This document shows, one piece after another, positions 1-47,862 of a stretch of 47,862 nt of DNA; position 1 is the stretch's first letter; each line of letters opens with the position of its first letter. Under the pieces are notes generated by a model. That model ran no database searches. It was not told the DNA's origin and saw only the letters and a list, made by a program, of their open reading frames with translations. The stretch lies in contig RFGE01000056.1 of assembly GCA_003696105.1 (NCBI GenBank), positions 1-47,862 on the forward strand, given 5' to 3'. This DNA is from Deltaproteobacteria bacterium (GTDB lineage Bacteria; Myxococcota_A; Polyangia; Haliangiales; J016). A program made the translations under genes and the position numbers.

Positions 1-332
1 ACTAGAATTACAGCGCTATTTCCGGAGTGCGGCGCGCCCGTGGCGAGGGACACAGTGCGGCCGGGTCGGGCGCGCACACCCGCGCGAGGCGGCGGCGGGC
101 GAACACGCCGCGGCGGTCACCGCGCCATCGCGTGTCGGACGCGTCCGCAGTCGTGCGGCGCGCGGGGGCGTGCTCGAGCAGCGGCCGCATTCCCCGCGCC
201 CGCTCGCCGCGGCGCCGCCGATGGCCGCGCGATCGCGCCCGAGCCGGCCACCTCGGGGTGCGGTCACCGGGCGAGATGCGCGGAGTCGCGGGTCGGGCGG
301 CCAACGACGGGGCGCTTGGCGGTGCGTCCCGA
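1..332. other. no gene recognised, left edge
   Basis: This stretch lies downstream of the minus-strand leucyl aminopeptidase gene. Open frames cross it on both strands, but they are Arg/Ala/Pro-rich, have no recognisable domain and behave like GC-driven shadow frames. I see no terminator with a T tract and no RNA gene. Confidence 0.5.
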
Positions 333-1823
333 TTACGGGCACGCGTAGGCCACGATCGTGGCCACGCCGAAGCCCGTGCCGCCCTCGCTAATCGCGCCGT
401 CGGTCTTGCTCGCCGACGCGGGGCCCGCGATGTCGACGTGGACCCACGGCACGTCGCCGACGAATTGCTTGAGAAACAAGCCGGCGGTCAGCGCGCCGCC
501 GGCGCGACCGCCCGTGTTGCGCAGATCCGCGATCGGGCTCTTGAGCTGCTCCATCAGCCGCTCGTTGAGCGGTAGGTGCCACATGTCCTCGCCGACGCGC
601 GCGGCGGTGGACAGCCACGCCTTGGCGAGCGCGTCGCGGTTCGACATCACGCCAGCCGTATAGGGACCGAGTGCGACCAGACACGCGCCGGTGAGGGTGG
701 CGAAGTCGAAGATCTCGTCGGGCTCGGCCGCATCGCGGACGTAGTACAGCGCGTCGCCGAGCGCCAGGCGCCCCTCCGCGTCGGTGTTGTTGATCTCCAC
801 CGTCTTGCCGCTCATGGACCGCAGCACGTCGCCGAGCTTGTACGCCTTGCCGGACACCAGGTTCTCCGCGCAGGCCGCCACGGCGTGCACCTCGTACGGC
901 GAACCGATGCGCGCGATCGCGTCCATCGCCGCGATCACCGCGGCCGCGCCCGACATGTCGATCTTCATGTCGAGCATCGACGACGTGGGCTTGAGCGAAT
1001 AGCCCCCGCTGTCGAACGTGATGCCCTTTCCGACCAACGCGATGCGCTTTTTCGCCTTGCGCTTGGGCTTGTAGGTCAAGTGGACGACCCGGACCTCCTG
1101 ATCCGACCCCTGGCCGACGGCGAGCAGCATCCCCATGCCGAGCTTCTTGCACTCGGCCGGGCCGAGAATCTTGGCGGTCAGGGACGAGTGCCGCTTCGCG
1201 ATCGCGCGAGCCTCCGCCGCGAGCTGAGCCGGCGTCATGGTTGCCGCGGGTTCGTTGATGAGGTCCCGCGCGAGACAGACCGCGTCGGCCACCGCCTCGC
1301 CGCGCGCGATGGCCCGCCCGATCGGGGCGCGGTTCGGCGCCTTCCCGACGAGCGTCACCGCCTCGATCGGCGCCGGCGTGTTGGCGTCCTCCGACCGGTA
1401 CTTGTCGAACCGGTACGCCCCCAGGCGCGCGCCCTCGACCGCGAACTGCACCACGGGGGCCGGATCCCGGCCGACGGCGGGCAAGACGAACGCCAGCGAC
1501 CGGGCGCGGAGGGCGGTCGCGCGGCGCACGGCCGCGGCTGCCGCGTCCCGCGCGCCCGCGGGCGAACGGACCGCGCGGTCGCCGCCGCCGACCACGACGA
1601 CGGCGCGCGCATCGCCGAGCGCGCCGGCCGCGGGCCGCACCACGAGCGTCTGCCCGCGCTCCGGCCGGAAGGCGACTTCCTCCATGCGCGCGGTGAGCAG
1701 GCCGTCGAGCGCCTTGTCCACCGCGCGGAAGCCGGGGTCGGCCGCCCCGCCCGTGTACGCACACACCGCGACGACGTCCGCCGACGCCGGAATCGGGGCT
1801 CCGCTAACATACGTGAATTTCAT
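333..1823 (-). CDS. pepA: leucyl aminopeptidase, M17 family
   Basis: A cytosolic two-metal aminopeptidase that removes N-terminal residues from peptides. The 496-residue product has the usual length and two-domain layout: a variable N-terminal domain to about residue 170, then the catalytic domain. The metal-binding core is visible: VGKGITFDSGG at residues 264-274 (Lys266, Asp271), Asp289, and the family signature NTDAEGRL at 346-353. The ATG start follows a promoter-like pair (1833-1862) whose -10 hexamer ends only 9 bases upstream, so the mRNA may be leaderless. The gene stands alone and is divergent from the small basic-protein gene. Confidence 0.96.
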   Translation of the reverse strand: MKFTYVSGAPIPASADVVAVCAYTGGAADPGFRAVDKALDGLLTARMEEVAFRPERGQTLVVRPAAGALGDARAVVVVGGGDRAVRSPAGARDAAAAAVRRATALRARSLAFVLPAVGRDPAPVVQFAVEGARLGAYRFDKYRSEDANTPAPIEAVTLVGKAPNRAPIGRAIARGEAVADAVCLARDLINEPAATMTPAQLAAEARAIAKRHSSLTAKILGPAECKKLGMGMLLAVGQGSDQEVRVVHLTYKPKRKAKKRIALVGKGITFDSGGYSLKPTSSMLDMKIDMSGAAAVIAAMDAIARIGSPYEVHAVAACAENLVSGKAYKLGDVLRSMSGKTVEINNTDAEGRLALGDALYYVRDAAEPDEIFDFATLTGACLVALGPYTAGVMSNRDALAKAWLSTAARVGEDMWHLPLNERLMEQLKSPIADLRNTGGRAGGALTAGLFLKQFVGDVPWVHVDIAGPASASKTDGAISEGGTGFGVATIVAYACP

Positions 1824-1832
1824 GCCGCCGGA

Positions 1833-1862
1833 TTTATAAGGGAAGCGGGCTCACATTGTAAA
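1833..1862 (-). promoter_or_regulatory. probable promoter of pepA
   Basis: Read on the minus strand: TTTACA (1862-1857), an 18-base spacer, TATAAA (1838-1833), then 9 bases to the ATG. A start 7 bases after the -10 would leave a leader of only two or three bases. Confidence 0.55.
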
Positions 1863-1936
1863 GGCGCGCGCACAGAGATCGGGAAGAAGCGGGCGCTCGC
1901 TCGCGGAGTCGGGCAGGGAAGGCGTGTGTGGCGCGA

Positions 1937-1966
1937 TTGACACGGTCGCGCACCAGTCGCTACCAT
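1937..1966 (+). promoter_or_regulatory. probable promoter of the small basic protein
   Basis: TTGACA (1937-1942), an 18-base spacer, then TACCAT (1961-1966). The predicted transcript begins about 44 bases before the ATG at 2017. It supports the short downstream frame being a gene. Confidence 0.5.
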
Positions 1967-2016
1967 CCGGATTCGCGTGAGCCCGCATTGGGGGCCGGAC
2001 TGGACGAGGACGATCT

Positions 2017-2223
2017 ATGGGAGCCGCCAACCAGACGAAACGAGCATCCGCCGCCGCGACCCGTGCTGCCGGTGCGGCGGTCAAGCGGACCAAGCGCGCG
2101 GGGACTCGCCGTGCCGCGCGGCGCGCCGACGACGTACCGATCGCGAAGGCGCGGCGGTTCAAAGCCGCCAAGCCGACGGAAGACACGCCGCTGCCGACCC
2201 CGATCGCCACGTTCGAGTTCTGA
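2017..2223 (+). CDS. small basic Ala/Lys/Arg-rich protein
   Basis: A 68-residue hypothetical protein. Residues 1-50 are almost entirely Ala, Lys, Arg and Thr; the tail is different, with prolines and a hydrophobic end (PIATFEF). The composition recalls histone-H1-like or AlgP-like basic tails, so nucleic-acid binding is possible, but there is no recognisable domain. Evidence that it is real: a TTGACA/TACCAT promoter upstream and a GAGGA ribosome-binding site about six bases before the ATG. A shadow frame cannot be fully excluded because this composition is common in GC-rich noise. Confidence 0.5.
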   Translation: MGAANQTKRASAAATRAAGAAVKRTKRAGTRRAARRADDVPIAKARRFKAAKPTEDTPLPTPIATFEF

Positions 2224-2307
2224 CGACCCGGGGCGAGCCCGCGAGCCCGCAACCTATTGAAACGAGAGCGAGATGGCTCCCGGACGGCCGGAGCGCTCGC
2301 GTCTCAG

Positions 2308-3015
2308 TCAGTCGCCGGCGTCGTCGAGCCGCGCGCGCAAGGCGCGGGCGGTGCGCCACCGGTCGGGGTGGGCGAACACGACCCATGCCGATGGCGCGTC
2401 CGCCAGCGCGTCGGCGATGACCTCGAGATCGTCGTCGCGGACCGTACGCCGGCCAAGCCCTTCGACTCGCAGGTAGCGGGGGCCAGGGGACGGCGGCGGC
2501 GCCGGCGGTTCGCCCGGCTCGCGCGCGAGCGGATCTTCCGCGGCGATGACGCCCGCCTCGGCAGCGAACGCCCGGGCATCGACAGGCGTCCACAGCCCGC
2601 CGGGAATCCACACCAACGCCGCGTCGACGTCGGCCGCCGCCGCGGCAAAGAACGCGCGCATCGCATCCCGGTTGGCGGCCGAGGGCGAGACGCCCGGCCC
2701 CGAGCGGAACACGATCGCGTCCGCCGCGAGCGCCTCGGCCGCCCGCCGGGTCGCGTCCCAGCCCCGGTCGCGCACCGGCCCCGGGCGAAAGCACCCGTCG
2801 TGGGTCACGGCCGCCGCCGCGACGACGGCGAATCGCGCGTGATCCGGGGCTTCGCGGCGCCACCGGCGCAGCGATGCCGGACGTGGCTGCCCGCGGAACA
2901 CGACGTCTGTCTCGAGCAGGGACAGCCCGCCGAAGTAGTGGGCGCGCGACATGCGCGGCGGGAGCTTGGCGCACCCGACGAGCACGCGCGGGCGGTCTGG
3001 GAGGCTCGCTGGCAT
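2308..3015 (-). CDS. DUF72 (YecE-like) family protein
   Basis: A 235-residue protein of the DUF72/YecE family, a TIM-barrel-like family of unknown function. The diagnostic N-terminal part is present: VLVGCAKLPPRMSRAHYFGG, followed by LLETDVVFRG and a Trp-containing segment, matching the family pattern of a Gly-Cys turn, a YF motif and a vEiN-type strand. The C-terminal half has IPGGLWTP and VVFAHPD. I chose the ATG at 3015 because the family homology starts right after it; the frame is open further upstream, but that part reads like noise and would run up to the divergent aldolase gene. Substrate and partners are unknown. Confidence 0.75.
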   Translation of the reverse strand: MPASLPDRPRVLVGCAKLPPRMSRAHYFGGLSLLETDVVFRGQPRPASLRRWRREAPDHARFAVVAAAAVTHDGCFRPGPVRDRGWDATRRAAEALAADAIVFRSGPGVSPSAANRDAMRAFFAAAAADVDAALVWIPGGLWTPVDARAFAAEAGVIAAEDPLAREPGEPPAPPPSPGPRYLRVEGLGRRTVRDDDLEVIADALADAPSAWVVFAHPDRWRTARALRARLDDAGD

Positions 3016-3101
3016 GCGATTCGCGGTGGCCCGGACGGGCCGATCGATGGTAAAGGTCCGCGCACGTATACCGCAACCCGCCGCGCGAAGGGAGCACACG
3101 C

Positions 3102-3746
3102 ATGAAGTTCTTCATCGACACCGCCGATGTGGCGGAGATTCGCGACGCGGCCGCGATGGGCCTCGTCGACGGCGTCACGACGAACCCCAGCTTGGTGGCC
3201 AAGACGGGCCGGAAGTTCCGGGATGTCTTGCTCGAGATCTGCGACATCGTCAAAGGGCCGGTGTCGGCGGAGGTCGTATCGACCGACTGCGACGGCATGC
3301 TCGCGGAGGCGCGCGAGCTGGCCGCACTGCGCGACAACATCGTCGTCAAGGTGCCGCTCATCCCCGAGGGGCTCAAGGCCGTCAAGGTGCTGTCCGAGGA
3401 AGGCATCGCGACGAACGTGACCCTGTGCTTTTCGCCGACGCAGGCGCTGCTGGCGGCCAAGGCCGGTGCCACCTACATCTCGCCGTTCGTCGGCCGCATC
3501 GACGATCGGTCGGGCGACGGCATGGAGGTCGTCGCTCAGATCGTGCAGATCTACGAAAACTATGGCTTCGACACGCAGGTGCTCGTCGCGTCGGTGCGCC
3601 ACCCGATGCACGTGCTGCAGGCGGCGCTTCTGGGCGCGCATGTCGCGACGTGTCCGCACAAGGTGCTGCTGCAACTCGCCCAGCATCCGCTCACGGACCT
3701 CGGGCTCGCCGCGTTCCTCGAAGACTGGAAGAAGGTCCCGCAGTAG
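3102..3746 (+). CDS. transaldolase / fructose-6-phosphate aldolase family
   Basis: A 214-residue class I aldolase of the short transaldolase subfamily (TalC/FSA/MipB-like). It starts [10 protein letters not shown], has [11 protein letters not shown] near residues 24-34 and the Schiff-base lysine Lys83 in [10 protein letters not shown], then SPFVGRIDD and ASVRHP, all family hallmarks. The activity could be transaldolase (sedoheptulose-7-P with glyceraldehyde-3-P) or fructose-6-P aldolase; sequence alone does not settle it, though similar short proteins in non-enteric bacteria are usually transaldolases. AAGGGAG lies about 8 bases before the ATG. It is divergent from the DUF72 gene with an 86-base gap and is followed by 237 bases without a recognisable gene. 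Confidence 0.92.
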
Positions 3747-3948
3747 GACGCCGTTGCGCACGGGTACACCAGCGAGGTCGCCGGATGCGACGCGAGATCC
3801 GGCGCCCGCCCGCCGCGAACGAGCGCGCGCGCCAAGACGCGGTGCCGACGGGCGCGCGGGCGTAGCCCGACAGGCCCCGCGGGTCGCGACCGCGGCCAGC
3901 GGCGATGCGCGACGGCCTCGTCCAGGCGCCGCCGCGCGCCGCGCGCGG

Positions 3949-3976
3949 TTGAGCCGGCCGCCGGCGCGGGTACAGT
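3949..3976 (+). promoter_or_regulatory. probable promoter of the Nudix-trmB pair
   Basis: TTGAGC (3949-3954), a 16-base spacer, then TACAGT (3971-3976). The expected transcription start falls at or next to the ATG at 3984, again a leaderless layout. Confidence 0.45.
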
Positions 3977-3983
3977 GATGCAA

Positions 3984-4415
3984 ATGGCCGAGCGCCGCGC
4001 ATTTTCCGTCGCGATCTACGCCCGCCGGGGCGGCCCGGGCGGGCGCGTGCTCGTGATCCACCACCGGCGACTCGCCACCTGGCTGCCCGTCGGCGGCGAA
4101 CTCGAGCCCGGCGAGACGCCCCTGGAGGCCGCGCGCCGCGAGTTGCGCGAGGAGACGGGGCTGGCCGGCGCGTTCCCGGCCCTGCGCGGCGCGTGTGACG
4201 GGGTGCCCCCCGGGCTGCTGGGCTACGAGGAACACGGAGCGGGCAGCAAGGGCCTGCACATGAACTTCGTGTTCGTCGCGGACGTGGGCGACGAGCCGGT
4301 GCGGCCCAACGACGAGTTTTCCGACTACCGGTGGGTGGACCGCGCCGAACTCGCCGCGCTGGAATCGCCGCGCAACGTCCGGGAGTTCGGCTTCCTGGCG
4401 CTGGACGCACGATGA
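3984..4415 (+). CDS. Nudix hydrolase
   Basis: A 143-residue Nudix-fold pyrophosphohydrolase. The Nudix box spans about residues 37-60 with every key position: Gly37, Glu43 and the RELREETGL run carrying the metal-binding glutamates. The segment HMNFVFVADV, and the C-terminal SDYRWVDRAEL (typical of the family's last strand and helix), complete the fold. The substrate cannot be told; candidates are nucleoside diphosphate derivatives. Two other start codons lie 6 and 9 bases upstream (ATG 3978, GTG 3975); I prefer 3984 because the promoter -10 overlaps the earlier ones. Its last codon overlaps the next start (ATGA), so it is translationally coupled to trmB. Confidence 0.88.
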   Translation: MAERRAFSVAIYARRGGPGGRVLVIHHRRLATWLPVGGELEPGETPLEAARRELREETGLAGAFPALRGACDGVPPGLLGYEEHGAGSKGLHMNFVFVADVGDEPVRPNDEFSDYRWVDRAELAALESPRNVREFGFLALDAR

Positions 4416-5023
4416 GGGTCCGCGTCCGCAACCACGTCAACCCGCTGAGCCCCGCCTTCTCGGTGCTGCGCGGCCGGCGGCCGGACATCCCGCGCGGGAT
4501 GCCGGTCGAGGTCGAGGTCGGGTGCGCGGACGCCCAGTTCTTGTTCGAGCGGGCCGCGCGGTGTCCCGACCGGTTCTACGTCGGCCTCGAGATCCGCGAA
4601 GAGCTCGTCGACGCCGTCAACCGGCGGGCGACCGACGAGGGCGTCCCGGTGTGCGCCGTGTTTTGCAACGCGAACGAACACCTGCGGGAGCTGTTCGATC
4701 CCGAGTCGATCAGTCGCATCTACATCAACTTTCCCGACCCGTGGTTCAAGCGCCGCCACCGCAAGCGGCGCATGGTGGACGCCGGCCTCGCGCGCGACTG
4801 CGCGCGCGCGCTGGCCGGGGGCGGCGAGCTGTTCGTGCAGACGGACGTGTGGGATGTGGCGCTCGATGCGCTCGCGGCGTTCGACGGCGTGCTCGACAAT
4901 CGCGCGGGGGAGTGGAGCTTCTGGAAGCAGGGCAACCCGTTCGGCGCCACGTCGTGGCGCGAGCGCCAGTGCGCCGCGCGCGGCCGGCCCGTGTGGCGGC
5001 TCCTGTTCGACAAGCCCGCGTAG
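4412..5023 (+). CDS. trmB: tRNA (guanine-N7-)-methyltransferase
   Basis: The protein methylates guanosine 46 of the tRNA variable loop using S-adenosylmethionine. The 203-residue product has the SAM-binding stretch VEVEVGCADAQFLFERA (in place of the usual GxGxG) near residues 31-47, YVGLEIREE, and the TrmB signature YINFPDPWFKRRHRKRRMV about residue 109 onward; LFVQTDVW follows. It is at the short end for TrmB because the N-terminal extension is small. The start is fixed by the ATGA overlap with the Nudix gene. It converges on uvrB with only 13 bases between stops. Confidence 0.94.
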   Translation: MRVRVRNHVNPLSPAFSVLRGRRPDIPRGMPVEVEVGCADAQFLFERAARCPDRFYVGLEIREELVDAVNRRATDEGVPVCAVFCNANEHLRELFDPESISRIYINFPDPWFKRRHRKRRMVDAGLARDCARALAGGGELFVQTDVWDVALDALAAFDGVLDNRAGEWSFWKQGNPFGATSWRERQCAARGRPVWRLLFDKPA

Positions 5024-5036
5024 CCGCGCGCCGCGG

Positions 5037-7046
<2,010 letters not shown>

Positions 7047-7132
7047 CGAGGGCAATCATGGCCCACATCGCCGCCGGCCGCCGCGGTCGTCGACCGGTGG
7101 CGGCGCGCGCCGATCTGCGGTACGGGTTGCGG

Positions 7133-7771
7133 ATGACTCCGGCCGATCGGCGCCGGGCCGCGGCGGCGCGGATCCGCGGCTTCTACGCGGTCATCGACCG
7201 GCCGGGGCGACCCGTGCCGGCGGGCGCCGCGGCGGTGCAGGTGCGCCTGAAGGACGAGCCGGCGGCCGTCGTCGCGGCCGAGGTCGCCCGGGCGCGGGCG
7301 GAGGCGCCGGAGGCGCTCGTGGTCGTCAACGACCGGCTCGACGTGGCGCTGGCGGCGCGCGCCGGCGCGGTGCACCTGGGCCAGACGGACCTGCCGCTGG
7401 CCGACGCGCGCCGGGTGGCCGATGCGGCGGGCCGTCCGGACCTGCTGATCGGCATCTCGACGCACGACTGCGGCCAGGTGCGGGCCGCGGTCGCCGGCGG
7501 CGCCGACTACCTCGGCTTCGGCCCCGTGTTCGCGACGGCGACCAAGGCCAACCCCGACCCGGTGCAGGGCGTCGCCGGCCTGGCCGCGGCGGTGCGCGCG
7601 GCCGGCGCCGTGCCGGTGGTCGCGATCGGCGGCATCACGCCGGCGCGGGCGCGCGAGGTGGCGGCGGCGGGCGCGGCGGCGGCGTGCGCGATCGCCGGCG
7701 TGTACGGCGCCTCGGATCCCGCGGCCGCGGCCGCGGCGATTGCGGCCGCGTTTGCCGCCGCTGACCGGTGA
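7133..7771 (+). CDS. thiE: thiamine-phosphate synthase
   Basis: ThiE joins hydroxymethylpyrimidine pyrophosphate with the thiazole phosphate to give thiamine phosphate. The 212-residue TIM-barrel protein shows VQVRLKD (pyrophosphate and pyrimidine site), [39 protein letters not shown] and AIGGIT, all in family order. Alanine content is very high toward the C terminus. An upstream in-frame ATG at 7058 would nearly abut uvrB and add 25 residues without homology, so I chose 7133. No other thiamine gene is nearby. Confidence 0.93.
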
Positions 7772-7811
7772 CGCGCGCGGAGGCGCCGCGCCGGAGCCGG
7801 TCGTCCGCGGG

Positions 7812-8879
7812 TCAGCGCGCCAGGGCCGGCGGCCACACGCGCACGCGCGCGGCGAACGCGCCGCGGTTGTTGCCGGTGTCGCGGTCGTTGACCCCGAGGC
7901 GCAGCCGCCCGCTCGACGGCGCGACGAACGACCGCTCGCGGCCGATGTAGAACCGCGTGTCGCCGACCGCGGCGATCAGCGCGCCGTGGCCGACGTCGGC
8001 GAACCCGGCGACGTTGTAGTCGCTCGGCGCGCGCTGCCCTTCGGGGCCGGCGCAGTGCGCGACGTCGTCGCCTTTGGTGCAGACCTCGTCCGAGGCGTCG
8101 ACCGTCACCCGTTGGCCGGCGACGAGGTCGACTCCGGTGTCGGTCCAGGTCGCGCTGGCCGCCACCGCGATGCGCTGGACGACCTCCGGCTCGTCGCCGG
8201 TGGGCAGCGGTGCGGTCGCGACCTCGAGCGTGAGCCGCTTGACCGATCCGAACGGGCCGAGGGTGACGACCGGGGCGCGCAGCAGGTCGGCCAGCGGCAC
8301 CACCGTCGCGCCGATCGGGTCGAACCGCGTCGGGCCGTCGTAGTCGGCCACGACGATGCGCACCGTGTGGCGCTCCGCGTCCTGCGGGCGGACGGCGAAC
8401 TCGAACGCAAAATTCCACACCGGATTGAACGCCCGCGGGCGCATCGGCGAGCGGAACACCTGGCCGTCGATCTGCACGAGCACCATCGGATCGGCCGCCT
8501 CGCTGCGCGCCGCCTCGTCGGCGGCGCGGGGAGCGTCGATCGGTACGCCCACGACGTCGAGCGACCGGGCCAGCTCGGGATGGCCGTCGAGGTAGGCGGC
8601 GAGCACGCGGTCGATCGCCCGGTCGTCCTTGGCGTCGCCGGCGTCCCACTGCTCGCCGTTGGGCATCAAGCCCGCGACGTCCGCGGACACGACCGTGACG
8701 GTCACGCGCTGCGGCGGCTGCGGCGGCGCGTCGGGGGGCGCTGCGTCCGCCGGGGCAGGCGGGGCGGTTTCGGCTGTGGGCGACGGCGGCGTCGCGGCGC
8801 CTGCGGCGGGAGGGGCAGCCGGGGCGCCGCACCCGGCGAGCGCGGCGGCGGCGATCCAGGCGAATCGGTGCGTGTGCAT
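7812..8879 (-). CDS. lipoprotein with C2-like and LecA-like domains
   Basis: A 355-residue predicted lipoprotein: signal peptide with lipobox LAGC (lipidated Cys17), then a Pro/Ala-rich linker to about residue 55. Residues 130-200 resemble a C2 domain ([34 protein letters not shown]). Residues 240-348 resemble the calcium-dependent galactose lectin LecA (PA-IL): [15 protein letters not shown], a Cys pair, [15 protein letters not shown] and [12 protein letters not shown], where Asp332, Thr335, Asn337 and Asn338 match the Asp-Thr-Asn-Asn calcium/sugar ligands of LecA. The start overlaps the stop of the phosphoesterase gene (TGATG), so the two form an operon. Sugar binding at the cell surface is inferred. 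It converges with thiE. Confidence 0.75.
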
Positions 8880-10732
8880 CAGCGGACGTAGATTACCCCG
8901 CGCACGGTGCGGCGGCTGCGCTGTTCGGCCACCGATGCGTGTGCGGCGTGGCACAGAAAGTAGTGATACGCGGCCGGCGTGGCCATCCGCAGCTTCCGCA
9001 GCTCGCGGAACGTGCGGGCGTGCGGGCCGAACCGGTGAAACGCGCGTTGCGCCACGGCCAGCCGCCGGGCCACGACCGGGTCGTGCCACGCGTCGTAGCG
9101 CGTCCCGCCGCCGGCGGCTCGCCCGGTGAGGTACGGCCGCAGGGCCGCGACGTCGTCGCCGACGGCGTACCGGTCGTCGAGGATGGCGTCGAGCCGAGAG
9201 CGGTCGATCTGCGCCGCCAGCGGCGAGCGCGCGTACAGCTCGGCCCACGCGCGCACCAGCTCGTTTTCCACCAGCAGCGCGCCGATCGCCTGCACCGCGC
9301 GCGTGTCGGCGAGGTCGTCGAGCCCGGCCCACACCAGCAGCTTGTCGAGGGTGCCGATGTCGGCGATGCCGATGTCGTCGCGGCGGATGCGGTAGCCGGT
9401 GTAGCCGGTCGCGGTCGCCGGCAGCGGCGGCACGTCGGCGCACAGCCGGTCCGCCGCCAGGCGCAGCCGCCAGCTCGCGACCGCCGCGCGCCCGGCGCGG
9501 TCCACCCGCACCTCGATCCGGCGCGCCTCCTGCGGGAAGTCGGTCGTCGACCCGACGAGCAGCTCGGGGATCGAGCGGCCGTCGGGCAGCGCGAGCGCGC
9601 GCTCGCGCGACAGGTGTTCGTGCGCCGCGACGTACGCGACGATGCGCGGATGCGTTTCGAGGAACCGAAGCACGCGGTCGCGGCTGGCCGGGTCGAGCGC
9701 CGACACCGGGTAGTGCGCGAACACCACGAACGCCGACACGTCGCCCGCGACGCGCGCCTCGAACAGGGCGCGGTCGAGGAACCGGAGCTGCTCGCGCGAC
9801 ACGGCGCCGACGGTCCCGGCGCCCTGGGACGCGGTCACGTCGAACGCGCGGTAATCGACCGTGTCCAGGAACACGCCCCACGCCGGCGCGACGCCCGGGT
9901 CGGCGCCGCCGAGCGGCCGGACGTAGTACAGGTGGGCGTCCGCGTAGTCGGTCGGGCCGCCGTCGCCGGTGCGCGCGTCGGTGGCCCACGCCGGCGCGCG
10001 CGGAAGCCGCGCCGCCAGCGCGGCGACGGCGCGACCCTTGGTGAGCCGGTGGTCGTCGAACGACTCGGGCTCGGAGCAGGCGCGCGTCCAGTCGTTCGGC
10101 ATGTCCGTGATCTGCAGCGCGCCGTCGACGTCGTCTTTGGACGTGTAGTTGCCGACGAAGAAGCCGTCGTGGTTGGACGTGACCGCGAGCAGGGTGCGGA
10201 GCCCGGCGGTCGCGAGCACGTCGAAGAACGCGGCCAGCTCCTGGTCGCACGACAGGTCGGCCGCGTCCCCGAGGAACACGGGGGTGTGGTCGCGCCAGCG
10301 GCGGCGCCAGTCGGTCAAAAACGCGCGCAGCAGCAGGTCGGACCCGTCGTCGAGCGCCGCGGGCCGGACGGCGACCTCGACGAGGATGTCGGCAAACGGC
10401 GACTGCGCGAACGTGCGCTTGCCGAACAGGTAGTGCAACTGCGAGTCGCCGAACGCGAACACGCGCGCCGCGACCCGATCGTAGGTGGTCGGGTCGGCCC
10501 CCGCGCCGCCGGGCGGTTCGCGCTCGTCGAGGAACGCGACCGGCGGCCGGGCGGGGGCCGCGGGCGGGGCGCGCTTCGCCTCGACCGCACCGGCGTCGCT
10601 CCCCGGGCGCGGCGACTCGCGGCCGGGCGCGCCGGTGCCCGCCGGCGTCGCGCCGGCCGCGCAGGCGGCGGCGGCCCACGCGATCAGCGCGGCGCCGCCG
10701 ATCCGGCCCGCGATCGTCGCCGTGCGCGCCAC
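8879..10732 (-). CDS. calcineurin-like metallophosphoesterase lipoprotein
   Basis: A 617-residue secreted phosphoesterase. The start is a GTG followed by a signal peptide with a lipobox-like AAAC (Cys24). The metallophosphoesterase motifs occur in order: Asp96 and His100 in FGDSQLH, GDAAD at 155-159, SNHDG at 186-190 (Ser replaces the usual Gly), FAHYP with His340, and AAHEHL with His371 and His373. All five metal-ligand blocks are present, so it should be active; the substrate is unknown. Residues beyond about 420 form a helical tail without a recognised domain. The frame is open upstream of 10732, but that part lacks a signal peptide. An extended -10 (TGCTATGAC) ends 6 bases before the GTG. 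Confidence 0.8.
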
Positions 10733-10738
10733 GCCCCG

Positions 10739-10747
10739 GTCATAGCA
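10739..10747 (-). promoter_or_regulatory. extended -10 promoter of the phosphoesterase operon
   Basis: On the minus strand TGC-TATGAC, with the TATGAC hexamer at 10744-10739, 6 bases before the GTG at 10732. No good -35 is seen, which fits an extended -10 promoter. The same TGC-TAT form precedes ahcY. Confidence 0.4.
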
Positions 10748-10911
10748 CACACTCCCGCGCCGGCCCGGCGCCTCCGGTGAGCCCCGCCCGCCGAGCGCGA
10801 CGACCCCGAACGCGAGGCGGGCGGGATTCCGCCGGGACGCCGCGCGCTGCGCGGGCGGACCGCGCGCGACGCCGTCCAGCGACACGGGCTCGCGCCGGCC
10901 GCGGGCGCGCG

Positions 10912-11178
10912 TCAGGCGTCGTCGGCGGGCGCGCGGGCCGCCAACAGCTTGCGGGCCGTCGCCACCAGCATCGCCAGCCACACCGCCGCGATCGATCCGC
11001 CCATGGCAACCCACGACGCGCGCCCCTCGGCCAGGCCGCGGCGGATCAGGGAGAAGCACACGCCGGGCGGCAACACGAGCAGCCCGACGACGACGGCGAG
11101 CAGGACGAGGCCGAGCAGTCCGACGATGACGAACGCGGTCGCCTCGGGGCGGTCGGCAGGGTGGGCCGGTTCGGTCAT
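10912..11178 (-). CDS. small two-helix membrane protein
   Basis: An 88-residue protein with two predicted membrane helices: about residues 14-38 (very rich in Val, Leu, Gly) and 57-77. The ends are polar (PAHPADRPE; ARAPADDA). I do not recognise a family. It begins 4 bases after the CpoB-like gene stops, so it is likely the third gene of the Pal-CpoB operon, which would make it an envelope accessory protein. The frame has a GAGG just before the ATG, though very close to it. Confidence 0.55.
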   Translation of the reverse strand: MTEPAHPADRPEATAFVIVGLLGLVLLAVVVGLLVLPPGVCFSLIRRGLAEGRASWVAMGGSIAAVWLAMLVATARKLLAARAPADDA

Positions 11179-11182
11179 GGCC

Positions 11183-11991
11183 TCAACTCTGACACACCTT
11201 GCGGTTTTTGCGATTGCGCTTGAGGAAGCGCAGGCGGTCCGCCGCCTTCCTCTTCAGAGACGACTTCGGGTAGTTGCGCGCGAGGACGGCATAGTAGGCG
11301 AGCGCATCGGTGCACCAGCGGAGCTTCTCGGCGCTCGTTCCCGCCCGAAATAGCGCGTCGTCGGCCCACTCGCTCTGCTTGTACTCGTCGAACACCTTCT
11401 GGTAGATGGCGATCGCCTTTTCGAAGTTGCCGGCGCGGAAGTGGGCCTCGCCCCAGTAGTACATCGCGTCGTCGGCCAGCTCGTGTCCGGGCCACTTGCG
11501 CACGAACGTGCTGAACCCGACGCTGGCCTTCTGGAAGTCGCCCGCGGCCAGCGCGCGCTTGGCGTCGCTGTAGGTGTCCGCCGCGCTCTTGGGCGGCGGT
11601 TGGTTGGCCTTTTCCTCGAGGGCGGTGAGCCGCGAGTCGAACGCGGCGAGCCGCGCCTCGTAGCTGGCCTGCAGTTGCTGGATCTGCGTGCGCAGCTCGC
11701 TGGCGATGCGCTGCGCTTCCTGCACGGTCCCGTTCATCGCCGCGAGCTGTTCGCGCATCGCCTGGACGTCCGCGCCCAGGTCCGCGCTGTTTCGCTGCAA
11801 CAGCTCCGTCGCCTGCGACAGCACGCGCTCGAGCTGCGCGATCTTGTTTTGCAGCTCGGACTCTTTGGTTTCGAGGCGCTGTTCGATGGCGTCGACGTCG
11901 CGGCGAAGCTGGTCGCCCGCCCGCTTCGACGTGAACGCGAAACAGCCGGATAGGGCCGCCGCGACGAGCGCCCAGATCGCAACCTGGCGCA

Positions 11992-11995
<4 letters not shown>
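11183..11995 (-). CDS. cpoB: CpoB/YbgF-like TPR protein of the Tol-Pal system
   Basis: A 270-residue periplasmic protein with the CpoB layout: a signal sequence with lipobox LSGC (Cys18), a long coiled coil from about 30 to 135 rich in Leu, Glu and Gln, then TPR repeats (ADTYSDAKRALAAGDFQKAS, DDAMYYWGEAHFRAGNFEKA) ending in a basic Lys/Arg-rich tail. In E. coli CpoB coordinates Tol-Pal constriction with peptidoglycan synthesis. The ATG overlaps the stop of the Pal-like gene (ATGA), a second ATG follows directly. TolQ, TolR, TolA and TolB are not in this window. Lipidation, unusual for E. coli CpoB, is inferred from the Cys. Confidence 0.85.
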
Positions 11996-12774
<779 letters not shown>

Positions 12775-12781
12775 CGCCGTC

Positions 12782-12810
12782 ACCCTATGCCCGGTTGCGT
12801 CCGCCGTCAA
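12782..12810 (-). promoter_or_regulatory. probable promoter of the Pal-cpoB operon
   Basis: On the minus strand: TTGACG (12810-12805), a 17-base spacer, TAGGGT (12787-12782), then 7 bases to the ATG. It again predicts a near-leaderless transcript. Confidence 0.5.
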
Positions 12811-12829
12811 CTTGCCGCCGGGCGGCGCA

Positions 12830-14398
<1,569 letters not shown>

Positions 14399-14540
14399 GG
14401 CCGACTCCAGCCGGGCGGCGGCGCGCCCCGGGGAGCGCCGCGCGCGGGGCGGCCGCCCGCGGGCCTCCCGTCTGCGCGGCCATCGGCGTCCCGCGGTGCA
14501 GGCGGCCAACCACGTGGTGCCATGTCCCGAGTGTCAATGA

Positions 14541-14552
14541 TTCTTGCGCACG
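14541..14552 (+). promoter_or_regulatory. upstream direct repeat, copy 1
   Basis: TTCTTGCGCACG, identical to the copy at 14585. Its centre lies about 124 bases before the predicted start of the sigma-54 promoter at 14645, in the normal range for an enhancer site. The core TGCGCA is self-complementary, as expected for a dimeric Fis-type binder. TGTAAA lies just after this copy. Confidence 0.5.
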
Positions 14553-14584
14553 TGTAAAGATAAATTGCGGTCGGCTGTAAACGT

Positions 14585-14596
14585 TTCTTGCGCACG
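14585..14596 (+). promoter_or_regulatory. upstream direct repeat, copy 2
   Basis: The second exact copy of TTCTTGCGCACG, 44 bases (about four helical turns) from the first, so both would lie on the same face. It is centred near -80 of the sigma-54 promoter. TGTAAA lies just before this copy. Confidence 0.5.
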
Positions 14597-14606
14597 ACGA
14601 ACCGCC

Positions 14607-14630
14607 TGAAATCCAACACGTTGGATTTCA
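14607..14630. promoter_or_regulatory. perfect inverted repeat, 11-base arms
   Basis: TGAAATCCAAC, two bases (AC), then GTTGGATTTCA: a perfect palindrome with 11-base arms in an AT-rich pocket between the divergent regulator genes. No T tract follows, so it reads as an operator for a dimeric regulator rather than a terminator. Its centre is about 52 bases before the predicted sigma-54 transcription start. Confidence 0.6.
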
Positions 14631-14644
14631 TACCCGAACGATGG

Positions 14645-14660
14645 TGGCATGAAGCGTGCT
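14645..14660 (+). promoter_or_regulatory. sigma-54 promoter upstream of the REC-PilZ gene
   Basis: TGGCATGAAGCGTGCT matches the sigma-54 consensus TGGCAYR-N4-TTGCW except for one base (GTGC for TTGC), with GG and GC exactly 12 bases apart. The predicted start near 14671 leaves a leader of about 50 bases before the ATG at 14723. Confidence 0.6.
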
Positions 14661-14722
14661 AGTTCACTGAAGCGAATTTCGGTAATCGGCGACACACAAC
14701 CTGTACGCTCCGGCACCTTTTC

Positions 14723-15697
14723 ATGAAGATCCTCGTAGTCGACGATGAGCACAGCTTCGGCCGGCTGTTGGGCCACACCCTCAAGCGGCTGGGCCACAAG
14801 CCCGTGCTCGCGACGCATCCGCGGGACGCGCTCGACCAACTGGCGCCGGACATCGACGCGGTCATCACCGACATCGACATGCCGGAGATGAGCGGCGTCG
14901 ACCTGGCGCGCGCGATCCTCGCGCGAGACGAGGCGATGCCGATCGCATTTTGCACCGGCAGCGCACCCGAAGGCCGCGCGCGATCCGAAGCGGCGGCGCT
15001 CGGTCGCGTGTTGCCGAAGGTGTGGACCGTCGCGGACGTCAAGGACGTGGTCGAGGATCTCCGCCGCCGCCGGGAGGCCGCGCGCAGCACCCCCGCGCCG
15101 GTCGAGGCCCGCCCCGCCGCCGCGTCGCCGGTGCTCGAGGCGGCGGCTGCCGGCGCCGACCCGGACACGATCGAGCCGGCGCCGCGCGCGCGGTCGCGGC
15201 GGCGCGCCCGCCGGTTGCGCGTCGACATCCCGTCGTGGGACCACGTCCTCCGCATGTGCCGTGCGGCCGGTTCGCGACCGGTGCGCATCGCGGTGCCCGC
15301 ACCGTCCGGCCTCGCCGCGGGCACTCCGGTCGACGTGAGTCTCGTGTTGCCCGAGGAGATCAGCGTCAAGATCGACGGCGTGGTCCGGTCGGTCGAGGAC
15401 GGCGGCGACGGGCGCGCGCGCGCCCGCGTGGAGCTGGTCGGCCTCACCGCCGACGTCGCGGGGCGCTTGCAGCGGCTCGCCGAGGCCGAGCAGCCGACCA
15501 CGCCCCGCCCGCGGTTGAGCGCCTACCTGCACGTTCGCGGCACGGCGCGGCGCGGCGCCGCCGCGGCCGGCCGGCTCGCGCGCGGCACCGATCGCGACAT
15601 GCGCGTGAGCGACCTGATGCGCGCCAACGACCGCCTGCGCGCCCAGATCGACGGGCTGGCGGCGGCGCTCGCGGCGTCGGAGGCCGGCGACGACTGA
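14723..15697 (+). CDS. response regulator with PilZ-like domain
   Basis: A 324-residue protein. The receiver domain (1-118) has Asp7-Asp8, phosphoacceptor Asp50 (VITDIDMPEM), Thr78 (FCTGSA) and Lys99. A Pro/Ala linker of about 45 residues leads to a basic stretch (RARSRRRARRLR), then about residues 190-255 look like the myxobacterial PilZ-type domain (PVRIAVPAP, GTPVDVSLVLPEE, IDGVVRSVED). The C terminus forms a short coiled coil (LMRANDRLRAQIDGLAAAL). PilZ domains often bind cyclic di-GMP; the basic stretch could be the usual RxxxR part, but I cannot show ligand binding. It is divergent from the sigma-54 activator and has its own sigma-54-like promoter. Confidence 0.8.
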   Translation: MKILVVDDEHSFGRLLGHTLKRLGHKPVLATHPRDALDQLAPDIDAVITDIDMPEMSGVDLARAILARDEAMPIAFCTGSAPEGRARSEAAALGRVLPKVWTVADVKDVVEDLRRRREAARSTPAPVEARPAAASPVLEAAAAGADPDTIEPAPRARSRRRARRLRVDIPSWDHVLRMCRAAGSRPVRIAVPAPSGLAAGTPVDVSLVLPEEISVKIDGVVRSVEDGGDGRARARVELVGLTADVAGRLQRLAEAEQPTTPRPRLSAYLHVRGTARRGAAAAGRLARGTDRDMRVSDLMRANDRLRAQIDGLAAALAASEAGDD

Positions 15698-15709
15698 AGG
15701 GTTCGACAT

Positions 15710-15787
15710 CGAGAGGGATCGAGGCGCGGGGCGTCCTCTTCCCCCCATCCACCCATCCCCCCACGACGACCGCGCCTCTCCCTCTCG
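15710..15787. repeat. hairpin-forming repeat, copy 1
   Basis: Left arm CGAGAGGGA-TC-GAGGCGCGG at 15710-15729, right arm CCGCGCCTCTCCCTCTCG at 15770-15787. Apart from a two-base TC bulge, the arms are complementary over 18 pairs around a pyrimidine-rich loop of about 40 bases. It starts 13 bases after the REC-PilZ stop codon. Confidence 0.75.
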
Positions 15788-15835
15788 AACTTTGCGCCCG
15801 GCGCCCGGCGCCGACCTGACAACCGAATCACCGAG

Positions 15836-15925
15836 CCCGAGAGGGCCCCGCACGGGATCGAGGCGCGGGGCGCCCTCCCCCCACATTCGACCCTTCTCCG
15901 CCGCCCTCGCCCGCCCTCTCGGCCC
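15836..15925. repeat. hairpin-forming repeat, diverged copy 2
   Basis: Contains the same core GGGATCGAGGCGCGGGGCG at 15854-15872 followed by a pyrimidine-rich run. Outer arms CCGAGAGGGC and GCCCTCTCGG close it. It is more diverged than copies 1 and 3, with extra bases between the outer arm and the core. Confidence 0.55.
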
Positions 15926-15965
15926 ATTTCCCTCCCCGCGGCCCGCACGGCCGCGCCGTCTCCCT

Positions 15966-16035
15966 CGAGAGGGATCGAGGCGCGGGGCGTTCACTTCCCT
16001 CCGACCCCCCTGCGACGACCGCGCCTCTCCCTCTC
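15966..16035. repeat. hairpin-forming repeat, copy 3
   Basis: Left arm from 15966 is identical to copy 1 over 25 bases (15966-15990); the right arm at 16013-16035 is identical to copy 1 over 23 bases. The loop between differs. It lies between converging genes (REC-PilZ and ddl), so it may also act in termination. Confidence 0.75.
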
Positions 16036-16087
16036 CCCCTTTTGCCCCGCGGCCGGTTTCTGGCCCGCGGCCGGCCGCCGCACCGGG

Positions 16088-16970
<883 letters not shown>

Positions 16971-16981
<11 letters not shown>

Positions 16982-17966
16982 CGAGCACCTTCACTTCCAG
17001 CGCGAGGTCGACGCCGTGGACCTCGCGCACGCGGTCGCGCACGCGGTCGATGAGCGCGAGCATGTCGGCGGCGGTGGCGCGTCCCGCGTTGACCAGCCAG
17101 TTGGCGTGAACCGGCGAGCAGACGGCGTCGCCGACCCGCTCGCCCTTGAGCCCGGCCGCCTCGATCAGCCGGCCCGCGAAGTCGCCGGGCGGGTTCTTGA
17201 AGATCGAGCCGGCGTTGGCGACCCGCTTCGGCTCGCGGGCGCGCCGCCGCCGCCGGAGCGCCGCCACGTCCGCTTCGATCGCCGCGAGGTCGCGCGCGCG
17301 CAACGCCAGGCGGGCGCTGGCCACGATCTCGTCGGGCGGCAGCGCGGAGCCGCGGTAGACGAATCCGCATGCGGCGTTGTCCCGCACGGCGAGTTGTCCG
17401 TCGGCGAGCCGGACCGACCGCACCTCGACGGTCACGTCCTTGAACTCGCCCAGGTAGGTGCCGGCGTTCATGACCAGACCGCCGCCGACCGACCCGGGGA
17501 CGCCGGCGAGGAACTCGACGCCACCGAGCCCCCAGCGCATCGCCGCCGCGAGCAGCTTGCCCGTGGCGACCCCGGCGTCGACCTCGACGTCGCCGGCGCC
17601 GACTCGCGCGATCCGGCGCAGCCGCCGCGTCGCGATCACGACGCCGCGAATGCCGCCGTCGCGGACCAGCAGGTTCGTGCCCGCGCCGACCGCGACGATC
17701 GGCAGGCCCCGCTCCCGGCAGCCGGCGACCAGCGCCTGCAGCAGGCCGATCGAGTCGGGCTCGGCCCAGGCGTCGGCCGGACCGCCGATGCGCAGCGTGG
17801 TGCGCCGCGCCATCGGCACGTCGAACGTCACCCGATCGCCGAGCAGGTCGGTCAACCACGCGCGGTCGCCGGCGGCAAGCCCGCGCGAGCGGCTCATCGG
17901 TCGCTCGATGGGGCCCGCCGCGCGCGAATCCGATCGCTGCACCCGCTCGAACTGCGCACCGGCCAC
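16971..17966 (-). CDS. murB: UDP-N-acetylenolpyruvoylglucosamine reductase
   Basis: MurB reduces UDP-GlcNAc-enolpyruvate to UDP-MurNAc with FAD and NADPH. The 331-residue product shows the FAD-binding TTLRIGGPADAW, VGAGTNLLVRDGGI, GVEFLAGVPGSVGGGLVMNAGT, YRGS (the catalytic-region Tyr and Ser), and AGSIFKNP, then the C-terminal VHANWLVN with a histidine-glutamate region, typical of MurB. The GTG start at 17966 is 9 bases after murC; an ATG at 17897 would remove 23 non-conserved residues and is a real alternative. Confidence 0.95.
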
Positions 17967-17975
17967 GGGGCTCGC

Positions 17976-19356
<1,381 letters not shown>

Positions 19357-19373
<17 letters not shown>

Positions 19374-20457
19374 GTTCGATCCAGTCGACGATGCGGTCGG
19401 CCGCGTCGGGCCGCCCGAGCGCCTTCATACCACTTCTCATACGCTCGAGGGCGGCCGGATCATCCATCAGGGCGGCGATCGCGTCGGCGAGGCGGCGGCC
19501 GTCGAGTGTGGTCTGGCGCAGCATCAACGCCGCGCCGCGCGCGGCCAGCTCGCGCGCGTTGATCTCCTGGTGGTTGTCGGCGGCCGTCGGCAGTGGGATC
19601 AGAATGGCCGGCACGCCGGCGACCGCCAGCTCGGCGACCGTCGCCGCGCCGGCCCGCGCGACGACCAGGTCGGCCCACGCGTACTGGGCCGCCATGTCGT
19701 CGATGAACGCGCGACAGTCGGCGTGCACGCCGGCATCGGCGTACCGCCGCCGGGTGCGCTCGAGGTCGCGCTCGCCCGTCTGGTGGACGACCGCCACCTC
19801 GCGGCCGCGCCGGCGCAACTCGGCGACCGCGTCCACCACGAGTTCGTTGATCGCGATCGCGCCCTGCGACCCGCCGAACGCGAACAGCCGCAGCGGTCGG
19901 TCCGGGTCGCGCTCGGCCGCGCCGTCCCGCCCGCCGTCGGTGAGGCGGGCGCGCAGCGCGGCGCGGATCGGCGTGCCAGTCATGACGACCCGCTTGGGCG
20001 CGAAGAACCGGCGCGTCTCGTCGAACGCGATGAACACGGCGCGGGCGATCTTGCCCAGGATCTTGTTGGTGAGCCCGGGGATCGAGTTTTGCTCGAGCAC
20101 CGCCACCGGCACCCGCGACAGCCATCCGGCGAGCACCGCGGGGCCCGAGGCGTAGCCGCCGACGCCGAGGATGGCGTCCGGGCGAAACGACCGGATGATG
20201 CGGCGCGACTGCCACAGCGCGCGCGGGATGCGCAGCGCGCCGCGGACGGCGCCCCACGGGCCGACGGTCTTGATGCCGCTGATGTCGATGGTCGCGAGCG
20301 GCCAGCCGAGCTTGTCGAGCACCCGCGCCTCGATGCCGCGTTCGGTGCCGACGAACAGCACGTCGGCGTCCGGGTGGCGCGCGCGGAGCGCCTCGGCGAC
20401 CGCGACGCCCGGAAACAGGTGGCCGCCGGTTCCGCCGCCCGCGATCAACAGCCGCAT
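19357..20457 (-). CDS. murG: UDP-GlcNAc:lipid I N-acetylglucosaminyltransferase
   Basis: MurG makes lipid II by adding GlcNAc to lipid I on the inner face of the membrane. The 366-residue GT28 protein has [10 protein letters not shown] at residues 7-16, [34 protein letters not shown] and the donor-binding segment [21 protein letters not shown] with [12 protein letters not shown]. The ATG overlaps the ftsW stop (TGATG). The reading frame stays open far upstream, but that part is the opposite frame of ftsW and murD. Confidence 0.97.
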
Positions 20458-21821
20458 CACGCCCTCGCGATCGCGACGCGCGCGCGGCGGCGGCGCGCGC
20501 CGACGCGGTTGATCACGACGCGCCGGCGGGCCGGCGGCGGCGGCGCGCGGCGCGACACGTTGAGGACCAGGCCGATCAGGAACATCGACGTGACCAGCGA
20601 CGAGCCGCCGTAGCTCACCAGCGGCAACGTGAGCCCCTTGGCCGGCAACACGCCGAGCACGACGCCCGCGTTGACGAGCGCCTGGAACGCGAACGTCACG
20701 GTGATGCCGAACGCGAGGTATGCGCCATAGACGTCGCGCGCGCCAAGGGCCGCCCGCACGCCCCGCCACAGCACCACCGCGAACAGCACGAGGACCGCGC
20801 AGATGCCGGCGAAGCCGAGTTCCTCGCCGATGCCGGACAGGATGAAGTCGCTGTGCATCTCGGGCATGTAGCCGAGGTGCTGCCGGCCGCGACCGAGGCC
20901 GACGCCGGTCGCGCCGCCCGAGCCGACGGCGATGAGCGACTGGACGACCTGGTACGCGACGCCGTCGGCGTAGGCCTCGGGGTTGAAGTAGGCCATGAAC
21001 CGCTTGAGCCGCCATGGCGTGCCGACGATCGCGTAGTACACGGCGGGCGCCGCCGCGAGGACCGACAGTGCGATGTAGCTCACCTTCGCGCCGGCGACGA
21101 ACAGCAGCGTGAGGGTCGTCGCGCCCAGGATGATGGCCGAGCCGAGGTCGGGTTGTAGAAGCAACAAGCCCATCATCGCGGCGCACACCACCAGGTGCGG
21201 CACGAACCCGATGGTGAACGCCTTGACGCGATCGGCCTTGCGCGCGAGCGAGTAGGCCAGATACGAGATCAGCGCCAGCTTGGCGATCTCGACCGGTTGA
21301 AACGTGAGCGGCCCGATCGCGAACCAGCGGGCCGCGCCGTTGATGCGCGCGCCGAAAAACGGCACGCTGGCCAGCAGCGCGAGAGCGACGAGCAGCAGCT
21401 TGTAGGTGTGCCGCCGCAGCCAGCGGTAATTCATCGTGGCGCCGGCCGCCATCGCGGCCAAGCCGAGGGACAGCCACACCAGCTGGCGCTGCAAAAAGTA
21501 CGTGGAGTCGCCGTGCTTGTTGAGCGCGTAGACCGCGCTCGAGCTGAAGATCTCGACGGTGCCGATGCACACGAGCACCAAGGTGGCGGCCAGCAGCACG
21601 AGGTCGATGCCGCGTTCCGGCACTTCGACGATCGGCTGCTGGTCGACCAGCACGGGGCTGGAGCCGCGCGGCGGGCGAGCCTCGGGCACGCGCGGTCTGG
21701 CGGACGCGCGCTGTGGCGGGCGCGCGCGGCGAACGCCGCTGGCGCGGGCCGCGAGGCTTCGCCGGCTCGCCGCGCTCATCCGTCCGGCCGAAGCGAAGTT
21801 GTCGGAGCGGTCCGCTGTCAC
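20457..21821 (-). CDS. ftsW: septal glycosyltransferase FtsW (SEDS)
   Basis: FtsW polymerises lipid II at the septum with FtsI. The 454-residue protein begins with an Arg/Pro-rich cytoplasmic extension of about 70 residues, longer than usual, then about ten membrane helices. SEDS motifs visible are INGAARWF, FQPVEIAKL, LLLQPDLGSA, and LPLVSYGGSSL near the end, followed by a basic tail. The GTG start is supported by AGGAG five bases upstream and by a GTGA overlap with the murD stop; an ATG 14 codons later is the alternative. It lies directly before murG. Confidence 0.95.
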   Translation of the reverse strand: MTADRSDNFASAGRMSAASRRSLAARASGVRRARPPQRASARPRVPEARPPRGSSPVLVDQQPIVEVPERGIDLVLLAATLVLVCIGTVEIFSSSAVYALNKHGDSTYFLQRQLVWLSLGLAAMAAGATMNYRWLRRHTYKLLLVALALLASVPFFGARINGAARWFAIGPLTFQPVEIAKLALISYLAYSLARKADRVKAFTIGFVPHLVVCAAMMGLLLLQPDLGSAIILGATTLTLLFVAGAKVSYIALSVLAAAPAVYYAIVGTPWRLKRFMAYFNPEAYADGVAYQVVQSLIAVGSGGATGVGLGRGRQHLGYMPEMHSDFILSGIGEELGFAGICAVLVLFAVVLWRGVRAALGARDVYGAYLAFGITVTFAFQALVNAGVVLGVLPAKGLTLPLVSYGGSSLVTSMFLIGLVLNVSRRAPPPPARRRVVINRVGARRRRARVAIARA

Positions 21822-23233
21822 GGCGACTCCTGGGCGGACGCGGGCAGGACGGGTTCGGCCCCCACGGCCGCGAGCGCCGCCCGAAACGCATGGCCGCGCT
21901 CGGCGAAGTTGCGGAACATGTCGTAACTGGCGCACGCTGGCGACAGCACGACCGCGTCGCCGCCGTCGGCCAGCTCGGTGGCGCGCACGACCGCGTCGCG
22001 CATGTCCGCCGCGTCGACGATCGGATAGCGCGCGCCGTGCTCCTCGGCGGCGGCACGGATCAGCGGCGCCGCCTCGCCGAGCAGCACGAGGCCCTTGCAC
22101 ACGTCGTCGAGCGCGGCCAACAGCGGCTCGTACGAGCCGCCCTTGTCGACGCCCCCCGCGATGAGGACGACCGGCCGCGGGAACCCGGCCAGCGACGCCG
22201 CCACCGCCGCCACGTTGGTGCCCTTGGAGTCGTCGTAGTAGAGGATGTCGCCCCGGCGGCCGACCAGCTCCATGCGGTGCGGCTGCGGGCGAAACGCGCG
22301 CGCCCCGGCGCGCACCGCGTCCGGCGGCACGCCGGCGACGCGCGCCGCGAGGTAGGCGGCCATCGCGTTTTCGACGTTGTGCCGGCCCACGAGGGGCAGG
22401 TCGGCGAGCGGATAGCGCTCCTCGCCGCCGCCGGGCAACCGCAGCGCGATCGCGTCGCCGCCGGGCGCGATGCATGCGCCGCGGTCGACCTCGCCGGTCG
22501 ACGAGAACACCAGCGGTTGCGCCTCGGATTGGCGCAGGCCATCGACGGTGAGCGGGCAGTTCGCGTTGGCGATGCCGACGTCGTCGCGCGTCTGCCAGCG
22601 AAACACGCGGGTCTTCATCGACGCATAGCGCTCCAACGTGCCGTAGCGGTCGAGGTGGTCCGGCGTGATGTTCAGGCACGCGGCCACACGCGGGCGAAAC
22701 GACGTACAGAACTCGAGCATGAACCCCGCCACCTCGGCGACGATCAAGCCGCCCGGCCGATTCGCGTCCGAATCGACGGCGTCGATCAGCGGCATGTTGC
22801 CGAGGTTGCCGCCGCAAAACGTCGGCCGGCCGGAGGCGGCGCACAGCGCTCCGGCCAGCGCGGTCGTCGTGGACTTGCCGTTCGTGCCGGTGATCGCGAT
22901 GAGCGGCGCGTCCGGGTGGAGAAAGCGGTAGGCGAGTTCGATCTCGGCGATGACCTCGACGCCCGCGGCGCGCGCGGCACGGGTTTCCGGCAGTTCGGGC
23001 ACGCCCGGGCTCATCACCACCAGGTCGGCGGCGCGAAACGACGCCTCGTCGTGGCCGCCCACCTCGAGCCGGTCGACGACGCCGTCGAGCGCGGCCGCCG
23101 CGTCGCCGAGTTCCGCCAGCGGCTTGCGGTCCGTGGCGGTCACCCGCGCGCCGCGGGCCGCGCAGAACCGCGCGACGGCGACGCCCGTCTGGGCGAGCCC
23201 GACCACGACCACGCGCTTGCCGCGCAGATCCAT
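21818..23233 (-). CDS. murD: UDP-MurNAc-L-alanine--D-glutamate ligase
   Basis: MurD adds D-Glu to UDP-MurNAc-L-Ala. The 471-residue Mur ligase has VVVVGLAQTGVA at the N terminus, MSPGVP, P-loop TGTNGKST (115-122), NITPDHLDRY, the lysine expected to be carbamylated (Lys207 in SMKTRVF), YDDSKGTN and LSPACASYDMF. One feature is odd: the usual ELSSFQLE segment reads EVAGFMLE (167-174), which keeps the metal-binding Glu167 but replaces both serines and the glutamine. It is separated from mraY by 90 bases and overlaps ftsW. Confidence 0.95.
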   Translation of the reverse strand: MDLRGKRVVVVGLAQTGVAVARFCAARGARVTATDRKPLAELGDAAAALDGVVDRLEVGGHDEASFRAADLVVMSPGVPELPETRAARAAGVEVIAEIELAYRFLHPDAPLIAITGTNGKSTTTALAGALCAASGRPTFCGGNLGNMPLIDAVDSDANRPGGLIVAEVAGFMLEFCTSFRPRVAACLNITPDHLDRYGTLERYASMKTRVFRWQTRDDVGIANANCPLTVDGLRQSEAQPLVFSSTGEVDRGACIAPGGDAIALRLPGGGEERYPLADLPLVGRHNVENAMAAYLAARVAGVPPDAVRAGARAFRPQPHRMELVGRRGDILYYDDSKGTNVAAVAASLAGFPRPVVLIAGGVDKGGSYEPLLAALDDVCKGLVLLGEAAPLIRAAAEEHGARYPIVDAADMRDAVVRATELADGGDAVVLSPACASYDMFRNFAERGHAFRAALAAVGAEPVLPASAQESP

Positions 23234-23323
23234 GCCGCAAGTCTTGGCCGCTTTGGCCGCCGTCGCAAGAAATCGGCGGCGGGCGTCGCCGCGCGCCGAA
23301 AACGCCGGCGGGGCGCGGGTCGG

Positions 23324-24475
23324 TCAGCGCACCTTGAGCGTCGCGAGCGCCAGCAGGGCGAGCAGAACGCTCACGAGCCAGAAGCGGACGATGATCTTCG
23401 GCTCTTCCCAGCCCTTGAGTTCGAAGTGGTGGTGGATCGGCGCCATCAAGAACACGCGCTTGCCGCGGCTCTTGTAGGAGCCGACCTGGATGATCACGCT
23501 CAGCGCCTCGACCACGAACAGCCCGCCGACGATGAGCAGGGTCAGCTCGTTTTTGGTGAGCACGGCCATCATGCCGATGCCGGCGCCGAGCGACAGCGCC
23601 CCGACGTCGCCCATGAACACCGACGCCGGGTACGTGTTGTACCAGAGAAAGCCGATGCCGGCCCCGAGCATCGCCGCGCAGTAGATCGCGAGTTCGTACG
23701 CGCCGTCGACGTGGGCGATGCGCAGGTACTCGGCGATGGTGGATTGGGTGATCGTGCCGTCGGCCGACACGAGGGCGAGGGTCGTCTCGACGCCGGCGAC
23801 GTACGCGAAGATCAGGAAGGTGCCGGCGTTGATGATCGTCGGGCCGATGGCGAGGCCGTCGAGGCCGTCGGTGAGGTTGACGGCGTTGGCGGTGCCGACG
23901 ACGACGACCGACGCGAACAGCACGTAGCCCCAGACCGGCAGGTGGACGCTCGTCTGGTAGAAGTCCACAAACGGGATTTGCAGCGCGAGGCGCACGGACG
24001 GATCGAGCGTGTCGGACGTAAACAGGTACGTGAATGCGGCAAAACACATGCCGAACTCGCAGGCGAGCCGCAGCTTGCCCGATACGCCCTTCGTGTTCTT
24101 GTGGACGACCTTGCGGTAGTCGTCCCAGAACCCGACCGCGCCGAAGCCGACGGTCACCGCGAGCGCGAGCCACACGAGCGTGTTGCGCAGGTCGCACCAC
24201 ATCAGCGTGGCGACGGCCAGCGCGAACAGGATCAAGGAGCCGCCCATCGTCGGCGTGCCCTGCTTTTGCAGGTGCCGCTCGGGGCCGTCGTCGCGAATCG
24301 TCTGGCCGATTTGCTTGCGTTTGAGCTGCTCGATGAACCACGGCCCGAGCAAAAACGAGATCAGCAGCGAAGTGGCGGCCGCCGCGATGATGCGGGTCGA
24401 CGGGTAGCGGAACACGCGCAAGAACCCGAGCCCGTCGACCTTGGCGAGGACGTCGTAAAACAGGTGGAAGAACAT
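23324..24475 (-). CDS. mraY: phospho-MurNAc-pentapeptide transferase
   Basis: MraY transfers phospho-MurNAc-pentapeptide to undecaprenyl phosphate, giving lipid I. The 383-residue polytopic protein has the family motifs in order: QGTPTMGGSLIL, GFWDDYRKV, the catalytic NLTDGLDGLA, FMGDVGALSLG and the cytoplasmic loop APIHHHFELKGW. The ATG start gives a short N-terminal part before the first helix, as in most MraY proteins. It follows the murE-murF gene after 27 bases. Confidence 0.97.
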   Translation of the reverse strand: MFFHLFYDVLAKVDGLGFLRVFRYPSTRIIAAAATSLLISFLLGPWFIEQLKRKQIGQTIRDDGPERHLQKQGTPTMGGSLILFALAVATLMWCDLRNTLVWLALAVTVGFGAVGFWDDYRKVVHKNTKGVSGKLRLACEFGMCFAAFTYLFTSDTLDPSVRLALQIPFVDFYQTSVHLPVWGYVLFASVVVVGTANAVNLTDGLDGLAIGPTIINAGTFLIFAYVAGVETTLALVSADGTITQSTIAEYLRIAHVDGAYELAIYCAAMLGAGIGFLWYNTYPASVFMGDVGALSLGAGIGMMAVLTKNELTLLIVGGLFVVEALSVIIQVGSYKSRGKRVFLMAPIHHHFELKGWEEPKIIVRFWLVSVLLALLALATLKVR

Positions 24476-24502
24476 CGGCGACCCAGGGGTGTGTCCGGTG
24501 GA

Positions 24503-27253
<2,751 letters not shown>

Positions 27254-27407
27254 CGCCGTGTTCCGGCTCCCGAGATCGTAGCGAACGGGGGCCGGCCGGC
27301 ATCATGGTCGCCCGGCGCCGGCGCCGCAACGGCCACGGGCGCCGGTCCGCTCGGCGCCGCGCCCGGTCCCGCGCGCCGCCGGAGCCACGCGGGCCGCCCG
27401 CGCCGCG

Positions 27408-29519
27408 TCACGGTGCCGGCGGCGCGCCCGGCGGTGCGAGCACGAGGTGAAGCGTTCGTTCGGGGCAGGCCGCTCCCGGGGCGGGCTGTTGCGCCACCAC
27501 CGTTCCGCTGCCCTCGACGGTCACGTCGAAGCCGGCGTCGCGCGCCGCGTCCAGCGCCGCCGCCAGCGGCAGGCCGACGAGTGCCGGCGCGCGGTCGCCG
27601 TCGCGTTCCCCCGCCGGCGCGCGCGCGTCGTCGGCGAACGGCAGGGCGGATTCGTCGGCCGGCTCGTCGTCGCCGGCGGACCCAACCCCACCGCGCTCCG
27701 AGGACGGCGGCGCCGCGCCGCGCTCCGATCCGGCCGCGTGGCGGCCTGCGGCCGCGCGGTCCTTCTCCTGGCCGCCGGTGCCCGGCACGCCGAGGTAGGC
27801 GAGCGTCTCGGTGACGATGCGAGCAAATGCCGGCCCGGCCACCTGGCCGCCGAAGTGGTGTTCGCCGCGGGGGTCGTCGATCACCACGACCACCGCGATC
27901 TTCGGGTCGTCGATCGGCGCGAGCCCGATGAACGACGACAGATACCGGTCCCGGCTGTAGCGGTGCGTTTGCGGGTCGAGCTTGTGCGCGGTGCCGGTCT
28001 TGCCGCCCGCGCGGAATCCCTCGACGCGCACGAACCTCGCCGTGCCGCCATCTTTGCCGCGGTCGAACACCGACGCGAGCATTGGCAGCAATGCCGCCGC
28101 CGTCTCGGGTCGCAGCACGCGGATCCCGGCCGGTTCGTGCTCGTACAGCACGCGGCCGTCCGCATCGCGGACCCGCCGCACGATCCGGGGCTCGTACAAC
28201 ACGCCGCCGTTGCCGACCGCGCCGAGCGCGGCGGCGACCTGCACCGGCGTCGCCGTCATCCCGTAACCGAACGCGTGCGTCGCCAGACCGATGTCGCCCC
28301 ACCGGTCCGGCGGCCGAATCACGCCGGACCGCTCGCCCGGCAGCTCGATGCCCGTCCGCGCTCCGAACCCGAACCGGCGCAGGGCCGCGTACAGCCTGTC
28401 GGCCCCGAGTCGTTGCGCGATCTTGACCGCGCCGACGTTGGACGAGTGCTTGATCACCCCCGCGACGGTGAGCGCGTCTTCCGGGTGCACGTCGCGAATC
28501 ACCTTGCGGCCGATCCGGTAGCGGCCGCCCTCGGTGTCGATCCACTGGTCGGGGCGCACCGCGCCGGCGTCGAGCGCGGCGCCGACCGTGAACACCTTCA
28601 TGATCGAGCCGAGCTCGTAGGCGTCGGTGACGGCCCGATTGCGCGCGCCGCGCCGCGCGGCCGCACGGCCGGCCGGGTCGTTCGGGTCGTACGTCGGCCA
28701 CGAGGCGAGTGCCAGCACCCGGCCCGTGTCGACCTCCGTGACCACGACCGTGCCGGCGGCGGCGCGATTCTCCGCGATCGCGTCGGCGAGCGCGCGCTCG
28801 GCCGCGTACTGCACGAACCGGTCGATCGTGAGCGTGACCGACGCGCCCGCGACCGGCTCGGCGTCGGCGTCGAGGTCGCCGGCGAGCATCGTGCGCCCGC
28901 GCGCGTCGCGCAGCACCGCGCGCCGCACGCGCCGCCCCCGCAGCAGGTCGTCGAGCGCGCGCTCGAGGCCGTCGAGGCCGCGGCCGTCGATGTCGGCGAA
29001 GCCGAGCACCGGCCCGGCGAGCTGCTTGAACGGGTAGTATCGGCGCGGCTCGCGCGCGAGCGCGATGCCCGGCAGGCCCGCGGCGCGCACGGCCGCGGCC
29101 TCCGCCGGAGACACGTGACGTTTGATCCACGTGAAGTACCGGTGCGACGACAGCTTGGCCTCGAGCGCGCGCACGTCGAGGCCGAGCGCCGCCGCCAGCG
29201 CCGCCGCGGTGCCGGCGACGTCCACGACCTGGCGCGGGTTGGCGTACACCGAATCGACGCCGGCGGTCACGGCCAACTCGGCGCCGGTCGCGTCGTAGAT
29301 GACGCCGCGCGGCGCCGGCACCTCCACCGTCCGCACGTGTTGCCGGCGCGCCGCCTCGCGGTAGCGCTCTCCGTCTATCACCTGGATGCCGTAGGCTTTG
29401 ACCGCGATGCCGGCCAGCCCGGCGGTGAGCAGCGCCGCCGCCGCGCACACGCGAACCCTCACCCACCGGCCGATGACCGGCTGGGCTTCGATCGAGCGGC
29501 GGCGGGTGTGCGCGTTCAC
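27408..29519 (-). CDS. ftsI: septal peptidoglycan transpeptidase FtsI (PBP3) with PASTA domain
   Basis: FtsI cross-links septal peptidoglycan. The 703-residue class B PBP has a membrane helix near 21-43, a dimerisation domain (PAPRGVIYDATG), and the transpeptidase domain with active Ser305 in SIMK (305-308), SSN (359-361) and KTGT (507-510). After residue about 580 comes a long Gly/Ala/acidic linker, then a C-terminal PASTA-like domain (about 645-695: LVGLPLAAALDAARDAGF, VVAQQPAPGA). PASTA is common in Gram-positive PBPs and also in myxobacterial FtsI. The GTG start overlaps the ftsL stop (GTGA). Confidence 0.95.
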   Translation of the reverse strand: MNAHTRRRSIEAQPVIGRWVRVRVCAAAALLTAGLAGIAVKAYGIQVIDGERYREAARRQHVRTVEVPAPRGVIYDATGAELAVTAGVDSVYANPRQVVDVAGTAAALAAALGLDVRALEAKLSSHRYFTWIKRHVSPAEAAAVRAAGLPGIALAREPRRYYPFKQLAGPVLGFADIDGRGLDGLERALDDLLRGRRVRRAVLRDARGRTMLAGDLDADAEPVAGASVTLTIDRFVQYAAERALADAIAENRAAAGTVVVTEVDTGRVLALASWPTYDPNDPAGRAAARRGARNRAVTDAYELGSIMKVFTVGAALDAGAVRPDQWIDTEGGRYRIGRKVIRDVHPEDALTVAGVIKHSSNVGAVKIAQRLGADRLYAALRRFGFGARTGIELPGERSGVIRPPDRWGDIGLATHAFGYGMTATPVQVAAALGAVGNGGVLYEPRIVRRVRDADGRVLYEHEPAGIRVLRPETAAALLPMLASVFDRGKDGGTARFVRVEGFRAGGKTGTAHKLDPQTHRYSRDRYLSSFIGLAPIDDPKIAVVVVIDDPRGEHHFGGQVAGPAFARIVTETLAYLGVPGTGGQEKDRAAAGRHAAGSERGAAPPSSERGGVGSAGDDEPADESALPFADDARAPAGERDGDRAPALVGLPLAAALDAARDAGFDVTVEGSGTVVAQQPAPGAACPERTLHLVLAPPGAPPAP

Positions 29520-29845
29520 TGGGCCGCAACGGTCGTGCCGGTCGCCGGCGCGACGCGAATCTGGGCCGGCGCCGGGCGGCGCATGCCGAGCGACAGGGCG
29601 CGCCGCTCGATGCGGTCCGGATGGCGCAGCATCGACCGCTCGAGCCGCAGCCGGCGGTTTTCCTCCTCGAGGCGCTGCAGCCGCGCGGTCTCGCGCGCCA
29701 GCTCGTAGCCGAGACGCACCATCTCGTGTTGGCGGCGGATGTGCGCGAGCGCCAGCGCGAGCGCGGCGGCCGCGACGATCAACATCGTGGCGACGGCGAC
29801 GCGGCGCGGCGCGGCGGGAGCAGGGGGTGTGCGGTGGGCGGCCAT
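29516..29845 (-). CDS. ftsL: cell division protein FtsL
   Basis: A 109-residue bitopic protein: short basic N terminus, one membrane helix (about 17-38), then a leucine-rich coiled coil (RLQRLEEENRRLRLERSML) and a short C-terminal tail. This layout, and the place between rsmH and ftsI, identify FtsL, which bridges FtsQ and FtsB to FtsW-FtsI. Sequence conservation in FtsL is low, so the call rests on layout and position. The start overlaps the rsmH stop (TGATG). Confidence 0.88.
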   Translation of the reverse strand: MAAHRTPPAPAAPRRVAVATMLIVAAAALALALAHIRRQHEMVRLGYELARETARLQRLEEENRRLRLERSMLRHPDRIERRALSLGMRRPAPAQIRVAPATGTTVAAQ

Positions 29846-30792
29846 CAGTCCTCTACCTTCTCGCACGCGCGCAGGCGGGCGGACCGAGCGCGCGGGTTGC
29901 GTGCGATCTCCGCGTCGGACGGCGCGATCGGTTTGCGCGTGACGCGGCGGCACACCGGTCGCGTGCGCTCGCCGGCTCGCGCCGCGAGATCCGGCGGCAG
30001 GCCAGACACGCTCTCCAACTCGCGGAAGCGCCGCTTGACCAGGCGGTCCTCCAGCGAGTGAAACGAGATGATCACGCAGCGGCCGCCCGGCGCGAGCCAC
30101 TCGGGAAATGCGGCGAGGAATCGCGCCAACTCCTCCAACTCGCGGTTGACCGCGATGCGCAGCGCCTGAAACGTGCGCGTCGCCGGGTGGATCCGCATGT
30201 GTCGCCGCGCCTTCGCCGGGATCGCGTCGGTGACGACCGCGGCGAGTTCAGCCGTGGTCGCCAGGTCGCCGGCGCGCGCGCGCTCCTTGATCACGGCGGC
30301 GATCCGCGCGCTGAACCGCTCCTCGCCCAGCTCGCGCAGCACGTCCGCGAGTTCGTCGCGAGTCAGCTGCCGGATCAGGTCGAGCGCGGTGTCGCCGCGC
30401 GTCGGATCCATGCGCATGTCGAGCGGGCCGTCGTGCGAGAACGAAAACCCGCGTTCGGCCGTGTCGAGCTGGTGGGACGACACGCCCAGGTCGAGCAGGA
30501 AGCCGTCGACCCGGTCGACGCCCAGCCGCCCCAGCACGTCGGCGATGTTGCCGAAACTATCGTGGACCAGCGTGACCCGCTCCCGGTACGGCGCGAGGCG
30601 CTCGCGGGCCGCCGCGAGCGCGTCCGGGTCGCGATCGACCGCGATCAGGCGGCCGTCGGGACCGGACGCGTCGAGGATGCGGACGGCGTGCCCCGCCCCG
30701 CCGACCGTGCCGTCCACGTAGGTGCGGCCCGGCGCGGGAGCCAACAGCGCGAGGGCCTCGTCGGCGAGGACGGTCTCGTGGCGGAACGACAC
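29845..30792 (-). CDS. rsmH: 16S rRNA (cytosine1402-N4)-methyltransferase
   Basis: RsmH (MraW) N4-methylates C1402 of 16S rRNA. The 315-residue protein starts HETVLADEALALL, then has the SAM-binding VDGTVGGAGHA, IAVDRDPDAL, FLLDLGVSSHQLD, FQALRIAVNREL and ISFHSLEDRLVK, all RsmH motifs. It is the first gene of the dcw cluster; no mraZ precedes it. The GTG start at 30792 gives the conserved N terminus; the frame is open further upstream, but I see no ATG and no homology there. A weak promoter candidate lies at 30830-30858. Confidence 0.95.
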   Translation of the reverse strand: MSFRHETVLADEALALLAPAPGRTYVDGTVGGAGHAVRILDASGPDGRLIAVDRDPDALAAARERLAPYRERVTLVHDSFGNIADVLGRLGVDRVDGFLLDLGVSSHQLDTAERGFSFSHDGPLDMRMDPTRGDTALDLIRQLTRDELADVLRELGEERFSARIAAVIKERARAGDLATTAELAAVVTDAIPAKARRHMRIHPATRTFQALRIAVNRELEELARFLAAFPEWLAPGGRCVIISFHSLEDRLVKRRFRELESVSGLPPDLAARAGERTRPVCRRVTRKPIAPSDAEIARNPRARSARLRACEKVED

Positions 30793-30829
30793 GTTTGTTC
30801 GGTTCGCGAGCGTGGAGGGTGCACCGAGC

Positions 30830-30858
30830 GTGTTACCGCCCCGTCGCGCGGTGGGCAA
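30830..30858 (-). promoter_or_regulatory. possible promoter of the dcw cluster
   Basis: On the minus strand: TTGCCC (30858-30853), a 17-base spacer, TAACAC (30835-30830). The leader would be about 31 bases. The -10 is poor, so this is only a candidate. Confidence 0.3.
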
Positions 30859-30970
30859 CTTTTTGCGGATTCCCGGGCGGTTGCAAGCGATCGCGGGGGC
30901 TGCGCGGCCCGGGCGATCCACAGGCGAGCCGAGGCCAGCGGATACAGCCCGGATCGAAAACTACACACTC

Positions 30971-30979
30971 TGTGGAAAA
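30971..30979 (-). promoter_or_regulatory. DnaA-box-like nonamer
   Basis: TGTGGAAAA, which is TTTTCCACA on the minus strand and fits the relaxed DnaA box TTWTNCACA. It is single, so it is not an origin; a chance match is possible. Confidence 0.3.
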
Positions 30980-31027
30980 ATTGAGCGATCACCTGAACGA
31001 CTGTTCTGTATTGAAAGGTACGCAGTC

Positions 31028-31056
31028 TTGACGAGTCGCCGCCATCACGCTAGAAT
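31028..31056 (+). promoter_or_regulatory. strong sigma-70-type promoter of the Fic gene
   Basis: TTGACG (31028-31033), exactly 17 bases, TAGAAT (31051-31056): the best sigma-70 match in the window. Start of transcription is expected near 31063, leaving a leader of about 30 bases with a GGGGGA ribosome-binding site. Confidence 0.7.
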
Positions 31057-31093
31057 CGCTCGATATTTATCGTCCAACTGGGGGACGCATCGC

Positions 31094-31906
31094 ATGCTTA
31101 GGTGGGAAGAGAAACAAGACATCGGAGAAACGTATCAGAAGGTCGAGGCGGCGGTCGCCGAGTGGCGGGAGCGCGAGCAGGAGGTACTGCCCGAAGTGCG
31201 CGACACGTTCCACGAAAAGCTGATCATTTCGTGGATCTTTCACGACAGCGCGCTCGAGGGCGAGGTGCTCACCTACAGCGAGATCAAGGCCGCGACCGAT
31301 CGCAACATCATCAGCGACGTCTCCCTGATCCCGGCCTACGAGGACATCAAGGCGTTCGACAGCGCGGCGCGCTTCGCGATCGACTACGCCGCGAGCCGCA
31401 AGAAGCCGATCAACCTCGACCTGGTGCGCGAGCTGCTCGCGCTGGTCGATCCGGCCGAAGGGGCGAAGGGCGCGCCGTACCGCAAGGAAAACCCCCTGCA
31501 CCGGCTCTACTACCACGAGATCGCGCCCCCGGAGAAGGTTCCGCAGCAGATGCGCAAGTTCGGCGAGTGGCTCGCGCAGATCCACAAGGCCGACGCGCAT
31601 CCGATCGCGCTGGCGGTCGCCGCGCACCGGCGGCTCATGGGCATCTTCCCGTGGCCGAAGGCGACCGGCCGTGTCGCGCGCATCCTGAGCAACCTGATCC
31701 TGCTTCGCCACGACTACCCGCTGGCCGTCATCCACTCGATCGATCGCCAGCGCTACTACGAGGCGTTGCGCACGGACGACGACAAGCTCGAGTTTTTGTA
31801 CCTCGAAGCGGTCGAGACCACCGCGACCGCGGCCACCCGCGTGTACGACGAGGCGATCGCCCGCGCGGCGCGCGCGACCTCCGGCCGCGGCCGCCGCGCC
31901 TCGTAG
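31094..31906 (+). CDS. Fic-domain protein with degenerate active-site motif
   Basis: A 270-residue Fic-fold protein. Upstream landmarks fit a class II Fic protein: [11 protein letters not shown] (residues 50-60) matches the usual SxxxEG inhibitory helix, [12 protein letters not shown] matches the flap, and the [11 protein letters not shown] helix leads into the core. The catalytic loop, normally HPFxDGNGRxxR, reads [12 protein letters not shown] (185-196): the catalytic His is Phe, the Asp/Glu is Lys and the Asn is Thr, while the Gly-Arg and final Arg remain. It is therefore unlikely to do standard AMP transfer. It has its own strong promoter and a GGGGGA site before the ATG. It precedes argH by 85 bases; a functional link is not evident. 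Confidence 0.8.
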
Positions 31907-31991
31907 CCCGCCGCGCCTCGCCGCACGCAGCCGGCGTCCCGTCGCGTTCGCGTGTGCGGGCGGCGGCCGGATTGCTGGTAAGGTCCGGGCG

Positions 31992-33370
<1,379 letters not shown>

Positions 33371-33374
<4 letters not shown>

Positions 33375-34636
33375 ACCACTTCCGCTACGTCGGGGACGAT
33401 CTGTGGTGCGAGGACGTGCCGCTTTCGCGCATCGCCGGCGAGGTCGGCACGCCGACCTACGTCTACAGCAGCGCGACCCTCACGCGCCACTACCAGGTGT
33501 TCGACGCCGCGCTCGCGGGGCTCGACCACCTGATCTGCTATTCGGTCAAGGCGAACAGCAACCTCGCGGTGCTCAAGCTGCTGTTCGATCTCGGCGCCGG
33601 CGCCGACGTGGTGTCCGGCGGCGAGCTGTTTCGGGCGCTGCGCGCCGGCGTCGATCCGAGCAAGGTCGTGTTCTCGGGGGTCGGCAAGACCGAGCCCGAA
33701 ATCCGCATGGCGCTCGACGCCGGCATCCGCGCGTTCAACGTCGAGTCGCGCGACGAGCTGCACGCGATCGCGCGGGTCGCGGCCGCCGCCGGCGCGCGCG
33801 CGCCGGTCGCGCTGCGCGTCAACCCGGACGTCGACGCCGAGACGCATCCGTACATCTCGACGGGATTGCAGAAAAACAAGTTCGGCATCCCGATGCCGCG
33901 CGCGCGCGACGTCTACCGCGAGGCGCGCGATCTGCCGTCCATCGACATCGTGGGGATCGACTGCCACATCGGCTCGCAGCTCACCAAGACGTCCCCGTTC
34001 GCCGACGCGATCGCCCGCCTGCGCGAGCTGGTGGTCGCGCTGCGCGACGACGGCATCGCCATCCGATCGGTCGACATCGGCGGCGGCCTCGGCATCCCGT
34101 ACCGGGAGGAGACCGATCTGCCGTCGCCGGCCGACTACGGCGCCGCGGTCGCCGGCGCGCTCGCCCCGCTGGCCGACCTCGGCCTGACCGTGCTGTGCGA
34201 GCCGGGGCGGGTCATCGCCGGAAACGCCGGCGTGCTGCTCACCCGCGTCCTGTATCACAAGTCCACCGACGTCAAGAACTTCGTGATCGTGGACGCCGCG
34301 TTCAACGACCTGCTGCGCCCGGCGTTCTACGACGCCTACCACGCGATCAAGCCGGTTCGGCGGCGCGGGGACGCGGACACGTGGGTCGCGGACGTCGTCG
34401 GACCGATCTGCGAGACCGGCGATTTCCTCGCGCGCGACCGCTCGCTGCCGCGCACGCACAACGGCGACCTGCTCGCGGTGATGTCCGCTGGCGCTTACGG
34501 GTTCGTCATGGCGAGCAACTACAACTCGCGCCCGCGCGCCGCCGAGGTGCTGGTGCGCGGCGACCGCTTCGCGGTCGTGCGCGCCCGCGAGACGCTCGAG
34601 CAGCTCGTCGCCGGCGAGACGATCCCCGACTGGTAG
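33371..34636 (+). CDS. lysA: diaminopimelate decarboxylase
   Basis: LysA decarboxylates meso-DAP to L-lysine, a PLP enzyme of the alanine-racemase fold. The 421-residue protein has Lys60 in YSVKANSN (PLP Schiff base), [44 protein letters not shown] and the active-site cysteine in ICETGDFLA. The ATG overlaps the argH stop and sits behind a strong GGAGGG site. It competes with MurE for meso-DAP. It converges with the broken phosphatase gene, 14 bases apart. Confidence 0.97.
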
Positions 34637-34650
34637 CCGGCGCGCCGCGG

Positions 34651-35742
34651 TTACGGGCTCGGCGGCGCGAACGTGCAGCGGACGCCGCGGTGGTCGCTGC
34701 GCTGGGTCATGCGCTGCTCCCCGTCAGCGTCGTACGTCACGAGATCGTCGAAGATGACCTGGACGTCGACCGGCGCCGACGGGTCGAGATTGCGGTACAG
34801 GCAGTGATCGATGCGCTCGTCAAATTCACATTTGGCAGGTGGCAACAGCTGCAGCGGATCGGCGCCGAGGCGGCAGAAGGTGCACTGGTCTTCGGCGCCG
34901 ACCGTGACGCCGGCGTCCGACCAGAAGCTGAGCAGCTGATTGTACGCGAGCAGGTTTTCGGCTCCGACGCATCCGGGTTCCTCCGCGTACGGACAGGCGG
35001 CCTCGTAGGAGCAGCCCGTCTGCGGACCCGTGTTGAAGTCGCCGAGAAACAGCGTCGGGTCGTTTTCGTAGCCGAGATCGGCGATCTACGCCTCCACCTT
35101 TTCCGCCTCGCCCTTCGTGATGTTGATGTCGAAGGCTTCGAAGTGGGTGCACAGCCAGTGGAAGTACGACGTGTCGGTCACCACGTCGACGGCCAGGGCG
35201 ATGCGGTCGACGCCCTGTCCGTCGCCGTCGAAGAACAGCTCGCGCCCGCGGTACAGCGGATGCTTCGACAGCATCAGGATGCCGTTGTTGAACGGAGTCA
35301 CCCCGGTCCAGCTCCAGTAGGAGTACGGGAACACGTCCTCTACCATCGCGGCGATTTGCGCGGGCGACGTGTACTGCAAGAACACTTCCTGCATGCACAC
35401 GAGGTCGGCGTCCAGCCCGCGGATGGCCTCGACGACGAGCGGCATCCGCTCCGGCGCGTACTTGATGAGCTGGGTGAACGCCACGTTGTAGGTCACGGCG
35501 GTCACGTCGACCGGCCCATTGGGCAGCGGATCCGGCAACTCCTCCGGAATGACGGCCGTGCCCGCGTCGGGCGCCGGCGCGGCGTCGGGCGCGCGCGCGT
35601 CGGGGCGCGGTGCGGCGTCGATGCGGGTCGTGTCGTCGTCGTCGTCGCCCCCGCCGCAGGCGAGCGCGGCGGCAGCGAACGCGGCGGTCCAAACCAGGGG
35701 CGCCAGGCGGCGCGGCGACCAAGCGGAACGGCTCGATGTCAT
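34651..35742 (-). pseudogene. endonuclease/exonuclease/phosphatase-family lipoprotein interrupted by an amber codon
   Basis: The frame runs 363 sense codons, but codon 219 (35088-35086) is TAG. The first 218 residues have a lipobox-type LAC with an Asp run, an Asp/Ala/Pro linker and the start of an EEP domain (TYNVAFTQL, VCMQEVF, THFEAFD). In the same frame, downstream of the TAG, come FLGDFNTGP, ERIDHCLYR and SDHRGV, the second half of the EEP fold (residues about 227-355). The catalytic site is split between the two parts, so the short product should be inactive. Causes could be a recent nonsense mutation, readthrough, or a sequence error. Other genes here end in TAG, so this is not a recoded genome. 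A GGGAG site precedes the ATG. Confidence 0.85.
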
Positions 35743-35819
35743 AAGCTATCTCCCTGCCGGCGCCCCCACCGTGCACCCGCGCGCGGTGGCGCACTGCCGA
35801 CGTGGCTCGAATGACGCCG

Positions 35820-35849
35820 ATTGTACGCGATCCGGCCCCGCGAGTTCAA
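35820..35849 (-). promoter_or_regulatory. probable promoter of the EEP lipoprotein gene
   Basis: On the minus strand: TTGAAC (35849-35844), an 18-base spacer, TACAAT (35825-35820). The leader would be about 70 bases. It overlaps the end of the upstream gene. Confidence 0.5.
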
Positions 35850-37549
35850 AACGACAACCGCGCACCGAGGGTGGCTACCCGCGCGCCGGCGACATCCACG
35901 GCGGCCCCGAGCGCCGGCTGCGCCCGCGGCAGCCGCGGCCGGTCCCGGTTGCGGGTGAGGTAGGCGCCGGCGATCAGCCCGACGGTCATGCCGCCGAGCG
36001 CAAAGTGCTGGACGCGTTCGGTGCCCGCGACGTCCTCGGGGAACGCCTGGGCGAGCGCGACGCCGGCGACGATGCCGGCGAGCGCGGACAGGTCGATCAG
36101 GGCGACCGTCCCGCGCCGGTAGTCGGTGCGCGCGGCGATCGTCGCGCCGGCGGCGATGCCGACGTTGAGCCCGGCGAGGGTGAGCGCGGCGCCGAGGCGC
36201 GGACGCCTGGCGGGCTGGTCGAACAGCGCCCAGAACAGCGCGCCGGTGGTGGCGCCCCACATCGCCCCCGAGTTGATCATCGCCGCGTCGCCGGCGCTCA
36301 ACCGCAGGCGGTCCTTCGTGAACGCCGCGACGCCGAGCCCGGCCACGCCGGACGCCAGCGCGACGCCCGAGATCGTCTGGCCCCGACCGCAGTCCACCGC
36401 GTCGTCGTCGTCGTCGTACCGGCACGCGGCGAGGCTCGCGATCAGCGCGCCCTCGCCGACGCCGATCGCGGTGGCGCCGATCAGGTACGAGCTGTCTCCG
36501 ACCGCAATGTCCTCGTCGATGCCGAAGTACGCGCCGGTGAACCCGATGCCGACGCCGAACAGGCCGCCGAGAGACGCCGCCGTGGTGTCCGGGTCGAACG
36601 TGGCCGCGAGCGCGCCGCCGCCGAACAGGCCACCGACGCCGGCGGCGATCAGCAACTCGGTCCGCCCCGACCGCGGCGGTTCCGGCAAGTGCACGGCGAG
36701 AGTCGCCGCACGGTCGGCTCGCACCGTCAGCGTACGGGTCACTGGCGTTCGGCGCGGTGCTTCGACCGTGACCTCGTAGGTGCCGATCGGCAGGCTGTCG
36801 GCGTACGAGCCGATGCCGACGAGGCGCTTGTCCACGAAGATGCGCGCGGTGATCGGCGACGCGGTGATGCGCACGCGACCGCGCAGCGGTTGCAACTGGA
36901 AGTAGTAGCTGTACGGCTGGCCGATCTCGGCGACCACCCGCTGGCGGACCGTCTCGTAGCCGGGCGCCTCGATCGTCATCGTGTACACGCCGCGCCGCAC
37001 GACCAGCGCATCGCCGTTGGCCGAGCCCTGCGCGGCCACGCCCGTCGGCCCGCTGAGCGTGACGCGGGCGCCCGGCGGCACGGTGGCGACCCGCACGCGC
37101 GCCGGCAGGTTGCGCAGGACTTCGACCCGGTTGGCGATGATGTCGCGGGTCTTCTGCTCGCCGGGCGGCGCCTCGATGATGTACCGGTCGAGGTAGGCGA
37201 CCGCTTTTTCGTAGTTCACCAGCCGCTCGTACGCCTGGCCGATATCGACGAGGATCGACGGGTAGCGGCCGTAGCAGTAGGCCGCCACGAACTCCTCGAT
37301 CGCGCCTTCGTAGTCGCCCTGTGCGTACAGCACCGTGCCGCGGTCGTAATGCTCCGACACGCGCGCATCGATGACGTCGCGCGACAGCCCCGCCGGCCGC
37401 TCGCACCGATCGACCTCGGCGGTGTCGGCGCCGGGCCCAGCCGGGTCGCCGCCGAAGACCCCGGCGGTGCGCTTGTGGGCCGACTGCGCGCGGGCGGCGC
37501 TCGCCCCGACCGCCACCACCGCTGCCGCGACGATCGCCGCGGTGCGCAC
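35846..37549 (-). CDS. secreted TPR-PEGA protein
   Basis: A 567-residue exported protein: signal peptide (cleavage likely after ARA, residue 21), a TPR region about 65-125 (RGTVLYAQGDYEGAIEEFVAAY), then two PEGA-like beta domains, about 150-225 (ATVPPGARVTLSGP) and 228-295 (ITASPITARIFVDKRLVG). Residues from about 300 to the end alternate Gly/Ala-rich hydrophobic segments and end in Phe, which recalls an outer-membrane domain but could also be inner-membrane helices. The GTG start is one base after the kinase stop, so it is the second gene of that operon. It may be a target or partner of the kinase; this is an inference from position. Confidence 0.7.
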   Translation of the reverse strand: MRTAAIVAAAVVAVGASAARAQSAHKRTAGVFGGDPAGPGADTAEVDRCERPAGLSRDVIDARVSEHYDRGTVLYAQGDYEGAIEEFVAAYCYGRYPSILVDIGQAYERLVNYEKAVAYLDRYIIEAPPGEQKTRDIIANRVEVLRNLPARVRVATVPPGARVTLSGPTGVAAQGSANGDALVVRRGVYTMTIEAPGYETVRQRVVAEIGQPYSYYFQLQPLRGRVRITASPITARIFVDKRLVGIGSYADSLPIGTYEVTVEAPRRTPVTRTLTVRADRAATLAVHLPEPPRSGRTELLIAAGVGGLFGGGALAATFDPDTTAASLGGLFGVGIGFTGAYFGIDEDIAVGDSSYLIGATAIGVGEGALIASLAACRYDDDDDAVDCGRGQTISGVALASGVAGLGVAAFTKDRLRLSAGDAAMINSGAMWGATTGALFWALFDQPARRPRLGAALTLAGLNVGIAAGATIAARTDYRRGTVALIDLSALAGIVAGVALAQAFPEDVAGTERVQHFALGGMTVGLIAGAYLTRNRDRPRLPRAQPALGAAVDVAGARVATLGARLSF

Positions 37550-37550
37550 G

Positions 37551-39227
<1,677 letters not shown>

Positions 39228-39237
39228 CGATGGGTCG

Positions 39238-39266
39238 ATCGTAGGCGGCCCCCGAGGGGTTTTCAA
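39238..39266 (-). promoter_or_regulatory. probable promoter of the kinase-PEGA operon
   Basis: On the minus strand: TTGAAA (39266-39261), exactly 17 bases, TACGAT (39243-39238), then 10 bases to the ATG at 39227. Start of transcription would be only about three bases before the ATG. Confidence 0.6.
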
Positions 39267-39322
39267 CCGCAAGCCAGCGACCCGGCGTGCGCGCCGTCGG
39301 CCCCGCGCGCGGCGCGCACCTG

Positions 39323-39331
39323 TGCTATAAG
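39323..39331 (+). promoter_or_regulatory. extended -10 promoter of ahcY
   Basis: TGC-TATAAG at 39323-39331, an extended -10 with no clear -35, 8 bases before the ATG at 39340. It implies a leaderless or nearly leaderless mRNA. Confidence 0.45.
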
Positions 39332-39339
39332 CGGCCGCC

Positions 39340-40593
39340 ATGAATTACAAGGTTGCCGACATCAAGCTCGCCGACGCCGGTCGGCTCAAGATCGAGTGGG
39401 CGGAGTCGCGGATGCCCGTGTTGATGCAACTCCGCGAGCAGGGCAAGAAGGACAAGCCGCTGGCCGGTATGCGCATCGCGGGGTGCCTGCACGTCACGAA
39501 GGAGACCGCGGTGCTCGTGCGCACGCTCATCGCCGCGGGCGCCGAAGTGAGCTGGTCGGGCTGCAATCCGCTGTCGACCAACGACGAGGTCGCGGCCGCG
39601 CTCGCCGCCGAGGGCGTGCCGGTGTACGCGTGGCACGGCCTGTCGACCGAGGAGTTTTACTGGTGTATCGAGCGGACGCTCGACTTCCAGCCGACGCTGA
39701 CCCTCGACGACGGCGCCGATCTCATCTTCACGATCCACAACAAGCACCCGGACCTCGCGGCCAAGGTGATCGGCGGCACGGAGGAGACCACCACGGGGGT
39801 CCACCGGCTGCGCGCGATGGCGGCCGACGGCAAGCTGAAGTACCCGGTCTACGCGGTCAACGACAGCGAGACCAAGTGGGATTTCGACAACGTCTACGGA
39901 ACGGGACAGTCGTCGCTCGACGGCATCCTGCGCGCCAGCAGCGTGCTGTTGGCCGGCAAGACCTTCGTGGTCGGCGGCTACGGTCACTGCGGCCGCGGCG
40001 TCGCGATGCGCGCCAAGGGCATGGGGGCGAACGTCGTCGTCACCGAGGTCAAGCCGACCGCGGCGCTCAAGGCGGTGCTCGAGGGCTTCCGGGTCATGCC
40101 CATGGATGAAGCCGCCAAGATCGGCGACATCTTCATCACCGCCACCGGCATGAAGGACGTGATCGTCGGCCGCCACTTCGACGTGATGAAGGACGGTGCG
40201 CTGGTGTGCAACACCGGGCACTACGACTGCGAGATCAATCTCGAGGACCTCGCGCAGCGCGCCAAGGGCAAGCGCGAGATTCGCGCGAACAACGAGGAGT
40301 ACACGCTCGCGGACGGCCGGCGCATCTACGTGCTCGGCCAGGGGCGTCTGATCAACCTCGCTGCGGCCGAGGGCCATCCATCAGAGGTGATGGACATGTC
40401 GTTCGCCAACCAGTACCTGGCGCTGTGCCGGCTCGCGCAGGGCAAGGAGAAGCTCGAAAACAAGGTGTACGAGCTGCCGCCCGAGCTGGATCAAGAACTG
40501 GCCGGGATCAAGCTGTCGACGATGGGCATCGCGATCGACCAGCTCACGCCCGAGCAGATCGCGTACGAGACGGACTACGCGGCGGGCACCTGA
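39340..40593 (+). CDS. ahcY: S-adenosylhomocysteine hydrolase
   Basis: AhcY hydrolyses S-adenosylhomocysteine, the product of methyltransferases such as TrmB and RsmH, to adenosine and homocysteine using bound NAD. The 417-residue protein has CLHVTKETAVL (about 49-59), SGCNPLSTNDE, VNDSETKWDFDNVYGTGQS, the NAD-binding VGGYGHCGRGVAMRAKGMGA, NTGHYDCEI and GHPSEVMDMSF. It is the short form found in archaea and thermophiles, lacking the longer insert of many bacterial and eukaryotic AhcY proteins and the C-terminal Lys-Tyr tail. No SAH riboswitch is seen upstream. It is divergent from the kinase operon (112 bases). Confidence 0.96.
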   Translation: MNYKVADIKLADAGRLKIEWAESRMPVLMQLREQGKKDKPLAGMRIAGCLHVTKETAVLVRTLIAAGAEVSWSGCNPLSTNDEVAAALAAEGVPVYAWHGLSTEEFYWCIERTLDFQPTLTLDDGADLIFTIHNKHPDLAAKVIGGTEETTTGVHRLRAMAADGKLKYPVYAVNDSETKWDFDNVYGTGQSSLDGILRASSVLLAGKTFVVGGYGHCGRGVAMRAKGMGANVVVTEVKPTAALKAVLEGFRVMPMDEAAKIGDIFITATGMKDVIVGRHFDVMKDGALVCNTGHYDCEINLEDLAQRAKGKREIRANNEEYTLADGRRIYVLGQGRLINLAAAEGHPSEVMDMSFANQYLALCRLAQGKEKLENKVYELPPELDQELAGIKLSTMGIAIDQLTPEQIAYETDYAAGT

Positions 40594-40654
40594 CCTGCCG
40601 CGCGCGCGGGGTTCGGCGGCGCGAGGCGGACCGCCGGGGGTGGGCGCGCCTCCG

Positions 40655-42418
40655 TCAGTACAGGCAGACTGCCGTATCGCCGGCGGTGGTGCACGCGCCG
40701 CCGAGCGGGCACGGCACGGCCGCGGCCGGATCGCACGCGACCCAGCAGCGGGGCGCGCCGTCGGCGCCGGCGGCGCAGGCCAGCCCGTCGTCGCACGGGG
40801 CGTCGTCCGCGCGGCCGCAGCGCGCGCCCAGATGCCCGTCGGTCGTCTCTGCGTCCGCGTACACGATTCGGCCGCGCACGCCGCCGCCGTCCGTGTCCGG
40901 CGGCGCCATGCTCGCGTCGGACCACGCGAGCGCGAACGCATCCGCCAGCGCCGCGATCGATGGGCCATCCTGGTCCCCCGGCAGCGTCGTGTTCGCGATC
41001 GCGGGGGCGCCGATCGGGAGTCCGGTCGGATCGAGCGCACGAAACCACACGCCACAGCCCTGGCCGTCGCCGTCGGCGCCGCACTGGCTCCACACCGCGC
41101 CGACGACGCCGTCGCCGCGGCGCGCCAGCGCGGGAGCGGTCGAGTTGAACGCAGGTTGTATGTCGAACGGGTGGATGATCGCACCCCCGACCGCGGCGCC
41201 GTTCGGCGCGGCGTAGCGGCCGATGACCAATGCGCCCGCGGCCAGACGGGGATCGTCGCCGGTGCGCACATTGTAGGCGATCAGCGCGGTGTCGGCCGAC
41301 AGCGCGACGACCTTGGGCGCGAACGCGTCACCGTCGGCGAACGTCGTGATGCGCGCATTGCCGACCGACGCCGGCGTTCCGTCGTCGCGGAAGAACCGCG
41401 CGCGCACGTTCGCCGGCGCGAAGAAGTCGTCGGCTTGCGTCCACACCGCGACGAAGCTGCGGCCAGTCGGACCGCCGGCGACGTGCGGCAAATCGGCCCG
41501 GCCCGATTCCGGGCCGCTCACCGCGAAGTCGAGGTCGTCCCCGGTGACCGTATTGGTAACCGGCTGCCCTTGGCTCGACAGCAGCCGCCCGCGCACGAAC
41601 GCCCCGCCGTCGCCATCGCTTTCGATCCACGCGACGAGGTACTCGCCGGTCGCCAGCGCGGTCACCGCCGGGGCGCGCGGCGACTGGCCGCCGGTCGACA
41701 CGACCGTCTCGAACGCCGACACGTGCGCTCCGCGGTCGGTGATCGCGACTGCCTTGATCGCGTCCGACGTCTGCCACGCAATGAGGGCCGTCGTTCCGTT
41801 GGACGCGACCGCGGGCACGGCGGTGAACTCGTCGGTCCGGTTTGCGATGAACTCACCGTCGTCCATCGTCGTGTCGTTGACCGCTGGCGTGCCGGTGGCG
41901 TCGAACCGGCGCGCGAGCACGTCACAGCGCCCGAGCGTGGCGCAGTCGTTGACGTACGTGGCCACGAACCCATCGGCGAGCGGCGCGAGCTGCCGGCCCG
42001 ACAGGTTCGGGTCGAACGTGAGCCTCTGCGTACCCGCGATCGCGTCGTTGATCGGAAAGTCCGTCGGCTCGAGCAGCACGTCGGCGTCGGCGCGGCCGTC
42101 GGGGACGATGGCGACCGTGGTCGCACCGCGGCCGCGAAGGGCGCCCTCGCCGTCGAGCCCGTCGACCTCGACGGTCAGGTCGCCGGCGCGCCCGGTCGGC
42201 GTCACGGTGAACGTCACCGGCGGCGCCCGGCCTTCGAGATCGAACTGCTCGGACACCGCGGCCGTGGCGTTGCGCACCGTCACCGCGAGTCGCGCGAGGC
42301 GCGTCACGGCGGGCCGGGCGCGCACCGTGACCACGACGACCGTCACCGGGTCCGGGTCGCCGCACGCGAGCAGCGCGAGCCCGACCGCGCACCCCATCGC
42401 CAGCCCCCGACCCGTCAT
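40655..42418 (-). CDS. large surface lipoprotein with Cys-rich C terminus
   Basis: A 587-residue predicted lipoprotein: signal peptide with lipobox LLAC (Cys19), then an N-terminal beta-rich part (VTVRNATAAV, VEVDGLDGEG). The middle is a run of repeated units of about 50-70 residues with patterns such as ALIAWQTSD, YLVAWIESDGDGG, FVAVWTQADD and FALAWSDAS, resembling beta-propeller blades. The C terminus holds eight or more cysteines within about 60 residues, a feature of myxobacterial surface proteins. I do not recognise a named family. It is the third gene of the kinase-TPR-lipoprotein operon and overlaps the TPR gene (ATGA). Confidence 0.75.
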   Translation of the reverse strand: MTGRGLAMGCAVGLALLACGDPDPVTVVVVTVRARPAVTRLARLAVTVRNATAAVSEQFDLEGRAPPVTFTVTPTGRAGDLTVEVDGLDGEGALRGRGATTVAIVPDGRADADVLLEPTDFPINDAIAGTQRLTFDPNLSGRQLAPLADGFVATYVNDCATLGRCDVLARRFDATGTPAVNDTTMDDGEFIANRTDEFTAVPAVASNGTTALIAWQTSDAIKAVAITDRGAHVSAFETVVSTGGQSPRAPAVTALATGEYLVAWIESDGDGGAFVRGRLLSSQGQPVTNTVTGDDLDFAVSGPESGRADLPHVAGGPTGRSFVAVWTQADDFFAPANVRARFFRDDGTPASVGNARITTFADGDAFAPKVVALSADTALIAYNVRTGDDPRLAAGALVIGRYAAPNGAAVGGAIIHPFDIQPAFNSTAPALARRGDGVVGAVWSQCGADGDGQGCGVWFRALDPTGLPIGAPAIANTTLPGDQDGPSIAALADAFALAWSDASMAPPDTDGGGVRGRIVYADAETTDGHLGARCGRADDAPCDDGLACAAGADGAPRCWVACDPAAAVPCPLGGACTTAGDTAVCLY

Positions 42419-42984
42419 TTGGGGAAGTCCAGATTGCCCAGGTCCGACGGGGGAATGCCGCCGCCGTCGTCGCTGCGGGCGACAGCGTAGGCGCCGAGGC
42501 CGAGGGCGACGACCGCGACGCCGCCCGCGACGTACCACCAGCGGCTCGTGCGCCGTGCCGTTCGCGCCGGCGGCGCGGGGGCCGTGGCCGGTTCCGCGAG
42601 TCGCCGGCCGTCGCGGAGCCGGCGCTGTCGTCGTCGCCGGCGCTCGAGATCGCGGATCAGCGCTTCGACCGCGGCGCGGTTGGGCGCGTTCGGCGCGAGC
42701 TTGAGGTACTTGCGGTACGTGAAGATCGCGTCGTCGAGGTTGCCGAGGTTGCGATGGCACTGCGCGACGTTGAACAAGAACTGCGGCAGCGGCTTGGCCT
42801 CGAAGGCGGCCTCGTACTCGGCGAGCGCCTCGCGGAACCGGCCGAGGGCAAACAGCGCCTCGCCGCGTTCGAAGTGCGCCCGCGCCCGCGCGGTGGCCCG
42901 GTCCGGGCGCTCGTCCGCCTGTGCCGCGGGCGGCGGGACGATCGAGGCGACGACGACGGCGACGGCGAGCGCGGCGCGAGACAT
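42415..42984 (-). CDS. TPR protein with signal peptide and C-terminal membrane helix
   Basis: A 189-residue protein: signal peptide (about 1-23), a TPR pair about 32-110 (AHFERGEALFALGRFREAL, FNVAQCHRNLGNLDDAI), an Arg-rich stretch, then a membrane helix about 150-168 and a short acidic tail. The layout, an exported TPR domain with a tail anchor, is common next to kinases in Myxococcota. It lies 28 bases after the kinase and overlaps the lipoprotein gene. The role is unknown; a scaffold is possible. Confidence 0.78.
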   Translation of the reverse strand: MSRAALAVAVVVASIVPPPAAQADERPDRATARARAHFERGEALFALGRFREALAEYEAAFEAKPLPQFLFNVAQCHRNLGNLDDAIFTYRKYLKLAPNAPNRAAVEALIRDLERRRRRQRRLRDGRRLAEPATAPAPPARTARRTSRWWYVAGGVAVVALGLGAYAVARSDDGGGIPPSDLGNLDFPK

Positions 42985-43012
42985 GGTGATCGGTGCCGGG
43001 GCGGGCGGCGAG

Positions 43013-44962
43013 TCAGCGGGCTTCGAACGGGTTGAGCGTATCCTCCGGGTCGATGGTAGCCGGTTTGGGCGGGAGCCGGGGGGGCGCGGCGTCGGGTCGT
43101 GGCGCCGCGCTCGCGGCGGGGTGTCGAGACGCGCCGGCGTCGGCACGGGGGACGGGCTCCGCGTCGAGGGGGCGCAGCTCGACGTGGCGCGCGCTCGGAG
43201 GACTCGCGAGCGGCACGCGCACGGTCTGCGGTGCGTAGCCGCGGCGCCGCACGATGAACTCGCGGTCGACCAACGAACCGCCGTCGCCCGGATCGATCGC
43301 CACGTCGCACGGGGTGCGGCACCGGCGCACTCCGTCTCGCGCCGCGATCACGTCGGCGCCCGGCGGCGACGACGTGATCCGGATGGTGACGAGCGCCGGC
43401 GGCGCGGGCGCGGCCGGCGACGTCAGCGGAAGCGGTGTCGCGACCGGCCGGCTTTCGACCGGCACGGCGGCCGACTGCGCGGGGACAGCCGGCATCGCCG
43501 GCGCGCGGTCGCCGCTCGCGGCCAGGTAGAACGCCAGCCCTGCGGCCGCGCCGAGCGCGACGGCACCGGCCGCGAACCCCACCGCCCGCGTCGGTCGACG
43601 GCCCGGTCGCCGGGTCGGCGCGGTGACCTCGGCGGCCGCGCGCGCGACCCCGGCGCCCGACCCGGTCGCCGGCGGTAGAGCGTGCGGCGGGGCGACGCCG
43701 GCCGCGGGCAGAGCGAACACCGGGGCGCCGGTCTCGATCGCCCCGAGCAGCGCGAGCAAGTCGGCGCGGAGATCCTCCATCGTCGGATAGCGCGCGTCGG
43801 GGCTCTTTTCGATGCACCGGAGGATGACCCGTTCCAGGTTCGGATCGATCCCCGCGCCGCCCGCCGTCTGCCGCGGCGGCGTCGGCCGCTCGTTGAGGTG
43901 GAGCCGCACGTACTCGCCGAACGATCGCGCGCGAAACATGGGCTCACCGCAAAACAGTTCGTACATGATCGCACCGACCGCGTAGATGTCCGCGCGTCCG
44001 TCGACTTGCAGCCCTCCGGCCTGTTCGGGAGACATGTACGCGGGCGTCCCGACGACCGCGCCGGCCTTGGTTTCCCAGCCCACGTCGACGTCGTGCGCGA
44101 TGAGCTTGGCGACGCCGAAGTCGAGCAGCTTGACGAGGTCGGCGCCGTCGGGCGACGTCACGACGAACACGTTGTCGGGCTTCATGTCGCGGTGGACGAT
44201 GCCCACGCGGTGAGCCGCCCCGAGGCCGTCGGCGATCTGCGCCAGGAGCGCCAGCGCGCGCGGCACGGTGAGCGCGCCGGGCGCGCGCATCAGCTCCGAC
44301 AGAGGTTGTCCCCGCAACAGTTCCATGATGATGAACACCGACCCGTCGTCGAGTTCGACGAAGTCGGTCACGTCGACGATGTTGCGGTGGCGAATCTTGT
44401 TGACCGCGCGCGCTTCTTGGAAGAACCGCGCGACCGAGTCGCGGCGCTCGGCGTACTGCGGTTTGAGCACCTTCAGCGCGACCTCGCGCCCGAGCTTGAT
44501 GTGCTCGGCGCGGTAGACCCAGCCCATTCCGCCGCGGCCGATGAGCTCGAGCAGCCGATAGTTGCCGAGCACCCGGCCGACGCTTTCGTGTGGTTGGGTG
44601 GAGCCGGCTGCGCGCCGTCGGCGCGGGTGCGCTTCGGCGGGAGAGCTGCCGTCCGCGAGCGGAGACGTATAGCGGCCGGTGGCGTCGTCGCCGGCGCCGC
44701 CGACGTCGCCCGGCCGGCGCGTGTGCGGGCGCGCCCTCGCGCGCGGGCTGTCCGCGCGCGTTTCCGCGGCGGCCGATGCTCTCCGCGGCGGCGCGGCGGT
44801 GCCGGCAGCCCCGGCCCCCGGGGCCGATGCAGCGGCGCTGTCGAGATCTTCCGTCGGCGCCACCGGAGCGTACCCCGGTGCCGGAGCGAGCGCGCTGCCG
44901 TCCTGCGGGCACTGGCCCACTCCCGGCGGATACTTGCTGTGGCAGCGCGGACAGACGAACAT
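43013..44962 (-). CDS. Ser/Thr protein kinase with N-terminal zinc ribbon
   Basis: A 649-residue Hanks-type kinase. The N terminus has a Cys-rich ribbon (CPRCHSKYPP with Cys4 and Cys7; Cys18 in QCPQDG), then a long Pro/Ala/Arg linker. The kinase domain has IGRGGMGWVY (141-150), Lys164, HRDMKPDN (His257-Asp259), DFG (281-283) and GTPAYMSPEQ. A membrane helix lies about 461-483, and the outer part includes a PEGA-like stretch (RITSSPPGADVIAARDG). Only three ribbon cysteines are seen, so zinc binding would need another ligand. It heads a three-gene operon with the TPR and lipoprotein genes. The ATG at 44962 gives the ribbon at the very N terminus. Confidence 0.92.
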   Translation of the reverse strand: MFVCPRCHSKYPPGVGQCPQDGSALAPAPGYAPVAPTEDLDSAAASAPGAGAAGTAAPPRRASAAAETRADSPRARARPHTRRPGDVGGAGDDATGRYTSPLADGSSPAEAHPRRRRAAGSTQPHESVGRVLGNYRLLELIGRGGMGWVYRAEHIKLGREVALKVLKPQYAERRDSVARFFQEARAVNKIRHRNIVDVTDFVELDDGSVFIIMELLRGQPLSELMRAPGALTVPRALALLAQIADGLGAAHRVGIVHRDMKPDNVFVVTSPDGADLVKLLDFGVAKLIAHDVDVGWETKAGAVVGTPAYMSPEQAGGLQVDGRADIYAVGAIMYELFCGEPMFRARSFGEYVRLHLNERPTPPRQTAGGAGIDPNLERVILRCIEKSPDARYPTMEDLRADLLALLGAIETGAPVFALPAAGVAPPHALPPATGSGAGVARAAAEVTAPTRRPGRRPTRAVGFAAGAVALGAAAGLAFYLAASGDRAPAMPAVPAQSAAVPVESRPVATPLPLTSPAAPAPPALVTIRITSSPPGADVIAARDGVRRCRTPCDVAIDPGDGGSLVDREFIVRRRGYAPQTVRVPLASPPSARHVELRPLDAEPVPRADAGASRHPAASAAPRPDAAPPRLPPKPATIDPEDTLNPFEAR

Positions 44963-45065
44963 GGCACACCCCGGCACCGGCCCGTCGCGGCGCCAAGCAA
45001 ATCATACGCCGAACGGCCCGCCGACGCCGGTGGGAACGCAACCCGCGTCGCCGGGTGGCGAGGGC

Positions 45066-46487
45066 TTACGGTCGCCGGCGTCGCCGTCGCCGTCGCCGGG
45101 GGATCACGAACAGGGCGGACGCAAACGCGAGGCTGCACCCGCACGTCCCGCCGCCGCCGCCGGACCCGGCGTCCGCGCGTGGCCCGCCGTCGCCGCCCGG
45201 CCCGCCGTCGCCGCTCGGCCCCGCGTCGCCGCCCGATCCACCGCACGCCGGACCCGGGTCGATCCCGAACATCGCCGCGAGGGTGCACCAGCGCGCACCC
45301 GCGCAGATCTCTGCCTGCGCGGTGCCGGCCGGGCACTGCTTCGGCCCGACGATCTCGCTGAACCGCATCACCGGCGTCCAGCTGTCGCCGCCGTCGGCAG
45401 ACCGCACGACCGCCGCGCGCACGCTCGGGTCGAGTTCCATGTCCGGATCCCAGTTTTCGCTGCACGCGAACAGCGCGCCGTCGCCTCGCTGCCGTACGCA
45501 CCAGACCCGGGGCGACACCGCGACCGGCGCCCAGGTTGCGCCGCCGTCGGTCGACCGGTGCAGGCCGCCCAGCGGCGAGCCCGCCAGATAGCGACCGTCG
45601 TCGAGTTGGGTGACGCGGATCCGACCGGGCGGGTCGGACTGGTTGGCCACCTCGGCAGTGAGGCTGAGCACGCGGCTCCAGGTCGCGCCGGCGTTCGTCG
45701 ACCGGTACAGGCTCTGTTTCGTGACGTCCGGGTCGCCCGGTACGCGAGCGAGGACGACGTCCGGGGTCGTGCGGTCGACGACCTCGACGAACAGCTTCGC
45801 CTCGGCGGGGAGGCCGGCGGGAGTCACGGCGGTCCAGGTCGCTCCGCCGTCGTTGCTGCGAAACAGCAGCGTCTGTGCCGGCGAGAAGCCCCCGCTGCCG
45901 TCCGGTTGCGGGGGCACCCACCCGGATACGTACACGCGGTTGGGATCCGACGGCGCGACGCGGATCGTGTCGAACCAGCCGGTGTCGATGTGCAGGTTGC
46001 GCTGGGCGAACGTCGAGCCGTCCGCGCTTCGGTAGACGTCGTTCGGGCTCGCGCCGTCGGACGTGACCGCCCAGACGACGCCGTCGCGGTCGATCGCGAT
46101 GTCGCCGACGAAGCGCCCATCGAGCGGCCCGCCCACCGGTGCGAACGTGCAGCCGCCGTCGCGCGACACGTGCATGCCGAAGATCGTCGTGTTGAAGATC
46201 GTGCCGTCGGGCCGGATTGCGTACACCGGGTCGAACGTGTCGCAGCCGTTGAAGCCGCCGTCCCCCGGGCATGCGGCGTCCTCGCACACCCACTCGAACG
46301 TGGCGCCCCCGTCCGTGGACAGCAGGAACCCGAAGGTCACCGCCGCGAGCACCCAGTCGTCGTCGGCTGGATGGAAGCGGACGTCCGTCGGCGTCGGACG
46401 GCGCCCGTTGGCGTGTGCGACGGGCGCCGATGCCAGCGCATACGCGGCGACGGCGACAGCGACCAGACAGCGACAAACGGCAGTCAT
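45066..46487 (-). CDS. secreted BNR-type beta-propeller protein with MYXO-CTERM-like tail
   Basis: A 473-residue exported protein. After a signal peptide (1-27, ending AHA) come repeated BNR/Asp-box units of the form SxDGGxTW: LLSTDGGATFEW, VSRDGGCTF, FRSNDGGATW, YRSTNAGATW, HRSTDGGATW, VRSADGGDSW. This is the sialidase or photosynthesis-factor type of beta-propeller. Residues about 415-473 are a Gly/Asp-rich linker, a CGCS motif, a hydrophobic segment (LAFASALFVIP) and a run of arginines, i.e. a MYXO-CTERM-like sorting signal. The CGC type is processed by myxosortase, so the protein is probably anchored at the cell surface. No catalytic residues can be assigned. A GGGAGGA site precedes the ATG, and a promoter lies at 46512-46541. 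Confidence 0.88.
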   Translation of the reverse strand: MTAVCRCLVAVAVAAYALASAPVAHANGRRPTPTDVRFHPADDDWVLAAVTFGFLLSTDGGATFEWVCEDAACPGDGGFNGCDTFDPVYAIRPDGTIFNTTIFGMHVSRDGGCTFAPVGGPLDGRFVGDIAIDRDGVVWAVTSDGASPNDVYRSADGSTFAQRNLHIDTGWFDTIRVAPSDPNRVYVSGWVPPQPDGSGGFSPAQTLLFRSNDGGATWTAVTPAGLPAEAKLFVEVVDRTTPDVVLARVPGDPDVTKQSLYRSTNAGATWSRVLSLTAEVANQSDPPGRIRVTQLDDGRYLAGSPLGGLHRSTDGGATWAPVAVSPRVWCVRQRGDGALFACSENWDPDMELDPSVRAAVVRSADGGDSWTPVMRFSEIVGPKQCPAGTAQAEICAGARWCTLAAMFGIDPGPACGGSGGDAGPSGDGGPGGDGGPRADAGSGGGGGTCGCSLAFASALFVIPRRRRRRRRRP

Positions 46488-46511
46488 CGGTTCCTCCCGC
46501 GGAGCGCATCG

Positions 46512-46541
46512 ACTGTACGGCACGCGTGGGCCGGCGGACAA
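46512..46541 (-). promoter_or_regulatory. probable promoter of the BNR protein gene
   Basis: On the minus strand: TTGTCC (46541-46536), an 18-base spacer, TACAGT (46517-46512). The leader would be about 20 bases and includes the GGGAGGA site. Confidence 0.5.
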
Positions 46542-46697
46542 CCGTCATCGTGCGCGCGCGCTCCGCTCGCGGCGCATCGGGACGGCCAGCCGGGGCCGCG
46601 GCCGCGGAGCCCGGCGTTCGCGCGGCACGCGTTCCGCCGCGCGCGACCCATCCCAGGCGGTCCGTTCGCGAGCCGGCCCGGCGCCGCGGCGCCGCGG

Positions 46698-47862
46698 CTA
46701 GTACAGATACCCGAGCGTCACATAGCCGCCCAGGTAGCGATCCATCGCGCCGCCGACGTCGAGGCTGTTGAGGTCGCCGTCGCGGCCGCTCGACAGCTTG
46801 CCGGCGCCCGGCTGGAATGCGTAGCCGACCGCGGTCACCGTGCCGCCGAGTCGGACGAGCCAGTGCGCCGCGGCCTGGACCTCGACGGCGACGTCGCCCG
46901 ACACGCCGGTGACCTTCGACTTGCCGTACTGGTCCGGCTCGACGATCTGGCCGGCTTTGACGATCGCCATGAACTTGCCTTCGGCGGCCAACGCGATCCG
47001 CCGCGACAGCGGCAGGCGCAGCGCCAGCCCGGGGTCGACGTACGTGTAGGCCACATCCGGGACATCGACCACGACGCCGTCGGGCACGTTCGTCTTGTCG
47101 ATCGTGAACGACAGCTTGTTGTAGCCCACGCTCGCGATCAGCGACGGGTGGGTGTCCTTGCTGCCGAAGTTGTGGCGATACGCGACGTGGACACCCCAGC
47201 GCTGGCGCTGCGTCGGCAGCTTCACCGGGTTCATCTCGGCGTCGGCAATCTGCGACGACAGGCCGATGGAGCGCTCGATGTCGAACAGCACGCCGAGGTT
47301 CTTGCCCGCGCCGTCGCCATCGCCGGCCGCGAGGGGATAGACGGCGCCGGACACCACGACGCCGGGGGCGAACGCGCCCTTGTACTGCGACGGCGCCTGA
47401 TCCATCAGGTCGGGCCGGTAGGTGAACAGCAGGCTGCGCCCGATCGCGCTCGCGCCGACGTGGAGGCTCACGGCGGCGGTGCGTGCGGTCACGCCGCGGC
47501 GGTGGCGGCGCGGCTGGCGGTCGTCGTCCGGAGCGCGGTCGCGGTCGTCCCACTCGTCGTCGCGCCGGCGGCCGGCGCGGTCGTCGAACTCGTCGTCGTC
47601 GCCGCCGTCGTCCCACGCATCGTCCGCATCGTCGTCGTCCCACGCATCGTCCGCATCGTCGTCGTCCCACGCATCGTCCGCATCGTCGTCGCGCCGATCG
47701 GCGCGCACATCCTCGTCGCGGTCGTCGCTTCGAGCGCGCTCGGCCGCCGCCCGGCGGTCGGCGCGGCGGCTCCTGCGTCGTGCGCGGTCGTCGCGGTCGT
47801 CCCACTCGTCGTCGCCGCGGCCGTCGCGGTCGTCCCACTCCTCGCCGTCGCGGTCGCCGCGG
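46698..47862 (-). CDS. outer-membrane-type protein with Asp/Arg/Trp repeats (5' end outside the window)
   Basis: A partial gene of at least 388 residues; the frame stays open to the right edge, so the start lies outside. The first 120 or so visible residues are extremely rich in Asp, Arg and Trp (DDEWDDRD units), including three exact DDADDAWDD repeats encoded by the 27-base repeats. After about residue 125 comes a domain with alternating strands (VSLHVGASAIGRSLLF, RWGVHVAYRHNFGSK, LRLPLSRRIALAAEG, YVTLGYLY) typical of an outer-membrane beta-barrel, ending in an aromatic residue. I do not recognise the family. The low-complexity part could be a calcium or cation-binding, or periplasmic, segment. 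Confidence 0.7.
   Translation of the reverse strand, partial: RGDRDGEEWDDRDGRGDDEWDDRDDRARRRSRRADRRAAAERARSDDRDEDVRADRRDDDADDAWDDDDADDAWDDDDADDAWDDGGDDDEFDDRAGRRRDDEWDDRDRAPDDDRQPRRHRRGVTARTAAVSLHVGASAIGRSLLFTYRPDLMDQAPSQYKGAFAPGVVVSGAVYPLAAGDGDGAGKNLGVLFDIERSIGLSSQIADAEMNPVKLPTQRQRWGVHVAYRHNFGSKDTHPSLIASVGYNKLSFTIDKTNVPDGVVVDVPDVAYTYVDPGLALRLPLSRRIALAAEGKFMAIVKAGQIVEPDQYGKSKVTGVSGDVAVEVQAAAHWLVRLGGTVTAVGYAFQPGAGKLSSGRDGDLNSLDVGGAMDRYLGGYVTLGYLY
47607..47687 (-). repeat. three 27-base tandem repeats in a coding region
   Basis: Three copies at 47607-47633, 47634-47660 and 47661-47687, essentially identical, encode DDADDAWDD three times in frame. The period of 27 keeps the frame, so copy number can change without breaking the protein. 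Confidence 0.85.

Follow-up and report, generated by a model that had tools for sequence, protein, structure and literature searches.

The fic locus and its neighbours

The window (the whole stretch of DNA analysed here, 47,862 nt) carries at 31094..31906 on the + strand an intact reading frame that translates into a Fic/Fido protein of 270 amino acids plus stop, which we call pseudo-Fic. A ribosome-site-like stretch (GGGGGA) lies upstream of the frame, as does a conserved sigma-70-like promoter (TTGACG-17-TAGAAT, 31028..31056, +), recognized by its sequence score and its conservation. The promoter scores 10 of 12. An earlier reading of the sequence alone had called it the best sigma-70 promoter of the window, which holds at the optimal 17-nt spacing, with two other sites reaching the same score of 10 at 18-nt spacing. 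Upstream of relatives, 57 of 119 regions score at least 9, against ∼ 7 expected from shuffles, and the promoter is kept in nearly all loci of the window's order.

The gene is divergent from the dcw (division and cell wall) cluster, which opens with rsmH (mraW; 29845..30921, −; Pfam Methyltransf_5, 376 bits), whose true start is probably ∼ 100 bases inside the open reading frame. It continues with an ftsL-like gene (29516..29848, −), ftsI, which encodes a PBP transpeptidase with PASTA (27408..29519, −), and a murE–murF fusion (24503..27253, −) that joins two Mur ligases in a single reading frame of 916 aa. Downstream and co-directional with pseudo-Fic lie argH (31992..33374, +), after a gap of 85 nt, and a gene for a lysA-like PLP decarboxylase (33359..34636, +).

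Divergent adjacency of fic and rsmH, with a gap of 87–485 nt, was found in 47 genomes from six families (f1, f3, f4, f7, f10 and f18). The two genes are 6–12.6 kb apart and still divergent in seven more genomes. In six genomes of the other families f14, f25 and f32, finished or nearly so, they are far from each other. The downstream neighbours of fic vary (ribA, argH–lysA or a gene with an RF-1 domain). Since ribA (GTP cyclohydrolase II) follows fic both in the window's class (f10, f2) and in outgroups (f32, f40, f60), in 20 loci altogether, the fic–ribA linkage may be the older one. Loci with this order include L177, L178, L180, L185, L189, L190, L191, L202, L058, L061, L066, L067 and L142. 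A FicTA toxin–antitoxin module was considered and rejected: the gene's neighbours in the window are rsmH and argH, and a screen of ORFs of at least 70 aa found no small gene as cognate antitoxin among the conserved neighbours (rsmH, ribA, the RF-1-domain gene, argH and lysA).

Fold, catalytic loop and new invariant residues

Pfam Fic matches residues 119–203 of the window protein with 44.1 bits (cut-off 24). Structural modelling, which the sequence-only reading had proposed as a check, gave a high-confidence Fic fold nearest to FICD: the AlphaFold2 model, built with 59 orthologues, has a pLDDT of 92 and a pTM of 0.89, and the top solved structures in Foldseek are FICD with MgATP (6i7k; E 4.6e-9, prob 1.00, TMq 0.76) and BT_2513 (3cuc). 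The Pfam match and the Foldseek probability of 1.00 to FICD together place the protein in the Fido superfamily. FICD is also the best sequence match to the family profile (E 2.9e-31). Matches to NCBIfam models are all far below threshold, and a viral fold search returned weak Fic matches only.

The catalytic loop occupies residues 185–196 (31646..31681, +). Aligned to FICD, F185 corresponds to His363, K189 to Asp367, T191 to Asn369, G192 to Gly370, R193 to Arg371 and R196 to Arg374; in this numbering we take His363 to be the catalytic residue and Asp367 the Mg-binding one. The translation and the alignment thus bear out the replacements first noticed in the sequence (His to Phe, Asp/Glu to Lys and Asn to Thr), together with retention of the last Gly-Arg and of R196, and the Gly-Asn-Gly-Arg anion hole has become A-T-G-R. 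The window protein lacks the His, the Mg2+-binding Asp/Glu and the GNGR anion hole that define a catalytic Fic AMPylase and retains the last Arg; because it fails these features, we do not class it as a Fic AMPylase.

The same loss runs through the family, in which motifs were counted over 162 distinct proteins. At the catalytic His position Phe occurs in 96, Tyr in 58, Trp in four, Leu in three and His in one, so that 158 proteins carry F/Y/W and 161 carry F/Y/W/L. The position of the Mg2+-binding acid is Lys in 75, Arg in 25, Glu in 21 and Asp in 10 (K/R 100 versus D/E 31; the remainder have other residues) and is mostly basic in the window's class. The Asn position is Ser in 125, Thr in 25 and Pro in eight. 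The second Gly, kept in 160/162, is the one element of the anion hole that is retained across the family; the Arg of the anion hole is Arg or Lys in most proteins, and the last Arg (R196; the γ-phosphate Arg of Fic AMPylases) is kept in all 162. None of the 162 has an intact HPFx(D/E)GNGR motif; a relative with one would have spoken against the earlier reading. The lone His is at locus L056 (G077:C309), where the loop reads HPFARHSGK (HPFARHSGKLAR) and the rest of the canonical motif is absent.

An inhibitory-helix-like motif, HDSALEG, is found at residues 50–56 (31241..31261, +). The family consensus is H(D/E)xALEG, and H50, D51, E55 and G56 hardly vary. E55 aligns to Glu234 of FICD, which we take to be its inhibitory Glu. 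This position is Glu in 156 and Asp in five of the 162 proteins, with one gap, and the following Gly is present in 161. The Ser/Thr of the (S/T)xxxE(G/N) motif, four residues before the Glu, is D51 in the window protein (Asp in 150 and Glu in 11 of the 162). The earlier description of the helix as well kept is therefore right for the Glu-Gly pair (E55, G56) but not for the Ser/Thr, which is an Asp and is itself conserved.

The flap (residues 130–141; 31481..31516, +), likewise described as well kept, is so within the family, but it is not canonical, being longer than that of FICD and having invariants of its own. R130, P134, H136, R137, Y139 and H141 are invariant in a 60-member alignment; in the window's class the consensus is YRK(E/D)NPLHRLY(Y/F)H(E/D), with the first five of these residues invariant and H141 nearly so. 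In f42 and f53 the flap has PxHRxY in common with the window's class but Gln at position 141, and in the f32-like group it reads RYRKRDTSPGVY and lacks H136, R137 and H141. A further segment, HSIDRQRYY (residues 214–222; 31733..31759, +), contributes H214, R218, Y221 and Y222, all invariant in the 60-member alignment. Across all groups H50, D/E51, E55, G56, R130, Y139, R196, R218 and Y221 are shared, exceptions being few. Of 20 invariant columns, 17 fall in the inhibitory helix, the flap, the catalytic loop and the 214–225 segment, which by homology line the cleft of known Fic structures.

The window protein ends in a short basic tail, GRGRRAS (31862..31903, +), and other members of its order end in KKRKRA. 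In f14 members the N-terminal tail is rich in Lys, Ala, Pro and Arg and resembles histone H1; in the 12 loci that were read, seven tails are long (∼ 170 to 500 residues) and five short (19–39 residues), and several of the long ones run on into a charged ER/K helix. Orthologues with such H1/AlgP-like basic N-tails are encoded at L213–L224 (f14 genomes) and also at L195 and L196.

Distribution, descent and selection

Matches were found in 94 of the 95 genomes of the window's class, and 93 of these were counted as orthologues, the weak and partial match in G071 being left out. The two genomes without a counted orthologue are 73% and 70% complete. Pseudo-Fic is kept even in G001, a 1.6-Mb genome of the window's family with an estimated completeness of 98%. 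Beyond the class, the occurrence of the family is patchy, with strong matches in f32, f42, f53, f51, f60 and f40.

In a maximum-likelihood tree of 75 family members and nine canonical Fic proteins of the same phylum, among them the one encoded in the window's own genome (contig C358, HPYLNGNGR), all 75 members fall on the same side of a branch with support of 99/95; some canonical branches are very long and the placement of those proteins is unsure. Sub-clades track host families and no plasmid record covering 80% of pseudo-Fic was found, so that a recent horizontal origin is not supported. Selection on close orthologues, a check that had also been proposed, is strongly purifying (pairwise dN/dS median 0.088, maximum 0.31; 46 pairs, several of which are the same genomes twice). 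Strong purifying selection and the single clade rule out recent decay. Together with the same loss in all relatives they support the earlier suggestion that the changes reflect selection for another role. Judged from the sequences, the family is ancient and vertically inherited, its centre having been replaced in a common ancestor and strictly preserved since. With decay set aside, a pseudo-enzyme and a protein with a different ligand or activity would both fit.

Possible roles of pseudo-Fic

The closest relatives among known systems are FICD/HYPE and the single-domain class II Fic proteins (6i7k, 4u07; BT_2513, 3cuc), which share the N-terminal inhibitory helix with its Glu, the last Arg and the R-x-x-YY segment. 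Pseudo-Fic differs from FICD/HYPE in lacking the catalytic His, the Mg-binding Asp, the Asn and the TPR region and in its longer flap with its own invariants. The Bartonella effector BepC (HxFxKGNGRxxR) is instructive, since it also has Lys for the Mg-binding acid, a well-conserved non-canonical motif and a FIC domain that is non-catalytic; its Lys contacts the α- and β-phosphates in place of Mg2+ (PMC7842960). The window loop agrees with the BepC motif only at this Lys, at the aromatic residue two positions after the His, at the last Gly-Arg and at the final Arg. BepC, an injected FIC-OB-BID effector, has retained the His and GNGR, whereas pseudo-Fic has neither His nor Asn and is chromosomal, near housekeeping genes. 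In Doc clade D2 (Qx[F/Y]x[D/E][G/V]NKR; PMC4454073) the catalytic His is likewise replaced in nature throughout a clade, but, unlike in pseudo-Fic, the new residue is Gln and not aromatic, the remaining motif is retained and the proteins belong to the Doc subfamily. Fic surveys describe motif groups nearly all with His, plus this one small Gln clade (PMC4454073). A literature search, which did not extend to subscription papers, found no description of the pseudo-Fic motif or of its distribution; in the literature searched, the only His-less Fido proteins are AvrB and the Gln-type Doc clade D2, and the non-catalytic FIC domain is that of BepC. Almost every sampled member of one bacterial class keeps a Fic protein with a replaced catalytic centre and a new invariant surface, which makes pseudo-Fic a clean natural example of a Fido-fold pseudo-enzyme (or new enzyme), one whose link to cell-wall and division genes and to nucleic-acid-binding tails can be tested.

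The interpretation that we prefer, and hold with moderate confidence, is that of an ancient, vertically inherited Myxococcota Fic-fold family that cannot use the standard Fic mechanism to transfer AMP and is maintained for a role in regulation that is probably non-catalytic. It is consistent with the family-wide loss of catalytic residues, with a single clade under purifying selection present in 93 of 95 genomes, and with a FICD-like fold whose invariant residues concentrate at the cleft. The gene's own conserved promoter, its adjacency to rsmH and the dcw cluster in 47 genomes, the H1-like N-tails of f14, the basic C-tails and the precedent of BepC, in which Lys for D/E replaces Mg2+, point the same way. 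With the catalytic base and the metal ligand gone and the phosphate-side Gly/Arg and the inhibitory Glu kept, AMP transfer would be lost, and the rewritten cleft may hold an anionic group without Mg2+, or a protein partner. By analogy with the equivalent Lys in the BepC crystal structure, Lys189 could take the place of Mg2+. The protein would then be a scaffold or regulator under ligand control, associated with nucleic acid via its basic tails and, in the window's order, working near the expression of cell-wall and division genes. Against this interpretation, the dcw linkage is confined to part of the class, and H136, R137 and H141 are not universal beyond it. A Fic domain combined with a nucleic-acid-binding element, as may be the case in the f14 proteins with their H1-like tails, is known from CccR and CbFic2 (PMC9755527, PMC10628234), although these have helix-turn-helix domains and are active AMPylases. 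We speculate that undecaprenyl (di)phosphate could be the ligand beside the cell-wall cluster; it is worth considering because the FicD cleft also takes isoprenoid diphosphates (PMC12974487).

A bolder version, which we consider unlikely, is that pseudo-Fic is a phylum-wide housekeeping protein whose cleft is a sensor for a cell-wall or nucleotide metabolite and which acts on nucleic acid, with an H1-like tail in one family and, in the window's order, a tie to dcw accompanied by loss of MraZ. If this version is true, pseudo-Fic would be the first such regulator on a Fic fold.

The conserved polar residues H50, D51, H136, R137, H141 and H214 may just as well mark a new active site. One possibility, which we take seriously without thinking it probable, is a working enzyme of other chemistry: the Fido scaffold would be reused, with these residues either moving a sugar or a different group off a nucleotide diphosphate donor or hydrolysing a phosphate ester. 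The concentration of invariant His, Asp, Arg and Tyr at the cleft favours it. So does AvrB, a Fido protein without the Fic motif that is a rhamnosyltransferase; it has Arg and Gly conserved at the phosphate site, where they contact the donor phosphates, and catalytically important Arg and Asp (PMC10866546). AvrB is, however, a plant-directed effector and far more distant in sequence, being absent from all pseudo-Fic match lists. The best, far sub-threshold, NCBIfam match of pseudo-Fic is the XopAC/AvrAC subfamily, a uridylyl transferase (PMC3739749). Against a new enzyme, H136, R137 and H141 are absent from the f32-like group and H141 is Gln in f42 and f53; since the flap residues are not universal, H50, D/E51, E55, R130, R196, R218 and Y221 are all that a new catalytic set could draw on family-wide. 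Nor was a glycosyltransferase sequence signature seen in pseudo-Fic.

It is improbable that pseudo-Fic is a dedicated dcw controller standing in for MraZ by position or by function. The mraZ gene, with which dcw usually begins, was not found at 30922–31093 of the window, in the window's genome or in the 35 searched genomes of its order. It is present in 26 of 90 genomes and missing from all 47 with fic–rsmH adjacency, and in G039 fic and rsmH are still separated by mraZ. The conservation of the fic promoter in the window's order would suit such a controller, and CccR, a Fic protein, is a DNA-binding regulator acting on FtsZ (PMC9755527). Perfect as the association with adjacency is, Fic is equally present in mraZ-positive families, so that deletion of an intervening mraZ suffices to explain the adjacency, and a replacement of MraZ by Fic need not be invoked. 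Moreover, mraZ is also absent from some families in which fic was not located close to rsmH, and a DNA-binding domain is not recognizable in the window protein.

That pseudo-Fic is a classical Fic AMPylase or kinase in spite of the loop changes is very improbable. In favour of it, fold, Gly and last Arg have stayed in place, and a His-to-Ala mutant of IbpA has residual activity (cited in PMC4454073), but in the window protein His, Asp/Glu, Gly and Asn are all replaced, as they almost always are across the family, and the acid position is mostly basic in the window's class. Decay of an ordinary Fic gene, for which the canonical copy on contig C358 makes redundancy conceivable, has next to no probability left: the orthologue motifs and the dN/dS of ∼ 0.09 refute it, alongside presence in 93/95 genomes, intact frames, a promoter that is conserved and a loss that every relative shares.

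Of 155 family proteins, 36, spread over about nine families, end in -(R/A/C/K)AS after variable residues; in the window copy this ending lies at 31895–31903. It may be a binding or degradation signal.
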